Of a DNA stretch of 64,000 nucleotides, positions 1 to 64,000 are shown piece after piece. The notes under the pieces are model-generated. The model saw only the letters and a program-made list of their open reading frames with translations. It did not search any database and had not been told where the DNA came from. This DNA comes from Ramlibacter sp. (lineage in GTDB: Bacteria; Pseudomonadota; Gammaproteobacteria; Burkholderiales; Burkholderiaceae_C). The position numbers were made by a program, and so were the translations under genes. The stretch covers positions 1 through 64,000 of the forward strand of contig JAHBZN010000005.1 of NCBI GenBank assembly GCA_019635415.1, read 5' to 3'. How positions within the stretch are numbered: the stretch's first letter is position 1; each line of letters opens with the position of its first letter.

Positions 1-3
1 GTC

Positions 4-318
4 ATGTCGACCAAGCAGAAAATCCGCATCCGCCTCAAGGCCTTCGACTACAAGCTGATCGACCAGTCCGCTGCTGAAATTGTTGACACTGCCAAGCGCA
101 CGGGCGCCATCGTCAAGGGACCGGTGCCCCTGCCGACCCGCATGAAGCGCTTCGACATCCTGCGCTCGCCGCACGTCAACAAGTCCAGCCGTGACCAGTT
201 CGAAATCCGCACCCATCAGCGTCTGATGGACATCGTTGACCCCACCGACAAGACTGTGGACGCGCTGATGAAGCTCGACCTGCCGGCTGGCGTGGACGTG
301 GAAATCAAGTTGCAGTAA
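4..318 (+). CDS. rpsJ: 30S ribosomal protein S10
   Basis: S10 is a small-subunit ribosomal protein that also serves as the antitermination factor NusE. The 104-residue product has the usual family length and ends with the typical VDVEIKLQ tail. It is the first gene of an S10-type operon. The window begins three bases before its ATG, so the promoter and ribosome binding site are not visible. Unlike the Escherichia coli operon, where rplC follows after a few tens of bases, here about 220 bases separate it from rplC, and that gap holds its own promoter and hairpin. Assignment rests on recognition of the full-length sequence and on the gene order that follows (L3, L4, L23, L2, S19, L22, S3, L16, L29, S17). 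Confidence 0.97.
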
Positions 319-357
319 GGGGATTCGCGGGGCTTCGGTCTCCGGATATCCGGAAAA

Positions 358-392
358 TAACGCGGGCTTGCTGAAAGGCAAGGTCCGCGTTA
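358..392. other. bipartite inverted repeat between rpsJ and rplC
   Basis: An outer 8-bp stem (TAACGCGG at 358-365 with CCGCGTTA at 385-392) encloses a second 5-bp stem (CTTGC at 367-371 with GCAAG at 378-382). It overlaps the spacer and -10 box of the promoter at 368-396. It is followed by TAATTT rather than a clean U run, so it is not a standard terminator. A separate perfect 14-bp palindrome (TCCGGATATCCGGA, 341-354) lies just upstream. It could be an attenuator, a processing site after rpsJ, or a protein-binding site. Confidence 0.5.
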
Positions 393-396
393 TAAT
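368..396 (+). promoter_or_regulatory. sigma-70-type promoter ahead of rplC
   Basis: TTGCTG at 368-373 and a perfect TATAAT at 391-396 are separated by 17 bases, a near-consensus sigma-70 promoter. Transcription would start near 403 and give a leader of about 135 nt before the rplC start codon. That leader contains the 12-bp palindrome CATGGGCCCATG at 465-476. The promoter would let rplC-rpsQ be transcribed apart from rpsJ. Confidence 0.6.
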
Positions 397-538
397 TTCA
401 GGCTTCGCCCGAAATGGGTGAGCTAACCGCTTGCTTGGCAGGCGGGTTTATCAACCTTCTTTCGCATGGGCCCATGGCTTTGGGCACTAAACGCTGGCGC
501 CAATTGAAGTGGCAGCGGTGAGAGTTTTGGAGAAACAA

Positions 539-1222
539 ATGAGTCTGAGCAGCTCCATGGGGTTGCTGGGCCGCAAGGTGGGCATGATGCGCCTGTTCAC
601 CGATGACGGGGACGCTGTTCCTGTCACGGTGGTGGATGTGTCCAACAACCGTGTGACCCAGGTCAAAACCCAAGAAAACGACGGCTATGTGGCCCTTCAG
701 GTCACGTTCGGTTCGCGCAAAGCTTCGCGTGTGACCAAGCCCGTTGCTGGCCACCTTGCCAAGGCGGGTGTCGAGGCCGGCGAAATCATCCAGGAATTCC
801 GTGTGACGGCAGATACCGCAGCCAAGTACGCTGCGGGCGCAACCGTGCCGGTGGCCGATCTCTTTGCGGTGGGCCAAAAGGTGGACGTGCAGGGCACGAC
901 CATCGGCAAGGGCTACGCCGGCACCATCAAGCGCCACCACATGGGGTCGCAGCGCGCGTCGCACGGTAACAGCCGTTCGCACAATGTGCCTGGCTCGATC
1001 GGCATGGCGCAGGATCCGGGTCGCGTGTTTCCGGGCAAGCGCATGACGGGTCACCTCGGTGATGACACGGTGACGACCCAGAACCTCGACGTGATCCGTA
1101 TCGACGAGGCTCGCCAGCTGTTGCTGATCAAGGGTGCGGTGCCGGGCTCCAAGGGGGGCTTCGTGACCGTGCGTCCCGCCATCAAGGCCAAGCCGCAAGC
1201 TGCTGACAAGGGAGCGAAGTAA
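539..1222 (+). CDS. rplC: 50S ribosomal protein L3
   Basis: L3 binds near the start of 23S rRNA domain VI and the peptidyl-transferase region and is an early assembly protein. The reading frame stays open upstream to 509. I take the ATG at 539 because GGAG sits about seven bases before it and the product then begins [17 protein letters not shown], as in related L3 proteins. The 227-residue length fits the family. The [13 protein letters not shown] and PGSIG segments around residues 137-160 are typical of bacterial L3. The stop overlaps the rplD start as TAATG, which implies translational coupling. Confidence 0.96.
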
Positions 1223-1842
1223 TGCAACTCGAACTCCTGAACGAGCAAGGCCAGGCCGCGTCCAAGTTTGACGCGCCCGAGACCGTGTTCGGTCGCGAAT
1301 ACAACGAAGATCTGGTGCACCAGATCGTGGTGGCTTTCCAGGCCAATGCGCGCCAAGGCACGCGTGCCCAGAAGGACCGCGAGCAGGTCAAGCACTCGAC
1401 CAAGAAGCCTTTCAAGCAAAAGGGAACGGGCCGTGCCCGTGCCGGTATGACGTCCTCGCCGTTGTGGCGCGGAGGTGGCCGGATTTTCCCGAACATGCCT
1501 GACGAGAACTTCTCGCAGAAAATCAACAAGAAGATGTACCGCGCCGGCATGGCGTCCATCTTCTCCCAGCTGGCCCGTGAAGGCCGTCTGGCCGTGGTCG
1601 ATTCCCTCAAGGTGGACTCGCCCAAGACCAAGGTGCTGGCGGCTCGCTTCAAGGCCATGAACCTTGAGTCCGTGCTGGTCATCGCCGATGAGGTCGATGA
1701 GAACCTCTATCTCGCCTCGCGCAACCTGGTGAACGTGCTCGTCGTCGAACCGCGTTATGCCGACCCGCTGTCGCTGGTGCACTACAAGAAGGTGCTGGTC
1801 ACCAAGGGTGCCATTGACAAGCTGAAGGAGATGTTCGCATGA
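1222..1842 (+). CDS. rplD: 50S ribosomal protein L4
   Basis: L4 (206 residues) lines the nascent-peptide exit tunnel. In enterobacteria it is also the feedback repressor of the S10 operon. The extended tunnel loop is recognisable around residues 45-100, with [19 protein letters not shown] and the SPLWRGGG segment that follows. The start codon shares one base with the rplC stop (TAATG), and the 3' end overlaps rplW by four bases (ATGA), so translation is probably coupled through L3-L4-L23. Whether L4 autoregulation exists here is unknown. The structured leader before rplC would be the place to look. Confidence 0.96.
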
Positions 1843-2174
1843 GCCGTGTGAACCCCACCCCCAACGAACGCAAGTTCGATGAAGGCCGTCTGATGCAGGT
1901 CTTGGTGGCGCCCATCGTGTCTGAAAAGGCCACGATGATCGCCGACAAGTCCAATGCTGTGACGTTCAAGGTGCTGCAGGATGCCACCAAGCCCGAAATC
2001 AAGGCCGCTGTGGAATTGATGTTCAAGGTCGAGGTCAAGGGCGTCTCTGTGGTCAATACCAAAGGCAAGACCAAGCGTTTTGGCAAGTCCACCGGTCGTC
2101 GCGACAATGTTCGCAAGGCCTATGTGCTGCTGAAGCCGGGTCAGGAGCTGAACCTCGCAGGGGAGGCCGCTTAA
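1839..2174 (+). CDS. rplW: 50S ribosomal protein L23
   Basis: L23 sits at the tunnel exit and docks trigger factor and the signal recognition particle. The 111-residue product carries the family core (APIVSEKAT near residues 25-33 and a [16 protein letters not shown]-like loop) after a roughly 20-residue N-terminal extension, slightly longer than the 98-100 residues common elsewhere. An internal Met-Gln-Val start (residue 18) would give a protein closer to E. coli L23. I keep the upstream ATG because it forms the four-base overlap with rplD. rplB follows after two bases. Confidence 0.94.
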
Positions 2175-2176
2175 TC

Positions 2177-3001
2177 ATGGCAGTCATCAAGATGAAACCC
2201 ACGTCACCCGGCCAACGCGCCGTGGTGAAGGTGTCGCGTGGTCACCTGTACAAGGGTGAGGGCTATGCGCCCCTGATGGAACCCCAGTTCCAGAAGTCCG
2301 GCCGCAACAACAACGGCCACATCACCACCCGCCACAAGGGCGGCGGCCACAAGCACCACTACCGCGTGGTCGACTTTGTGCGCAACAAGGACGGCATCCC
2401 CGCCAAGGTGGAGCGCATTGAATACGATCCGAACCGCACGGCGCACATCGCCCTGGTGTGCTATGCCGATGGTGAGCGTCGCTACATCATCGCTCCGCGT
2501 GGTCTGGAGGTCGGTGCCTCGCTGCTCTCCGGTTCCGAGGCGCCCATTCGTGCCGGCAACACGCTGCCGATCCGCAACATCCCGGTGGGCTCGACCATCC
2601 ACTGCATCGAGCTCAAGCCCGGTGCGGGTGCTCAGATCGCCCGTTCGGCGGGTACCTCGGCGACTCTGCTGGCCCGTGAAGGCACGTACGCCCAGGTCCG
2701 CATGCGCTCTGGTGAGGTCCGCAAGGTCCACATCGAGTGCCGCGCCACGATCGGCGAAGTGGCCAACGAGGAACACAGCCTGCGCCAGCTCGGCAAGGCC
2801 GGTGTGAAGCGCTGGATGGGCATTCGCCCGACCGTCCGCGGCGTGGTGATGAACCCGATCGACCACCCGCACGGTGGTGGCGAAGGCCGTACCGGCGAAG
2901 GCCGTCATGCCGTCGACCCCTGGGGCAATCTGACCAAGGGCTACCGCACCCGTAACAACAAGCGCACGCAGGTCATGATCGTGTCGCGTCGCAAGAAGTA
3001 A
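2177..3001 (+). CDS. rplB: 50S ribosomal protein L2
   Basis: L2 is needed for subunit association and peptidyl-transferase assembly. The 274-residue length is standard. It has the conserved N-terminal MKPTSPGQR segment, the RNA-binding core ([13 protein letters not shown] near residue 54) and the C-terminal [17 protein letters not shown] motif, whose His residue lies at the peptidyl-transferase centre. It starts two bases after rplW, with a GAGG-type site inside the end of that gene, and continues into rpsS after ten bases. Confidence 0.97.
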
Positions 3002-3011
3002 GGGATAGCCA

Positions 3012-3290
3012 ATGACTCGCTCTCTCAAAAAAGGTCCGTTCGTTGACCATCACCTCGTCGCCAAGGCCGACAAGGCCGTGACCACGAAGGACAAGAAGCC
3101 GATCAAGACCTGGTCGCGTCGCTCCATGATCCTGCCCGAGTTCATCGGTCTGACGATCGCCGTGCACAACGGCAAGCAGCACGTGCCGGTCTATATCACC
3201 GACCAGATGGTGGGCCACAAGCTGGGCGAATTTGCCCTGACGCGCACTTTCAAGGGTCACCCGGCGGACAAGAAAGTCCAGAAGAAGTAA
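3012..3290 (+). CDS. rpsS: 30S ribosomal protein S19
   Basis: S19 forms part of the head of the small subunit and contacts the A-site tRNA and S13. The 92-residue protein starts [15 protein letters not shown] and contains the family motifs KTWSRRSMI and [11 protein letters not shown], ending in a lysine-rich tail. Length and sequence are ordinary for betaproteobacteria. It sits in the expected slot between rplB and rplV, with an AAGGGA ribosome binding site inside the short gap after rplB. Confidence 0.97.
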
Positions 3291-3299
3291 GGAATGACC

Positions 3300-3629
3300 A
3301 TGGAAACACGTGCAGTCCTCAGGGGCGTCCGTCTGTCGGTCGACAAGGGCCGTCTGGTTGCCGACCTGATCCGCGGCAAGAAGGTTGATCAGGCGCTGAA
3401 TGTTCTGGAATTCACCCAGAAAAAGGCCGCGGTCATCATCAAGAAGGTGCTCGAGTCCGCCATCGCGAATGCCGAGCACAACGATGGAGCCGACATCGAC
3501 GAACTGAAGGTCAAGACCATCTACGTCGAGCAAGGCGCCACGCTCAAGCGCTTCACCGCGCGTGCCAAGGGGCGCGGCAACCGCATCAGCAAGCCCACGT
3601 GCCACGTGTACGTGACGGTTGGCAACTAA
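3300..3629 (+). CDS. rplV: 50S ribosomal protein L22
   Basis: L22 lines the exit tunnel with a long beta hairpin, visible as the basic segment near residues 80-95 ([16 protein letters not shown]). Two in-frame ATG codons exist, at 3294 and 3300. AAGGA at 3289-3293 is directly adjacent to the first and six bases from the second. The second also gives the MET-R-A-V-L-R-G start seen in L22 proteins, so I choose 3300 (109 residues). The gene ends 17 bases before rpsC. Confidence 0.95.
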
Positions 3630-3646
3630 CAGGACCTGGAAGAACT

Positions 3647-4549
3647 ATGGGACAGAAAATCCATCCTACCGGTTTCCGCCTGTCGGTGAGCCGCAACTGG
3701 GCCAGCCGCTGGTACGCGAATAACCGCGACTTCGCCGGCATGCTGGCGGAAGACATCAAGGTGCGCGAGTACCTCAAGGGCAAGCTCAAGAACGCTGCAG
3801 TGTCGCGCGTGCTGATCGAGCGGCCCGCCAAGAGCGCCCGCATCACCATTTTCTCGGCTCGTCCGGGCGTGGTGATCGGCAAGAAGGGCGAAGACATCGA
3901 GGCCCTGAAGAAGGAACTCGGCAAGCGCCTGGGTGTGCCGGTCGCCGTGAACATCGAGGAAGTGCGCAAGCCTGAAATCGATGCACAGCTGATCGCTGAC
4001 AGCATCACCCAGCAGCTCGAAAAGCGCATCATGTTCCGCCGCGCCATGAAGCGCGCCATGCAGAACGCCATGCGCCTGGGCGCCCAGGGCATCAAGATCA
4101 TGTCGGCCGGCCGTCTGAACGGCATCGAAATTGCCCGCACCGAGTGGTATCGCGAAGGCCGTGTGCCGCTGCACACCCTGCGTGCCGACATCGACTATGG
4201 CTTCTCCGAAGCCAAGACCACCTACGGTGTCATCGGCGTCAAGGTCTGGGTCTACAAGGGCGACACGCTGGGCCGCAACGATGCTCCCGCAGTCGAGACG
4301 CCGCGTCCTGAAGAAGAGCGCCGTCCTCGTGGTCCCCGCCGTGATGGTCGCCCCGGCGACCGCCCCGCCGGTGATCGCCGTGGCCCGGCCACCCGCCGCC
4401 CCGCAGCTGGTGCGGGCAATGTGGCGCCGGCCGACGGCAGCGACAAGCCCGCAGAAGCAACGACAGGTGCCGACGCACCGAAAACTACCGTTAAGCGCGT
4501 TCGCAAGGTCGCCGCGCCTGCCACCCCGGCAGACGGTAAAGGAGAATAA
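3647..4549 (+). CDS. rpsC: 30S ribosomal protein S3 with long basic C-terminal tail
   Basis: S3 forms the mRNA entry tunnel and contributes to ribosomal helicase activity. The N-terminal KH domain is clear ([11 protein letters not shown] near residue 75), followed by the S3 C-terminal domain ([14 protein letters not shown]). I choose the ATG at 3647 ([14 protein letters not shown]), the conserved S3 start, although the frame is open further upstream. The product is about 300 residues. E. coli S3 has 233, so the last 75-80 residues are a low-complexity extension rich in Arg, Pro, Gly and Ala (from about residue 222). Such tails occur in related betaproteobacteria. I see no domain in it. Confidence 0.96.
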
Positions 4550-4551
4550 AC

Positions 4552-4968
4552 ATGCTGCAACCTTCCCGCCGCAAGTACCGCAAGGAGCAGAAAGGCCGCA
4601 ATACCGGCGTTGCCACGCGTGGCAACTCGGTGGCCTTCGGCGACTTCGGTCTCAAGTGCACCGACCGTGGCCGTTTGACGGCTCGCCAGATCGAAGCCGC
4701 ACGCCGTGCGATTTCCCGTCACGTGAAGCGTGGCGGCCGCATCTGGATCCGTGTCTTTCCCGACAAGCCGATTTCCCACAAGCCCGCTGAAGTGCGTATG
4801 GGTAACGGCAAGGGCAACCCCGAGTACTACGTGGCTGAAATCCAGCCGGGCAAGGTGGTGTTCGAGATCGTCGGCGTGCCCGAGGAACTCGCTCGCGAAG
4901 CCTTCCGCCTTGCGGCCGCCAAGCTGCCGCTGCGTACCACGTTTGTCAGCCGCATGATCGGCGCTTGA
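4552..4968 (+). CDS. rplP: 50S ribosomal protein L16
   Basis: L16 shapes the A-site tRNA binding region and is essential for late 50S maturation. The 138-residue product has the usual length and the motifs [15 protein letters not shown] (residues 31-35) and [17 protein letters not shown]. It begins two bases after the rpsC stop, with AAAGGAG as a good ribosome binding site. rpmC follows after 16 bases. Confidence 0.97.
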
Positions 4969-4984
4969 TTCAGGAGAACGAAGA

Positions 4985-5185
4985 ATGAAAGCTGCTGAAC
5001 TGCGTCAGAAAGACATTGCCGGCCTGCAAGCCGAGGTCAAGGAGCTGCAAAAGGCCCATTTCGGCCTGCGCATGCAGAAGGCCACGCAACAACTGAACAA
5101 CACCGCCACGTTGCGTATCACGCGTCGCGACATTGCACGCGCCAAGACCATTCTTGCTGAGAAGCAAGCCGCCAGTAAGGAGTGA
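4985..5185 (+). CDS. rpmC: 50S ribosomal protein L29
   Basis: L29 is a small helical protein near the tunnel exit. The 66-residue protein begins [15 protein letters not shown] and has the family motif [12 protein letters not shown] followed by [11 protein letters not shown]. Length and position between L16 and S17 are standard. AGGAGAA precedes the start codon. Its TGA stop lies three bases before the chosen rpsQ ATG. Confidence 0.96.
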
Positions 5186-5187
5186 CC

Positions 5188-5457
5188 ATGACGGAAGCCA
5201 AAACATCCCTCAAGCGCACCTTGATCGGCAAGGTCGTCAGCGACAAGCGCGCCAAGACCGTGACGGTGCTGATCGAGCGCCGCGTGAAGCACGAGCTGTA
5301 CGGCAAGATCGTTGCCAAGACGAGCAAGTACCACGCCCACGACGAAAAGGGCGAGTTCCACATGGGTGACATGATCGAGATCACGGAAAGCCGTCCGATC
5401 TCGAAGACCAAGAACTGGATCGCCACCCGCCTGGTACAGAAGGCCGTGATCGTCTGA
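5188..5457 (+). CDS. rpsQ: 30S ribosomal protein S17
   Basis: S17 is an OB-fold primary 16S rRNA-binding protein. The product (89 residues from the ATG at 5188) carries [20 protein letters not shown] and the Y-x-K-Y-H-A-H-D motif of the family. A GTG at 5182 is also in frame, but AAGGAG at 5177-5182 is placed correctly for the ATG, so I use it. This is the last gene of the cluster. The genes that follow it in many bacteria (rplN, rplX, rplE and so on) are absent here. Confidence 0.96.
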
Positions 5458-5489
5458 TCTGTACCCGACTCGCTGCAAGCTACAAGGAA

Positions 5490-5516
5490 ACGGCCCACAA
5501 TGTGGGTCGTTTTTTT
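5490..5516 (+). terminator. intrinsic terminator of the S10 operon
   Basis: An 8-9-bp stem (ACGGCCCAC at 5490-5498 with GTGGGTCGT at 5502-5510, one G-U pair) with a three-base loop is followed by seven T residues. It lies 33 bases after rpsQ and just before the peroxiredoxin ribosome binding site, so it closes the ribosomal operon. Confidence 0.85.
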
Positions 5517-5533
5517 GTTTTTAGGAGCTCGAA

Positions 5534-6040
5534 ATGATCAAGGTCGGAGACACCCTACCCGCAACCACGCTGATGGAGTACTCGGAAGTCGAAGGCGAGG
5601 GTTGCAGCATCGGCCCGAATCCCGTGGACGTGGCCAAGTCGGTGGCGGGCAAGACGATTGCGCTGTTCGCCCTGCCCGGGGCCTTCACGCCGACCTGCTC
5701 AGCCAAGCATGTTCCGGGCTATGTCGAGAAGGCCGCCGAATTCAAGGACGCCGGTGTGGATGAAATCTGGTGCGTCAGCGTGAATGATGCCTTTGTCATG
5801 GGCGCCTGGGCCAGGGACCAGCAGACCGGCGGCAAGGTTCGCATGCTGGGTGATGGCAGCGCCGATTTTGCCAAGGCGACGGGCCTGACGCTGGACCTGA
5901 CCGGTCGCGGCATGGGGGTGCGGAGCAACCGCTATTCCATGCTGGTCAAGGACGGCAAGGTGGTTTCGCTGAATGTCGAAGCCCCGGGCAAGTTCGAGGT
6001 CAGTGACGCGCAGACACTGCTGGCGCAAGCTCGCGGCTGA
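5534..6040 (+). CDS. peroxiredoxin, Prx5 (type II) family
   Basis: A thiol peroxidase that reduces hydrogen peroxide and organic hydroperoxides, usually with glutaredoxin or thioredoxin as partner. The 168-residue cytosolic protein has the diagnostic ALPGAFTPTCS motif with the peroxidatic Cys at 55. A second Cys at 80 (DEIWCVSVND) is the usual candidate resolving residue. VRSNRYSMLVKDGKV near the C-terminus is typical of the family. GGAG precedes the start. The gene stands alone after the ribosomal terminator and ends six bases before a copy of the 48-bp dispersed element. Confidence 0.93.
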   Translation: MIKVGDTLPATTLMEYSEVEGEGCSIGPNPVDVAKSVAGKTIALFALPGAFTPTCSAKHVPGYVEKAAEFKDAGVDEIWCVSVNDAFVMGAWARDQQTGGKVRMLGDGSADFAKATGLTLDLTGRGMGVRSNRYSMLVKDGKVVSLNVEAPGKFEVSDAQTLLAQARG

Positions 6041-6046
6041 AGGATT

Positions 6047-6094
6047 GCTACATCTTTTGTAGCGTAAGGTGCCCGAACGACGGGGGCTACAGCC
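6047..6094 (+). repeat. 48-bp dispersed element, copy A
   Basis: The left arm GCTACATCTTTTGTAGC (17 b) is followed by 20 bases and then GGGCTACAGCC. It fills the space between the convergent peroxiredoxin and acetyltransferase genes. The left arm alone forms a 6-bp hairpin (GCTACA/TGTAGC), and its right half can instead pair with GCTACA of the terminal motif. Confidence 0.8.
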
Positions 6095-6103
6095 TCAAAC
6101 CAC

Positions 6104-6607
6104 TCAAATCGTGGCCTTGAGGTAGTGGGCCCCCGGAATCGGGTTGTGATAGTAGGGCGGGATGTCGTGGAATCCCAAATCGACATACAGCGCGCGCGCG
6201 GCTTCCATGTCGTCCAGCGTGTCCAGCAGCACGCTCTCATAACCCGCCCGGCGCGCGGCATCGAGGGTGGCCTCGGCGAGCAGGCGTCCCAAGCCAAAAC
6301 CGCGGAACGCCTTGCGCACATAGAGACGCTTCATTTCGGCGGCGTTGGGGTAATCCACGCTGTCCAGCGGGCGCAGGGCGCAACACCCCGCCACTTCATT
6401 CTCGACCAGGGCCAGCATCAGGGAACCACGGGGTTCCGCATAGTCACCGGGCAGGCTCGCCAGTTCGTCGTCGAACGACTGGAAGCACAGGTCAACGCCC
6501 AGCCCTTCGGCGTACTCGCGGAAAATCTCGCGTGTCGCGGCCATGTCCGCTTCCGCCATGGGCGTGACGAGCTGAATCTGCGGGATGTCCAACGGGGTTA
6601 GAAGCAA
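6104..6607 (-). CDS. GNAT-family N-acetyltransferase
   Basis: A predicted acetyl-CoA-dependent N-acyltransferase of unknown substrate. The GNAT core is visible: the acetyl-CoA loop Q/R-x-x-G-x-G/A appears as VRKAFRGFGLGRLL around residues 97-110, preceded by the KRLYV strand and followed by YESVLLDTL and a LGF motif. The start is uncertain. The longest version begins with TTG at 6607 and includes the IQLVTPM strand expected at the N-terminus. An ATG at 6559 would remove it. No strong ribosome binding site marks either. It converges on the peroxiredoxin gene, with repeat copy A between them. Confidence 0.85.
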   Translation of the reverse strand: MLLTPLDIPQIQLVTPMAEADMAATREIFREYAEGLGVDLCFQSFDDELASLPGDYAEPRGSLMLALVENEVAGCCALRPLDSVDYPNAAEMKRLYVRKAFRGFGLGRLLAEATLDAARRAGYESVLLDTLDDMEAARALYVDLGFHDIPPYYHNPIPGAHYLKATI

Positions 6608-6671
6608 TTGTGAAAATGCAGTTTAGCCGCTTTTGACGCCTGACCTCAAGCGCCAGGCGCACGCAGGCCCG

Positions 6672-9600
6672 CTACGAGCCTGTGGCCGTGACGCTGCAGG
6701 TGACGAGAAACACCATGGTCGAGCTGGCGGGGAATGTCGGTAGCGTCAGGCCCGTGCCCTGCAGCCCGGCAATCGTGGGCGAGCCTGGACAGATCGCTCC
6801 GCCGCTTGCCGAGCAGCTCACTCCCGAACAACTCAGGCCGGCTGCGGCCGGATCGGTCAGCACGGTCCCATCCGCCGAATTGGGGCCGTTGTTCGTGATG
6901 GTGATGCCGTAAACCGTGGCTGATCCAGACACCACGGTGGACAGGGTGTTGGTCTTGGTCACCGTGATGACGGTGCTCACCGGAATGGTCACCGTGGCCT
7001 GGGCCGTGTTGTTGCTTGAGACGGGATCGATCACCCCTGCAGGGGGCGTCACGGTGGCCACGTTGACCTGCTCGCCCACGCCGCCGGCAATGGCCCGCAG
7101 CGTGAACGTGATGCTGCTGGAGGGTGGCAGCGTCATCGTGGCGTTGGCCTGCGAAGACACGGTGGCCCGCGCCGTGACCGTGGCCGACGCGCCACTGGTG
7201 GTCACGGCCGTGATGGTCATGCCGGCCAGCCCCGATGGCAGGGTGTCATTGAAGGTGGCGGCGGTCGCCGTGTTGGGTCCGAGGTTGCGCACGGTGACCG
7301 TGAACACGGTGGTCTGATCGGGCAGGATGACGGTGGGGGAGGCCGATTTCGTGATGCTCAGGTCGGCCTGCGGCCCGATATAGACAGCGGCCGTGCCGCT
7401 GTTGTTGCTCGGATCGGTGTCGGTGGTCCCGCTGGGCGGGGCGATGGTGGTGGTGTTGACCACACTGCCGATGGCCCCCGCCACGGCCCTGAGCACCACG
7501 GTCAGCGTGCTGCCCACGGGCAGCGTTGCCGTGCCGTTGAATGTGCTGCCCGCGACCGTGCGGCTGGTCAGTGTGCTGCTGCCCGCCACCGACGCGGACA
7601 CGAAGGTCAGCGTGCCCAGGCCGGAGGGCAGCGTGTCGGTGATCCGGGCCCCCGTGACCGCGCTGGGCCCGTTGTTGGCAAACGTCAATGTGAAGGTGGT
7701 GGTCTGACCCACCACGAGCGATGGTGTGTTGGCCACCTTGGTGGCCGACAGGTCGGCGCTGGGGCCGATCACCACGGTGGCGGTGGCGCTGTTGTTGCCC
7801 AGGTTGGTGTCGCTGGCGTTGGCGGGCGCGCTGACGGAGCCGGTATTCACCGGTGCCCCGTTGGCCGTTGCCACTGCCCGCAGCACGATGGTCAGCGTCT
7901 GGTTGACGGGGAGGGTGACCGTCCCGGTGAAAGTGCTGCCGCTGATGGCGCTGCTGGTCAGTGTGGTGGCACCGCTGGACCCGCTGGCAGTGACCAGCGC
8001 GAGCGAGCCCAGTCCTGCGGGCAGGGCGTCCACCACGGTGGCGGCGGTGGCCTGTTGTGGCCCCGAGTTGCCCAGGGTCAGCGTGAAATTGGTGGTCTGG
8101 CCGATCGACAGTGTGGTGGTACTCGCCTGCTTGCTGACGGACAGATCGGTCAGCGGCAGGCACTTGTAGCCCGAGTTGCTGACGGGATCGGCTGCTTCCG
8201 AGATGAGGACGTTGACGCCGGTGTTGCCGGGCAGGGCCCCGTGGTCCGCCCCTCCCGGCGGGCTGTCAGAGGTGTTGGTGATGCCGTTGGCACCGCCTGT
8301 CACGTCCACGGAAGCCGCGCCGGTCCTCACCACCACACCGCCGCCGCCGCCGCCGCCGCCGCTGTGCGCTCCCCCGGTGCCAGTCAGCCAGGCGTCTCCG
8401 CCCTGCCCCCCGCTGGCACTGACGACCAGCGAGCCGCCGGTCCAGTTGGGCGACACCACAATCACGCTGCCACCCGCCGCGCCGGCGCCCGCGGCATCGT
8501 TCAGCGGGTTGGTGTTGGCGCTTCCGCCGCGCACGTCGATGGTGCCACCGCCCGTCAATGCGCCGGCGCGCAGGAGCACGATGCCGCCGCCGGTGGCGCC
8601 GCTCATCTCCCGGGTGTTGTTGGAGTTGCCGTTCTGGTCGCCGGCACCGCCGCCGCCGCCCATCACCACGCGCGAAATGCCGGCGCCGCCAAAGCTGCCG
8701 CCGCCAAAGGCCGCCAGATGCTGTCCGGTGACGGCCTCGATGTTGGAGTAGTCGCTGGCGACGCCCGCCCAGCCCGCCGAACGCCAGCCGAAGCCGCCGC
8801 GGCCGCCGGCCCCGCCGTTGGCCCCGCCGCCACCGCCGCCGTTGTGATACACGTTGTTGTAGTACTGGCCGCCGCCGCCTGCGTTGCCCGGCGCACCGCG
8901 CGCATAGTCGAAATCCGCCGTGGTGCCCGTGCCCGGGTAGCCGATGTAGGCGGTGCCGGTGTTGTCCACCACCGTGCCCGTGGTGTCGACGCGGTCGAAG
9001 GGTGAACCATCGGTGAAGGTCCATCGCGGCGTGCCGGCGATGCCTTCGCCCTTGGACGCGTGCGACTGGCTTGCGGCGTTCGGGTCGCGCGAGCGGAACG
9101 GGTTATTGCCGTCGGTGTTGCTCGCCCGCCCGCCACCGCCACGGAAGCCGCGTGCCGACATGTCGATCGTCTGGCCATTGAAATCCATCGTCTTGGCCAC
9201 GTCGAGCGCCAGGACACCTCCGTTGGTGCCATTCCACGCCAGTCCTGTGAGGCTGCCGCCGAGCGTCAGGTTGCCGTATTGCGGCACGCGCACCACCTGG
9301 AAGCTGCGGCGCGGCGTGGTGCTCGTCGGGTTGGCCTGCACATAGGTGTACTGAAGCGGGGCCCCGGCAACGAAACTGGTGCCCGAGGTGCCGGGCCCGG
9401 CCGGAACGTACTCGTACTGGCCCACCCGGCAGGTGCCCGACGTTTCGAGATAACCCTGGGCCGGCCGGCCTGGGGCGCCGTCGCCATAGCTGTCGCTCTC
9501 GGTGCGGTCCATATCCACGCACTGCATCTGGATGAGCAATGCCAGGTCTCCCGCGGACCATGTGGCCGATCCACGGCCGCCGCTGAGGGTGATGGTGGGC

Positions 9601-9785
9601 TGCGAGCCCGCGCTATAGGTGCCGTTGGCGGGCGTGAAATAGCCGTTGACGGTCTGGCCCGCGGTGGTGGACGCGTTGGTGCCGTTGTTTTGCGGCACGG
9701 CGCAGACCTGCCCGAGCACCCACCCGCTCAGCAACAGCAAATAGACGGGCACCGCCCATCGCAGTGCCCGAGCCAACGACTTCAT
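6672..9785 (-). CDS. large secreted protein with Gly-rich region and DUF11 repeats
   Basis: A 1037-residue exported protein of unknown function. Residues 1-25 form a signal peptide (hydrophobic run PVYLLLLSGWVLG). Residues 30-540 are a low-complexity, Gly/Asn/Thr-rich region with several runs of five to nine glycines (about 315-500). From residue 547 there are DUF11-type beta-sandwich repeats of about 130 residues, starting near 547, 677, 807 and 938. Each opens with (D/I)LS-x-(S/T)K or TVTK and contains the NxGP motif and a D-x-LP-x-GL segment. The fourth stops abruptly at TCSVTATGS, where such repeats normally run on through a further 30-40 residues. No sorting signal, autotransporter barrel or secretion-system tail is visible. 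DUF11 proteins are usually surface or extracellular. The start at 9785 fits the signal peptide. Confidence 0.85.
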   Translation of the reverse strand: MKSLARALRWAVPVYLLLLSGWVLGQVCAVPQNNGTNASTTAGQTVNGYFTPANGTYSAGSQPTITLSGGRGSATWSAGDLALLIQMQCVDMDRTESDSYGDGAPGRPAQGYLETSGTCRVGQYEYVPAGPGTSGTSFVAGAPLQYTYVQANPTSTTPRRSFQVVRVPQYGNLTLGGSLTGLAWNGTNGGVLALDVAKTMDFNGQTIDMSARGFRGGGGRASNTDGNNPFRSRDPNAASQSHASKGEGIAGTPRWTFTDGSPFDRVDTTGTVVDNTGTAYIGYPGTGTTADFDYARGAPGNAGGGGQYYNNVYHNGGGGGGANGGAGGRGGFGWRSAGWAGVASDYSNIEAVTGQHLAAFGGGSFGGAGISRVVMGGGGGAGDQNGNSNNTREMSGATGGGIVLLRAGALTGGGTIDVRGGSANTNPLNDAAGAGAAGGSVIVVSPNWTGGSLVVSASGGQGGDAWLTGTGGAHSGGGGGGGGVVVRTGAASVDVTGGANGITNTSDSPPGGADHGALPGNTGVNVLISEAADPVSNSGYKCLPLTDLSVSKQASTTTLSIGQTTNFTLTLGNSGPQQATAATVVDALPAGLGSLALVTASGSSGATTLTSSAISGSTFTGTVTLPVNQTLTIVLRAVATANGAPVNTGSVSAPANASDTNLGNNSATATVVIGPSADLSATKVANTPSLVVGQTTTFTLTFANNGPSAVTGARITDTLPSGLGTLTFVSASVAGSSTLTSRTVAGSTFNGTATLPVGSTLTVVLRAVAGAIGSVVNTTTIAPPSGTTDTDPSNNSGTAAVYIGPQADLSITKSASPTVILPDQTTVFTVTVRNLGPNTATAATFNDTLPSGLAGMTITAVTTSGASATVTARATVSSQANATMTLPPSSSITFTLRAIAGGVGEQVNVATVTPPAGVIDPVSSNNTAQATVTIPVSTVITVTKTNTLSTVVSGSATVYGITITNNGPNSADGTVLTDPAAAGLSCSGVSCSASGGAICPGSPTIAGLQGTGLTLPTFPASSTMVFLVTCSVTATGS

Positions 9786-9843
9786 GAGGATCCAGTCACG
9801 TCCAGCCCGAATCCCTGATGTTACTTCTTGTTGCTATTTTTTA

Positions 9844-10506
9844 TTACTGCGCGCTCACCAGCCAGACCACAAAAGCGACGCAAATGCCAAGAATGACCGC
9901 TGCCAGCAGGCGCGACCCCATGTCATCACGCGAGGCTGGCACCTCGCGCGAAACCAGCTTGTCGCCACCCAGCATCGGCCGGATCAGGTTGTCCTTCTTC
10001 TTCCAGAGATAGAACAGCACGGCCGCCACGTGCACACAGGCGAGTACCACCACCAGCCACTGTCCGACCTCCTTGTGGTACCAGGTGGCGGCCAGGCCAT
10101 TCGCACTGGAGACGAGGCGATTCAGCGGCCCGGTGAACGAGATTTCATCGTCGCTGACCAGGCCGGTGCCGATCTGCACGGCCAGCAGGGCCAGCATGGC
10201 AAATACCGATCCTGCGCCCAGCGGGTTGTGACCAATCAGGTGATCCGGGTGGGGCTTGCCGCGCAGGTAGTTGAGGACACTGCGCGGGGAGTAAATGAAC
10301 GAAGCGAAGCGTGACCATCGCCCCCCGACCAGGCCCCAGACGATCCGGAACAGCAACAGGGCCATCACGGCATAGCCCAATCGGGCGTGCCAGTCGATGA
10401 TGGCCCCGCCGATGTGGCCGGTGATGACCAGGGCGATGACACAGATGGCCAGCGACCAGTGGAAAAGGCGGGTGGGCAGGTCCCAGACCCTGACTTTGTT
10501 TGACAT
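9844..10506 (-). CDS. cytochrome b561-type membrane protein
   Basis: A four-to-five-helix membrane cytochrome of the b561 / Ni-Fe-hydrogenase b-subunit family, which passes electrons between the quinone pool and periplasmic partners. The 220 residues begin VRVWDLPTRLFHWSLA, a hallmark of the family, and have candidate haem ligands His16, His40, His144 and His159 in predicted helices. A last helix lies at about 198-217. It is divergent from the cytochrome c' gene, a common pairing that suggests an electron-transfer couple. AGAGGGA upstream of the ATG at 10506 supports the start. Confidence 0.88.
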   Translation of the reverse strand: MSNKVRVWDLPTRLFHWSLAICVIALVITGHIGGAIIDWHARLGYAVMALLLFRIVWGLVGGRWSRFASFIYSPRSVLNYLRGKPHPDHLIGHNPLGAGSVFAMLALLAVQIGTGLVSDDEISFTGPLNRLVSSANGLAATWYHKEVGQWLVVVLACVHVAAVLFYLWKKKDNLIRPMLGGDKLVSREVPASRDDMGSRLLAAVILGICVAFVVWLVSAQ

Positions 10507-10687
10507 GGAATTCCCTCTGCAATGTTGTGCGCGTATTCTGCGGATGGTGTCCTCGCGGACCGGCCAGCAATGATTAGTGAATTCCCTTAACCTTTAGTTC
10601 CTGCTGAACTTTCTTTCAAAAGCCCGATCATCTGCTTGGCGAATTGCCAATTTTCAAACCACGGAAACCCACGGAGAAGGAAAAACC

Positions 10688-11143
10688 ATGAAAGTCATTG
10701 CCTCGTTGACCTTTGCCGCAGCGGCCTGCGCGCTGTCGGTGCCGGCCTTTGCGCAGTTTGCCAAGGCTGAAGATGCGATCAAGTACCGCCAGAGCGCCCT
10801 GTTCGTGATGGCGCAGCACTTCGGGCGGCTCGGGGCCATGGCCAACGGCCGCATTCCCTTCGACGCCAAGGTGGCGGCCGACAACGCCGAGGTGGTGGCC
10901 GACATGGCCAAACTGCCCTGGGCCGCGTTTGGTCCCGGCACCGAGCAGGGGGCTCCCACCAAGGCCAAGCCGGACATCTGGGTGGAGCAGGCCAAGTTCA
11001 AGGAACACAGCGACAAGCTGATCGCCGAGTCCGCCAAGCTGGCTGCCGCAGCCAAAACCGGCAGCCTGGACACGCTGAAGACGGCCTTTGGTGCCACCGC
11101 CGGCACCTGCAAGTCCTGCCACGACGCCTACCGCGCCAAGTAA
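10688..11143 (+). CDS. cytochrome c' (periplasmic)
   Basis: A four-helix-bundle c-type cytochrome found in the periplasm, associated with nitric oxide binding or electron transfer. The 151-residue precursor has a clear signal peptide (cleavage after VPAFA, about residue 22) and a single haem-binding CKSCH motif at residues 141-145 close to the C-terminus, the cytochrome c' arrangement. The mature length of about 129 residues fits the family. GAGAAGGAA lies just upstream of the ATG. The 181-base gap to the divergent cytochrome b561 gene should hold both promoters, but I see no convincing -35/-10 pair there. Confidence 0.92.
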   Translation: MKVIASLTFAAAACALSVPAFAQFAKAEDAIKYRQSALFVMAQHFGRLGAMANGRIPFDAKVAADNAEVVADMAKLPWAAFGPGTEQGAPTKAKPDIWVEQAKFKEHSDKLIAESAKLAAAAKTGSLDTLKTAFGATAGTCKSCHDAYRAK

Positions 11144-11159
11144 GCCCGCGGCCCCAATG

Positions 11160-11191
11160 AAAAAGCCTGCCGACTGGCAGGCTTTTTTTTT
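11160..11191. terminator. bidirectional terminator between cytochrome c' and tlpA-like genes
   Basis: AGCCTGCC (11164-11171) and GGCAGGCT (11176-11183) form an 8-bp stem with a GACT loop. It is preceded by an A run and followed by nine T residues, so it can stop transcription from both converging genes. Confidence 0.88.
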
Positions 11192-11203
11192 GGCTCGGGC
11201 AAC

Positions 11204-11704
11204 TCAGGTCTCGGCCAGCAGCTTCTCGATCAGGCTGTGCAATTCCGCAAAATCGGGTTCGCCCACGTAGCGCTTCACGATGTCTCCGCGCTTGTTGACG
11301 ATGTAGGTCGTCGGCGTGAGCTGCACCTCGCCCCAGGCTCGTGCCACCGCGCCGGTGTTGTCGATCGCCACCTTGAACGGCAGTTTGCGCGTTTCAGCGT
11401 AGTTCACGACGTAGCTCGGTGGGTCATAGCTCATGGCGACCGCCAGCGTGTCAAATCCCTTGCCCCGGTACTTGTCGTAGGTGGCAATGATCTTCGGCAT
11501 TTCGGCCACGCAGGTTGTGCAACTCGTTGCCCAGAAGTTCACCAGCGTCACCTTGCCCTTGAGATCCTGCGTGGTTTGGCTGGAGCCATCAAGCAACACG
11601 AACGTGGATTCGGGCGCGCCCGAGGGGCCGGTGGTCAGCAAGACCCCGGCACCGATTGCCAACGCAGCCGCTACTACGGCACCATAGAGGACAGATTTCT
11701 TCAT
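11204..11704 (-). CDS. TlpA-like exported thioredoxin-fold protein
   Basis: A membrane-anchored or periplasmic thiol-disulfide oxidoreductase of the TlpA/ResA group. After an N-terminal hydrophobic segment (residues 5-25) the thioredoxin fold carries WATSCTTC with Cys62 and Cys65, and a cis-Pro region at LTPTTYIV. The 166-residue length is normal. A TTG at 11725 extends the frame by seven residues. I prefer the ATG at 11704 because the signal segment then starts MKKSVLYG. The start faces the DUF4197 gene only 15 bases away, and the proximity of the cytochrome c' gene is consistent with a role in cytochrome or envelope thiol chemistry (inference). Confidence 0.88.
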   Translation of the reverse strand: MKKSVLYGAVVAAALAIGAGVLLTTGPSGAPESTFVLLDGSSQTTQDLKGKVTLVNFWATSCTTCVAEMPKIIATYDKYRGKGFDTLAVAMSYDPPSYVVNYAETRKLPFKVAIDNTGAVARAWGEVQLTPTTYIVNKRGDIVKRYVGEPDFAELHSLIEKLLAET

Positions 11705-11719
11705 TTCGAGGGTTGACCC

Positions 11720-12424
11720 ATGCAACGACGTCAGTTTAATGCCGCATCCGCCACCGTGCTGGGCTGCCTGTCAATGGCGGCCTGGCAGCAGGCCCATGCG
11801 CTGGCGCTCAAGGACCTGACGGATGCCGAAGCCTCGCAGGGACTGAAGACGGCGCTTGAGAAAGGGGCGCTGGCCGCAGTCAGCCTGCTCGGCAAGACCG
11901 ATGGATTCCTTGGCAACCCAAAAGTTCGAATTCCCTTGCCCGGCGTGCTGGAAGACGCCGCCAAACTGCTCAAGACCTTTGGCCAGGGCAAGCGCGTGGA
12001 TGAGCTTGTGACCTCGATGAACCGGGCGGCGGAGGCCGCGGTGCCGATGGCCAAGGACCTGCTGGTGAATGCCGTCCGCTCGATGAATGTGAGCGATGCG
12101 CGCAACATCCTGACGGGGGGCGACACCTCGGTGACCGCCTTCTTTGCCGAAAAGACCCGCGAACCGCTGGTCGTCAAATTTCTGCCTGTGGTCACGCGGG
12201 CCACTGAAAAAGTCGGACTGGCGGAAAAGTACAACCGCGTGGCGGCCAAGGCCTCCGGGGTGGGCCTGCTGCGCAAGGAAGACGCCAACTTGCAGCAGTA
12301 CGTGACCGGCAAGTCGCTGGACGGCCTCTACCTGATGATCGGAGAGGAGGAAAAGAAGATCCGCCAGGACCCGGTGGGGACTGGCAGTGCCATTCTCAAG
12401 AAGGTCTTTGGGGGCCTGAAGTAG
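11720..12424 (+). CDS. DUF4197 family exported protein
   Basis: A 234-residue predicted periplasmic protein of the DUF4197 family, whose function is not known. The N-terminus MQRRQF followed by a hydrophobic stretch to AHA (about residue 27) resembles a Tat-type signal peptide. The rest is helical, with conserved-looking segments LKDLTDAEASQGLK and GKSLDGLYLMIGEEEKKIR near the C-terminus. It starts 15 bases from the divergent TlpA-like gene, and its last 29 bases overlap the 3' end of the convergent thioredoxin-like gene. Confidence 0.85.
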   Translation: MQRRQFNAASATVLGCLSMAAWQQAHALALKDLTDAEASQGLKTALEKGALAAVSLLGKTDGFLGNPKVRIPLPGVLEDAAKLLKTFGQGKRVDELVTSMNRAAEAAVPMAKDLLVNAVRSMNVSDARNILTGGDTSVTAFFAEKTREPLVVKFLPVVTRATEKVGLAEKYNRVAAKASGVGLLRKEDANLQQYVTGKSLDGLYLMIGEEEKKIRQDPVGTGSAILKKVFGGLK

Positions 12425-12914
12425 GCTCGTTGCGGGGGGCCTGCGCGAGAGACCGCCGCGCCGTGGCCAGTGCGGTGTCCAGGTAGGCACCGTAGAAGTC
12501 CGGCACCGCGACACCCACCAGCCTTTCGGCCAGCTCCTCGCCCTCCGCCCCCAGGAACAGCACGGTGGGGGTGAAGCTCGTCTTCCAGCGGGCCGACAGC
12601 GCCGCACCGTGGCTCGCTTCGCCGCGGAAATCGAGAATGGCGGTTTTCCGGTCGGTCACGTCGAACTGCCAGGCGGCCAGCCCCTCGGCCCGCATGGGCA
12701 GCAGGTAGTTGCGGCGCACCAGCTCGCAGTAGGGGCAGCCCGGCAGGGTGGCCAGCAGCACCAGCGGGTTGCCGCCCTGTACCGCACGGCGGCCTTCGAT
12801 GCGCAACGCGACGGGCACGGGCAGGGCCGACTCCCGGGCCGGGCTGCTCCTGGCGCCCAGTGCCAGGGCCAGCCCCAGTCCCCCAGTGAACTGGCGTCGC
12901 TGCAGGCTGCTCAT
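12396..12914 (-). CDS. exported thioredoxin-fold protein with CPYC motif
   Basis: A 172-residue protein with a twin-Arg N-terminus (QRRQFTGGLGLALALGA) and a thioredoxin-like core. Cys60-Pro-Tyr-Cys63 is the candidate redox pair (TLPGCPYCELVRR) and TPTVLFLG supplies the cis-Pro region. It resembles SoxW-like or thioredoxin-like periplasmic proteins, but I cannot assign a partner. The start codon overlaps the stop of the upstream alpha/beta hydrolase gene (ATGA at 12911-12914), so the two are probably translated together. Its 3' end overlaps the convergent DUF4197 gene by 29 bases. Confidence 0.82.
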   Translation of the reverse strand: MSSLQRRQFTGGLGLALALGARSSPARESALPVPVALRIEGRRAVQGGNPLVLLATLPGCPYCELVRRNYLLPMRAEGLAAWQFDVTDRKTAILDFRGEASHGAALSARWKTSFTPTVLFLGAEGEELAERLVGVAVPDFYGAYLDTALATARRSLAQAPRNEPTSGPQRPS

Positions 12915-13651
12915 GAGGCGCAGTCCTGCAGGATGCGCACCAGCGCCTCGGGGTCGCTGATCATCGGGTCATGGCCGGTCTTGAGTTCGACCACGCAGGC
13001 GCCGCCAGGACCGCCCAGCCACGCGCCCTCCCAGAATCGCGGGTCGACCACGCGCGGCCGGATGGCGTCGATGGTGCCCAGCGCCGGTTCGGTGCAATTG
13101 ATGAAGGTGCGGGGCACCGTGGCGACCCGATGGGGGTCGAAGTCCAGTGGGGCCGAGTAGGTGTGGCCCGGATGCGGCGTCTGCCGCCGCTTCACCCATT
13201 CGTAGTCCGCGGCGGCCAGGCCAAATACGGCCGGATCCGGCGGGGGGAAGCTGTAGGTGGGTGAGGCCTGGGCCGCCGCCAGCCGGGCTTCGCGCGTGGT
13301 GCTCGCGTGGGTGCTGCCCCAGCTCTCGCCGGGGCGAGGCACCACGGCGTCGACATAGACCAGGTGCTTCAGGCGCCCGGGCATGCGGTCCGCCAGGGCG
13401 GTGCCGATCATGCCGGCGTAGGAGTGCACGACCAGCACCACGTCTTCAAGCTCCTCGGCTTCCAGCGCGTGCATCACGTCGCTGATGTGGGTCTCGAGCG
13501 TGATGGCGCTGGACAGCAGGTGTGCGCGTTCGCCGACGCCGGTGAGCGTGACGGGATGGGCGCGGTGCCCGGCACGCACCAGCGCGAGCGTGACATCGCG
13601 CCAGCACCAGGCGCCATGCCAGGCGCCGTGAACAAGGAGGAAATGGGCCAT
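12911..13651 (-). CDS. alpha/beta-hydrolase (esterase-like)
   Basis: A 246-residue cytosolic alpha/beta-hydrolase. The protein opens MAHFLLVHGAWHGAWCW with the oxyanion HGAWHG motif. The nucleophile elbow is HSYAG with Ser77, and a late GHDPM segment supplies the candidate catalytic His. It resembles plant-type hydroxynitrile-lyase/methylesterase relatives common in bacteria; the substrate is unknown. The ATG at 13651 shares a base with the CoA-transferase stop (TGATG), and its stop overlaps the next gene, so the three genes form one coupled unit with CoA chemistry upstream. Confidence 0.88.
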   Translation of the reverse strand: MAHFLLVHGAWHGAWCWRDVTLALVRAGHRAHPVTLTGVGERAHLLSSAITLETHISDVMHALEAEELEDVVLVVHSYAGMIGTALADRMPGRLKHLVYVDAVVPRPGESWGSTHASTTREARLAAAQASPTYSFPPPDPAVFGLAAADYEWVKRRQTPHPGHTYSAPLDFDPHRVATVPRTFINCTEPALGTIDAIRPRVVDPRFWEGAWLGGPGGACVVELKTGHDPMISDPEALVRILQDCAS

Positions 13652-14886
13652 CAGATGACTCCGGTTGTCCGCAGTTCCGACATTCTGGCGTCCGAATAGT
13701 TCAGCAGTCCGCCGAGCACGTCCGCGGTGTGCTGTCCCAGCAGGGGTGGGGGAAGGTCGGTTCGCACCGGGGTTGCGCCCAGCTTCATGGGGCTGGCAAC
13801 GAGCTGCAGTCCTTCCTTCACGGGGTGATTCCAGCTTGTCACCATGCCGCGCTGCTGCACCTGCGGGTCGGCGAATACTTCGGCCAGGTTGTTGATGGCG
13901 CCGCAGGGCACCTTGGCCGCTTCCAGCGCCGCCAGCCACTCGGCCTTGCCGCGAGTGGCCATGAGGCTCTCGAGCAGAGGCACCAGCACGGCCCGATTGC
14001 GCACGCGGTCCTGGTTCTTGGCGTACCGGGGGTCGGTCGCGAGGTCCGGCCGACCGGCCACCGCGCAGAACTTGGCAAACTGGCCGTCGTTCCCCACGGC
14101 GAGGATCAGGTGATCCTTGCTTCCGTCGGCGGCGGGCGCCACCTCGAACACCTGGTAGGGCACGATGTTCTGATGGGCATTGCCCGCCCGTCCGGGCGCC
14201 TTGCCGTTCACGAGGTAGTTGGCGCCGAGGTTGGCCAGCATGGCCACCTGCGTGTCCAGCAGCGCCATGTCGATCTGCTGGCCCTCGCCGGTGCGTTCCG
14301 CGTGGCGCAGCGCGGCCAGCACCGCGACGGTGGCGTACATGCCGGTGAACAGGTCGGCCACGGCCACACCGACTTTCTGGGGGCCACCACCCAGGTCGTC
14401 GCGCTCGCCGGTCACGCTCATCAGGCCCCCCATGCCCTGCACGGCGTAGTCATAGCCCGCGCGTTCCCGGTAGGGGCCGGTCTGCCCGAACCCGGTGATG
14501 CTGCAGTAGACGAGCCGTGGGTTCAGCGCCTTGAGCGAGGCGTAGTCCAGACCGTAGCGCGCCATGTCGCCAACCTTGAAGTTCTCGACAAACACGTGGC
14601 AATGCGCGACCAGCTCGCGGATCAGCGCCTGTCCCGCGGGCTGGGCGATGTCGCAGGTCACGGAGCGCTTGTTGCGGTTGGTCCCCAGGTAGTAGGCGGC
14701 CTCGGCTGTGTCGTGGCCCTGCGGGTCCTTGAGAAAGGGCGGGCCCCAGCTGCGCGTGTCGTCGCCGCTGCCGGGCCTTTCGATCTTGATCACATCGGCG
14801 CCGAGGTCCGCCAGGGTCTGGGTGCACCAGGGGCCCGCCAGCACGCGGGAGAGATCGAGAACGCGAATGCCATCAAGTGAGTTCAT
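13651..14886 (-). CDS. CaiB/BaiF-family (class III) CoA-transferase
   Basis: Transfers CoA between carboxylic acids by a glutamyl/aspartyl anhydride mechanism. The 411-residue protein has the family start LDGIRVLDLSRVLAGPW, the IKIERPGSGDDTR segment (residues 34-45), FGQTGPY and the candidate catalytic Asp178 in VAVADLFTGMYA. I use the ATG at 14886 (MNSLDGIRV). An ATG nine bases upstream is possible, and the longer open frame to 15495 is not credible because the divergent lipoprotein gene occupies it. Substrate not predictable from sequence. Confidence 0.92.
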   Translation of the reverse strand: MNSLDGIRVLDLSRVLAGPWCTQTLADLGADVIKIERPGSGDDTRSWGPPFLKDPQGHDTAEAAYYLGTNRNKRSVTCDIAQPAGQALIRELVAHCHVFVENFKVGDMARYGLDYASLKALNPRLVYCSITGFGQTGPYRERAGYDYAVQGMGGLMSVTGERDDLGGGPQKVGVAVADLFTGMYATVAVLAALRHAERTGEGQQIDMALLDTQVAMLANLGANYLVNGKAPGRAGNAHQNIVPYQVFEVAPAADGSKDHLILAVGNDGQFAKFCAVAGRPDLATDPRYAKNQDRVRNRAVLVPLLESLMATRGKAEWLAALEAAKVPCGAINNLAEVFADPQVQQRGMVTSWNHPVKEGLQLVASPMKLGATPVRTDLPPPLLGQHTADVLGGLLNYSDARMSELRTTGVI

Positions 14887-14921
14887 GGGCGTCATTTTCG
14901 GGGCAATCGGATAATCCCGTG

Positions 14922-15443
14922 ATGCACTGTCTCCGCTTCCTTTCGTTCCTGGCCGTTCTTTGGGGACTGGCGGGCTGCAGCCCCACGCTGAACTGGCGCG
15001 AAGTCCGGGTCGAACCCACCGCGTTGACCGCGCTCCTGCCCTGCAAGCCCGACGTCGGATCGCGCACCGTGCCCTTTGCCGGCCGGCCGACCGAACTCCA
15101 CATGGTCGGCTGCGATGCGGGAGGCGCGACCTTTGCGATCGCCTTTGCCGCGATCGGCGATGCCGACAACCCGCGCGACGTGCTGGCTCTGTGGAAATCC
15201 GCGACCCTGGCCAACATGCGCGCGGCGGGGGCCCTTGATAGGCCGTTCGCCGTTCCCGGGGCTGACACCGCGGTGCCGCCCTGGCGCAGCAGCGCGAGCG
15301 GCCAGCGCGCCGGCGGACAGGCGGTGCAGAGCGAGGCGGTGTATTTTGCGCGGGGAGGCCAGGTGTTCCAGGCCGTGATCTACGCGGACCGCATGACCGC
15401 CGACAGCAGCGAGACCTTCTTTTCCAGCCTTCGCTTCCCATGA
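14922..15443 (+). CDS. small predicted lipoprotein
   Basis: A 173-residue protein with a lipoprotein signal peptide: hydrophobic residues 4-18 followed by the lipobox LAGC with Cys19. The mature part (an RVEPTALTALLPCKPD segment, then an FRFP-type C-terminal strand) looks like a single compact alpha/beta domain that I do not recognise. It is divergent from the CoA-transferase gene (35 bases between start codons), and its stop overlaps the MFS gene by ATGA, so it is probably translated together with the transporter. A longer start at 14877 would bury the signal peptide and is rejected. Confidence 0.8.
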   Translation: MHCLRFLSFLAVLWGLAGCSPTLNWREVRVEPTALTALLPCKPDVGSRTVPFAGRPTELHMVGCDAGGATFAIAFAAIGDADNPRDVLALWKSATLANMRAAGALDRPFAVPGADTAVPPWRSSASGQRAGGQAVQSEAVYFARGGQVFQAVIYADRMTADSSETFFSSLRFP

Positions 15444-16672
15444 CGCTGCTCTCGCGCCGCAACGCGGTCATCGTGTTCCTGGCGTTTGCCTTCACCTACT
15501 TCTTTTCGGCGCTGCTGCGGGCCATCACGGCCACGCTGTCGCCGGTGCTGACGCAGGAGTTCAGCCTGCATGCGCGTGATCTGGGTCTGCTGGCGGGGGG
15601 GTACTTCCTGGGCTTCGCCGCCACCCAGCTGCCGCTGGGGACCTGGCTGGACCGGCATGGTCCCAAGAAAGTCATCCTGGCCTTCCTGGGGGTTGCCGTG
15701 GCGGGCTGCGTGGCTTTCTCCATGGCCACCAGTTTTGCCGGCCTGCTGCTGGCGCGCATCCTGTGCGGCGTGGGGGTCAGTGCCTGCCTCATGGCCCCGC
15801 TCACGGGTTTTCGGCGCTGGCTGGAACCGGCGGTGCAGTTGCGTGCCAACTCATGGATGCTGATGACCGGTTCGCTGGGCATGGTGGCCTCGACGCTGCC
15901 TGTTCAGTGGCTGGTGCCCTGGATGGGTTGGCGCGCCCTGTTCTGGGGGCTGGCGGGTCTGGTGCTGTTGTCGATGGTGATACTGGCCTGGAAAGTCCCT
16001 GCCTGGGTGTCCGTGTCGGCACAGCCGGGTCATGGCCCGGCCAGCTACGCCAGTGTCTGGCGGCACCCTTACTTTCGCCGCATGGTGCCCGTGGGGTTTT
16101 TCAGCTACGGAGGGATGATCGCCATCCAGACGCTCTGGGCCGGTCCGTGGATGGTCCAGGTGGCGGGCCGCACGCCGACCGAGGCCGCCAGCGGGCTTTT
16201 CGTCATCAACCTGTCGATGCTGTGTGCCTTCTGGACCTGGGGACTGGTCAATCCGCTGCTGGCGCGCCGGGGCATTACCACCAACCGGCTCATCGCCTGT
16301 GGTGTGCCCTTGAGCCTGCTGGCAATTGCTATGATTATCGTAGCGGGAGGTCGAGCGGGGGCGGGGGCTTGGGCAGGTTTTTGCGTCGCTTCCACCTTCA
16401 TGTCCATCGCCCAGCCCGCCGTGGGCATGGCGTTTCCGCCCGCGCTGGCGGGGCGCGCGCTGTCGGCCTACAACCTCGTGATCTTCGCGGGGGTCTTCGT
16501 GGTCCAGTGGGGCATCGGCCTGCTCATCGACGCGTTTGCGGCCACCGGGCTCGATGTTACGGGGGCCTACCGATCGGCGATGGGCGTCTTTCTGGTCTGC
16601 AGCGCGCTGTCGTATGGCTGGTTCATGCTGGGCAGACGCGATAATCAGGACAACCCGAACCCGCTTCCATGA
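15440..16672 (+). CDS. MFS transporter
   Basis: A 410-residue, 12-helix major facilitator permease of unknown substrate. The MFS signature between helices 2 and 3 is present as GTWLDRHGPKKVI (residues 68-80), and the N-terminal helix begins VIVFLAFAFTYFF. Start and stop both overlap neighbours by four bases (ATGA at 15440 and at 16669), linking it to the upstream lipoprotein and to the downstream EIIA. Residues 297-312, in a predicted helix of the second half, are encoded by a divergent copy of the 48-bp element. Confidence 0.88.
   Translation: MTLLSRRNAVIVFLAFAFTYFFSALLRAITATLSPVLTQEFSLHARDLGLLAGGYFLGFAATQLPLGTWLDRHGPKKVILAFLGVAVAGCVAFSMATSFAGLLLARILCGVGVSACLMAPLTGFRRWLEPAVQLRANSWMLMTGSLGMVASTLPVQWLVPWMGWRALFWGLAGLVLLSMVILAWKVPAWVSVSAQPGHGPASYASVWRHPYFRRMVPVGFFSYGGMIAIQTLWAGPWMVQVAGRTPTEAASGLFVINLSMLCAFWTWGLVNPLLARRGITTNRLIACGVPLSLLAIAMIIVAGGRAGAGAWAGFCVASTFMSIAQPAVGMAFPPALAGRALSAYNLVIFAGVFVVQWGIGLLIDAFAATGLDVTGAYRSAMGVFLVCSALSYGWFMLGRRDNQDNPNPLP
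16328..16375 (+). repeat. 48-bp dispersed element, copy B, inside the MFS gene
   Basis: GCTATGATTATCGTAGC, then exactly 20 bases, then GGGCTTGGGCA. The left arm and the spacing fit; the terminal motif keeps only GGGCT. It is read in frame 0 in the sense direction and encodes AMIIVAGGRAGAGAWA within a membrane helix and the loop after it. Confidence 0.55.
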
Positions 16673-17121
16673 ACCGCATCCTGATCATTGCCCATGCCCC
16701 CCTGGCCCACGCGTTGCGGCAATGCGCGCTGCACGTCTTCCCCGACAGCGCCGCCAGCATCATGGCGCTGGACGTGCTGCCCAACGTCTCGCCCGATGAA
16801 ACTCTGGGCGCGGCGCGCATCTCCATGGAACAGCTGGCGGGGCCCGGCATCAAGGGGGTGCTGGTGCTGACCGATATTTTTGGTGCAACCCCCTGCAACG
16901 TGGCGCAGAAGCTGGTGGACGGCGTGCGGTCCAAGCTCATCACCGGAGTCAACCTGCCCATGGTGCTGCGCAGCGTGAGCTACCGCCACGAGTCGCTGGA
17001 TACCCTGGTGACGCGCGCCGTGGCCGGCGGCACCCAGGGCGTGATGCAGGTCGCCATCACCGCGCCGCAGAACCAGGCCAGAAGAAAAAATGATCAAGAC
17101 AAGTACGACCATCAGCAATAA
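16669..17121 (+). CDS. PTS EIIA component, mannose/fructose-type fold
   Basis: A 150-residue phosphocarrier of the EIIA-Man family, phosphorylated by HPr. His9 in ILIIAHAPL is the expected phosphorylation site, and the LTDIFGATPCNVA segment near residue 67 is typical. No PTS permease (EIIB/EIIC) is nearby, as in the incomplete regulatory PTS of other betaproteobacteria. In Ralstonia this system affects polyhydroxyalkanoate metabolism. The start overlaps the MFS stop by four bases, and the last 32 bases overlap ptsH. The C-terminal tail is rich in charged residues and Gln. Confidence 0.92.
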   Translation: MNRILIIAHAPLAHALRQCALHVFPDSAASIMALDVLPNVSPDETLGAARISMEQLAGPGIKGVLVLTDIFGATPCNVAQKLVDGVRSKLITGVNLPMVLRSVSYRHESLDTLVTRAVAGGTQGVMQVAITAPQNQARRKNDQDKYDHQQ

Positions 17122-17359
17122 GCTGGGCCTGCATGCCCGGGCCTCCGCCAAGCTGACCAAGCTGGCGGGCAGTTTCCCCTGCGACGTCTGGATGAGCCGC
17201 GGCGAGCGCCGCGTGAATGCCAAGAGCATCATGGGCGTGATGATGCTGGCCGCCGGCATTGGCACCGAGGTGGTGCTGGAGACCAGCGGTGACCGCGAGC
17301 AGGAGGCCATGGACGCCCTGCTCGCGCTGATCGCCGACAAGTTCGGCGAAGGCGAATAG
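17090..17359 (+). CDS. ptsH: phosphocarrier protein HPr
   Basis: Passes phosphate from Enzyme I to EIIA. The 89-residue protein has the active-site segment NKLGLHARAS with His15, and the regulatory serine segment KSIMGVMML with Ser46, which is kept although I see no HPr kinase gene in the window. Length is standard. The gene starts inside the end of the EIIA gene (32-base overlap). Enzyme I follows after 25 bases. Confidence 0.95.
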   Translation: MIKTSTTISNKLGLHARASAKLTKLAGSFPCDVWMSRGERRVNAKSIMGVMMLAAGIGTEVVLETSGDREQEAMDALLALIADKFGEGE

Positions 17360-17384
17360 GCGTGGCATCGATGGTGGGGGCCCG

Positions 17385-19151
17385 ATGACCTTCAGCATCC
17401 ATGGCCTGGCCGTGGCCCGGGGCATCGCCATCGGGCGTGCCGTCCTGATCGCGTCCAGCCGCGTGGACGTTGCGCACTACTTCATCGAGGCGCCGCAGGT
17501 CGAGACCGAAATCGCCCGGGTGCGCGCGGGACGCAATGCCGTGGTGGACGAAATCCGCCGGCTGCAGCAGAGCATTGCCACCATGGGACCCAAGGAGACC
17601 CCGCACGAGCTGGCGGCGCTGCTGGATGTGCACCTCATGTTGCTGCAGGACGAAGAGCTCATCAGCGGCGTCAAGCACTGGATCACCGAACGCCTGTACA
17701 ACGCCGAGTGGGCCCTCACGACGCAGCTGGAGGTGATTGCCCGGCAGTTCGACGAGATGGAGGACGAGTACCTGCGCGAGCGCAAGGCCGACCTCGAACA
17801 GGTGGTCGAACGCATCCTGCGCTACATGAAGGGCGTGGCCTCGCCCGTGGCGCCGCCCAGCAGCCCGCGCCGCAAGACTCAGCAGGACCTGCTGCTCGAC
17901 GACACCATGGATGTGCCGCTGGTGCTGGTGGCGCATGATCTGTCGCCGGCCGACATGATGCAGTTCAAGCAGAGCGTGTTTGCCGGCTTCGTCACCGACG
18001 TGGGCGGCAAGACATCGCACACCGCCATCGTGGCGCGCAGCATGGACATTCCGGCCGTGGTGGGCGCGCGCGGTGCCAGCCAGCTGGTCCGCCAGGACGA
18101 CTGGATCATCATTGACGGCGACGCCGGGGTGGTGATCGTGGACCCTTCGGCCATCATCCTGGCCGAGTACGGATTCAAGCAGCGCCAGGGTGAGCTGGAG
18201 CGTACCCGGCTATCGCGCCTTCGCCATACGCCCGCCGTCACGCTGGACGGCCAGAAGATCGAGTTGCTGGCCAACATCGAGCTGCCTGGCGATGCGCCCG
18301 CCGCCGTGAATGCCGGGGCGGTTGGCGTGGGCCTGTTCCGCAGTGAATTCCTCTTCATGGGCCGCCAGGGCGACCTGCCCGACGAGGAAGAGCAGTACCA
18401 GGCCTACAAGCTGGCGGTGGAGGGCATGCAGGGCCTGCCCGTGACCATCCGCACGGTGGACGTCGGGGCCGACAAGCCGTTGCACGCCGGCGAGCGCGAC
18501 GCGGCGCACCTGAATCCGGCGCTGGGCCTGCGCGCGATCCGCTGGAGCCTTGCCGATCCGGCGATGTTTCTCAACCAGTTGCGAGCCATCCTTCGCGCAG
18601 CGGCACATGGGCAGATCAACCTGCTGATCCCGATGCTGGCCCATGCCAGCGAGATCCGCCACACCATGGCGCTGATCGACCGGGCGCGGGCCGAACTCGA
18701 CAACCAGGGCGTGGCCTACGGGGCGGTCAAGCTGGGCGCCATGATCGAGATCCCGGCGGCGGCCCTGACGCTGCGGATCTTCCTCAAGTACTTCGACTTC
18801 CTGTCCATTGGCACCAACGACCTGATCCAGTACACCCTGGCGATCGACCGCGCGGACGAGTCCGTTGCCCATCTGTACGACCCCTGCCACCCCGCGGTGC
18901 TGAGGCTGGTGGCCGAGACCATTGCCGAGTGCAATCGCCAGGGCAAGAGTGTGAGTGTCTGCGGCGAAATGGCGGGCGACGTCGCGCTGACGCGGCTGCT
19001 GCTGGGCCTGGGCCTGCGCAGCTTCTCCATGCATCCGGCGCAGATCCTCGCGGTCAAGCAGGAGGTGCTGCGGGCCGACACCTCGCGACTGGCGACCTGG
19101 GCCGCCGAGGTGCTTCAGGCCGAAGACCCGGGCAAGCTGCTGGCGGCCTGA
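17385..19151 (+). CDS. ptsI: PTS Enzyme I (phosphoenolpyruvate-protein phosphotransferase)
   Basis: Autophosphorylates with PEP and passes phosphate to HPr. The 588 residues contain the N-terminal HPr-binding domain, the swivelling domain with the active-site His212 in GGKTSHTAIVARS, and the C-terminal PEP-binding barrel with LFRSEFLFM (near 325), FLSIGTNDLIQY and the SVCGEMAGD segment with the expected catalytic Cys. It completes an EIIA-HPr-EI phosphorelay. Immediately after the stop lies a copy of the 70-bp dispersed element. Confidence 0.96.
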   Translation: MTFSIHGLAVARGIAIGRAVLIASSRVDVAHYFIEAPQVETEIARVRAGRNAVVDEIRRLQQSIATMGPKETPHELAALLDVHLMLLQDEELISGVKHWITERLYNAEWALTTQLEVIARQFDEMEDEYLRERKADLEQVVERILRYMKGVASPVAPPSSPRRKTQQDLLLDDTMDVPLVLVAHDLSPADMMQFKQSVFAGFVTDVGGKTSHTAIVARSMDIPAVVGARGASQLVRQDDWIIIDGDAGVVIVDPSAIILAEYGFKQRQGELERTRLSRLRHTPAVTLDGQKIELLANIELPGDAPAAVNAGAVGVGLFRSEFLFMGRQGDLPDEEEQYQAYKLAVEGMQGLPVTIRTVDVGADKPLHAGERDAAHLNPALGLRAIRWSLADPAMFLNQLRAILRAAAHGQINLLIPMLAHASEIRHTMALIDRARAELDNQGVAYGAVKLGAMIEIPAAALTLRIFLKYFDFLSIGTNDLIQYTLAIDRADESVAHLYDPCHPAVLRLVAETIAECNRQGKSVSVCGEMAGDVALTRLLLGLGLRSFSMHPAQILAVKQEVLRADTSRLATWAAEVLQAEDPGKLLAA

Positions 19152-19156
19152 CACGG

Positions 19157-19226
19157 CCCCACGCCGGCCACTTCGTGTGCTGCGCTGACCTCTGTGGGAG
19201 CGTCAACCGCCTTGGGGCGGCCCGGC
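19157..19226 (-). repeat. 70-bp dispersed element, copy 1
   Basis: Read on the minus strand it starts GCCGGGCCGCCCCAAGGCG, has a 20-base variable centre, then CAGCGCAGCACACGAAGTGG and ends GCGTGGGG. The same ends flank a different centre at 44929-44997. It fills most of the gap between the convergent ptsI and sdaA genes. Confidence 0.75.
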
Positions 19227-19239
19227 GGCGTCTGAGCCG

Positions 19240-20616
<1,377 letters not shown>

Positions 20617-20720
20617 GGTGGCCCGGTCAGTGAACGGCCAGTGTGCCACCGCGCCGCCGGGGCGCGGCCGTGCATTAGTGATCGGAATGTGCGATTCATC
20701 CGGGCGGACCGCCCGATGGC

Positions 20721-21638
20721 TCAGTCCGCGCCGGTTTCGAGTCCCGCGATGATGCGCGAGCAGGACTCGCACATCGCCGCAAAGGCCGCGGCCGTGGGCG
20801 TGAGGGGCGGATCCGTGCGGCGCACCAGGCAGTTGTCATAGCGGTGGGCCCGCTCCCGGATGCGGATGGGGTGCAACTGCGAACCCAGCAGGCCGCGTTG
20901 CACGATCACCGCTGGCACGAGAGCCAGCCAATCGGTGCTGCCAATCAGCGCGGCCAGTTCGGTAAAGGATTCGCAGGTTGCCGCCACGCTCGGTGGCGCC
21001 AGCCCGTGCTCGGCAAACAGCCTCAGCACGGTGCCGCCGGGCCCGCCCGCGGCGCCCATCGCCACCCATTCATGCCCGGCCAGCTCGCGCAGGCCGCGGG
21101 CGCCCGCCATGGGGTGACCCTGCCGCGCGACCACTGTCAGGTCGGTCTTGAACAACACACGGCTGGTCAGTCCCGGTCCGGCGCCTTCGTCGGGCACCGA
21201 GGTGATGGCCAGATCGATCAGGCCCTGCTGCAGGGCCGGCAGCAGGCGCTCGTAGAGCCCGCTCATGAGCCGCAGCTTGACAGCCGGGTAGCGCGCGTGG
21301 AAGTCCGGCACCACCTGCGGCAGCACCAGTGCGGTGGTGGTGGGCCCCACGCCCACGTGCAGGGTGCCGCCAGCGGCCCCGTTGGCGCTGGCCGCTTCAT
21401 CCGTGGCGCGTTGCACCTCGCGCTGGATCAACTGAGCACGGGCGTGCAGGCGGCGCCCTTCCTCGGTCAGCACCACGCCCTGGGCCGAGCGCTGCAGCAG
21501 CGAGACGCCCAGCCCGGTCTCCAGTGCCTGCAGGCTGTGGGTCAGTCCGGCCTGTGACACATCGAGCTGGCGCGCTGCGCGACGGAAACTGCCCCATTCG
21601 ACCACGGTCAGGAAAGCGCGCAGCTGTTGCAGGGTCAT
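20721..21638 (-). CDS. LysR-type regulator, divergent from the reductive dehalogenase
   Basis: A 305-residue LysR-family regulator. The N-terminal winged helix-turn-helix is clear (TLQQLRAFLTVVEWGSFRRAA, then LDVSQAGLTHSLQALE), followed by an effector-binding domain with LHVGVGPTT and the late GSTDWLALVPAVIV segment. The ATG at 21638 is the conserved family start; the open frame upstream would run through the operator region. It is divergent from the 1070-residue dehalogenase, 87 bases between starts, and an ATGAT-N11-ATCAT inverted repeat sits right in that gap. By analogy it should control the dehalogenase and itself in response to a small aromatic or halogenated effector (inference). Confidence 0.92.
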   Translation of the reverse strand: MTLQQLRAFLTVVEWGSFRRAARQLDVSQAGLTHSLQALETGLGVSLLQRSAQGVVLTEEGRRLHARAQLIQREVQRATDEAASANGAAGGTLHVGVGPTTTALVLPQVVPDFHARYPAVKLRLMSGLYERLLPALQQGLIDLAITSVPDEGAGPGLTSRVLFKTDLTVVARQGHPMAGARGLRELAGHEWVAMGAAGGPGGTVLRLFAEHGLAPPSVAATCESFTELAALIGSTDWLALVPAVIVQRGLLGSQLHPIRIRERAHRYDNCLVRRTDPPLTPTAAAFAAMCESCSRIIAGLETGAD

Positions 21639-21652
21639 GGGGCAAACGAAGG

Positions 21653-21673
21653 ATGATTCACAAAATCGATCAT
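21653..21673. promoter_or_regulatory. putative LysR operator (T-N11-A)
   Basis: ATGAT (21653-21657), 11 bases, ATCAT (21669-21673) is a perfect inverted repeat with the T-N11-A geometry of LysR regulators. It lies between the divergent regulator and dehalogenase. A second ATGATC at 21696-21701 is in inverted orientation to the GATCAT at 21668-21673 and could be the activation half-site nearer the dehalogenase. Confidence 0.6.
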
Positions 21674-21725
21674 GATAAGGTTTGATTCGCTTCCTATGAT
21701 CGCTTGTGCGGCCTAAGCTGCCGTC

Positions 21726-24700
21726 ATGCGCTTCTTTTCCTACCGTGACCGCCCCGTCCACCTTGGCCCCTACCCGCTGGAGCGGCTGACCCGGCAGCCG
21801 GGCCCGATCGACCTGTCGGGCCTAGCGGGCATGCAGGCCCTGTCGTTTGACGACCCCGACCCCCAGTCGCTCACGCACGCCATGGCCCGCTACATGGCAA
21901 TGTTCGACCTCGTGCGTGATGGCAGCGTCAACCCCGCGCAGGGAGAGGTGCCCCCGGACCCCGTCCAGCGCGCGGAGCATCTCAAGGCGGCCGGCTACTA
22001 CTTCGACGCTTCCATGATGGGGGCCTGCACGCTGCCGCGCGAGGCGCTGCTGGCCGAACCGATCCGCAATGCCGCGGTGCCGGCCCTGGGCGCGGAGCTG
22101 GAGCGCAACCAGCCGACCAGCTTCGCGGCGGGCATGGACATGATCCTGGCCGACGTGCTGGAGTCGGCGCGCAAGCAGCATGGACCGATCCGTCATCACA
22201 CGCACGCGCTGCTGGTGCTGGTGGAGTTCCCGCGCGACCCGCGCCCGGGCGAGCCGGGCTGCGACTGGATCGCCGGCACCCAGGCGCAGCGTGCGGCGCT
22301 GCTTGCCGCACAGACCGCGGTGCTGCTGTCCACCTACCTGCGCATGCTCGGCCACGAGGCGCGCGCCCACAGCGCCACCTGCAGTGAGGTCGATCTGGGC
22401 CGGCTGGCCGTGCACGGCGGCCTGGCCCATGCGGGCGGCAGCAACCCCTACGCAGGCACGCGCTACGGCCTGGCCGCCGTGACCACGACGTTCGAGATCG
22501 CACCGGATCGGCCGCTGGCCCCGGCCCAAGCCCAGCGGCGCGGGCAGTCCCATGGGCCGGCCTGGTGGCTGGGCAAGGGAACGCTCAAGAGCGCGCTCAA
22601 CCGCGAGGCTTATGCCGGGCGCGACTTTCGCCTGGGCGCGTATCCGTTCGAGAAGCTCCGGCGCCGCGAGCAGCCCACCACCTTCATTGACCATGCGCGG
22701 GTGCCGCGCTTTCCCAAGCGGGCCGATTTCTTTGCCCGCTCCCTGTTCGGTGATCTGGGCAAGCCGGTGCAGGACGATGCCCGCAACGCGCACTATGTGA
22801 TGAAGAGCCCGATCGGGGCCTGCGCGCGGCGCGCGCTCGGGGCCTTGCTGCTGCTGCAGTTTGGCGAGGCCCGCGGGCCGGTGGCGGCCGGCACCGCCGA
22901 CCCGCGCCGCAACGCCGACAACCTCAAGGCCACGGCGTACTACCTGGGGGTGGACGCCGTGGGCCTGTGCGCCGTGCCCGAGTGGGCCTACTACTCGCAT
23001 GACGCGGGCGGCAACCCGATGGCCGCCTACCATGCCAACGCCGTCAACCTGCTGATCGACCAGGGCCACGAGACCATGGAAGGCGCCAGCGGCGACGACT
23101 GGATCTCGGTGGCCCAGAGCATGCGCGCCTACCTGCGCTTTTCACTCATGGGCGGCGTGGTCGCCGAGCAGGTGCGCCGGCTGGGCTACTCGGCGCGCGT
23201 GCACTCGGTGCTGGACGGCGACGTGCTGCAACCCCCCTTGCTGCTGCTGTCGGGCCTGGGGGAGGTCAGCCGCATCGGCGAGGTGATTCTCAACCCCTAC
23301 CTGGGCCCGCGCCTGAAAAGCGGCACCACCACCGACATGCCCATGGCGGCGGACCAGCCGATCGATTTCGGCCTGCAGACCTTCTGCGAGAGCTGCAACA
23401 AGTGCGCGCGCGAATGCCCGTCCGGTGCCATCACGGCCGGCCCCAAGCTCATGTACAACGGCTACGAGATCTGGAAGAGCGACGCCGAAAAATGCGCGCG
23501 CTACCGCATCACCAATGCCGCCGGGGGCATGTGCGGGCGCTGCATGAAGACCTGCCCCTGGAACCTGGAGGGCCTGTTCGCCGAAAGCGGCTTCCGCTGG
23601 CTCGCCATGAACGTGCCCGCGAGCGCGCGCCTGCTGGCCGGGCTGGACGACCGCCTGGACCGCGGCAGCATCAACCCGGTCAAGACCTGGTGGTGGGACA
23701 TCGAACTGGATCGCGGCAGCGGCCGCTATGTGCAGGCCCGCCAGACGCACCGGCGTGGCCTGCAGAAGGACCTGCAACTGCGCTACGAGGACCAGACCCT
23801 GGCCGTCTACCCCGCCGACAGGATGCCGCCGCCGTACCCGGTGACCTTCCCGGTCAACCGCGAGGAGGGCATTGAGCGCTACCGGTCGCTGCTCACGCCG
23901 GCGCAGTACCGGTCGCGGCTGGCGTCAGGCGAGACCGAAGGCCTGGCACCGCCCACGCGGCCCCTGCAGGGTGAGCCGCCGGTGTTCCCGGTGCTGCTGA
24001 AGCGGCGCGAAGAGATGGCCGTGGACGTGGCACGCTATGAATTCGCCGCGCTGGACGGCGCCGATCTGCCGCCGTTCGAGCCCGGGGCGCACATTGACGT
24101 GGTGATCGCGCCGGAGTACCAGCGGTCCTACAGCCTTGCAGGTGACCCGGCCGACCGAAGCCGGTATGTGCTGGGCGTGCTGCGCGAGCCGGCCGGGCGG
24201 GGCGGCTCGGCGCTGATGCACCGGGCTTTCCGCGAGGGCCGGCGCGTCTTCATCTCCCGGCCGGCCAATCATTTTCCGCTGGTGGAGCAGGCCCGCTTCT
24301 CGTTGCTGTTCGCCGGCGGCATTGGCGTCACGCCCATGCTGACGATGGCCCACCGCCTGCACGCGCTGGGTCGCCCCTTCGCGCTGCACTACAGCGCGGC
24401 CAGCCGGCGCAGCGCGGGCTTCCTGGCCGAACTGGCCGCGGCGCCCTGGAAGGACCGGGTCAGCCTGCACCTCAAGGACGAGGGCCTGCGCGCCGACCTG
24501 CCGGCCCTGATGCCGCCGCATGAGCCGGGCTTCCATGTCTACACCTGCGGCGCGCCGCGTTTCATGGACGGCGTGTTCGAGGCTGCCGTCGCGCGCGGCT
24601 GGCCCGAGGACGCGATGCACCGCGAGTACTTCAGCGTGCCCGAAGCGGCCAGCTGGCAGAACCATCCCTTCACGCTGCGCCTGGCGCGCCTGGGACGCAG

Positions 24701-24938
24701 CTTCGAGGTGCCGGCCGACCGCAGCGCCACGGACGTGCTCGCCGATGCCGGCCTGGCCGTGGACACCAAGTGCAGCGACGGGCTGTGCGGGGTCTGCGCC
24801 ACCGCCTACGACGCCGCGGCGTCCGGCGAGATCGAGCACCGCGACTTCGTGCTCAGCGCCCGTGAACGCGGCCAGCGCGTGATCCTGTGCTGCTCGCGCC
24901 CCAGGGCGCCTGGCGCCGAACTGGTGGTGGACCTCTGA
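21726..24938 (+). CDS. self-sufficient reductive dehalogenase fused to phthalate-dioxygenase-reductase module (BhbA-like)
   Basis: A 1070-residue predicted cobalamin-dependent reductive dehalogenase carrying its own NAD(P)H electron input. Residues 1-260 and 295-550 look like a duplicated cobalamin-binding core (LGPYPLERL against LGAYPFEKL; LKAAGYYFD against LKATAYYLG). Two [4Fe-4S] sites follow: Cys554, 557, 560, 564 and Cys590, 603, 606, 610. Tyr469 and Lys531 (NPYLGPRLK) are 62 residues apart, the spacing of catalytic Tyr426/Lys488 in Nitratireductor NpRdhA; Arg592 or Arg594 could match Arg552. From about 755 comes a reductase: RSYSL flavin motif at 800-804, LLFAGGIGVTPML nucleotide-binding segment, and a plant-type [2Fe-2S] site (Cys1016, 1021, 1024, and 1055 or 1056). 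The same architecture is known in BhbA of Comamonas sp. 7D-2. No Tat signal is visible, so it should be cytosolic and non-respiratory. Substrate unknown. Confidence 0.88.
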   Translation: MRFFSYRDRPVHLGPYPLERLTRQPGPIDLSGLAGMQALSFDDPDPQSLTHAMARYMAMFDLVRDGSVNPAQGEVPPDPVQRAEHLKAAGYYFDASMMGACTLPREALLAEPIRNAAVPALGAELERNQPTSFAAGMDMILADVLESARKQHGPIRHHTHALLVLVEFPRDPRPGEPGCDWIAGTQAQRAALLAAQTAVLLSTYLRMLGHEARAHSATCSEVDLGRLAVHGGLAHAGGSNPYAGTRYGLAAVTTTFEIAPDRPLAPAQAQRRGQSHGPAWWLGKGTLKSALNREAYAGRDFRLGAYPFEKLRRREQPTTFIDHARVPRFPKRADFFARSLFGDLGKPVQDDARNAHYVMKSPIGACARRALGALLLLQFGEARGPVAAGTADPRRNADNLKATAYYLGVDAVGLCAVPEWAYYSHDAGGNPMAAYHANAVNLLIDQGHETMEGASGDDWISVAQSMRAYLRFSLMGGVVAEQVRRLGYSARVHSVLDGDVLQPPLLLLSGLGEVSRIGEVILNPYLGPRLKSGTTTDMPMAADQPIDFGLQTFCESCNKCARECPSGAITAGPKLMYNGYEIWKSDAEKCARYRITNAAGGMCGRCMKTCPWNLEGLFAESGFRWLAMNVPASARLLAGLDDRLDRGSINPVKTWWWDIELDRGSGRYVQARQTHRRGLQKDLQLRYEDQTLAVYPADRMPPPYPVTFPVNREEGIERYRSLLTPAQYRSRLASGETEGLAPPTRPLQGEPPVFPVLLKRREEMAVDVARYEFAALDGADLPPFEPGAHIDVVIAPEYQRSYSLAGDPADRSRYVLGVLREPAGRGGSALMHRAFREGRRVFISRPANHFPLVEQARFSLLFAGGIGVTPMLTMAHRLHALGRPFALHYSAASRRSAGFLAELAAAPWKDRVSLHLKDEGLRADLPALMPPHEPGFHVYTCGAPRFMDGVFEAAVARGWPEDAMHREYFSVPEAASWQNHPFTLRLARLGRSFEVPADRSATDVLADAGLAVDTKCSDGLCGVCATAYDAAASGEIEHRDFVLSARERGQRVILCCSRPRAPGAELVVDL

Positions 24939-24944
24939 GGCCGG

Positions 24945-25802
24945 TCAATCCGCGCGGCTGCGGGTGCCGAGCAGCGCCGCGCCGATGATGAGGGCCGCCG
25001 CCAGACCAATGCTCCAGCTTGGCGCGCGGCCACTGACCCCCATCAGCAGCAGGGTGGAGAGCAGCGGCGTGAGGTAGCTCAGGATGCCGATGTGGCGCGC
25101 ATCGCCCAGCTTGAGCGCGCGGTCCCAGAGGTAGAACGCCGCGCCGAGCGGTCCCAGGCCCATGACGCCGAGCAGGAGCCAGTCACGCGCCGCAAGCGTG
25201 ACGGCGGGCTCGAGCAGGGCATGGCAGAGCAGCGACAACAGCCCCGAGATCAGTCCGAACAGGCCCACGGCGGCGGTGGGAAACGCCGCCACGCGGCGCG
25301 TCATCAGCGAGTAGCTGGCCCAGATGAAGGCCGAGCCCAGCGCCAGCAGGTAGCCCCAGGACCAGCCGCCCCCGCTGTCGCCCTGCCGGGCACCCAGGAT
25401 CGCCACCGCCGCACCAGCAAAGCCGAGCAGCGCCGCGGCCACGTGCACCCAGCGCAAGCGCAGGCCCGGCAGGAACAGCGGCGCCAGCACCACGATGAAC
25501 AGCGGCCACAGGTAGTTGACCAGATTGGCCTCCACCGGCGGCGCGATGCGCAGGGCCATGAACAGCAGGAAGTGAAAGCCGAACAGTCCGTACACGCCGA
25601 CCGCCAGCGTCCCGGGCGCGATGGCCCACAGCCGGGGCGCGCGCGCGACCAGCGGCCACGAAGGCAGGCTGCCGATCAGCAGCGCCAGCCCGGTGAGCAG
25701 GAAAGGGGGCACGTGGCGAAGCGACACCCCCAGTGATGCGAGGATGGCCCACAGCAGGATGGCGCCCAGGGCATGGAGGTTCGCGCGGGTGGAGTCGGAC
25801 AT
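24945..25802 (-). CDS. EamA/DMT-family transporter
   Basis: A 285-residue, ten-helix drug/metabolite-type exporter with two EamA repeats (first about 10-135, second about 150-280), each ending in the usual positively charged turn. FGFHFLLFMALRIAPPVEANLV is typical of the first repeat. I use the ATG at 25802; a GTG at 25811 is also in frame. It is convergent with the dehalogenase (six bases apart) and lies downstream of the AraC-type gene on the same strand, so that regulator may control it. Substrate unknown. Confidence 0.88.
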   Translation of the reverse strand: MSDSTRANLHALGAILLWAILASLGVSLRHVPPFLLTGLALLIGSLPSWPLVARAPRLWAIAPGTLAVGVYGLFGFHFLLFMALRIAPPVEANLVNYLWPLFIVVLAPLFLPGLRLRWVHVAAALLGFAGAAVAILGARQGDSGGGWSWGYLLALGSAFIWASYSLMTRRVAAFPTAAVGLFGLISGLLSLLCHALLEPAVTLAARDWLLLGVMGLGPLGAAFYLWDRALKLGDARHIGILSYLTPLLSTLLLMGVSGRAPSWSIGLAAALIIGAALLGTRSRAD

Positions 25803-25888
25803 GGCTCGCACTGTAAGGCCCCGGATCGTCGCGCAACGCCGGTCGGTCGTCGCGCAATGCCTGTGATTCCGGTTTCAGGGGCAGAAGT

Positions 25889-25936
25889 GGCTGTAGCCCA
25901 GGAGGGCTAGTCCTGGCGTGCTATGAAAACTGGAGC
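25889..25936 (-). repeat. 48-bp dispersed element, copy C
   Basis: On the minus strand: GCTCCAGTTTTCATAGC, 20 bases, GGGCTACAGCC (perfect terminal motif). It occupies the gap between the AraC-type gene (ending at 25947) and the EamA gene on the same strand, so it would be transcribed if the two are co-transcribed. Confidence 0.85.
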
Positions 25937-25946
25937 AAAAGAGGCG

Positions 25947-26624
25947 TCATGCGCGATCGCGCCGCCGCAGCGCAGCCGTCAGCGCCGAAGGCGAGCGGTA
26001 GCCCGTGCGCTGCGCCACGTCGGCCACGCCGAGGCCGGACCGGCGCAACTGTTGCGCCTGGTCCAGGCGCAGGCCACGCAGCCACTGCATGGGGCTCAGG
26101 CCCTGGGCCTCCTGGCAGCGCTGTGCAAACTGGCTGGGGCTGAGCAGCGCTCGCTGCGCCAGATCGGCCACGGTCAGCGGCTGGTCCATGTGGGCCGCGG
26201 CCCATTCGGCCAGCCCGGCCCAGTCGATGCGCCGGCGCACGCGCGGCGGCTCGCCCGCCGCAGCCCAGCTCTCCAGGAGCAGCCCTGGGCCGTACCGGGC
26301 GGCCAGCGGCTGGCCGTGGCGCAGGGCCGTGGCAAGGTACCCGGCTAGGGCCCGGGTCTGCTGCGGTTGCGCCGGCGTGCTGGCGCAGTGGGCCCAGGCG
26401 GGGTGGGCCGTGTCCAGCACCAGGCAGTGGGCGCCGTGGGCCGATTCGAAATCATGGCGTTCACCGGGAGGCACCAGCCAGGCATCGCCCGCGCCGATGC
26501 GCTGGCCGCGGCCGGCCACCTCGAGTTCGAGCACGCCTTCCAGGCCCAGCAGAATCTGGAAGTGCTCGTGGCTGTGGCTGCCGTGGGCGCGGTCGTAGCG
26601 GCGCAGGGACAGGTCGCTGTGCAT
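25947..26624 (-). CDS. AraC-family transcriptional regulator
   Basis: A 225-residue regulator with an N-terminal cupin (SHSHEHFQILLGLEGVLELEV, followed by GDAWLVPPGERHDF) and a C-terminal double helix-turn-helix (LTVADLAQRALLSPSQFAQRCQ and GVADVAQRTGYRSPSALTAAL). It is shorter than typical AraC proteins and ends soon after the second recognition helix. The EamA transporter gene is next on the same strand, with repeat copy C between. The cupin suggests sensing of a small ligand, which cannot be named. Confidence 0.9.
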   Translation of the reverse strand: MHSDLSLRRYDRAHGSHSHEHFQILLGLEGVLELEVAGRGQRIGAGDAWLVPPGERHDFESAHGAHCLVLDTAHPAWAHCASTPAQPQQTRALAGYLATALRHGQPLAARYGPGLLLESWAAAGEPPRVRRRIDWAGLAEWAAAHMDQPLTVADLAQRALLSPSQFAQRCQEAQGLSPMQWLRGLRLDQAQQLRRSGLGVADVAQRTGYRSPSALTAALRRRDRA

Positions 26625-26650
26625 GACCGGAAGACCGGGCCGGGGCGGGC

Positions 26651-27637
26651 TCAGGCGCCGTTCAGGACGCCGTGCGCCTGTTCGTCGGCGTGGTAGCTGG
26701 ACCGCACCATGGCGCCCACGGCCGCGTGGGTGAAGCCCATCTTGTAGGCCTCGGCTTCGAACATCTTGAAGGTGTCGGGGTGCACGTAGCGGCGCACCGG
26801 CAGGTGGCTCAGCGTGGGGGCGAGGTACTGGCCGATGGTCAGCATGTCGATGTCGTGCGCGCGCATGTCGCGCATGACCTGCAGGATTTCCTCGTCGGTT
26901 TCGCCCAGCCCCACCATCAGCCCGCTCTTGGTGGGCACGTCAGGGAACAGCGCCTTGAACTTCTTCAGCAGGTTCAGGCTGAAGTTGTAGTCCGAGCCGG
27001 GGCGCGCTTCCTTGTACAGCCGCGGAATGGTCTCCAGGTTGTGGTTCATCACATCCGGCGGCGCGGCCTTGAGGATGTCCAGCGCGCGGTCGTCGCGGCC
27101 CCGGAAATCGGGCACCAGCACCTCGATCTGCGTGCCGGGCGAAAGCTCCCGCGTCTTGCGGATGCATTCGACGAAGTGGCCCGCGCCGCCGTCACGCAGG
27201 TCGTCGCGGTCCACGCTGGTGATCACCACGTACTTGAGCTTGAGCCTGGCAATGGTCCGGGCCATGTTCTCGGGCTCGTTCACGTCCAGCGGGTCGGGGC
27301 GGCCGTGGCCCACGTCGCAGAACGGGCAGCGCCGCGTGCACTTGTCACCCATGATCATGAAGGTGGCCGTGCCCTTGCCGAAGCATTCGCCGATGTTGGG
27401 GCACGAGGCTTCCTCGCACACCGTGTGCAGGTTGCTCTCGCGCAGGATCTGCTTGATCTCGTAGAAGCGTGTCGTGGGGCTGCCGGCCTTGACCCGGATC
27501 CACTCGGGCTTCTTGAGCGCCGGGGCCTGCTCCACTTTCACCGGGATGCGCGACAGCTTGGCCGCCGCCTTCTGCTTGGCCAGCGCGTTGTAGGTTTCGG
27601 TGCTCTGCGCTTCGCGCACGACGTCGGATGTGCTCAT
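26651..27637 (-). CDS. lipA: lipoyl synthase
   Basis: A radical-SAM enzyme that inserts two sulfurs into octanoyl groups on lipoyl domains. The 328-residue protein has both cluster motifs: auxiliary Cys74, Cys79, Cys85 ([12 protein letters not shown]) and radical-SAM Cys100, Cys104, Cys107 (CTRRCPFC). It ends near a conserved RSSYHAD segment that supplies the serine ligand of the auxiliary cluster. It follows lipB after eight bases and is the last gene of the dat-DUF493-lipB-lipA cluster. Confidence 0.97.
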
Positions 27638-27645
27638 GGATTGGC

Positions 27646-28314
27646 TCAGGGCGCCAATCGCGTGGTGAGCTGATGGCCCAGCACGCGGGCGGCTTCGTCC
27701 CAGTTGGTTGATACGCCGATTGTAGAAAGGTCCACGGTTTTCAGGCCCGGGTAGCCGCAGGGGTTGATCCGCGAGAAGGGTTCCAGGTCCATGTCCACGT
27801 TGAGCGCCACCCCGTGGTAGGTGCAGTGGCGGCTGACCTTGATGCCCAGCGCGGCGATCTTGCCCAGGCCGCGGAAGGGGTCGCCCGCGGGGGCCGGGCC
27901 GGTCAGCGCGTGGTGCGAGAACGGGTCATCCAGCCGCACGTAGATGCCGGGCGCGCCCGCCACCCGATGGCCCGTGACGCCGAAATGCATCAGGCTGCGG
28001 ATCACCGCCTCCTCGATGCGGTAGACGTATTCCTTGACGAAATAGCCGGCGCGCCGAAGGTCCAGCAGCGGGTAGGCCACGACCTGGCCCGGGCCATGGT
28101 AGGTGACCTGCCCCCCGCGGTCGGTGGGCACGACGGGGATGATGCCTGGGTTCAGGACGTGGTCACTTTTGCCCGCCAGCCCTTGTGTGTAAACGGGTTC
28201 GTGCTCACAAATCCATAGCCCATCAGGGGTCTGTCCGGTCCGCGCGGCGGTGAACTCCTGCATGGCCCGCAGGGTGGGGGCAAAGGCGACGGAGCCCTTG
28301 ACGAGCGGGGTCAT
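27646..28314 (-). CDS. lipB: octanoyl-[acyl-carrier-protein]-protein N-octanoyltransferase
   Basis: Transfers octanoyl groups from ACP to lipoyl domains, the step before LipA. The 222 residues include [12 protein letters not shown] (residues 37-48), [12 protein letters not shown] and the catalytic pair Lys152 (GKIAALG) and Cys186 (NPCGYPG). Their spacing of 34 residues matches E. coli Lys135/Cys169. It begins three bases after the DUF493 gene. A weak match to the 48-bp element lies at residues 32-48, but the encoded residues are conserved in E. coli LipB, so it may be chance. Confidence 0.96.
28172..28219 (-). repeat. possible degenerate copy J of the 48-bp element in lipB
   Basis: GCTATGGATTTGTGAGC differs from copy H at three of 17 positions and is followed by exactly 20 bases and GGGCTGGCGGG. 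Only GGGCT of the terminal motif is kept, and the encoded residues belong to the conserved LipB motif, so this may be coincidence. Confidence 0.3.
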
Positions 28315-28317
28315 GCG

Positions 28318-28617
28318 CTACAGCACCACCTTGACCATCGGGTGCGTGGACAGCGTGCGGTACAGCTCGTCGAGCTGCTCGCGGCTGGTGGCGGTGATGG
28401 TGATGGTCACGCCCAGGTAGTGGCCGGCCTTGCTGTCACGCAGTTCCACCGTCGCGGCGTCGAAGTCCGGGTCGAACTGCCGGGCAATCGCCGTCACCGC
28501 ATGGACGAAGCCATCCACGTTCTGTCCCATGACCTTGACCGGAAAGCGCGAGGGGTACTCGATCAGCGAGTCCTTTCGCGCATCCGGGATGGCAGCGGGC
28601 GGTGGGGAGGAGGTCAT
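28318..28617 (-). CDS. DUF493 / YbeD-like protein
   Basis: A 99-residue small cytosolic protein of the YbeD family, which adopts a ferredoxin-like ACT-type fold and has no established function. The core is SLIEYPSRFPVKVMG near residue 16, with VTITITATSREQLDELYRTLSTHPMVKVVL at the end (read in two parts). Its start overlaps the dat stop by ATGA, and it sits directly before lipB, the usual position in betaproteobacteria, which points to a link with lipoate metabolism without proving it. The open frame upstream of 28617 runs inside dat and is not real. Confidence 0.9.
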   Translation of the reverse strand: MTSSPPPAAIPDARKDSLIEYPSRFPVKVMGQNVDGFVHAVTAIARQFDPDFDAATVELRDSKAGHYLGVTITITATSREQLDELYRTLSTHPMVKVVL

Positions 28618-29510
28618 GCGGCGGCTTTCTCTTTCTGCTTGGCACGCTGATAGCCGGCGTGCAGCTTCTGGTAGATGGGGCCGGGTTGGCCGTTTCCAAC
28701 CGGCTGCCCGTCCAGTTGCGTGATGGGCAGCACCTCCTTGGTGGCCGACGACAGCATCAGTTCGTCGGCGTTGGCGACTTCGTCGCGGCTGATGCGGCGC
28801 AGCTCGAACGGAATGCCGGATTCCCGGCACAGTGTCTCGATCAGGCCGTAGCGGATGCCCTCGAGCACCAGGTGATCGCGCGGCGGGCCCATGAGGGTGC
28901 CGTTCTTCACCACCCAGACGTTGCAGGCGGCCCCCTCGCTCAGGTAGCCGTCGCGGAACATCACGGTTTCGACGGCGCCCTCGTCGGCGCTGATCTGGCG
29001 TGCAAACACCGCGCCCAGCAGGCTGGTGGCCTTGATGTGGGCCTTCTCCCAGCGGAAATCGTCCGCCGTCACGCAGGCCACGCCGCGCTCGCGCTCCAGT
29101 GCCGTGGGAGGCTTCATGAGGTTGCTCATGGCGAACACGGTGGGCGTGAGGTTGGCCGGCATCACGTGGTCGCGCAGCGCCACGCCGCGGGTCAGCTGGA
29201 TGTACACCAGTTGGTCGGTGTTCTGGGCTGCAGTCCCCGCCGAATGGGCGTAGTCTGCTATCAATTTCATAACAAGCTCAAGCCACTGCGCGTGCGTCAG
29301 CGGGTTGGCGATGCGCAGCGCTGCCAGGCTGCGGTCCAGCCGGGCCATGTGCTCGGCAAAGCGGAAGGGCTGGCCGGCATAGGCGGGCACCACTTCATAG
29401 ACGCCGTCGCCAAAAATGAAGCCGCGGTCCATCACGCTGATCCGGGCGTGCGGCAGCGTGGTGAATTCGCCGTTGAGGTAGCAGGGGAGGTCGGGAAGTT
29501 GAGGGGTCAT
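28614..29510 (-). CDS. dat: D-amino acid aminotransferase (class IV)
   Basis: A PLP-dependent fold-type IV transaminase that makes D-glutamate or D-alanine from the 2-oxo acids. The 298-residue protein has the family start YLNGEF, the PLP lysine Lys160 (AHIKATSLL) and the SEGAACNVWVV phosphate-binding region. It is about 10-15 residues longer than many relatives. The excess falls at residues 80-95 (VMKLIADYAHSAGTAA), which are exactly encoded by a copy of the 48-bp element. A branched-chain or aminodeoxychorismate specificity cannot be excluded. First gene of the dat-DUF493-lipB-lipA cluster, 15 bases after the MBL-fold gene. Confidence 0.9.
   Translation of the reverse strand: MTPQLPDLPCYLNGEFTTLPHARISVMDRGFIFGDGVYEVVPAYAGQPFRFAEHMARLDRSLAALRIANPLTHAQWLELVMKLIADYAHSAGTAAQNTDQLVYIQLTRGVALRDHVMPANLTPTVFAMSNLMKPPTALERERGVACVTADDFRWEKAHIKATSLLGAVFARQISADEGAVETVMFRDGYLSEGAACNVWVVKNGTLMGPPRDHLVLEGIRYGLIETLCRESGIPFELRRISRDEVANADELMLSSATKEVLPITQLDGQPVGNGQPGPIYQKLHAGYQRAKQKEKAAA
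29226..29273 (-). repeat. 48-bp dispersed element, copy D, inside dat
   Basis: GTTATGAAATTGATAGC, 20 bases, GGACTGCAGCC, in the sense direction and in frame 0, encoding residues 80-95 of the aminotransferase. Two mismatches to the terminal motif. The segment falls in a surface-exposed, length-variable stretch between LEL and the QLTRG strand. Confidence 0.7.
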
Positions 29511-29525
29511 GGGCAGGATTGTCTG

Positions 29526-30632
29526 TCAGCGGCCCGGCTCGCGCGGCGGCAACTGGCGGGTTTCGCCGATCTTGAGCAGGAAGAAATCGGCGTCGGGCAC
29601 GCCCTGGGCCTGGCGCGCGGCGGCCAGGTCGCGCGGCGGCTGGTCCAGCGGCTCATCGGTGAGGTTGAAGGTGCCCCAGTGCACGCCCACGCTGCGCCTG
29701 GCGCCCAGGTCCTTGTGGATCTGCACGGCTTCGGCCGGGTTGATGTGCTGGTCCTTCATGAACCAGCGGGGCTCGTAGGCGCCCACCGCCAGCAGGGCCA
29801 GATCGAAACCTCCGGGCTGGCGCGCCGCGAAATGACGGCGCGTGTCGTTGAAGTCCTGGCTGTAGCCGGTGTCGCCGCTGAAGTACCAGTGAAAGTCCGG
29901 CCCGAACACCGCCCAGCCGCCCCACAGCGTCTGCAGACGGTCGTTGAGCGAGCGCGCGGACCAATGCTGCACGGGCGTGAAATGGAATTCCACGCCCCGG
30001 TGGCTGTATTGCTGCCACCAGTCCAGCTCCTGCACATGGGTCACGCCCAGCGCGGCCATCCAGGGCTTCAGTCCCAGCGGCACCAGAAACAGGGTGGCGC
30101 CGCCGGCCCGCCGGTTCAGGGCCAGCACGCTGTCGCGGTCCAGGTGGTCGTAGTGGTTGTGGGAGATCACCACCACGTCAATCGGCGGCAGGTCCGCCAG
30201 CGCCACACCCGGTGGCTGGGCGCGCCGCGGCCCGGCGAACTGCACGGGTGACGCGCGTTCGCTGAAGACCGGATCGGTCAGCACGTTCAGCCCGCTGGCC
30301 TGCACCAGCATCGTGGCGTGCCCGATCCAGGTGATGGCGGGCCGCATGGCGCGGCCGGCGGCGGCATTGCTGCCCAGGAAGCGCAGATCCGGCGCCACGG
30401 TCGCGGTCGGCACCTGCGCAGGGCGCGGCAGGCCCTGGCGCATGGCTTCCCAGCGCCAGCGCAGCAGGTCACCGAGGGGCTTGTCAACCGCTGCGGTGTA
30501 GTTGTTGCGAAAGCCTTGGGGCGTGTGGTGGGGTTTGGCGGGGTCGAAGTACGGATTCATGGGGGAACAGGCGGCCAGCAGCAGGGCGTTCGCCAGGGGA
30601 AGTGCCGTGGCGGCGCGGCGCCAGCGGGTCAT
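29526..30632 (-). CDS. MBL-fold metallohydrolase lipoprotein (NAPE-PLD/UlaG-like)
   Basis: A 368-residue predicted outer-envelope lipoprotein with a metallo-beta-lactamase fold. The signal peptide ends in the lipobox LAAC with Cys22. Metal ligands are in SHNHYDHLD (His158, His160, Asp162, His163), with a later FSGDTGYS Asp and a GVHWGTF His. WIGHATMLVQ and DPVFSERASP are typical of the group related to N-acyl-phosphatidylethanolamine phospholipase D and RomA. Substrate unknown, perhaps a lipid. I choose the ATG at 30632, whose ATGA overlaps the CopD-like stop. Confidence 0.87.
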   Translation of the reverse strand: MTRWRRAATALPLANALLLAACSPMNPYFDPAKPHHTPQGFRNNYTAAVDKPLGDLLRWRWEAMRQGLPRPAQVPTATVAPDLRFLGSNAAAGRAMRPAITWIGHATMLVQASGLNVLTDPVFSERASPVQFAGPRRAQPPGVALADLPPIDVVVISHNHYDHLDRDSVLALNRRAGGATLFLVPLGLKPWMAALGVTHVQELDWWQQYSHRGVEFHFTPVQHWSARSLNDRLQTLWGGWAVFGPDFHWYFSGDTGYSQDFNDTRRHFAARQPGGFDLALLAVGAYEPRWFMKDQHINPAEAVQIHKDLGARRSVGVHWGTFNLTDEPLDQPPRDLAAARQAQGVPDADFFLLKIGETRQLPPREPGR

Positions 30633-31075
30633 CGCAGCAGCAGTACCGCGGCAATGGCCGCCCAGCCGAGGCTGAGATTGATCTTCGCCAGCAGGACCAC
30701 CTGGGCGATGCGTCGTCCTCCTTCGGGCCAGTCGGCGGCGGCCACGGCCTGCTTCAGTCGGCGGAAGGGGCCAAACCAGACATGGCCAAAGATCAGCATC
30801 ATCAGAAGCCCGAGGCCCAGCATCAGGTGCCAGCCGAGCGGTGCGGCCCGCGGGCCGACATCCAGCAGCATGGACAGGCCGGTGGCCAGCAGGACGATGA
30901 CGCTCAGCCACACCATGACGAAGAAGCGGCCCAGCACGGTGGCCATCAGGGGCAGGCGGACGGCGGGCTCGAGCTGGGCCTGCACGGCGGGGCGCAGGGC
31001 CAGCATCAGGAAAGCCATGCCGCCCATCCACAGGATGGCGGCCACGAGATGTAGGAGCTTGGGAAGGGAGGCCAT
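30629..31075 (-). CDS. CopD-like four-helix membrane protein
   Basis: A 148-residue integral membrane protein with four predicted helices (about 8-28, 48-68, 79-98, 125-146). The first helix carries HLVAAILWMGGMAFL, the conserved His/Trp pattern of the copper-resistance CopD / YkoY-type family. Some members are involved in copper uptake, but this short form is poorly characterised. The ATG at 31075 is chosen over an upstream GTG/ATG because it gives a normal length. Its stop overlaps the MBL-fold lipoprotein start, so both are likely made together. Confidence 0.8.
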   Translation of the reverse strand: MASLPKLLHLVAAILWMGGMAFLMLALRPAVQAQLEPAVRLPLMATVLGRFFVMVWLSVIVLLATGLSMLLDVGPRAAPLGWHLMLGLGLLMMLIFGHVWFGPFRRLKQAVAAADWPEGGRRIAQVVLLAKINLSLGWAAIAAVLLLR

Positions 31076-31187
31076 GGGGTCACTTGATGCCGGGCCGGCC
31101 ATTGTGACGCTGCACGCAAAACACCTTTGACACGATGGGGTACCCGACTAGCGGACTCGAAATGCCGGAACGCTGCGGGTTTTTACT

Positions 31188-31193
31188 TATAAT
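31188..31193 (+). promoter_or_regulatory. -10 box upstream of the ATP synthase operon
   Basis: A perfect TATAAT (31188-31193) 49 bases before the atpI start, preceded by a T-rich stretch. No good -35 box is found at 16-18 bases spacing, so the promoter may depend on an activator or the extended upstream region. A TTGACA at 31127-31132 is too far away to pair with it. Confidence 0.45.
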
Positions 31194-31241
31194 CAATGGC
31201 TTTGCGAAAATTCCAGGGCTGCAATCGGGGCGTCATATCCA

Positions 31242-31730
31242 ATGAAAACAATCGCTCCGGTTCCTGAAACAGATGCAGGCGAACCTGAAGAGTTCAAGCC
31301 GCTGACCGCCGAACAGGCGCGCCAGCTGCGCGAACAGAACCCGCCGGTTTCTCCCTGGCGGGTGGTTGCAGTACAGGTTGTGGTGGGGCTTGGGGTGGCG
31401 TTGGCCACCTGGGCCATCACCGGGAGGCAAAACACAGGTTGGTCTGCCGGGTACGGCGCGTTGGCAACGGTGGTTCCCGCCGCGGTGTTCGCGCGGGGGT
31501 TGACTGGCCGGTTCGCCTCCCTGAATCCGGCCACCGCGGTGTTCGGGTTCTTCCTGTGGGAGATGGTCAAGTTGGCCTTGACGGTGGCGATGCTGATCGC
31601 TGCACCAAGGCTGGTTCCGGCGCTGAGCTGGCCCGCAATGCTGGTCGGCCTGGTGGTGACAATGAAGGTGTACTGGCTCGCGCTCATGTTCGCGGCCAGG
31701 GTCCGAAAAACTGAGAAGCGAGCGAACTGA
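31242..31730 (+). CDS. atpI: ATP synthase subunit I (assembly-related membrane protein)
   Basis: AtpI is a small membrane protein encoded at the head of atp operons and helps c-ring assembly or Mg2+ supply. The 162-residue product has a charged 40-residue cytoplasmic N-terminus and four helices (about 44-62, 68-86, 98-118, 126-146). Sequence conservation in this family is low. The assignment rests on topology and on the position directly before atpB. Its stop and the atpB start share one base (TGATG). Confidence 0.87.
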   Translation: MKTIAPVPETDAGEPEEFKPLTAEQARQLREQNPPVSPWRVVAVQVVVGLGVALATWAITGRQNTGWSAGYGALATVVPAAVFARGLTGRFASLNPATAVFGFFLWEMVKLALTVAMLIAAPRLVPALSWPAMLVGLVVTMKVYWLALMFAARVRKTEKRAN

Positions 31731-32602
31731 TGGCTGCTGAAAACGCTGCTGAACATGGTGGTCAGACCGCCGGTGAATACATCGTTCACCACCTGACGCA
31801 CTGGCGCAACAAGGAACTTGTTGGCCCGTTTGATCTGTCGGTCATCAACATCGACTCGACGATCTTCACCATCCTGCTGGGCGTGATCGGTTGCTGGCTG
31901 CTGTGGAAGGCGGCCCGCAAGGCCACCTCGGGCGTGCCGGGGCGCTTCCAGGCGGCGGTGGAAATCCTGGTCGAAATGGTTGACTCGCAGGCCAAGGGCA
32001 TCGTGCACAACGCCAACAGCCGCAAGCTGGTGTCTCCCCTGGCCCTGACCGTGTTTGTCTGGATCTTCCTGCTCAACGCCATGGACCTGTTGCCCGTGGA
32101 CTTCCTGCCCTGGATCTGGGGTCTGGTCTACGGTGCCGCGGGCCATGATCCGCATCACGCCTACCTGCGTGTCGTGCCCACCGCCGATCTTTCCATCACC
32201 ATGGGCCTGTCGCTCGGCGTGCTGGTCACCTGCCTGATCTACAACGTCAAGATCAAGGGCGTGGGCGGCTGGGTCCATGAGCTGTTCACGGCGCCTTTTG
32301 GCAATCACCCCCTGCTGTATCCCTTCAATTTCCTCATGCAGGTCATTGAATTCGTCGCCAAGACGGTGTCGCATGGCATGCGACTGTTCGGCAACATGTA
32401 TGCTGGCGAGCTGATCTTCCTGCTGATTGCCCTGATGGGCGGTGCCTGGTCGATCTCGGCCACGGGCATTGGCCTGGCGATCGGCCACATCATCGCGGGT
32501 TCGGCCTGGGCCATCTTCCACATCCTGATCATCACGCTGCAGGCGTTCGTGTTCATGATGTTGACGCTGGTGTACATCGGCCAGGCCCACGACGCCCACT
32601 GA
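31730..32602 (+). CDS. atpB: ATP synthase Fo subunit a
   Basis: Forms the two proton half-channels against the c-ring. The 290-residue protein has the expected five to six helices. The essential arginine is Arg218 in VSHGMRLFGNMYAGELI, and the C-terminal helix contains LQAFVFMMLTLVYIGQA. Length is standard for betaproteobacteria. Coupled to atpI by TGATG. The 53-base gap to atpE is pyrimidine-rich on the coding strand with several T runs, which may affect relative expression of a and c. Confidence 0.96.
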   Translation: MAAENAAEHGGQTAGEYIVHHLTHWRNKELVGPFDLSVINIDSTIFTILLGVIGCWLLWKAARKATSGVPGRFQAAVEILVEMVDSQAKGIVHNANSRKLVSPLALTVFVWIFLLNAMDLLPVDFLPWIWGLVYGAAGHDPHHAYLRVVPTADLSITMGLSLGVLVTCLIYNVKIKGVGGWVHELFTAPFGNHPLLYPFNFLMQVIEFVAKTVSHGMRLFGNMYAGELIFLLIALMGGAWSISATGIGLAIGHIIAGSAWAIFHILIITLQAFVFMMLTLVYIGQAHDAH

Positions 32603-32634
32603 TCCGTTTTTCTTTTGTTTTTTTCTCTCGTTAA

Positions 32635-32919
<285 letters not shown>

Positions 32920-32979
32920 GCGTCCGCCGGACCAACGTCATGCTTCGGTGCGCTGCGTGCCGGGGCGAAGGATGAAAAA

Positions 32980-33450
32980 GTGAGCATTACCGGTACCCTG
33001 ATCATTCAGATGATCGTGTTCCTGATCCTCGTCGGGTTCACGATGAAGTTCGTGTGGCCTCCCATTGCTGCCGCGCTCGACGAGCGGGCCAGCAAGATCG
33101 CCGACGGCCTCGCCGCCGCCGACAAGGCCAAGGCCGAGCTTTCATCCGCCAACAAACGGGTTGAGGACGAGCTGGCCAAGTCGCGCAACGAGACCGCTGC
33201 GCGCCTGGCTGACGCCGAGCGTCGCGCCCAGGCCATCATCGAGGAAGCCAAGGCCCGTGCCACCGAGGAAGGCGGCAAGATCGTTGCCGCGGCCAAGGTG
33301 GAAGCCGAGCAGCAGGCGGTCAAGGCCCGTGAAACCCTGCGTGAGCAGGTTGCCGCGCTGGCCGTCAAGGGCGCCGAGCAGATTCTCCGCAAGGAAGTCA
33401 ACGCCGGCGTTCACGCGGACCTGCTGAATCGCCTGAAGACCGAGCTGTAA
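32980..33450 (+). CDS. atpF: ATP synthase Fo subunit b
   Basis: The peripheral stalk. The 156-residue protein has one N-terminal membrane helix ([18 protein letters not shown]) followed by KFVWPPI and a long charged coiled coil. It starts with GTG at 32980, supported by AAGGA about eight bases upstream and by the conserved MSI-T/N-TLI start and 156-residue length of b subunits in this group. The 60 bases after atpE contain no hairpin that I trust. Confidence 0.95.
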
Positions 33451-33459
33451 GAGGACACC

Positions 33460-33990
33460 ATGGCCGAACTCGCCACCATCGCCCGTCCTTACGCCGAAGC
33501 GCTGTACCAGTCCACCAAGGCCGACCTCAATGCGGCGGCCGCCTGGGTGGACGCGCTGGCGGCCGTGGCTGCCAATGACCAGTTGCAGCAATTCGCCAGC
33601 AACCCCAAGGTCACGGGCCAGCAGGTCTTTGACGTCATCACCGGTGTGGTGAAGGCGGCGTTGCCGGACAACGCCAGGAATTTCCTGCTGACCGTGATTG
33701 AAAACGGTCGCCTGGACGTCCTGCCGGAGATCGCCGCCCAGTTCCGCGCGCTCAAGAATGCTCAAAGCGGGACGTCGGACGCCGTGGTCTACAGCGCTTT
33801 CCCGATCGATGGCGCGGCGCTGGCCGATGTCGCTTCCGTGCTGGAGCAGCGATTTGGCCGGAAGCTGAACGTCAGGGTCGAACAGGACGCCGCACTGATT
33901 GGCGGCATTCGCGTGGTGGTGGGCGACGAGGTGCTCGACACTTCGGTCAAGGCCCGTCTCGAACAAATGAAAACGGCGCTGACCGCGTAA
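33460..33990 (+). CDS. atpH: ATP synthase F1 subunit delta
   Basis: Links the peripheral stalk to the top of F1. The 176-residue protein begins [16 protein letters not shown] and ends with the family C-terminal segment ([29 protein letters not shown], read in parts). Length is standard. It follows atpF after nine bases with GAGGA as ribosome binding site. Confidence 0.95.
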
Positions 33991-34024
33991 GCGGACAGCT
34001 AACTAAAGAAAGAAGGAAAGAGTC

Positions 34025-35578
<1,554 letters not shown>

Positions 35579-35605
35579 TTCCGACCTGACGATTGAGGAG
35601 CCCAC

Positions 35606-37941
<2,336 letters not shown>

Positions 37942-37944
37942 GCC

Positions 37945-38370
37945 ATGGACGCCACGCACACCATCCACGTCGATGTGGTGAGCGCCGAGGAGTCGATCTT
38001 CTCGGGTGAGGCCAAGTTTGTGGCCCTGCCCGGCGAGGCCGGTGAACTGGGCGTGTACCCGCGTCACACCCCGCTGATCACGCGTATCCGTCCTGGTTCG
38101 GTGCGCATTGAAATGGCTGATGGCAGCGAAGAGTTCGTCTTCGTCGCCGGCGGCATTCTCGAGGTCCAGCCCAACTGCGTGACCGTGCTGTCCGACACCG
38201 CGATCCGCGGCAAGGACCTCGACGAGGAAAAGGCCCATGCCGCCAAGGCGGCTGCCGAGGAAGCCCTCAAGAACGCCAAGAGCGAGCTGGACATTGCCCG
38301 CATCCAGTCCGAGGTGGCCGTGATGGCCGCTGAAATTGCGGCCGCTCGCAAGTTCCTGCGCAAGAAATAA
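37945..38370 (+). CDS. atpC: ATP synthase F1 subunit epsilon
   Basis: The rotor-associated, ATPase-inhibiting subunit. The 141-residue protein has the beta-sandwich N-terminal domain ([33 protein letters not shown]) and the two-helix C-terminal domain, whose position controls ATP hydrolysis. It starts three bases after atpD and is the last gene of the operon, followed by a terminator. Confidence 0.96.
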
Positions 38371-38397
38371 AGAAGCGCCCATAAAAACCAGCGCATT

Positions 38398-38430
38398 CGG
38401 CCCCGCTCGCAAGACCGGGGCCGTTTTCTT
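38398..38430 (+). terminator. intrinsic terminator of the atp operon
   Basis: CGGCCCCG (38398-38405) pairs with CGGGGCCG (38416-38423) around a ten-base loop and is followed by TTTTCTT. It lies 27 bases after atpC and just before the 3' end of the convergent TPM-domain gene. Confidence 0.87.
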
Positions 38431-38454
38431 GTCCGGCCGGTGGCAGGCGGGCTT

Positions 38455-38964
38455 TCAGCCGAGCATGGGTTCGTTGGGCAGTTCGTCCGGACGCACTTCA
38501 TCCTCTGCCAGGGGGAAATGCTGGACGAGCACGGCAGAGACTTCCTCGAGCGCCTGGGTCAGACCATCCTCGAAGCGCCCTTCGCGAAAGGCTGTCGACA
38601 TGCGCGCCACCATGGCCTGCCAGTCTTCCTGCGGCACATGGCGGCTCAATCCGCGGTCCGCGACCAGTTCGATCGCGCGGTCCGCCAGCAGCAGGTAGAT
38701 GAGCACGCCGTTGTTGTGCTCGGTGTCCCAGATCCTGAGCTTGCCAAACATCGCGAGCGCCCGTTCACGCACGGGCGCCTGGCGCCACAGATAGCTCAGG
38801 GGCAGCCCGGCCTCGACACAGATCCGGATCTCGCCGCTGTGGCGTTTCTCGCTGGCCGTGACCCGCGCCATCAGGCGCTGCGCCATGTCGGCAGGAATGG
38901 CGCGCCGTGTGTCGGCCACGTCGAGCCAGAGGTTTCTCGCCAGGCGGCGCAGTCGCAGAGCCAT
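38455..38964 (-). CDS. TPM-domain protein (cytosolic, short)
   Basis: A 169-residue protein with a TPM domain (TLP18.3/Psb32/MOLO-1), a fold of uncertain biochemical role found in membrane-associated and quality-control proteins. The core is SEKRHSGEIRICVEAGLPL, then LRIWDTEHNNGVLIYLLLADRAIELVADRGL (in two parts) and AFREGRFEDGLTQALEEV. No signal peptide. It is coupled to the upstream TPM gene by TAATG and forms a three-gene set with it and LemA, an arrangement repeated in many proteobacteria. Confidence 0.9.
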   Translation of the reverse strand: MALRLRRLARNLWLDVADTRRAIPADMAQRLMARVTASEKRHSGEIRICVEAGLPLSYLWRQAPVRERALAMFGKLRIWDTEHNNGVLIYLLLADRAIELVADRGLSRHVPQEDWQAMVARMSTAFREGRFEDGLTQALEEVSAVLVQHFPLAEDEVRPDELPNEPMLG

Positions 38965-39881
38965 TACCAGTCTCCCGAGGCGCCACCGCCGCCGAAGTCA
39001 CCGCCACCGCCGGAACTGAAGCCCCCGCCGTCGGAGCCGCTGCTCCACCCCCCGCCACCGCCGCCCGTGCTCCAGCCACCGGTGCCCCAGTGGCGCCGTG
39101 CCGGGGCGCTGCCGAGGCCACCGAAGCTGGAGAACAGGGCCACCAGCAGGCCCACCAGGGCTGCGCCGGCCGCGACCAGCAGGCTGCCGGTGATGAACAG
39201 CGCCACCGCGCCCACGCCGCCCCCGGTCAGCAGGGCCCCGAGCTTGCGCCCGAAGATGCCACGCACCGCCGTCGCGATCAGGGGAATCGCAAAGAACACG
39301 AAGATCGCGAGATCCATCCAGTCGAAGCCGTCGTCCCTCGCCCCTCCCTGTTGGGGGGCCGGTGCGGGCAATGCCTCGCCACTGACCCGGGCCATGAGCT
39401 GGGTGGCCGCGGCATCCAGACCGCCGGCATAGTCGCCGCGCTTGAAGGCCGGGGTCAGCGCGTCATCGATGATCTGCTTTGCCGCCAGGTCGGGCACGGC
39501 GCCCTCCAGGGCCTTGGCCACCTCGATGCGCAACTTCCGGTCGTTCTTGGCGACCACCAGCAGCAGGCCATCGCCCACGTCCTTGCGGCCGATCTTCCAG
39601 GTGTTGGCCACGCGGTTGGCGTAGCTGGCGATGTCCTCGGGCTGGGTCGTGGGCACCATCAGGAACACCAGCTGGCTGCCCTTGGCCTGCTCGAAGGCCG
39701 CGAGGCGTGCATCCAGCGCCTGTTTCTGTGATCCATCGAGCGTGCCGGTGGCGTCAATGACATGGGCGGCCAGCGGTGGGACGCGCTGCAGCTCCTGCGC
39801 ACCGGCCAGCCCAGGGCTGCCCCATGCGAGGAATATCAGAACAATCCGCGCAAGCCAGAGGCGGGCCAGCGGCACTTTCAA
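38964..39881 (-). CDS. TPM-domain membrane protein with Gly-rich tail
   Basis: A 305-residue exported protein. A signal peptide (residues 8-28, ending LAGA) is followed by a TPM domain (about 33-165: HVIDATGTLDGSQKQALDARL, GRKDVGDGLLLVVAKNDRKLRIEVA, in parts), then two hydrophobic segments (about 195-210 and 218-250) and a Gly/Ser/Trp-rich tail ending GGGGASGDW. This is the usual YgcG-type layout. It lies between LemA and the short TPM gene and is translationally coupled to the latter. Confidence 0.9.
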   Translation of the reverse strand: MKVPLARLWLARIVLIFLAWGSPGLAGAQELQRVPPLAAHVIDATGTLDGSQKQALDARLAAFEQAKGSQLVFLMVPTTQPEDIASYANRVANTWKIGRKDVGDGLLLVVAKNDRKLRIEVAKALEGAVPDLAAKQIIDDALTPAFKRGDYAGGLDAAATQLMARVSGEALPAPAPQQGGARDDGFDWMDLAIFVFFAIPLIATAVRGIFGRKLGALLTGGGVGAVALFITGSLLVAAGAALVGLLVALFSSFGGLGSAPARRHWGTGGWSTGGGGGGWSSGSDGGGFSSGGGGDFGGGGASGDW

Positions 39882-39902
39882 TCCTTTGAGCCGGAGGCGG
39901 GC

Positions 39903-40505
39903 TTACTTGGACTTGCCGAAATCCACCTGCGGTGGCGCGGAGATCTGCGCTTCGTTCTGCACCGAGAAGTTGGGCTTGGGCGCGTAGCTGAACACCATGG
40001 CGGTCAGGTTGCTCGGAAAACTGCGAGCCAGCACGTTGTACGCCTGCACGGACTGGATGTAGCGGTTGCGGGCCACGGTGATGCGGTTCTCGGTGCCTTC
40101 GAGCTGCACACGCAGATCGCGGAAGCCCTGATTGGCCTTGAGGTCGGGGTAGCGCTCCACGGTGACCATCAGGCGGCTCAGCGCGCTGCCCAGTTCGCCC
40201 TGGGCCGCCTGGAATTTGGCAAAGGCCGCAGGGTCATTGAGTGTTTCGGGGGTGACCTGCATCGAAGTGGCCTTGGCACGGGCTTCGACCACCTTGGTCA
40301 GGGTCTCCTGCTCGAAATTCGCCTCCCCCTTCACCGTGGCCACGATGTTGGGTACCAGGTCAGCCCGCCGCTGGTACTGGTTGAGCACTTCGCTCCAGGC
40401 GGCCTTGGTCTGCTCGTCCAGCCGCTGGAAATCGTTGTAGCCGCAACCGGTCAGCAGCGCGCTGGCGGTCAGCGCGGCGAGAAACAGGGCAATCCAGCGT
40501 TTCAT
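39903..40505 (-). CDS. lemA: LemA family lipoprotein
   Basis: A 200-residue LemA protein, a helical membrane-anchored family of unclear role. Residues 1-21 form a lipoprotein signal ending LTGC (Cys21). The family segments YNDFQRLDEQTKAAWSEV and RRADLVPNIVATVKG follow, with FSNxxxxMVFxYxPKPxF-type residues at the end. I choose the ATG at 40505, which a GGAGAAAT sequence precedes; a TTG two codons upstream is less likely. First gene of the LemA-TPM-TPM unit. Confidence 0.9.
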   Translation of the reverse strand: MKRWIALFLAALTASALLTGCGYNDFQRLDEQTKAAWSEVLNQYQRRADLVPNIVATVKGEANFEQETLTKVVEARAKATSMQVTPETLNDPAAFAKFQAAQGELGSALSRLMVTVERYPDLKANQGFRDLRVQLEGTENRITVARNRYIQSVQAYNVLARSFPSNLTAMVFSYAPKPNFSVQNEAQISAPPQVDFGKSK

Positions 40506-40549
40506 GGGCAATTTCTCCGTCGAGGGTTGGCAACGGTAGCATAGATGGG

Positions 40550-41299
40550 ATGCATGCCGACCCGATTCAAGCCCTGCGCGCGGCGCAGCGTGTCGTACCC
40601 GCCGCGGCGCCGCGCGACGTTCTGCTGGTCGCTGGGGCCACCGGCACCCTGGGCGGCGAGGTGCTGCGCCGGCTCGCCGGCAGCCAGCGCTTCGCGGTGG
40701 CCCACGTGCTCGCGCGCGAACCGTTCACCGACGGCCTGCGCGGTGTCAGGACCCTGTGCGTGCCCGGCGACGAGCCGGCCTCCTGGCCCCGGGTCGCGGC
40801 CTCGTCGGGCGTGATCATGTTCGATCCGCCGCGGCTGTTCCACGACCGCGAACGGGCCCTGTGGACTCCAGCCCCGGCGGACCTGGTGGCGGTGGCGCGC
40901 TGGATGAGGGACTGCGGCGCCCGCACGCTGGCCGTGGTGCTGCCGCATGCCCAGGGCCGCCTGCCCGCGGCGCTGCGGCATGGGCTGGCGGGCCTGGACG
41001 AGCAGGCCGTGGCGTCGCTGGGCTTCGAGCGTGTCCTGTTCGTGCGCTCGGCGCAACGGCCCGGCGCGGCGGTGCCGGGCCGCCCGTTGCTCCAGCGTGT
41101 GGCGCACTGGATGCTCTCGGTCTTCCAGTACATGGTGCCCAGCAGCGAACAGCCCGTGCGCGCGGTCAAGGTGGCGGAGTTCGTGGACCTCGCGCTGCAA
41201 CTCGCACCGCCGGGCATTCATGTGGCGGCGCCGGACCTGGTGTGGCGCGCGGCGCAGCAGGACCTGCGCCAGGCGGTGGCAAGGTGGCTTCAGGCCTGA
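40550..41299 (+). CDS. NAD(P)-binding Rossmann-fold protein
   Basis: A 249-residue protein with a clear dinucleotide-binding start, VLLVAGATGTLGGEVLRRL (Gly29, Gly32, Gly35), and an atypical-SDR-like remainder (FERVLFVRSAQ near 163). The catalytic Tyr-x-x-x-Lys of classical short-chain dehydrogenases is not evident, so it may bind a nucleotide for regulation or epimerase-type chemistry. It is divergent from lemA with 44 bases between start codons and precedes a SnoaL-like gene by 41 bases. Confidence 0.78.
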   Translation: MHADPIQALRAAQRVVPAAAPRDVLLVAGATGTLGGEVLRRLAGSQRFAVAHVLAREPFTDGLRGVRTLCVPGDEPASWPRVAASSGVIMFDPPRLFHDRERALWTPAPADLVAVARWMRDCGARTLAVVLPHAQGRLPAALRHGLAGLDEQAVASLGFERVLFVRSAQRPGAAVPGRPLLQRVAHWMLSVFQYMVPSSEQPVRAVKVAEFVDLALQLAPPGIHVAAPDLVWRAAQQDLRQAVARWLQA

Positions 41300-41340
41300 A
41301 TCCACGGCAAAATCGGCATTCATTGCGCACCGGACCTTCC

Positions 41341-41790
41341 ATGCCCCCTTCGCGACTCCAGGCGGCCACCCTTGGCGGCACCGCCGACGACATTGAGGCC
41401 CTGTTCTACGAGGCGTTGCAGGCCGGGGACATCCACAAGCTCATGACCTGCTGGGCCGACGAGGACGAGATCGTCTGCGTCCACCCCGGCGGTCCGCGGT
41501 TGGTGGGCAGCGGTGTCATCCGCGCGGCCTTCGAAACCCTGTTCGCGCACGGCGGGGTGCGGGCGTCGCCGATGAGGGTGCGCAAGGTCGAGTCGCTGGC
41601 CAGCGCCGTGCACAACGTGCTCGAGCGCATCGAGGTGGCCACCCCCGACGGCGCGCGCGAGGCCTGGGTGATTGCCACCAACGTGTACCACAAGACGGCG
41701 CAGGGCTGGCGCCTGGTGGCCCATCACGCGAGCCCCGGCACGCCCAGCGAGATGGAGGAAGTGGCCGAGGCGCCACCTGTGCTGCATTGA
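41341..41790 (+). CDS. SnoaL/DUF4440-like protein (NTF2 fold)
   Basis: A 149-residue protein with an NTF2-like cone fold: DDIEALFYEALQAGDIHKLMTCWADED (in parts) at the N-terminus, the VHPGGPRLVG turn, and TNVYHKTAQGWRLVAHHASP strands at the end. Such proteins can be enzymes, binding proteins or stress factors. No catalytic set is recognisable. Start chosen at 41341 because the product then has the family length; the frame is open far upstream inside the previous gene. Confidence 0.82.
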   Translation: MPPSRLQAATLGGTADDIEALFYEALQAGDIHKLMTCWADEDEIVCVHPGGPRLVGSGVIRAAFETLFAHGGVRASPMRVRKVESLASAVHNVLERIEVATPDGAREAWVIATNVYHKTAQGWRLVAHHASPGTPSEMEEVAEAPPVLH

Positions 41791-41832
41791 GCCCCGCGCG
41801 TCCCGGTGGCACCGCGAAATCAGACCCAAAAG

Positions 41833-41880
41833 GCCTGTAGCCCTTGACTGCTGGACATCATCAGCTATGAATTATGTAGC
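41833..41880 (-). repeat. 48-bp dispersed element, copy E, spanning a start codon
   Basis: On the minus strand: GCTACATAATTCATAGC, 20 bases, GGGCTACAGGC. The left arm, read on the plus strand, contains the ATG and first codons (MNYVA) of the following hydrolase, and the rest forms its 5' untranslated region. Confidence 0.82.
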
Positions 41881-42841
41881 GCCCTGGTGGTTGCCTGGCG
41901 GCAACCTGCAGACCATCTGGCCGGCACTGTATGCGCGGCGGGTGTTTGGCCCGCATCCGCAGTACCGGCGTGAGCGCTGGGATACCCCGGACGGTGATTT
42001 CATCGACGTGGATTTCCTCGACCCGGCCCCCGATCGCACGCGACCGCTGCTGGTGCTGTTCCACGGACTTGAAGGCTCCTCGCGCAGCCACTATGCGGAG
42101 GCCTTCGCCGATTGGGCGCGCGAGCAGGGTTGGGCCTACGCGGTGCCGCATTTCCGCGGCTGCAGCGGCGAACTCAACCGCGCGCCGCGTGCCTACCATT
42201 CCGGCGACTTCGAGGAGATCGACTGGGTGCTGCGGCGCCTGCGCGGCGAGCGAGCCGGCCCGTTGCTGGCCGTTGGCATCTCGCTGGGCGGCAATGCGTT
42301 GATGCGCTGGGCCGAGGAAATGGGCGAGCAGGCCCACCCGGTGGCGAACGCCGTGGCTTCGGTCTGCTCGCCGATCGACCTGGCCGCCGGGGGCTGGGCC
42401 ATCGGCCGCGGCTTCAACCGGCTGGTCTACACCCGCATGTTCCTCAACACCATGAAGCCCAAGGCGCTGCAGAAGCTGGCCCAGCACCCGGGGCTGTTCG
42501 ACCAGTCGGCTTTGCTGGCCGCGCGCGACCTGTACGAGTTCGACAACGTGTTCACCGCGCCGCTGCATGGGTTCAGGAGCACCGAAGACTACTGGGGCCG
42601 GGCCTCGGCCCGGCCGCACCTGCACCAGATCCGCATTCCCGCGCTGGTGGTCAATGCGCGCAACGATCCGTTCGTGCCGGCCTGGTGCCTGCCGCAGGGG
42701 CATGAGGTCGGGCCGCACGTCACGCTGTGGCAACCGGCGCACGGCGGACACGTGGGGTTTCCGCAGGGGCCCCTGCCAGGCCATGTCCGTACCTTGCCGG
42801 ACGCGGTAGGCGGCTGGCTGGCCCAGGCCGCGGGCCGCTAG
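41867..42841 (+). CDS. YheT-type alpha/beta-hydrolase
   Basis: A 324-residue hydrolase of the YheT/ABHD1-3 family (putative carboxylesterase or phospholipase). It has the family start WWLPGGNLQTIWPAL, the oxyanion FHGLEGSS, the nucleophile elbow GISLGGN with Ser139, the acid in NARNDPFVP and the catalytic His in AHGGHVGF. The start codon lies inside a 48-bp element, and no ribosome binding site other than element sequence is present. The TAG stop overlaps the convergent mrdA stop in the palindrome CTAG. Confidence 0.92.
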   Translation: MNYVAPWWLPGGNLQTIWPALYARRVFGPHPQYRRERWDTPDGDFIDVDFLDPAPDRTRPLLVLFHGLEGSSRSHYAEAFADWAREQGWAYAVPHFRGCSGELNRAPRAYHSGDFEEIDWVLRRLRGERAGPLLAVGISLGGNALMRWAEEMGEQAHPVANAVASVCSPIDLAAGGWAIGRGFNRLVYTRMFLNTMKPKALQKLAQHPGLFDQSALLAARDLYEFDNVFTAPLHGFRSTEDYWGRASARPHLHQIRIPALVVNARNDPFVPAWCLPQGHEVGPHVTLWQPAHGGHVGFPQGPLPGHVRTLPDAVGGWLAQAAGR

Positions 42842-44916
42842 CGCGACGCGGGAACCGCCGCGGTGGCAACCGCCAGCGCGGCCGGGGCGGGTGGGGTGGC
42901 CGTCGCGGGTGCGGCGCCTGCCACGGTGGGGGTCGCCAGCGGCGCCGTGGCCGCGGCCGCGCCCGAACCCGGCGGCCATCCCACCTCGGCGGCATTGCGC
43001 GGCTTGCCGATGGGGGCTGCGGCCTGGCCCTTGCGGACCGCCGCCAGGTCCTCGTCGTTGGGGTACTGGCCCAGCAACCAGTAATCGAACACCCGCCGTG
43101 CGATCGGGGCGGCGTGGGCGGCGCCGAAGCCGGCGTTTTCCACAATCACCGCCAGCGCGATCTTGGGGTCCTCGGCAGGCGCAAATGCGATGTACAGCGC
43201 GTGGTCGCGCTGGTGTTCCGCGAGCTTGGCCGCGTTGTACTTGTCCTTCTGCCCGATGGTCACGGCCTGCGCGGTGCCGGTCTTGCCGCCGGACAGGTAG
43301 CCGGCGCCGGTGAACACGCGCGCCGAGGTGCCCACCTGCGTCACCCCCACGAGCGCCTTGCGCACGATCGCGACGTTCTCGGGCTTGAAGCCCAGGTCCA
43401 CCGGCGGGTCGGCTGGCAGCGTCTCGCGCTCACGCGTGACGGAGTCCTGCGTGGCGATCACCAGCTGGGGCTTGTGCTTGATGCCGTTGTTGGCCAGCGC
43501 GGCCGTGGCCTGCGCGAGCTGCAGCATGGTGAAGCTGTTGTAGCCTTGGCCGATGCCCAGCGAGATGGTTTCCCCGGCGTACCACTTCTGCTGCTCGGGG
43601 CGGCGGTAGTAGCTGCGCTTCCAGGCCTGGTTGGGCAGCACGCCGCGCACCTCGCCGTTGATGTCGATGCCGGTCACCTGGCCGAAGCCCAGCGGCGCCA
43701 TGAAATCGTGGATCGCTTCCACCCCCATCTCGTTGGCCAGTGTGTAGAAATACACGTTGCTCGACTCGACGATGGCGCGGTTCATGTCCATGGGCCCGCC
43801 GCGCTCGTTCTCCGGGCTGCCGAAGCGGTGGCCCCCAAACATGAAGAAGCCGGGGTCGTTGATGATGGCGGTGGGCGAACGCTTGCCGCTTTGCAGCGCG
43901 GCCATGGCCATGAAGGGCTTGTAGGTCGAGCCCGGAGGGTAGGTGCCACGCAGTGCGCGATTGAGCAGCGGCTTGTCGAGCGACTCGTTGAGCATCTGCC
44001 AGTTCTCGACGTCGATGCCTTCGACGAACAGGTTGGGGTCGAACGTGGGCTTGCTCACGAAGGCCAGCACCTGGCCGGTCTTGGGGTCCAGCGCCACCAG
44101 CGCACCGCGCCGCTCGCCGAACATGTCCTCGACCAGTTTCTGCAACTTGATGTCGATCGACAGGATCACGGTGTTGCCCGGCGTGGCAGGGATGCTGGCG
44201 AGCTTGCGCACGGCGCGTCCGCCCGCGGAGGTCTCCACCTGCTCCACGCCGGTGATGCCGTGCAACTGCTTTTCAAAGCTCTGTTCCACGCCGAGCTTGC
44301 CGATGTACTCGGTGCCGCGGTAGTTGCCCTGGTCCTCGTCCGACCAGTCGTCCATCGCGTTCTTCTCGTTCTGGTTGATGCGGCCGATGTAGCCGATCAC
44401 GTGGCTGGCCAGCTCGCCCCAGGGGTAGCTGCGAAACAGGCGGGCCTTGATCTCGACCCCCGGAAAACGGTAGCGCTGGGCGGCAAAGCGCGCCACCTCC
44501 TCGTCGGTCAGCCGGGTGCGGATGGGCAGCGACTCGAAGCTGCGCGACTCGTCCAGCAGCTTCTTGAAACGGCGCCGGTCGCGGTGCTGGATGTCCACCA
44601 CCTGGGCCAGTTCGTCGATGGTCGGCTCCAGGCCCCGTGTCAGCTTCGAAGGCGTGATCTCCAGCGTGTAGGCCGAGTAGTTGGTGGCCAGCACGATGCC
44701 GTTGCGGTCAAGGATCAGGCCGCGGTTGGGCACGATGGGAACGATGGTGGTCCGGTTGCTCTCGGCCTGTTCGTCCAGGTCTTCATGGCGCACCACCTGC
44801 AGGTAGACCAGCCGGGAGGCCAGAAGCAGAAACGCCGCCAGCACCACCAGGCTGGCCACCAGAACCCGCGCACGGAAGCGCGAAAGATCGGCTTCGATGT
44901 TGCGCAGTTCGGTCAT
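42838..44916 (-). CDS. mrdA: penicillin-binding protein 2 (elongasome transpeptidase)
   Basis: Cross-links lateral-wall peptidoglycan with the MreBCD/RodA complex. The 692-residue protein has one N-terminal membrane helix (about 17-37), a dimerisation domain, and a transpeptidase domain with Ser330-Thr-Tyr-Lys333, SSN (in VESSNVYFY) and KTG (GGKTGTAQ). A 45-residue Ala/Pro/Thr-rich tail follows the domain. I take the ATG at 44916 (MTELRNIEADLSRFRAR). rodA, which often follows mrdA, is not here: the next gene is a convergent hydrolase. Confidence 0.95.
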   Translation of the reverse strand: MTELRNIEADLSRFRARVLVASLVVLAAFLLLASRLVYLQVVRHEDLDEQAESNRTTIVPIVPNRGLILDRNGIVLATNYSAYTLEITPSKLTRGLEPTIDELAQVVDIQHRDRRRFKKLLDESRSFESLPIRTRLTDEEVARFAAQRYRFPGVEIKARLFRSYPWGELASHVIGYIGRINQNEKNAMDDWSDEDQGNYRGTEYIGKLGVEQSFEKQLHGITGVEQVETSAGGRAVRKLASIPATPGNTVILSIDIKLQKLVEDMFGERRGALVALDPKTGQVLAFVSKPTFDPNLFVEGIDVENWQMLNESLDKPLLNRALRGTYPPGSTYKPFMAMAALQSGKRSPTAIINDPGFFMFGGHRFGSPENERGGPMDMNRAIVESSNVYFYTLANEMGVEAIHDFMAPLGFGQVTGIDINGEVRGVLPNQAWKRSYYRRPEQQKWYAGETISLGIGQGYNSFTMLQLAQATAALANNGIKHKPQLVIATQDSVTRERETLPADPPVDLGFKPENVAIVRKALVGVTQVGTSARVFTGAGYLSGGKTGTAQAVTIGQKDKYNAAKLAEHQRDHALYIAFAPAEDPKIALAVIVENAGFGAAHAAPIARRVFDYWLLGQYPNDEDLAAVRKGQAAAPIGKPRNAAEVGWPPGSGAAAATAPLATPTVAGAAPATATPPAPAALAVATAAVPASR

Positions 44917-44928
44917 GGCTTGAGCGCA

Positions 44929-44997
44929 GCCGGGCCGCCCCAAGGCGCGAAGGCCCCCCCGGGGGGCAGCGCAGTACACGAAGTGACGAGCGTGGGG
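44929..44997 (+). repeat. 70-bp dispersed element, copy 2 (69 bp)
   Basis: Starts GCCGGGCCGCCCCAAGGCG, has a 19-base centre that here contains a C7-G6 hairpin, then CAGCGCAGTACACGAAGTGA and ends GCGTGGGG. The ends match copy 1 at 19157-19226 almost base for base, while the centres differ. It fills the gap between mreD and mrdA and would be part of their transcript, where it is read in antisense. Confidence 0.78.
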
Positions 44998-45001
44998 GTC
45001 A

Positions 45002-45520
45002 TTACAAGGGCCGGTTTTCGTCCGGATCGGGCGCGCGGCGCTGAGGTGCCAGAAGAACCACGCTGACCACGGGCCACAGCACCGACTCCACCAGGGGGGC
45101 CAGCAGCAGGCCCAGGCCCGGAAACGGTGCGCCGCCCAGCATGCGGACCATGAGTTCGATGGCATGGGCCGCGGCAAACAGCGGCAGCACCTGCACGGCC
45201 TGCGAGGGCACCGAGAACCACAGCAGGCGGCGGTGGATGGTGATGGCGAAGTAGCTCAGCGTGGTGTAGGCCAGCGCGTGTTGGCCGAGCAGCGCCGCCT
45301 GGTGCACGTCCATGGCCAGGCCGAACACGAACGCCGCGCCAATGCCCACGCGCAGGGGCTGGTGCACGCTCCAGAACACCAGCACCAGGGCCAGGAAATC
45401 GGGGATCCAGGGCATGCGGCCCAACGGCAGCATGTTGAGCAGCAGGGCCACGACCAGCGTGCCCCAGATGAACAGCGGATTGGCCGGCAGCAGCAACTGC
45501 TGGCCCTGGCGCATGATCAT
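45002..45520 (-). CDS. mreD: rod shape-determining protein MreD
   Basis: A 172-residue membrane protein of the elongasome with five to six helices. PDFLALVLVFWSVHQPLRVGIGAAF (in parts) and the GLAMDVHQAALLGQHAL segment are typical MreD features. Two starts are possible (45520 and 45514). GGGAGG is well spaced for the first, which I use. It lies 16 bases after mreC, and the gap to mrdA is taken by the 70-bp element. Confidence 0.92.
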   Translation of the reverse strand: MIMRQGQQLLLPANPLFIWGTLVVALLLNMLPLGRMPWIPDFLALVLVFWSVHQPLRVGIGAAFVFGLAMDVHQAALLGQHALAYTTLSYFAITIHRRLLWFSVPSQAVQVLPLFAAAHAIELMVRMLGGAPFPGLGLLLAPLVESVLWPVVSVVLLAPQRRAPDPDENRPL

Positions 45521-45536
45521 GTCAGGCCTCCCGGAC

Positions 45537-46457
45537 TCATCGCTTGCTGCCCTTGCGGCCAGGGGCCGGCGCCGGGTCCTCGGGGGCGGGCCGCGGCGGC
45601 AACTGGCCCGCCAGCGGCGTGAGCACCATCACGTGGCGCGTGGCCGTCACCTGGGCCTGCGGCGTGCAGTAGATGCGCGCAAAGCCCGAATCGGCGCGGC
45701 GCTCGATGCGGTCCACCGTGGCCACCGGCAAACCGGACGGATAGATGCCGTCGACCCCGCTGGTGGTCAGAAGGTCGCCGGTCTGCACGTCGGCATTGCC
45801 GGCCATGAAGCGCAGTTCGAGCGCGCCGCCGTGCGAAGGGTCGCCGAAGGCCACGCTGCGCGCCCCGGTCCGCGCGTTGAGCACCGGAATGGCCTGCTCG
45901 CTGTCGATCACCAGTGTCACCTCGCTGATCAGGGGGTGCACCCGTGTCACCTGGCCGAGCACGCCTGACTCGTCGATCACCGGCGAGCCGGGTTCCACGC
46001 CCTGGACCAGTCCCTTGTCGATCACGATCTTGCGGGTGTAGGGGTCGGCTGCGTCGTACAGCACCTCGGCGGCCTGGCTGGGCGTGGTGAGTTTGTCGCG
46101 CAGCGCCAGCAGCTTGCGCAGCCGCGCGTTCTCCAGCATCAGCAGTTCGACCTGGCCGGCGCGCTGCGCCTGCAGCGTGAGCTTGCGCCGGGCTGCTTCC
46201 TCGCCGGCCTGCGCCGCCTTGAGATCCTCGAAGTAGGCGCCGCCGTCGCGCAGCAGCAGCACCGGCCGCATCGCCAGCCACTGCACCGGGTACAGCGCGG
46301 TCGCGACGGCCGCGCGCAGCGGCTGGGTGATGCGAAAGCGAACGTCGGCGACCATGAGGAACAGGGCCAGCGCACTGCAGACCATCAGCTTGGACAGCGC
46401 GGACGGGCCCTGCTTGAAAAAGGGCGGCGGCGTGCGGTCGAGCGTTCCCAGTGGCAA
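45537..46457 (-). CDS. mreC: rod shape-determining protein MreC
   Basis: A 306-residue bitopic membrane protein that links MreB to PBP2. One membrane helix (about 25-42), a coiled coil (about 75-115) and the beta-barrel MreC domain (VVIDKGLVQGVEPGSPVID-like segment around 140-160). The start is a TTG at 46457, giving MPLGTLDRTPPPFFKQGP, the N-terminus I know from related MreC proteins, with a GGGGG-type ribosome binding site. An ATG at 46385 would cut the cytoplasmic tail. Confidence 0.92.
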   Translation of the reverse strand: MPLGTLDRTPPPFFKQGPSALSKLMVCSALALFLMVADVRFRITQPLRAAVATALYPVQWLAMRPVLLLRDGGAYFEDLKAAQAGEEAARRKLTLQAQRAGQVELLMLENARLRKLLALRDKLTTPSQAAEVLYDAADPYTRKIVIDKGLVQGVEPGSPVIDESGVLGQVTRVHPLISEVTLVIDSEQAIPVLNARTGARSVAFGDPSHGGALELRFMAGNADVQTGDLLTTSGVDGIYPSGLPVATVDRIERRADSGFARIYCTPQAQVTATRHVMVLTPLAGQLPPRPAPEDPAPAPGRKGSKR

Positions 46458-46477
46458 GGTGCTATCCCCCGGAATGT

Positions 46478-46511
46478 GAAAAAGCCGGCCACGTTGCCCA
46501 CGCGCCGGCTT
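46478..46511 (-). terminator. terminator/attenuator between mreB and mreC
   Basis: On the minus strand AAGCCGGC, a 14-base loop and GCCGGCTT form an 8-bp stem followed by a run of T (TTTTTC). Positioned 19 bases after mreB and 21 bases before the mreC start, it probably lowers mreCD-mrdA transcription relative to mreB. Confidence 0.75.
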
Positions 46512-46529
46512 GTGTCCTGGCCTTCATGC

Positions 46530-47747
<1,218 letters not shown>

Positions 47748-47777
47748 TTACATCTGGTTTCGCCGGCATTTTTTCCT

Positions 47778-48077
47778 ATGGCTTTGACCCCCCAAGACAT
47801 CGACCGCATTGCCAATCTGGCAAGGCTGGAACTGCGCCCTGAAGAAAGCGAGCGCATGCTGACTCAAATCAACGGATTCTTCGACATCGTGGAGCAGATG
47901 CGCGCTGTGGATACCACGGGCGTGGAGCCCCTCGCGCACCCCGCGGCCGCGATCCGGCCGGTGGCACTGCGGCTGCGTGATGACGTGGTGAGCGAACCCG
48001 ATCAACGGGAGGCCAACCAGCGCAGCGCGCCGGCCGTCGAGCGCGGACTGTTCCTCGTGCCCAAGGTGATCGAATGA
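47778..48077 (+). CDS. gatC: Asp/Glu-tRNA(Asn/Gln) amidotransferase subunit C
   Basis: Stabilises GatA and completes the GatCAB complex, which amidates misacylated Glu-tRNA(Gln) and/or Asp-tRNA(Asn). The 99-residue protein has the family start [17 protein letters not shown] and the [15 protein letters not shown] belt. Its stop overlaps the gatA start (ATGA at 48074-48077). Presence of the full operon means at least one of the two amide aminoacyl-tRNAs is made indirectly. Confidence 0.95.
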
Positions 48078-49537
48078 GCGACTTGCACGAACTCACGGTC
48101 GCCGCGCTGGCGGCCCGCCTGAAGGCGCGCGAGGTGTCGGCGGTCGAGGTCGCTCGGCACTTCCTGTCCCGCGGTCAGGCGCATGCCTCGCTTGGGGCCT
48201 ATCTGGCCACGGACGAAGCCGTCACGCTGACGCAGGCACGCGCGGTGGATGCGCAGATCGCCGCCGGAACCGCGGGCGTGCTGGCGGGCGTGCCGATCGC
48301 GCACAAGGACATCTTCGTGACGCGTGACTTCGCCAGCACGGCCGGCTCCCGGATGCTCGAGGGCTACCGCTCCCCCTTCGACGCGACGGTGGTGCGCCGG
48401 CTGGGCGAGGCCGGTGCCGTGACCCTGGGCAAGCTCAACTGCGATGAATTTGCCATGGGCTCCTCCAACGAGAACTCGGCCTTTCATCCCGCCAGAAATC
48501 CGTGGGATTCGTCGCGCATTCCCGGCGGGTCCTCGGGCGGCAGCGCCGTGGCCGTGGCCGCGCGCCTCGCGCCGGCGGCCACGGGCACCGACACGGGCGG
48601 CTCGATCCGCCAGCCAGCGGCCTTCTGCGGCATCACCGGTATCAAGCCCACCTACGGCCGGGCCTCGCGCTACGGCATGATCGCGTTCGCTTCCAGTCTC
48701 GACCAGGCGGGCCCGATGGCGCACACGGCCGAGGATTGCGCGCTGCTGCTCAGCGTGATGTGCGGCCCCGACCTGGACCGTGATTCGACCTCGCTGGACC
48801 TGCCCGCCGAGGACTTCACGCGATCGCTCGACGCGTCGCTGGACGGGCTGCGCATCGGTGTGCCGCGCGAGTTTCTGGGCGAGGGCCTGTCGGCGGACGT
48901 GCGTGCCGCGGTGGATGCCGCGCTCGCGCAGTACCAGAAGCTGGGCGCCCGCCTGGTCGAGATTTCGCTGCCGCGCACGCAGCTGTCGATCCCGGTCTAC
49001 TACATCATTGCGCCGGCCGAAGCCTCGAGCAACCTGAGCCGTTTCGACGGCGTGAAGTTCGGCCATCGCGCGAAGCAGTACGCCGACCTCAACGACATGT
49101 ACCGCAAGACCCGCGCCGAAGGCTTCGGCGACGAGGTCAAGCGCCGCATCATGACCGGCACCTATGTGCTGAGCCATGGCTACTACGACGCCTACTACCT
49201 GCAGGCCCAGAAGATCCGCCGCATGATCGCCGACGACTTCCAGCAGGCCTTCGCGCAGTGCGACCTGATCGCCGGGCCGGTGGCGCCCAGCGTGGCCTGG
49301 AAGCTCGGCGGCCACGGCAACGATCCGCTGGCCGACTACCTGGCCGACATCTTCACGCTGCCGGCCTCGCTGGCCGGGCTGCCCGGCATGAGCGTGCCGT
49401 GTGGCACGGGCGAAGCGGGCATGCCCGTGGGCCTGCAACTGATCGGCAACTATTTTGACGAAGCGAAGCTGCTCAATGCGGCGCACCGCTTCCAGCAGGC
49501 GACCGACTGGCACCAGCGCTCGCCGCAGGGATTCTGA
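48074..49537 (+). CDS. gatA: Asp/Glu-tRNA(Asn/Gln) amidotransferase subunit A
   Basis: The glutamine amidase of GatCAB. The 487-residue amidase-signature protein has the Lys-Ser-Ser set at Lys78 (HKDIF), Ser153 (PGGSSGGS) and Ser177 (GTDTGGSIR), agreeing within one residue with Staphylococcus GatA (79, 154, 178). Coupled to gatC by ATGA and one base away from the gatB start. Confidence 0.97.
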
Positions 49538-49538
49538 G

Positions 49539-51056
<1,518 letters not shown>

Positions 51057-51075
51057 ATTCCCTGGGGGAGTGGTC

Positions 51076-51123
51076 GCTCTGCTTTTGATAGCAGACAGTG
51101 GCCGCCCCGCCTGGGCTACAGCT
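51076..51123 (+). repeat. 48-bp dispersed element, copy F
   Basis: GCTCTGCTTTTGATAGC, 20 bases, GGGCTACAGCT. It lies between the convergent gatB and DUF4124 genes; its last two bases fall in the stop codon of the DUF4124 gene. Confidence 0.85.
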
Positions 51124-51778
51124 AGTTTTTGTCCACAGGCTGGCCGCGCAGGGCCCACATCCGGCGCAGCTGGTCGAGCTCGTCGTCAAAGCGCGTGTGG
51201 ATGCGCCGCTTCTCGTCTTCCTGGTTTGCCACAAAGCGCTTCTGCGCGGCCTGCTGGTGGTCGTTTTCCTCGATCTGGCGTTTCAGCGTGGCGGGCACCT
51301 TGCTCGGGTCGCGCTTGTAGAAATCGATTTCGGCGTCGAGCTTCTTGCGCTGCGTGAGCAGCTCGGCCGTGCGCTTGTCGGCGGTCCTGATGACCTCGTC
51401 AACCTGTTCGATCGCGGCGCTGCGCTCCCGGTCGTGCGCCGCCCGGTTGGGGTAGCGCGCCAGCAGCGCGCGTTCGCGGCGCCGGTCGTCGGCAAGGCGG
51501 TTGCGCTCCTCGGCCGCCTTGCGGTTGGCTTCTTCCTGGGCCGCGCGCTCCTCGGCCGTGAGCGAGGGGCCCACGAGGCGCTTGACCGTGCCGCTGGGGT
51601 TGAGCTCCTTCTGCACACGGTCGTTGCAGGCGGCGATCGGGCGGTCGGAGGTGAGGCGGCGGCCCTGGGCATCCACGCAGGTGTAGATGCTCGGCTGGGC
51701 GAAAGACAGCGTCGCGAAGCTGGTGAGCAAGCTCCCCAGCGTCAGCGTCTTCAATCCGTCCACGAAGATCCAGCCCAA
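51122..51778 (-). CDS. DUF4124-domain exported coiled-coil protein
   Basis: A 218-residue exported protein of unknown function. A signal peptide (about 9-27, ending SFA) leads to a DUF4124 domain (SIYTCVDAQGRRLTSDRPI), then a highly charged Arg/Glu/Ala-rich coiled coil (about 75-205). The TAG stop overlaps the end of repeat copy F. It is the gene after pyrE on the same strand, 15 bases away, so they may share a transcript. Confidence 0.82.
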   Translation of the reverse strand: MGWIFVDGLKTLTLGSLLTSFATLSFAQPSIYTCVDAQGRRLTSDRPIAACNDRVQKELNPSGTVKRLVGPSLTAEERAAQEEANRKAAEERNRLADDRRRERALLARYPNRAAHDRERSAAIEQVDEVIRTADKRTAELLTQRKKLDAEIDFYKRDPSKVPATLKRQIEENDHQQAAQKRFVANQEDEKRRIHTRFDDELDQLRRMWALRGQPVDKN

Positions 51779-51793
51779 CCGTCTGCCTTTATT

Positions 51794-52477
51794 TCAGTCG
51801 TCCACACCGTAGCGCTGCCTGTACGCAAGAACCGGTGCATGGTGGGCGCCCAGACTGTCGCTTTGGTGACTTTCAAGATACTGCAGCAAGTCGGCCAGCC
51901 GCGCAATCGCGCAAACCTGCAGGCCGAGCTGGTGCCGCACGTACTGCACGGCACTGTGGTCCACGTCCACGCCGTTCTCGGTGGCCTTCTCCTGGCGGTC
52001 CAGGGCGATCGCCACCGCGTGCGGCGTGGCGCCCGCGGCGCGGATGATGGCGATGGATTCGCGGGCCGCGGTGCCGGCCGACATCACGTCATCCACGATC
52101 AGCACGCGCCCGCGCACCGGCGCGCCCACCAGGGTGCCGCCCTCGCCGTGGTCCTTGGCTTCCTTGCGGTTGTAGGCGTAGGGCACGTTGCGGCCCTGGC
52201 GCGCCAGCTCGAGCGCCACCACAGCGGCCAGCGGAATGCCCTTGTACGCGGGGCCGAAGATCATGTCGAACGCGATGCCGCTGGCCAGGATGCGCTGTGC
52301 ATAGAATTGCGCAAGCCGGCCCAGCTTGGCGCCATCGTCGAACAGGCCGGCATTGAAGAAGTACGGCGACAGCCGGCCCGCCTTGGTCTTGAATTCGCCA
52401 AAGCGCAGCACGCCCGAATCCACCGAGAATTGCACGAAGTCCTGGGCCAGCGCGTCTGCGCCTGCATCAACCGCCAT
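51794..52477 (-). CDS. pyrE: orotate phosphoribosyltransferase
   Basis: Converts orotate and PRPP to orotidine 5'-phosphate in pyrimidine synthesis. The 227-residue protein has FKTKAGRLSPYFFNAG, the flexible-loop segment YNRKEAKDHGEGG and the PRPP motif VLIVDDVMSAGTA. The start at 52477 is chosen because the product then matches family length; it overlaps the start codon of the divergent xth gene by two bases (CATG). Confidence 0.95.
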   Translation of the reverse strand: MAVDAGADALAQDFVQFSVDSGVLRFGEFKTKAGRLSPYFFNAGLFDDGAKLGRLAQFYAQRILASGIAFDMIFGPAYKGIPLAAVVALELARQGRNVPYAYNRKEAKDHGEGGTLVGAPVRGRVLIVDDVMSAGTAARESIAIIRAAGATPHAVAIALDRQEKATENGVDVDHSAVQYVRHQLGLQVCAIARLADLLQYLESHQSDSLGAHHAPVLAYRQRYGVDD

Positions 52478-53279
52478 GGGGAAATCCTTGTTCAAGTTAA
52501 CCAGCCTCAACCTCAACGGAATCCGTTCCGCAGCCACCAAGGGCGTCGAAGCCTGGATCGCGAAGATCCAGCCGGATTGTATTTGCGTGCAGGAAGTGAA
52601 GGCCCAGGCCGCGGATGTGAGCGGCCGCTTCGAGGTGTTGGCGGGGCTCACGGGGCACTTCCATTTTGCCCAGAAGAAGGGCTACTCCGGCGTCGCGGTG
52701 TACACGCGGCACGAGCCCAGCGACGTGGTGGTGGGCTACGGGTCGGAGGAGTTCGATGCCGAGGGCCGGTACGTGGAGCTGCGCTTCGACACCCCGCAGC
52801 GCAAGCTCTCGATCATCAGCGCCTACTTCCCCAGCGGTTCATCGGGCGAGGAGCGGCAGCAGGCCAAGTACCGGTTCCTGGGCGGCTTCGACCCGCACCT
52901 GGTCGGGCTCAAGAAAAAGCGGGAGTTCATCCTGTGCGGCGACATCAACATCGCCCACAAGGAACAGGACCTGAAGAACTGGCGCAGCAACCAGAAGAAC
53001 AGCGGGTTCCTGCCCGAAGAACGGGCCTGGATGACAAAACTGTTGGACGAAAGGGGCCTGGTCGACGTTTATCGTCAGCTCCAGCCCACGGCGACCGACA
53101 CCGCCTACACCTGGTGGAGCAACCGCGGCCAGGCCTACGCCAACAACGTCGGGTGGCGGCTGGACTACCACCTGGCCACGCCCGCCCTGGCGGCGCTGGC
53201 GCGCACCGAGTCGATCTACAAGGGCGAGAAGTTCTCGGACCACGCGCCCATCACGGTGGACTACGAACTGGCGCTGTAG
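52476..53279 (+). CDS. xth: exodeoxyribonuclease III (AP endonuclease)
   Basis: A DNA-repair AP endonuclease / 3'-5' exonuclease of the exonuclease III family. The 267-residue protein has SLNLNGIRSA, CVQEVKAQ (metal-binding Glu), GYSGVAVYTR, the catalytic GDINIAH Asp/Asn pair, and SDHAPITVDYEL at the end with the catalytic Asp-His. Two starts are possible: ATG at 52476, overlapping the pyrE start codon, or TTG at 52488 with GGGGA about five bases upstream, which gives the LFKLTSLNLNG start seen in relatives. I list the longer form. Confidence 0.93.
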   Translation: MGKSLFKLTSLNLNGIRSAATKGVEAWIAKIQPDCICVQEVKAQAADVSGRFEVLAGLTGHFHFAQKKGYSGVAVYTRHEPSDVVVGYGSEEFDAEGRYVELRFDTPQRKLSIISAYFPSGSSGEERQQAKYRFLGGFDPHLVGLKKKREFILCGDINIAHKEQDLKNWRSNQKNSGFLPEERAWMTKLLDERGLVDVYRQLQPTATDTAYTWWSNRGQAYANNVGWRLDYHLATPALAALARTESIYKGEKFSDHAPITVDYELAL

Positions 53280-53288
53280 CGCCCCGCC

Positions 53289-54488
53289 TTACCAGTCCAC
53301 CAGGCTCAGCCCCACGCTGAACACGTTGCGCCGGTGGTTGTAGTCGAGCAGGCTGTCGCCGTAGCCGCTGAACCACTGCAGGTGAAGGCGCAGGTCATTG
53401 GGGGCGCCGCCGGGCGCGCCGGTGCCTAGCGCGCGCAGCCACTCCAGCCGCAGCGAGCCCCGGGGCCGCGTGCGCAGTGAGTTGCGCAGCGTGGCGCCCA
53501 CGGTGTTCTGGCGGTCCAGTTCCCAGAACGCAGCCACCTCGGCGCGGCCCACGTAGTCGCTGATGTCGGGGTTGTCGTTGCCGCCGCTCTCGGGCATGCG
53601 CTGCCAGACCTTGGCCTCGACGCGTGCGCGGCGGTCCTTCTCCATGCCGGCCATGAGGTAGGCGCGGTTCCAGCTGCGCGACAGCGGCAGCGACTGGCCG
53701 TTGGACTGGTGGCTGAGCCCGGCTCCGGTGTAGCGCAGCCGCCAGCCCGCCGGCAGCGCCAGCTCGGTCGGGTAGACATAGACCAGCTCGGGCTCGTGGT
53801 CGGTGCTGCGGAAGGGCCGGGAGATGCCGCCGTTGAACAGCTGCCAGTACGACTGCTGCGTGTAGCCGAACCACAGCGAGTCCTTGAGCGTGGGATGGTT
53901 GCCGGTGAGCAGGCCCTGCGCCAGCTTGGTGCGGATGGAGAGCTGGATGCGGGTTTCGGTCTTGCGATAGTCCTGGGGCGTCAGCGCGTTGTTGTCGGGG
54001 TTGGCTGACGTGGGCTGGGTGTTGATGTTGTCCGCCGCGATCAGCGACACGCTGATCGGCCGGTAGCCGCGGATGCCGAAGGTGCCGCAGTCGGTGCCGC
54101 TTTCCAGCTCCCAGAACCGGGACAGCGCCGAGTACTGGTGGTCATGGCAGCCCTGCTCCGAGGTGATGGAGATCACGCGCGTGGCCGGCAATTGGGCTTG
54201 CGCCGCGGTGCTGCTGTCCTGCCCCAGGGCCGAGGCCGCCGGCACGCCGGGAGCGCGCTCGGCGCCGGCCAGCGACGGGCGGGGCTGTTGCTGGGCCCAG
54301 CGGTCGAAGCAGGCGAGCCGCGTGGCGCTGTCGGCCGTGGCCACGCAGGCCTGCCAACCGGCGTCGGCGGGGGGCTGGGCCTGTGCCAACGCGGGGCCGG
54401 CGGCCAGCGCGCCGCAGGCCGCTAGCGCCAGCCCGGCAGCTTGCGCAGCACGAAGCTGCGTTCCTGGTTGTCTTTGGAGCGTCGCCAT
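53289..54488 (-). CDS. pldA: outer-membrane phospholipase A
   Basis: An outer-membrane beta-barrel phospholipase (OMPLA). The C-terminal barrel contains the active site LSHQSNG with His260 and Ser262, and Asn274 in SRSWN; the spacing equals E. coli His142, Ser144, Asn156. The 399 residues include a signal peptide (about 14-33, ending ALAQA) and an extra 80-residue periplasmic N-terminal part before the barrel. The protein ends in Trp after a hydrophobic strand, as expected for Bam targeting. The ATG at 54488 lies inside the upstream gene, giving a 67-base same-strand overlap. Confidence 0.92.
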   Translation of the reverse strand: MATLQRQPGTQLRAAQAAGLALAACGALAAGPALAQAQPPADAGWQACVATADSATRLACFDRWAQQQPRPSLAGAERAPGVPAASALGQDSSTAAQAQLPATRVISITSEQGCHDHQYSALSRFWELESGTDCGTFGIRGYRPISVSLIAADNINTQPTSANPDNNALTPQDYRKTETRIQLSIRTKLAQGLLTGNHPTLKDSLWFGYTQQSYWQLFNGGISRPFRSTDHEPELVYVYPTELALPAGWRLRYTGAGLSHQSNGQSLPLSRSWNRAYLMAGMEKDRRARVEAKVWQRMPESGGNDNPDISDYVGRAEVAAFWELDRQNTVGATLRNSLRTRPRGSLRLEWLRALGTGAPGGAPNDLRLHLQWFSGYGDSLLDYNHRRNVFSVGLSLVDW

Positions 54489-54865
54489 AGTCCGGTGATT
54501 TCCTTGCCGCATGAATTGGGGGAAACGGTACCAGACCATACGGCGCTGATCTGTAGGCCATTCTCGGTTTCGTCGAGTGCCAGCACGCCGTTGTCCACAT
54601 CCCCCGCGAGGGCGGAGCGCTCGCCGTCGCGATTGATGGCCCCGCGCAGGCCGCCGGCGTACTCCGGGTGCTTCTCGAACAGCACGGTGGCCGAGCCGGC
54701 GGGGCGGTCGAAGGTCACCTGCCACAGGCCGTACAGCTGCACCGGCAGCAGGTCCTCGGGGGCCGGACAGCCGGCCGTGGCCGCTGTTTGGGGCTCATTG
54801 AGGCCGGTAGCCCATGCCGGATGGATGCAGAGTGCTATCAAAAATGGAGCAAATGCCTGCTTCAT
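54422..54865 (-). CDS. small exported protein of unknown function
   Basis: A 147-residue predicted periplasmic protein. The signal peptide (residues 1-20, cleavage after AWA) is followed by a beta-rich domain with three Cys residues, a central Asp/Asn-rich DGERSALAGDVDNG segment and a final SFVLRKLPGW. I do not recognise a family. Residues 6-21, the core and cleavage site of the signal peptide, are encoded exactly by copy G of the 48-bp element. The start overlaps the rep stop (ATGA) and the 3' end overlaps pldA, so rep, this gene and pldA form one unit. Confidence 0.78.
   Translation of the reverse strand: MKQAFAPFLIALCIHPAWATGLNEPQTAATAGCPAPEDLLPVQLYGLWQVTFDRPAGSATVLFEKHPEYAGGLRGAINRDGERSALAGDVDNGVLALDETENGLQISAVWSGTVSPNSCGKEITGLWRRSKDNQERSFVLRKLPGWR
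54803..54850 (-). repeat. 48-bp dispersed element, copy G, encoding a signal peptide
   Basis: GCTCCATTTTTGATAGC, 20 bases, GGGCTACCGGC, sense and in frame 0. It encodes APFLIALCIHPAWATG, the hydrophobic core and cleavage region of the exported protein at 54422-54865. Confidence 0.85.
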
Positions 54866-56979
54866 GCGGTGCTCGCGGCGTTGGCGGCGGCGCTGGCCTG
54901 CGCCTTGAGGGCGAATTCGGCGCGCAGGGCCCGCAGCTTTTCCCGCGGGTCTTCCTTGACCGTGCCCTGGTCGAGGGCCATCTCGGCGATGAATCGGCTG
55001 GGCTGGGCGGCGACCATCTCGCGGCCCTTCTTGCGCTTGCGGGTCCAGCTCACGGCCAGCGAGCGCTGGGCCCGCGTGATGCCCACGTACATCAGGCGGC
55101 GTTCTTCCTGCAGGCGCTGCAGGAGGCTCTCGCTCATCGGCCCGCCCGGGGTGGCGTCGGCGCCAGAGGCGCCTTCGGCCTCCAGCTTGAAGGGCAGCAG
55201 GCCCTCGGTCACGCCCACCAGCATCACATGCGGCCATTCCAGGCCCTTGGCCGCGTGCAGCGTGGACAGGGTCACCACGTTCTGGTCCTGCTCGCGCTCG
55301 CTGATGGTGGACAGCAGCGCAATGGTCTGCGCCACCTCGAGCAGTGACTTGCTTTCGCTCGCCGTCGCGACGCCGGCCGCGTCGTCGAGCTGGCCGCCAC
55401 AGCGCTGGCTCATCCAGTCGCAGAAATCCATCACGTTGGACCAGCGCGCGGCGGCGAGCTTCTCGCTCTCCTCGCCGTCGTACAGGTGCTTCTCGTAGCC
55501 GAGGTCCTTGAGCCAGTCGACCATGAAGGCGCGCGCGGCCTCGGCGCCCTCGGTGTGGCGCGCGCGGTATTCCAGGTCGTTCACGTAGCGGCCGAACTCG
55601 TGCAGGCTGCCCACGGCCTTGGCCGGCAGCGCCGCGCCGAGCGAGGGCGAGAACAGCGCCTCGAACAGGCTCAGCTTGTACTGGCTGGCGAAGGTGCCCA
55701 GGTTCTGCAGCGTGGTGTGGCCGATGCCGCGCCGGGGGGTGGTGATGGCGCGCAGGAAGGCCGGGTCATCGTCGTTATTGACCCACAGGCGGAACCAGGC
55801 ACACAGGTCCTTGATCTCGGCGCGGTCAAAAAAGCTCTGCCCGCCCGACACCTTGTAGGGGATGGCGGCCTTGCGCAGCGCCTTCTCGAAGGTCTTGGCC
55901 TGGTGGTTGGCGCGGTACAGCACGGCGAAATTCTTCCACTCGGGGCTGGCGGCGCCGGCGCTGGCCGTGGCCGCCTGGCCGGCGCGGATCGACTGGATGC
56001 GCGCCACGGCACGCTCGGCCTCGTGCTCCTCGTTGTCGGCGTCGACCACGCGCACCGGCTCGCCCTCGCCCAGTTCGCTGAACAGGGTCTTGGGGAACAG
56101 CTTGGGGTTGGGGCCGATCACGTTGTTGGCCGCGCGCAGGATGGCGCTGGTGGAACGGTAGTTCTGCTCCAGCTTGATGACCTTGAGCTGCGGAAAGTCC
56201 AGCGGCAGCTTCTTCAGGTTGTCCAGCGTGGCGCCGCGCCAGCCGTAGATGGACTGGTCGTCGTCGCCCACGGCGGTGAAGCGGGCCCTCTCGCCCACCA
56301 GCAGCTTGAGCACTTCGTACTGGGTGGCGTTGGTGTCCTGGTACTCGTCCACCAGCACATGGCCCATCTGCTGCTGCCAGCGCTCGCGCACGTCGGCGTG
56401 CTCGGTCAGCAGCTTGAGCGGCAGGCCGATCAGGTCGTCGAAGTCGACGCTCTGGTAGGCGGTCAGGCGCTCCTCGTAGCGGCCCATGATGGTGGCCGTG
56501 ATGCGCTCGTTGTCGTCCCTGGCCTGGGCCAGGGCCTGCGCGGCATTCAGGCCCATGTTCTTCCACAGGCTGATGGCCCACTGCCACTGGCGCGCGGTGG
56601 CGGCGTCGGTGGTGCCGCCGGCGTCCTTGAGGATGCTGGTCACGTCATCGCTGTCCAGGATGCTGAACTGCGGCTTCAGGCCCAGGGCCGCGCCGTCCTG
56701 GCGCAGCATGCGAACGCCCAGGGCGTGGAAGGTGCAGACCACCACGCCCTTGGCCTCGCGCCCGATCAGCTCGCGGGCGCGCTCGCGCATCTCGGCCGCG
56801 GCCTTGTTGGTGAAGGTGATGGCCGCGATGCGCTGCGGCTCCAGCCCGGCCTGGATCAGCCGCCCGATCTTGTGGGTGATCACCCGCGTCTTGCCCGAAC
56901 CCGCGCCCGCCAGCACCAGGCAGGGCCCGTGCATGTAGTTCACTGCTTCTTGCTGGGCGAGGTTCAGGCCGGCGGACAT
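54862..56979 (-). CDS. rep: ATP-dependent DNA helicase Rep (UvrD/Rep family)
   Basis: A superfamily 1A 3'-5' helicase that helps replication forks pass protein obstacles. The 705 residues contain motif I LAGAGSGKT, motif Ia ITFTNKAAAEM, motif II VDEYQDTN, motif III DDDQSIYGWRGA, and late motifs TLHAAKGLEWPHV and YVGITRAQ. The N-terminus LNLAQQEAVNYMHGPCLVL fits Rep better than UvrD. I choose the ATG at 56979; upstream ATG codons at 57027 and 57084 are possible. It is divergent from the AEC carrier gene. Confidence 0.93.
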   Translation of the reverse strand: MSAGLNLAQQEAVNYMHGPCLVLAGAGSGKTRVITHKIGRLIQAGLEPQRIAAITFTNKAAAEMRERARELIGREAKGVVVCTFHALGVRMLRQDGAALGLKPQFSILDSDDVTSILKDAGGTTDAATARQWQWAISLWKNMGLNAAQALAQARDDNERITATIMGRYEERLTAYQSVDFDDLIGLPLKLLTEHADVRERWQQQMGHVLVDEYQDTNATQYEVLKLLVGERARFTAVGDDDQSIYGWRGATLDNLKKLPLDFPQLKVIKLEQNYRSTSAILRAANNVIGPNPKLFPKTLFSELGEGEPVRVVDADNEEHEAERAVARIQSIRAGQAATASAGAASPEWKNFAVLYRANHQAKTFEKALRKAAIPYKVSGGQSFFDRAEIKDLCAWFRLWVNNDDDPAFLRAITTPRRGIGHTTLQNLGTFASQYKLSLFEALFSPSLGAALPAKAVGSLHEFGRYVNDLEYRARHTEGAEAARAFMVDWLKDLGYEKHLYDGEESEKLAAARWSNVMDFCDWMSQRCGGQLDDAAGVATASESKSLLEVAQTIALLSTISEREQDQNVVTLSTLHAAKGLEWPHVMLVGVTEGLLPFKLEAEGASGADATPGGPMSESLLQRLQEERRLMYVGITRAQRSLAVSWTRKRKKGREMVAAQPSRFIAEMALDQGTVKEDPREKLRALRAEFALKAQASAAANAASTA

Positions 56980-57092
56980 GGGGGCGTGGAGGGGGGAGGG
57001 GACTGCGAAGAGGGAGCTGGCAATCATACCGGCGGCCCCTGCGTCAGCCTGCTGAAAAGCCGGCCTGCCGCCAAGCGCGGACAATAGGGGCC

Positions 57093-58058
57093 GTGCTGGA
57101 CGTTCTCCTCATCACCTTCCCGTTCTTCGCGCTTGTGCTGTGCGGCTACATCGCCGCGCGCCGGCGCATGCTGCCGCTGGAGGCGATCCCCGGCCTGAAC
57201 ACCTTCGTGCTATACTTCGCGCTGCCCTGCATGCTGTACCGGTTTGGCGCGAGCACCCCCATCGCGCAGCTGCTGGATGGCTCGCTGGTACTGGTGTACC
57301 TGCCCTGCGCGCTGCTGATGGTCGGCGGCACGGTGTGGTTCAGCCTGAATCCGCGGGTGCGCTGGAACGATGCCGCGTTCGGCGCGCTGGTGGCGGCTTT
57401 CCCCAACACCGGCTTCATGGGCGTGCCGCTGCTGGTGGCGCTGCTGGGCGCGGCGGCGGCGGGGCCGGCCATCCTCACCATCCTGATCGACCTGGTCATC
57501 ACCACCTCGCTGTGCATTGCGCTGTCGCGGCTGGATGGCGCGGACGAGCATGGCGCCAGCAAGGCGGCGCGCAATGCCCTCAAGGGCATGGCCACCAACC
57601 CCATGCCCTGGTCCATCGTGGCCGGGGGCGTGGCGTCGGCGCTGCAGCTGGAACTGCCCAAGCCGGTGATGCAGACGGTGGGCCTGCTGGCCGATGCGGC
57701 GTCGCCGGTCGCGCTGTTCACCATCGGCGCGGTGCTGGCGCGGTCGCAGATCGTGGCCGCCCGCGAGGCGCACGGGCCCATGCCGGTGCGCGACTACCTG
57801 CCCGTGGTGGGCGCCAAGCTGCTGCTGCACCCCGTGCTGGTGTTTGCCGCCGGTGCCACGGCCAAGTCGCTCGGCCTGCCGCTGGACCGGTTTGCGCTGA
57901 CCGTGATGGTGCTGGTGGCGGCCCTGCCCAGCGCCAGCAATGTGTCGCTGCTTGCCGAGCGCTTCGGCGCGGACAACGGGCGCATTGCGCGCATCATCCT
58001 GCTGACCACGGCCGCGGCCTTTCTGACCTTTTCAGGCGCGGTGGCGCTGCTGCACTGA
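57093..58058 (+). CDS. AEC-family (auxin efflux carrier-like) transporter
   Basis: A 321-residue, ten-helix permease of the AEC family, members of which move malonate, malate and similar anions. The first helix LLITFPFFALVLCGYIAARR and the NTGFMGVPLL motif (about residue 107) are typical, and ALPSASNVSLLAERFG near 270 marks the second half. The start is a GTG at 57093. It converges on the AGXT-like gene with only three bases between stop codons. Confidence 0.9.
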   Translation: MLDVLLITFPFFALVLCGYIAARRRMLPLEAIPGLNTFVLYFALPCMLYRFGASTPIAQLLDGSLVLVYLPCALLMVGGTVWFSLNPRVRWNDAAFGALVAAFPNTGFMGVPLLVALLGAAAAGPAILTILIDLVITTSLCIALSRLDGADEHGASKAARNALKGMATNPMPWSIVAGGVASALQLELPKPVMQTVGLLADAASPVALFTIGAVLARSQIVAAREAHGPMPVRDYLPVVGAKLLLHPVLVFAAGATAKSLGLPLDRFALTVMVLVAALPSASNVSLLAERFGADNGRIARIILLTTAAAFLTFSGAVALLH

Positions 58059-58061
58059 GCC

Positions 58062-59222
58062 TCAGGCGGAGGCCGCCTCGGCGGCGCGCTCGCCCAGACC
58101 AATGCGGTCCAGCGCCGTTTCAAGGTGGGCCACCGTGCGGTCCACGTGGTGCCATTTCTCCAGGCCGAACAGGCCGACGCGGAAGGTCTTGAAGTCGGCG
58201 CCCTCGTCGCACTGCAGCGGCACGCCGGCGGCGGTCTGCAGGCCCTCGGCCAGGAATTTCCGGCTCGACTGGATCTCGGGGTCGGTGGTGTAGCTGACCA
58301 CCACGCCGGGGGCCTTGAAGCCCTCGGCCGCCACGCTGGCGATGCCCCGGCCCTCGAACAGGGCGCGCACCTTGCGGCCCAGCTCCTTCTGTTCCTCGCG
58401 CACCTTGGCAAAGCCGTAGTCGCGCGTCTCCTTCATGACCGCGCACAGGCGCGTCAGCGCGTCGGTGGGCAGGGTCGTGTGATAGGCGTGGCCTCCGCCT
58501 TCGTAGGTTTCCATGATCTGCAGCCACTTCTTCAGGTCGCAGGCAAAGCTGGAGCTGGTGGTGGCGTCGATGGCCTGGCGCGCGCGTTCGCTGAGCATCA
58601 CCATGGCGCAGCAGGGCGAGCTGCTCCAGCCCTTCTGCGGGGCGGAGATCAGCACGTCCACGCCGCAGGCCTTCATGTCCACCCACATGGCGCCCGAGGC
58701 GATGCAGTCCAGCACGAACAGGCCCCCCACCTCGTGCACGGCCTCGGCCACGCCCTTCAGGTAGTCATCGGGCAGGATCATGCCGGCGGCGGTCTCCACG
58801 TGCGGGGCGAACACCAGCGCGGGCTTCTCGCGGCGGATGGTGGCCTGCACCTCGGCCAGCGGCGCGGGCGCCCAGGGGGCCTGCGCGCCGGGGCCGGTGG
58901 GGCGTGCCTTCATCACGGTGGACGAGGCGGGAATCTGGCCCATGTCGAAAATCTGGGTCCAGCGGTAGCTGAACCAGCCATTGCGGATGACCAGCACATG
59001 CTGGCCGGCGGCGAACTGGCGCGCGACCGCTTCCATGCCGAAGGTGCCGCTGCCGGGCACCAGCACCGCGCTGTGGGCGCCGTACACCTCCTTGAGCATG
59101 GCCGAGATGTCCTTCATCACGCCCTGGAAGCTGCGCGACATGTGGTTGAGTGCGCGGTCGGTGTAGACCACCGAAAACTCCAGCAGGCCATCGGGGTCGA
59201 CGTGGGGCAGCAATCCGGGCAT
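58062..59222 (-). CDS. PLP-dependent aminotransferase, AGXT (alanine/serine-glyoxylate) family
   Basis: A class V aminotransferase related to serine-glyoxylate and alanine-glyoxylate aminotransferases. The 386-residue protein has VPGSGTFGMEAVARQF for the PLP phosphate, LDCIASGAMWVDMKACGVD with the PLP-ring Asp, and the Schiff-base Lys197 in SAPQKGW. The active-site neighbourhood SSSPCCAMVML is slightly unusual, with two adjacent Cys residues. The precise amino donor cannot be told. It follows the carboxyltransferase gene on the same strand after a 69-base gap with a hairpin. Confidence 0.9.
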   Translation of the reverse strand: MPGLLPHVDPDGLLEFSVVYTDRALNHMSRSFQGVMKDISAMLKEVYGAHSAVLVPGSGTFGMEAVARQFAAGQHVLVIRNGWFSYRWTQIFDMGQIPASSTVMKARPTGPGAQAPWAPAPLAEVQATIRREKPALVFAPHVETAAGMILPDDYLKGVAEAVHEVGGLFVLDCIASGAMWVDMKACGVDVLISAPQKGWSSSPCCAMVMLSERARQAIDATTSSSFACDLKKWLQIMETYEGGGHAYHTTLPTDALTRLCAVMKETRDYGFAKVREEQKELGRKVRALFEGRGIASVAAEGFKAPGVVVSYTTDPEIQSSRKFLAEGLQTAAGVPLQCDEGADFKTFRVGLFGLEKWHHVDRTVAHLETALDRIGLGERAAEAASA

Positions 59223-59251
59223 GGGAACCTCGCTTTGTCTCGAATCTTGAA

Positions 59252-59280
59252 AGGGGCTGGCAGCTTAGCACGCAGCCCCT
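59252..59280 (-). terminator. hairpin between carboxyltransferase and aminotransferase genes
   Basis: On the minus strand AGGGGCTG, a 13-base loop, CAGCCCCT form an 8-bp stem followed by only TTTC. It lies 12 bases after the carboxyltransferase stop and could be a weak terminator. Confidence 0.4.
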
Positions 59281-59291
59281 GGGCGCGTGGC

Positions 59292-61121
59292 CTACCAGGT
59301 GTCGATGGCCCTGCTGGCACCGGGGGAGGCCGGCGCCGCCGACGCCAGGCCGCGGGCCAGCCAGGCGCGGGTGTCGGCCGGGTCGATCACCGCGTCGATC
59401 TCGAGCGTGGCGGCCATGTTCAGGGCGCTGCCGGCGGCATATTGCCGGTCCACCAGCTGCTGGTACAGCGCCTCGCGTGCGGGGCCCTCGGGCTGGGCCT
59501 CGAGCTCCTTGCGGTAGCCCAGCCGCACCGCGCCCTCCAGGCCCATAGCGCCGAATTCGCCGGTGGGCCAGGCCACGGTGAACACCGGCGAGTGGAAGCC
59601 GCCCGCGCACATGGCCATGGCACCCAGCCCATAGCCCTTGCGCAGCACGACGCTGAACAAGGGCACGCGCAGGTGGGCCGCGGCGATGAACAGGCGGCTC
59701 ACATGCCGCACCTGGGCCTGGGCTTCGGTGTCGGGCCCGACCATGAAGCCCGGCGTGTCCACGAGGCTGATCAACGGCAGGCCGTGGGCATTGCACAGCT
59801 GCATGAAGCGCGCGGCCTTGTCGGCGGCGTCGGCGTCGATCGCGCCGCCCAGGTGCTGCGGGTTGCTGGCCAGCAGGCCGACCGGGCGGCCCTCGATGCG
59901 CGCCAGCGCGGTGTGGATGCCCGGGCCGAAGCCGGCGCGCAGCGGCAGCAGCGAGCCCGCATCGGCCACGCCGGCCATGGCCTGCCGCGTGTCGTAGACG
60001 CGCAGCCGGTTCTCGGGCACCACGTCGCGCAGCGCCGAGACCTCGGGGCCGGTCCATTCGCGGGTGCAGCCCTGGAAGAACGACAGGTAGTGCCGGGCGG
60101 CGGCGACCGCCGCGGCCTCGTCGTCCACCAGCACGTCGATCACGCCGTTGCCGTGCTGCACCTCGCTCGGGCCGATCTGCTCGGGTCGGTACACGCCCAG
60201 GCCGCCGCCCTCGACCATGGCCGGCCCGCCCATGCCGATGTTGCTGCCGCGCGTGGCAATGATCACGTCGCAGCAGCCCAGCAGCGCGGCGTTGCCGGCA
60301 AAGCAGCGGCCGGCCGCCACGCCCACCACCGGCACCTGGCCGTTGAGCCGGGCGAAGCTCGCGAAGGTGCTCACGTGCAAGCCGGCCACGATGGGCATGT
60401 CGGTGTCGCCGGGCCGGCCGCCGCCGCCTTCGGCGAACAGCACCACGGGCAGCTTCTGCTGCAGGGCAACGCCCAGCAGCCGGTCGGTCTTCTGGTGGTT
60501 GCGCATGCCCTGGGTGCCGGCCAGCACCGTGGCGTCGTAGGCCATGACCACGGCGCGCGCGGCCTCGGCGCCCACCTGCGCGGCATTGACGCTGCCGATG
60601 CCGGTGACCATGCCGTCGGCCGGGGTGTTGCGCACCAGGTCGTCGGCGCTGCGGCGCCCGGCCTGCGCCGCCACGGCCAGCGCGCCGTACTCGATGAAGC
60701 TGCCCTCGTCGCACAGGTCGGCGATGTTCTCGCGCGCGGTGCGCAGGCCCAGCGCATGGCGCTTGGCCACGGCGTCGGGCCGGCTGGCGTCGGCGGTGAA
60801 GGCGTGGCGATCGTGCACGCGCTGCAGGTCGGCTCGCGGCCCCACCGGGGCCTTCACGCCGGGGTTTGGGGTCAAATCGGGTTGTAGCCCAGTGTCTGCG
60901 GCGGTTGTCTGCTCTGAAATCAATAGCACGTCGCCTTCGTTTACCGTTTCTCCGGCGGCAAAGCGCAGCTCGCGAACGCGGCCCGGCGTGGTGGCACGAA
61001 GCTCATGCTCCATCTTCATGGCTTCGAGCACCAGCAGCAGGTCGCCGGCTGCCACAGTGTCGCCGGGTTGCACCAGCCATTGGACGATCTGGGCCTGCAG
61101 GGGGGAGCGGAGTTCGGTCAT
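59292..61121 (-). CDS. biotinyl domain-carboxyltransferase fusion (acyl-CoA carboxylase)
   Basis: A 609-residue fusion. Residues 1-70 are a biotinyl/lipoyl domain with the attachment site EAMKMEHE (Lys36). Residues 70-100 form a Thr/Pro-rich linker, partly encoded by copy H of the 48-bp element. Residues about 105-600 are an acyl-CoA carboxylase beta-type carboxyltransferase with both crotonase-like halves: GMVTGIGSVN and GRCFAGNAALLGCCDVI in the first, SLVDTPGFMVGPDTEAQ and RKGYGLGAMAMCAGG in the second. It should move CO2 from biotin to an acyl-CoA. No biotin carboxylase gene is in the window, so that subunit must come from elsewhere. ATG at 61121 preferred over 61130. Confidence 0.9.
   Translation of the reverse strand: MTELRSPLQAQIVQWLVQPGDTVAAGDLLLVLEAMKMEHELRATTPGRVRELRFAAGETVNEGDVLLISEQTTAADTGLQPDLTPNPGVKAPVGPRADLQRVHDRHAFTADASRPDAVAKRHALGLRTARENIADLCDEGSFIEYGALAVAAQAGRRSADDLVRNTPADGMVTGIGSVNAAQVGAEAARAVVMAYDATVLAGTQGMRNHQKTDRLLGVALQQKLPVVLFAEGGGGRPGDTDMPIVAGLHVSTFASFARLNGQVPVVGVAAGRCFAGNAALLGCCDVIIATRGSNIGMGGPAMVEGGGLGVYRPEQIGPSEVQHGNGVIDVLVDDEAAAVAAARHYLSFFQGCTREWTGPEVSALRDVVPENRLRVYDTRQAMAGVADAGSLLPLRAGFGPGIHTALARIEGRPVGLLASNPQHLGGAIDADAADKAARFMQLCNAHGLPLISLVDTPGFMVGPDTEAQAQVRHVSRLFIAAAHLRVPLFSVVLRKGYGLGAMAMCAGGFHSPVFTVAWPTGEFGAMGLEGAVRLGYRKELEAQPEGPAREALYQQLVDRQYAAGSALNMAATLEIDAVIDPADTRAWLARGLASAAPASPGASRAIDTW
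60880..60927 (-). repeat. 48-bp dispersed element, copy H, in the fusion linker
   Basis: GCTATTGATTTCAGAGC, 20 bases, GGGCTACAACC. Sense direction, but shifted relative to copies D and G: the first base is the third position of a codon. It encodes LLISEQTTAADTGLQ between the biotinyl and carboxyltransferase domains. Confidence 0.8.
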
Positions 61122-61217
61122 GCGGGGCATTGTGAATCGCCCGGGCGTCCGCCGTCGTCGTGGGTGTGACAGGGCCAACCCGTCCAGGCGCCGCCCCGCG
61201 GGCCGGCACAATGCCGC

Positions 61218-62222
61218 ATGAGCCTGATTCCCCTGATCGAAACCACCCGCGGCGCCACGCCCGAGAACCAGCACTTCGGCGCCGTGGCCGTGGTGGACGC
61301 CCAGGGCCGGCTGCAGGCCAGCGCCGGCGACCCGCACCGCCTCACGTTCACGCGCTCCACCCTCAAGGCCCTGCAGGCCCTGCCGTTCCTGGAAGCGGGC
61401 GGGCCCCGGCATTTCGGCTTCAGCCCGCAGCAGGTGGCCCTGCTGTGCGCCAGTCACAGCGGGGAGCCCATGCATGTGGCGCAGGTGCAGGGCATGCTGG
61501 ACCAGGCCGGCCTGAACCACCGGCAGCTGCGCTGCGGCTGCCATGTGCCCTATTTCGTGGACCACGGTGTCGGGCCCGCGCCCGCGGCAATCGACGAACG
61601 CCACCACAACTGCAGCGGCAAGCACACCGGCTTCCTGGCGTACTGCGCGCAGCAGGGCCTGCCGCTGGACAGCTACTGCGAGCCGGGCCACCCGCTGCAG
61701 CAGGCCATCCGCCGCGACGTGGCCCGCGCGGCCGGGCTGGCGCCCGAGGCCTTGCACATGGGCATCGACGGCTGCTCGGCGCCCAACTACGCCATGCCCC
61801 TGTCGGCGCTGGCCCGCAGCTACGCGCGGCTGGCTACCGGAGCGCGCGACGCGGAGCTGGGCGAGAGCTTCGAGCAGCTCGCGCAGGCCATGACGGCCCA
61901 CCCCGAACTGGTTAGCGGCACCGCCCGCAGCGACGAAGCCCTGATGCGCGCGGGCCGCGGCGACTGGGTGAGCAAGGTCGGCGCCGACGGTGTGCAGGTG
62001 ATCGCCAGCCGCCAGCGCGGCGAGGCCCTGGCCCTGAAGATCTGCGACGGCAACAAGCCCGCGCTGTACGCCGCCACGGTCGAGGTGCTGGAGCAGCTGG
62101 GCTGGCTCGACGACACGCAGCGCGGCGAGCTCGCGCCCTGGCGCGCGGCGGACATCCTGAATGTGCGGGGGGCGAGGGTGGGCGAGCGCCGCGCGGTGTT
62201 CCGGCTGGAACGCCCCCGCTGA
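61218..62222 (+). CDS. asparaginase of the AnsA (asparaginase II, Rhizobium) type
   Basis: A 334-residue protein of the Asparaginase_II family typified by thermolabile Rhizobium asparaginase, a fold related to serine beta-lactamases. Recognisable segments are RSTLKALQALPFLE (about residue 46), ASHSGEPMHVAQV, HHNCSGKHTGFLAYC with Cys/Ser/Lys, and GIDGCSAPNYAMPL. It should hydrolyse L-asparagine to aspartate and ammonia. It is divergent from the carboxyltransferase fusion (96 bases) and convergent with putA. Confidence 0.9.
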   Translation: MSLIPLIETTRGATPENQHFGAVAVVDAQGRLQASAGDPHRLTFTRSTLKALQALPFLEAGGPRHFGFSPQQVALLCASHSGEPMHVAQVQGMLDQAGLNHRQLRCGCHVPYFVDHGVGPAPAAIDERHHNCSGKHTGFLAYCAQQGLPLDSYCEPGHPLQQAIRRDVARAAGLAPEALHMGIDGCSAPNYAMPLSALARSYARLATGARDAELGESFEQLAQAMTAHPELVSGTARSDEALMRAGRGDWVSKVGADGVQVIASRQRGEALALKICDGNKPALYAATVEVLEQLGWLDDTQRGELAPWRAADILNVRGARVGERRAVFRLERPR

Positions 62223-62251
62223 GCCGCGGCGCCCCGGTTCGTCGGTGCCCG

Positions 62252-64000
62252 TCAGGCCAGCAGCGCCACATTCCCCCCGGCCGCCGTGGTGTTGATGGTC
62301 AGCGTCTGCTCGGCGCAGAAGCGGTACAGGTAGTGCGGGCCGCCGGCCTTGGGGCCGGTGCCGCTCAGGCCTTCACCGCCGAACGGCTGCACCCCCACCA
62401 CGGCACCGATCATGTTGCGGTTGACGTAGACGTTGCCCACGTGGGCACGGGCCGCCAGCGCCTGGGCCCGGCTGTCGATGCGGGTCTGGATGCCCAGCGT
62501 CAGGCCGTAGCCCAGTGCGTTGATCTCGTCGATCACGGCCTGCGGGTCGCCGCGCCAGCGCACGATGTGCAGCACCGGCCCGAAGATCTCCTGTTTCATG
62601 TCGGCGATGCGCGCGATCTCGAACGCCTGTGGCGCTACGAAATGCATAGCGCCTTGTGACCGCGGCGCCTGGGCTACCAGCACTTTGGCCTCTGAACCCA
62701 GGCGCTGAAGGTGGCGGCCGATGCCGTCGAACGCCTCGCGGTCGATGACCGGCCCCACGTCGGTGGCCAGGTCGGCCGGGTCACCGGTCACCAGCTCGCG
62801 CGCCGCGCCCTGGATCATCTCGATCACGCCGTCGGCGATGCCCTCGTGCACGCACAGCAGCCGCAGGGCCGAGCAGCGCTGGCCGGCGGAGCGGAAGGCG
62901 CTTTGCACCACGGCATCGGCCACCTGCTCGGGCAGGGCCGTGCTGTCCACCAGCATCGCGTTGATGCCGCCGGTCTCGGCGATCAGCGGCACGATGGGGC
63001 CGTCCTTGGCGGCCAGCGCGCGCTGGATGATCTTGGCCACCTGGGTCGAGCCAGTGAACACCACACCGGCGATGCGCGGCTGCGCCACCAGGGCGGCGCC
63101 CACGGTTTCACCGGGGCCGTGCAGCAGTTGCAGCGCGTCGGCCGGCACGCCGGCGGCGTGCAGCAGCCGGACGGCCTCCAGCGCCACGCCGGGGGTCTGT
63201 TCGGCGGGCTTGGCCAGGACCGTGTTGCCCGTGGCCAGCGCGGCGGCCACCTGGCCGACAAAGATGGCCAGCGGGAAGTTCCAGGGGCTGATGCAGACCC
63301 AGGCGCCGCGCGCGGTCTGCCTCAGCTCGTTGCTTTCCCCCGTGGGTCCGGGCAGGGCCAGGGGCTGCATGATGCGCTCGGCCTCTGCGGCGTAGTAGCG
63401 CAGGAAGTCCACCGCCTCGCGCACTTCGGCCACGGTGTCGCCCCAGGTCTTGAAGGCTTCCTTGACCAGCAGGGCGCAAAAGCGCGGCGTCTGCGCCTCC
63501 AGCGCGTCGGCCGCCTGGCGCAGCAGCGCGGCGCGCCGGGCCACCGGCGTGCGGCTCCAGGCCGGGAAGGCCGCGACGGCCCGTGCCGTGGCATCGGCGG
63601 CCCGGGCGGCGTCCGCGGTGGCCACGGCGGGCACCGCGGTGGCGGCGAGCGCCCGCAGCAGCGGCTCGCGCGTCGTCGGCACGGTCAGGTCCAGCCCCGC
63701 GCTGTTGATGCGGCCGGGTCCCAGCAGTTCGGCCGGCAGCGGGAGCGTGGCCGCCGGGTCGAGCCGCAGCGGCGAGATCAACAGCTCGTCCATGCCCACG
63801 GACTCGTCGGCCAGCTGGTGCACGAAGGAGGAGTTGGCGCCGTTTTCCAGCAGACGGCGCACCAGGTAGGCCAGCAGATCGCGGTGCTTGCCCACCGGCG
63901 CGTAGACGCGGCAGCTCACCAGCGGATTCTTCAGCACCTCGCGGTAGATGCCTTCGCCCATGCCGTGCAGGCGCTGCATCTCGAAGCGACCGCCGCTGCG
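62252..64000 (-). CDS. putA: proline utilisation protein PutA, C-terminal part (partial at window edge)
   Basis: Bifunctional proline dehydrogenase / 1-pyrroline-5-carboxylate dehydrogenase. The frame runs off the right edge; the visible 582 residues begin in the end of the FAD-dependent PRODH domain (RFEMQRLHGMGE) and include the whole aldehyde dehydrogenase domain. That domain shows SPWNFPLAIF, the catalytic Glu in LIAETGGIN, the catalytic Cys in SAGQRCSALR, and EIFGPVLHIV. It ends soon after the dehydrogenase domain (AAGGNVALLA), so no extra C-terminal domain is present. One stretch (LVAQAPRSQGAMHFVA) is encoded by copy I of the 48-bp element in antisense. Confidence 0.95.
   Translation of the reverse strand, partial: RSGGRFEMQRLHGMGEGIYREVLKNPLVSCRVYAPVGKHRDLLAYLVRRLLENGANSSFVHQLADESVGMDELLISPLRLDPAATLPLPAELLGPGRINSAGLDLTVPTTREPLLRALAATAVPAVATADAARAADATARAVAAFPAWSRTPVARRAALLRQAADALEAQTPRFCALLVKEAFKTWGDTVAEVREAVDFLRYYAAEAERIMQPLALPGPTGESNELRQTARGAWVCISPWNFPLAIFVGQVAAALATGNTVLAKPAEQTPGVALEAVRLLHAAGVPADALQLLHGPGETVGAALVAQPRIAGVVFTGSTQVAKIIQRALAAKDGPIVPLIAETGGINAMLVDSTALPEQVADAVVQSAFRSAGQRCSALRLLCVHEGIADGVIEMIQGAARELVTGDPADLATDVGPVIDREAFDGIGRHLQRLGSEAKVLVAQAPRSQGAMHFVAPQAFEIARIADMKQEIFGPVLHIVRWRGDPQAVIDEINALGYGLTLGIQTRIDSRAQALAARAHVGNVYVNRNMIGAVVGVQPFGGEGLSGTGPKAGGPHYLYRFCAEQTLTINTTAAGGNVALLA
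62634..62681 (+). repeat. 48-bp dispersed element, copy I, antisense in putA
   Basis: GCTACGAAATGCATAGC, 20 bases, GGGCTACCAGC, opposite to the coding strand of putA. It encodes LVAQAPRSQGAMHFVA in a length-variable loop before the conserved EIFGP motif of the dehydrogenase domain. Confidence 0.78.

Follow-up and report, generated by a model that had tools for sequence, protein, structure and literature searches.

JtRdhA of Jhaorihella thermophila has been purified as an NADPH-dependent and oxygen-tolerant reductive dehalogenase. It accepts bromo- and iodo-phenols, with chloro-phenols acting only as inhibitors (PMC10463259). JtRdhA is 39% identical to NpRdhA and has the same fused architecture as the RdhA protein considered here: a vestigial and a catalytic core, two [4Fe-4S] sites, a C-terminal reductase and no Tat leader. 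NpRdhA of Nitratireductor pacificus is known from several structures (PDB 4ras, 6zxu/6zxx/6zy0/6zy1). In its substrate complexes, the phenol oxygen is held by Ser422, Lys488 and Arg552, and Tyr426 is the proton donor (PMC7565698). BhbA of Comamonas sp. 7D-2 (WP_015585978, 1071 aa) is encoded on plasmid pBHB, where its catabolic cluster also contains genes for protocatechuate 4,5-dioxygenase. The first-pass annotation treated BhbA as the only known fused example; this no longer holds, as JtRdhA has been purified, its substrate range measured and the 'self-sufficient catabolic RdhA' subfamily described (PMC10463259). RdhA is a member of this published subfamily together with BhbA and JtRdhA.

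The rdhA gene lies in the window, i.e., the whole 64,000-nt stretch of DNA that was analysed, in which no RNA families were found. Its open reading frame is exactly 21726-24938 on the forward strand, with 1070 codons uninterrupted by a stop or frameshift (Table 1). The N-terminus of the protein, MRFFSYRDRPVHLGP, aligns with NpRdhA from residue 1, MRLYSNRDRPNHLGP, so the start codon is correctly placed, with no Tat leader ahead of it. RdhA belongs to the RDH family NCBIfam TIGR02486 (179.6 bits; cut-off 160.35). In a search against solved structures, residues 1-735 matched NpRdhA (PDB 4ras) with E 1.1e-165. Residues 758-1070 matched phthalate dioxygenase reductase 2pia (phmmer, E 7.3e-66), which, unlike the C-terminal module of RdhA, is free-standing. 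Pfam PF13486 gave no match in this genome and none in any control genome, so its answer is uninformative.

Table 1. Features of rdhA and its surroundings (positions in the window)
Feature	Position	Strand	Basis
rdhA, self-sufficient catabolic reductive dehalogenase, 1070 aa	21726..24938	+	TIGR02486, NpRdhA match, AlphaFold2 model
Vestigial N-terminal cobalamin core copy (residues about 77-265)	21954..22520	+	Self-match to second copy
42-residue insert relative to NpRdhA (residues 104-145)	22035..22160	+	Alignment
Catalytic cobalamin-binding core (residues about 390-545)	22893..23360	+	Alignment to NpRdhA 346-520
Ser465 = NpRdhA Ser422 (phenol oxygen binding)	23118..23120	+	Alignment; role from PMC7565698
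Tyr469 = NpRdhA Tyr426 (proton donor)	23130..23132	+	Alignment, invariant in 92; role from PMC7565698
Lys531 = NpRdhA Lys488	23316..23318	+	Alignment, invariant in 92
Two [4Fe-4S] sites, Cys554/557/560/564/590/603/606/610	23385..23564	+	Pfam Fer4_16/Fer4_7 above cut-off
Arg594 = NpRdhA Arg552 (phenol oxygen binding)	23505..23507	+	Alignment, invariant in 92
Flavin/NAD(P)H reductase module (residues 750-972)	23973..24641	+	2pia fold and sequence match
[2Fe-2S] ferredoxin module, Cys1016/1021/1024/1055	24663..24935	+	Pfam Fer2 above cut-off
L-serine dehydratase sdaA, edge of genus-specific block	19240..20616	-	Pfam SDH_alpha/SDH_beta
Divergent LysR-type regulator	20721..21638	-	Pfam HTH_1 and LysR_substrate
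Intergenic region, 87 bases, presumed shared control region	21639..21725	.	Predicted

The duplication of the core is detectable within RdhA itself (self-match E 1e-10), and the second core also matches NpRdhA 73-222 with 50 bits. The counterparts of S465, M466, Y469 and K531 in the N-terminal copy are A187, Q188, A191 and L249. With Ala191 and Leu249 at the Tyr and Lys positions this copy is vestigial, as expected for catabolic reductive dehalogenases. NpRdhA resembles residues 1-735 in fold and active site; unlike RdhA, it has neither the reductase module nor the 42-residue insert. Fusions of RdhA and reductase are reported to share an insert (PMC10463259), and the insert of RdhA would fit this one, although we infer the equivalence of position. 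The eight [4Fe-4S] cysteines are invariant in 92/92 aligned sequences (91 fused proteins and NpRdhA), and the four [2Fe-2S] cysteines across the 91 fused ones.

The AlphaFold2 model of RdhA was built with 43 relatives and contains no cofactors, including cobalamin; its mean pLDDT is 83.5 and its pTM 0.85. It superimposes on NpRdhA 4ras with Z 37.8 and rmsd 2.3 over 660 residues (42% identity). Low-confidence stretches in the catalytic core are the active-site loops 446-457 and 519-530. Residues 750-1070 match 2pia with Z 28.6 and 40% identity. Taken across both parts at once, the rmsd is large (12.9), and the model therefore probably positions the [2Fe-2S] domain differently. Sequence and model thus bear out the architecture described in the first-pass annotation (duplicated core, two [4Fe-4S] sites and a flavin/NAD(P)H/[2Fe-2S] reductase). 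The intact fused dehalogenase is real, its domains, residues and fold being observed directly. A gene of this length kept at 54-89% identity in dozens of genomes also rules out chance.

The class III cobalamin/[4Fe-4S] family includes epoxyqueuosine reductases (QueG) as well as dehalogenases, and the QueG model matches RdhA weakly, at 17.7 bits. However, there is practically no likelihood that RdhA is a QueG or its relative with a reductase tail. The score is far below the cut-off of 200, the genome has a separate bona fide QueG gene at C12:825266 (445.8 bits), and RdhA reaches only 40 bits against this protein in BLASTP. The catalytic dyad and the equivalent of Arg552 are, moreover, those of an RdhA. 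The earlier assignment to dehalogenases instead of QueG is therefore sound, with the RDH model scoring above its cut-off. The Tat leader of respiratory RdhA (PceA type) is absent, and none of the neighbours identified (sdaA, LysR, EamA, AraC, lipA) is of the rdhB membrane-anchor kind. The cytosolic location proposed previously agrees with the lack of both a leader and an N-terminal extension relative to NpRdhA. A decaying or inactive gene is highly improbable. Nothing was found in favour of such a relic, and against it stand the unbroken reading frame, the retention of 12/12 cluster cysteines and of the catalytic residues, and a full-length copy, 89% identical, in a second genome of the genus.

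The active site was compared in the alignment of 92 sequences. Tyr469 and Lys531 had been equated with Tyr426 and Lys488 of NpRdhA and the active site described as intact; they do align with these residues and never vary among the 92 sequences. Arg592 and Arg594 had both been considered as the further active-site arginine. The alignment places Arg594 at NpRdhA Arg552 and rules out Arg592. Ser465, Met466 and Phe336, corresponding to NpRdhA Ser422, Met423 and Phe291, are identical in 92/92 sequences, and JtRdhA likewise keeps F291, S422, M423, Y426, K488 and R552 (NpRdhA numbering). Near the second halogen and the ring, the pocket of RdhA differs from that of NpRdhA by K307A, F310Y, P311V, A419V and N452V. 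Some of these positions are also unlike those of BhbA and of the other alphaproteobacterial sequences; BhbA has Ser at F310 and A419, where RdhA has Tyr and Val. The new substrate suggested in the first-pass annotation thus finds neither support nor contradiction, as the phenol-oxygen ligands are all retained and several second-shell residues of the pocket are changed.

The relatives were sought with six short peptide patterns in 84,980 species genomes. The best 80 of the 211 confirmed relatives were examined, and all are essentially full length and 54-81% identical to RdhA. The rarity ascribed to fused enzymes was hence overstated, yet their distribution is patchy, as rdhA occurs in 7/401 sampled genomes of the family. 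The closest relative comes from the other genome of the genus. RdhA falls into a branch of 36 rows (support 99) that is nearly all betaproteobacterial and includes Limnohabitans, Ramlibacter, Hydrogenophaga, Rubrivivax and other Burkholderiales. The rdhA genes of Limnohabitans, Ramlibacter, Hydrogenophaga and others in this branch are 70-89% identical, mostly with neighbours and regulators other than those in the window. Its sister is an alphaproteobacterial branch (support 100). The tree, which does not include JtRdhA, was rooted with NpRdhA only, and the very long branch of this outgroup makes the root uncertain.

The designation 'BhbA type' stands for the architecture, which RdhA shares with BhbA along with the length and the catalytic residues, but not for the branch. 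BhbA is 52% identical to RdhA and groups with the protein of Nitratireductor sp. OM-1 (support 100); this pair falls outside the remaining 89 fused sequences. RdhA is thus not monophyletic with BhbA, nor is it linked to hydroxybenzoate/protocatechuate pathway genes. The Pararhodobacter protein A0A2T7UTL8 (triiodophenol; PMC13101508) was considered as the fused relative from that genus. This identification was rejected, as A0A2T7UTL8 shares 72% identity with a short RDase that has its Fe-S motifs at residues 283-345 and in this differs from the fused type.

The pocket is uniform throughout the 36 rows of the Burkholderiales branch (F290, Y310, V311, V419, V452 and A307 in NpRdhA numbering) and is unlike both NpRdhA and BhbA. 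Most hosts of this branch come from fresh water, soil and groundwater, and JtRdhA, with its established substrate range, comes from a marine alphaproteobacterial host. No assayed protein of the branch was found in the literature searched. An enzyme of the same class acting mainly on another substrate, i.e., chlorinated phenolics or a natural halogenated aromatic other than a hydroxybenzoate, is a possibility of lesser weight. It is also consistent with the absence of hydroxybenzoate pathway genes beside rdhA and with the reduction of chlorinated compounds by NpRdhA, not by JtRdhA (PMC10463259). However, the residues for the phenol oxygen and the proton donor are all unchanged, and the fused enzyme measured in detail took bromo- and iodo-phenols but not chloro-phenols (PMC10463259). 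The Burkholderiales branch as a whole may tentatively be seen as a functionally distinct group that acts on a substrate of its own (chlorinated phenolics, perhaps, or an organohalide occurring naturally in fresh water) and has a dedicated LysR sensor in the genus of the window.

The divergent LysR gene next to rdhA was missing from the first-pass annotation. The same divergent pair recurs in two further genomes, the other one of the genus (LysR 92% identical) and a Hydrogenophaga MAG (61%), and the LysR protein is the probable regulator of rdhA. A single sigma-70-like site at 21672-21700 (+) has 9/12 matches, by consensus match only; shuffles of the scanned 3.6 kb average 0.1. Both genomes of the genus carry the block sdaA-LysR-rdhA between ptsI and EamA. 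It is not at this place in five other genera of the family, where EamA directly follows ptsI, with lipA next where the fetched stretch reaches it. The restriction of the block to this genus suggests that the ancestor of the two species acquired it and that it became fixed in both, as loss in all other genera would be less simple. The EamA transporter was rejected as a partner of rdhA, being part of the ptsI-EamA-lipA order in genera without rdhA. The sdaA gene does not adjoin rdhA in the Hydrogenophaga MAG, so it is unlikely to be a partner and is probably only part of the same block.

The absence of a ring-cleavage gene beside rdhA, noted previously, holds with sdaA, LysR, EamA, AraC and lipA as the neighbours, none of which metabolises halogenated aromatics. 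The relatives show no conserved aromatic pathway gene next to rdhA except around BhbA and its Nitratireductor relative. In Limnohabitans, a methyltransferase gene is located upstream, and SDR, NIPSNAP and M20 peptidase genes downstream; some alphaproteobacterial loci have a MarR gene and an MttB-family or TRAP-transporter gene. Among 48 loci, no conserved neighbours common to the branches name the substrate; the neighbours differ between relatives, and the context therefore does not identify it. The adjoining regulators vary by lineage (LysR, MarR, TetR, GntR), so rdhA apparently travels as a lone enzyme gene and acquires its control locally.

RdhA might serve mainly in detoxification by stripping halogens from toxic phenols without feeding growth. 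This would explain a stand-alone rdhA with its own regulator and is in line with its patchy presence in the family and with recurrent near neighbours that are changing regulators and not a conserved pathway. Such a role is conceivable, though rather doubtful. The genome encodes pobA for the likely product, BhbA belongs to a full catabolic plasmid cluster, and the Nitratireductor relative is located near pobA and extradiol dioxygenase genes.

A check of the genome for cobalamin and degradation genes, proposed with the original annotation, revealed a riboswitch-controlled salvage operon and pobA. The cobalamin riboswitch is followed by genes matching btuB, a BtuF/C/D-type transporter, cobU, cobO, cbiB, cobD and cobQ, of which the btuB, BtuF/C/D transporter and cobD matches fall below the curated cut-offs of the models. 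The cobS gene is on another contig than this operon. The genome gave no hit for CobN of the aerobic de novo pathway, which makes corrinoid uptake and remodelling the likely source of B12. PobA would act on 4-hydroxybenzoate; its gene (654.8 bits, cut-off 538.7) is on another contig than rdhA. This capacity of the genome was observed directly.

The product of rdhA is very probably a cytosolic, oxygen-tolerant and self-sufficient catabolic reductive dehalogenase of ortho-halogenated phenols under LysR control. Its cofactors, electron route, chemistry and oxygen tolerance would be those of the characterised homologues. NAD(P)H would reduce the flavin of the C-terminal module, and electrons would travel singly from the flavin to the [2Fe-2S] cluster, on to the two [4Fe-4S] clusters and finally to the base-off cobalamin of the second core. 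The oxygen of the ortho-halogenated phenol would be held by Ser465, Lys531 and Arg594 with the halogen above cobalt; the halogen would then be removed at the cobalamin, with Tyr469 supplying a proton. By analogy, RdhA most likely uses B12 and NAD(P)H to debrominate or deiodinate halogenated phenols, and perhaps to dechlorinate them. Bromo- and iodo-phenolics such as 3,5-dibromo-4-hydroxybenzoate are the most likely substrates, whose presence most likely makes the divergent LysR turn rdhA on. The dehalogenated product of the 4-hydroxybenzoate type would then pass to PobA, encoded elsewhere. The exact substrate and the LysR inducer are a guess.

Enzymes of this kind have already been characterised, and RdhA is an ordinary, well-formed addition from a freshwater and soil branch, with no new mechanism. 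Its value lies in representing an uncharacterised branch with a probable dedicated sensor. Self-sufficient RdhAs need NAD(P)H alone and work in air, which makes them practical candidates for the dehalogenation of pollutants, e.g., brominated flame retardants. Whether fused enzymes are restricted to brominated compounds is left as a question in the paper on JtRdhA (PMC10463259). The intact Burkholderiales branch from freshwater and soil offers a direct test of this limit, and the conserved LysR neighbour may reveal the inducer.

The gene order ptsI-EamA is conserved across the family in the comparison of the window with five loci of other genomes (L110-L113 and L116). Among the genomes compared, the block of sdaA, the LysR regulator gene and rdhA lies between ptsI and EamA in the window's genus only. 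The block is a clean islet, and its empty site can be inferred. In L111 (genome G027), one in-frame TGA was reported in the EamA match. Elsewhere in the window's own genome (contig C19), Rfam matched Betaproteobacteria_toxic_sRNA (RF02278); the match, at 58.8 bits, exceeds the family's gathering score of 50.

Two small metagenome contigs carry rdhA of the Burkholderiales branch under the names Bordetella parapertussis MAG (L024, record title) and Candidatus Fonsibacter lacus MAG (L037). Both organism names appear to be wrong, or the contigs misbinned.

In 16 loci (neighbour cluster c3), a gene of the MttB (trimethylamine methyltransferase) family lies upstream of rdhA, no more than a few genes away; in the loci checked, L031 and L032, it is adjoined by the MarR gene. 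A functional link is possible.

Coordinates of the compared interval, the example MttB-family gene and the small RNA match
Feature	Location	Remark
Stretch compared with L110-L113 and L116	window 17385-25802	
MttB-family gene, example	L031:5794-7263	cluster c3, L031 and 15 further loci
Betaproteobacteria_toxic_sRNA	L103:12855-12919

Follow-up and report, generated by a model that had tools for sequence, protein, structure and literature searches.

The D-amino-acid aminotransferase-like gene in the window, by which we mean the whole stretch of 64,000 nucleotides of Ramlibacter sp. DNA that was analysed, carries at residues 80-95 an in-frame copy of a dispersed repeat, here called the GCTA-arm repeat, which occurs in abundance in many members of a single family-level clade within the Burkholderiales. 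Our preferred reading, to which we give a probability of about two in three, is that this segment is an old, domesticated copy of the repeat that is eroding to preferred codons in some lineages. The gene (28614..29510, minus strand) encodes a class IV protein of 298 amino acids, and its identification as a D-amino-acid aminotransferase (DAAT) in a preliminary description was confirmed by the open reading frame together with profile matches: D-amino-acid transaminase is the top NCBIfam model on its product, the curated cut-off being reached by none. The nearest solved structures, 4m0j and 4tm5, are both DAATs of Burkholderia thailandensis and the fold is as in known DAATs, with the top-scoring 4m0j showing a 3-residue gap against the window protein in the repeat segment.

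Residues 80-95 (VMKLIADYAHSAGTAA) are encoded exactly by positions 29226..29273 of the minus strand, beginning at a codon boundary. Read from 29273 to 29226, the copy starts with a 17-bp imperfect palindromic arm (GTTATGAAATTGATAGC, 29257..29273, minus strand), which is translated as V-M-K-L-I-A and matches 11 of 12 informative family positions, and continues with a 31-base tail. It is an imperfect copy, with GTTAT where the family has GCTAY and GGGACTGCAGCC where the family has GGGCTACAGCC, and it was left out of the 51 copies from the same genome used to build a position weight matrix (PWM), since a start of GTTAT does not satisfy the pattern by which they were gathered. This PWM nevertheless gave the 48-mer 42.8 bits, a score that none of 20,000 base shuffles attained (45.0 bits with another background), so that the correspondence first described, base for base from a codon boundary, is borne out both by the exact coordinates and by the PWM match. 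It is hardly credible that the codons of A-x-K-L-I-A resemble the repeat by chance: several element-free genes do agree with the arm here at 7 of its 12 positions, but a match of at least 10 of 12 occurs within the segment in 37 of 156 homologues and elsewhere in the same genes at one of 241,422 control positions, and the tail matches too, the PWM score being spread over all 48 positions.

Members of the family consist of a GCTAY-N7-RTAGC arm that is separated by about 20 bases from GGGCTACAGCC, with an AT-rich tail at the end, for 48-60 bp overall. The consensus of the 51 copies from the window's own genome (G000) is GCTAC-n-AATTT-n-ATAGC-nnAnn-GTGnCC-nnCnGGCAAGGGCTACAGCC, followed by a weaker AT-rich tail (ATTT), and their 48-bp core has a GC content of 54.2%. 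The strict arm pattern matched 57 + 59 = 116 times in the 4.2 Mb of this genome, perfect palindromes scoring on both strands, and 0 + 1 times in the reversed control. At least one match was found in 80 of 150 genomes of the same taxonomic family (range 0 to 467 per genome), and of 200 genomes examined from the order, 195 lie outside that family, with 12 as the highest count among them (in G233, with 0 in the control). The tails are lineage-specific: G036, a genome of another genus, has TGCTTGAGCAGTATATACATGGGCTGGAGGC, and the congener G001, the sister species of the window's genome, has GGACTCCAG where G000 has GGGCTACAG. At arm positions 5 and 13 of the 51 G000 copies the combination GCTAC..ATAGC was counted 27 times, GCTAT..GTAGC 12 times and GCTAC..GTAGC only once (three times in 23 G001 copies); a palindrome closed by C and G thus seems to be avoided in the G000 arms.

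The PWM scan of the window gave nine matches of at least 18 bits, the aminotransferase copy among them, and the reversed window gave none. Family copies on the plus strand lie at 6047..6094 (47.9 bits, with a copy at the same site in the sister species), 51076..51123 (42.4 bits) and 62634..62681 (37.4 bits, within the ALDH part of a minus-strand proline dehydrogenase/ALDH gene), and those on the minus strand at 41833..41880 (55.4 bits), 54803..54850 (37.5 bits) and 60880..60927 (31.6 bits, in an open frame that is hardly coding-like on either side, 0.02). A further family site, at 25889..25936 (minus strand), comes from the PWM scan and the comparison with the sister species, and a weak match at 16328..16375 (plus strand, 24.0 bits) is doubtful. 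The family was detected by pattern and PWM scans; in a seed-12 repeat search with a minimum length of 30 it was absent from the 20 direct repeat families listed, out of 35. Elsewhere in the window, positions 7226-8099 hold three 91-nt copies of another sequence, about 390 bases apart and with 66-70% identity to the first, perhaps a repeated protein domain.

In regards to the length of the segment, we aligned 163 genes (110 + 53), that is the window's own and 162 others, which came to 156 distinct homologues once six duplicates were removed; 80 came in as the best of 318 matches in the database, a sample that favours close relatives. The interval from W76 to I104 has 29 residues in 87 of these homologues, 21 in 32, 25 in 20 and other lengths in 17, and it is mostly 21 or 25 residues long in the basal element-free homologues. 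Since the window protein has 29 residues, it shows a net gain of 4 or 8 residues and not of 16, and the earlier statements that the protein exceeds many relatives by about 16 residues, and that these residues are missing from others, did not hold. What had been named as refuting the insertion, homologues that show these residues without the repeat, was largely observed: 87 of the 156 have the same segment length, and in G001, where the DNA is not repeat-like, 12 of the 16 residues are kept. No empty site flanking a 29-residue form was found among the homologues compared, and tree support inside the clade is weak (0.04-0.82 at several nodes, 0.785 at the MRCA, with four 25-residue members within). 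The inequality between a net gain of 4 or 8 codons and an element of 16 or more also counts against the reading that we prefer.

The codons of the segment bear the mark of the repeat beyond the window. At residue 84, ATA makes up 37 of 77 Ile codons as compared with 49 of 2,051 at other Ile positions, and at residue 83, TTA makes up 23 of 154 Leu codons as compared with 48 of 4,194 at other Leu positions, the significance of such simple tests (Fisher p) being overstated because the species are not independent. Both kinds of data were available for 83 genomes, of which the 13 that carry element-like DNA in their aminotransferase have 17 to 467 arm-pattern matches and the 70 that do not have a median of 0; when genes of length at least 27 are considered, copy number differs between the 13 with and the 15 without the element (p 0.0009, kinship being ignored). 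Four copy-rich genomes are without element-like DNA in the aminotransferase, namely those of L033 (315 matches), L026 (274), L136 (181) and L019 (154). In the most copy-rich genome (G099, 467 matches) the aminotransferase match, L024, has one TGA inside.

The comparison with G001 bears directly on the history of the segment. The 12 shared residues are encoded there by non-repeat codons, and nucleotide identity to the window gene is 67% in the segment versus 89-91% outside it. The codon has changed at 9 of 15 identical residues in the G001 segment, versus 53 of 258 elsewhere (Fisher p 0.0015), and GC3 in the segment is 0.59 in the window copy and 0.91 in G001. The simplest reading of these codons would be that the repeat is ancestral and that the G001 codons have drifted to preferred ones.

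The preliminary description had instead taken the segment for an insertion of 16 residues, and a recent insertion of a 48-bp mobile element of the REP, RPE or MITE kind could indeed account for its placement in frame. For the aminotransferase of the window we consider such an event improbable, given that 87 of 156 homologues are equally long, that the net gain is 4 or 8, and that most of the peptide is present in G001; the idea of a full in-frame insertion fares better in another genus. In L031, a homologue from G036, the W76-I104 interval has 41 residues, a +16-codon form, as opposed to 25 in L036, which belongs to the same six-member clade (support 0.93), and its extra DNA scores 61.9 bits against the G036 subtype of the element (the leave-one-out median of 19 true copies being 57.5) versus 19.0 bits against the common aminotransferase form. 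By length and subtype, L031 thus has the look of a fresh insertion of its own genome's element subtype in the same loop. The rest of that clade (L024, L058, L067 and L113) has the common 29-residue form with element-like DNA. L037, which has the element at nine codons after the W and a length of 36, may represent a second separate insertion; its position and length suggest so, and the matrix prefers the common form (33.6 bits, versus 22.0 for the own-genome subtype). L124, with a length of 38, was rejected as a further insertion, being negative against all four matrices at one offset and agreeing with the arm at no more than 8 of its 12 positions, whichever strand is read.

Copies of the repeat are also found in other genes. 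Out of 74 copies scored in the fetched genome parts, 15 are in open frames whose usage is coding-like on either flank; the same holds for 225 of 402 positions drawn at random from these stretches, so that the element is depleted in genes yet frequent. Eight of the 15 run along the gene and seven against it. The divisibility of 48 bases by three is as had been pointed out, but the frame is left intact less generally than that would imply, because RTAGC puts a TAG in one arm frame per orientation; 13 of the 15 copies use the arm frame GCT AYN NNN NNN RTA GCN, one cause being that a TAG invariably closes another frame. Pfam matches were obtained for eight of the 15 host genes, and the hosts so named include acyl-CoA dehydrogenase, aconitase, proline dehydrogenase/ALDH, a sodium/hydrogen exchanger, a FemAB-like protein and NIF3; copies with weaker coding scores lie in SURF1, DprA and enoyl-CoA hydratase.

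In two of these genes the recent-insertion reading finds some further support. The acyl-CoA dehydrogenase copy (L005, 1470-1517) goes with a gain of 8 residues relative to element-free relatives, the compared region being 67 residues long in G000 and G001, 64 in two genomes with element-like DNA and, for the others among the 12 rows listed, 59 in seven and 61 in one. For the aconitase copy (L188, 1452-1499) the gain is up to 12 relative to the shortest element-free homologue, with 67 residues in G000 and three others, 71 in G007 and 55-63 in nine others among the 14 rows listed; one of these nine shorter rows, G010 with 63 residues, has arm-like DNA. The NIF3 copy (L182, 1407-1454), present in five genomes of four genera, comes with no gain over the element interval (17 residues, against 17-18 without the element, among the 14 rows listed), and insertion is not the sole route of the repeat into genes because NIF3 shows no such gain.

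The repeat could also serve as a recognition motif on the DNA and evolve mostly in place, in the manner of uptake-sequence dialects or chromosome-organising sites, with a trans factor drawing codons toward the motif wherever A-x-x-x-I/V-A is tolerated. The NIF3 element is in agreement with this, as is the use of both orientations, and so is the comparison of 30 G000 copies with 400 kb of G001, in which 16 copies were alignable throughout. Fourteen of these have the element at the same site in both congeners, which argues against recent insertion in that no recent movement is seen there, and two (the aminotransferase and L175) have related DNA without the element in G001. At L175 (1462-1509) the copy scores 63.1 bits, and its G001 counterpart is nearly equal in length and repeat-free, as in the aminotransferase. 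Mean identity over the 14 orthologous pairs is 86% in the arms, 82% in the flanks and 68% in the tails. At position 40, 9 of the 14 pairs have G in G000 but A in G001 (binomial p 0.0003, background 0.19), a parallel change that includes the in-gene copies of aconitase (L188) and L176, and variable positions retain their locus-specific base in 47 of 70 cases in orthologous pairs versus 0.27 in non-orthologous ones. Wholesale gene conversion between copies is disfavoured because it would erase these retained bases. The parallel change in this one species pair suggests that a trans-acting preference for the motif may have changed between lineages.

Evolution in place as the main origin is possible, but in our estimation rather doubtful. 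The length gains of L031, acyl-CoA dehydrogenase and aconitase would be hard to obtain by point change, the tail of the home genome is the better fit for only 11 of the 14 copies in G000 and 10 of the 14 in G001, and the G001 copies were gathered partly with a pattern naming GGACT, a slight bias. No candidate factor was found. Uptake motifs are also much shorter, and 48 bp would be long for one.

The old, domesticated copy that we favour would have entered the aminotransferase gene long ago, through an insertion that was later trimmed or else by overwriting where there was partial homology. Element-free genes encode helices such as A-R-K-L-I-A where the arm encodes A-x-K-L-I-A, and the arm would have replaced the last part of a helix that was already there and had almost the same sequence, the element tail becoming the loop between helix and strand with a net gain of 4 or 8 residues. 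The best of five AlphaFold2 models, built with 30 sequences, predicts a helix at residues 73-90 (29241..29294, minus strand) whose C-terminal part is repeat-encoded, then a loop, then a strand at 100-107; mean pLDDT is 79.8 overall, and 97, 95 and 92 for residues 71-80, 81-90 and 91-100. According to this model the repeat-encoded segment is the end of the helix plus the following loop, that is a loop lengthened by 4-8 residues and the C-terminal part of a helix rather than the extra surface loop that had been proposed. The remaining four models have a low mean pLDDT (50-61), which counts against our reading. The peptide would today be plain enzyme scaffold, and the DNA form would tend to persist in many-copy genomes and to decay to preferred codons elsewhere. 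The repeat probably acts at the DNA level, through a putative lineage-specific factor, because it is found in genes in both orientations and showed no conserved RNA fold.

RNAalifold on 51 copies gave a pairing of 4 bp only, at about -2 kcal/mol and with a covariation term of 0, and for three subtypes, represented by 51, 23 and 19 copies, the predicted helices had 3-4 bp with covariation of 0 to -0.1, on which grounds a role of the repeat as an RNA structure was set aside. Against Rfam nothing reached gathering level, and the five weak matches (E up to 5) do not lie at any copy. The likeness to Rickettsia palindromic elements (RPE) put forward in the preliminary description stands in so far as this is a dispersed repeat in frame within a protein gene, and fails in so far as no stable RNA stem-loop is seen. 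RPE, as described in PMC3733652, are short dispersed repeats in frame within many unrelated protein genes, and the GCTA-arm repeat is likewise in frame inside several unrelated protein genes (15 of 74 copies). It differs from RPE in the organism, in having no long stable RNA hairpin and in a net protein gain that is often smaller than the element, the two being likened by description and not by sequence.

The same paper describes GTAG REP as small, palindromic, high-copy elements with an arm end of GTAG/CTAC that are mostly intergenic and in part intragenic. The GCTA-arm repeat resembles them in its high copy number and its partly intragenic position. Set beside a REP palindrome of 20-40 bp with a GTAG tag at one end, its 17-bp arm pair ends in GCTAC/RTAGC, but its unit is of at least 48 bp with a conserved non-palindromic tail. 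RAYT transposases are unlikely as its carriers: G000 has a single Y1_Tnp match, and the 3.5 kb surrounding it (L330) contain no repeat of at least 15 bits, and G021 has 178 pattern matches with no Y1_Tnp match, so that mobilisation by RAYT was set aside, the repeats neither flanking nor tracking Y1_Tnp in these genomes. In G016 there are 20 Y1_Tnp matches, several of them equal in score; most relatives have one. When the aligned copies were inspected by eye for MITE features, no terminal inverted repeats of 15-30 bp at both ends and no target-site duplication were apparent.

We found no published description that could be matched to the GCTA-arm repeat in the portions of the literature consulted, where the passages of PMC2755013 mention CRISPR only and the nearest printed candidate is BRE, a repeat of Bordetella and Comamonadaceae of which some copies lie wholly within coding sequences (PMC3110155). 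The Bordetella BRE is given there as 75-91 bp long, about 69% GC and sometimes tandem, unlike the 48-60 bp and the 54.2% GC of the core found here; the two are set apart by length and GC content, and they may be related or even identical.

The DNA uptake sequences of Neisseriaceae are of high copy number, occur in genes as well as between them and form lineage dialects. The GCTA-arm repeat is like them in being of high copy number, in lying in and between genes and in having lineage-specific tails. We would also raise, as a tentative proposal with the odds against it, that a 48-60 bp motif, served by a putative lineage factor and held at fixed sites including core metabolic genes, shifts its dialect in parallel, and that segments of the aminotransferase, acyl-CoA dehydrogenase, aconitase and NIF3 may be shaped by this DNA-level signal and not by protein function alone.

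One repeat in one enzyme is thus found in a series of states, from a fresh-looking full-length form (L031) through an apparently domesticated one (the window) to a peptide kept without the DNA signature (G001), and with this series what becomes of in-frame repeats can be put to a direct test. The tails of the two congeners, changed in parallel at common sites, point to a putative DNA-level constraint on coding sequence, which would matter for analyses of codon usage and protein evolution in this clade.
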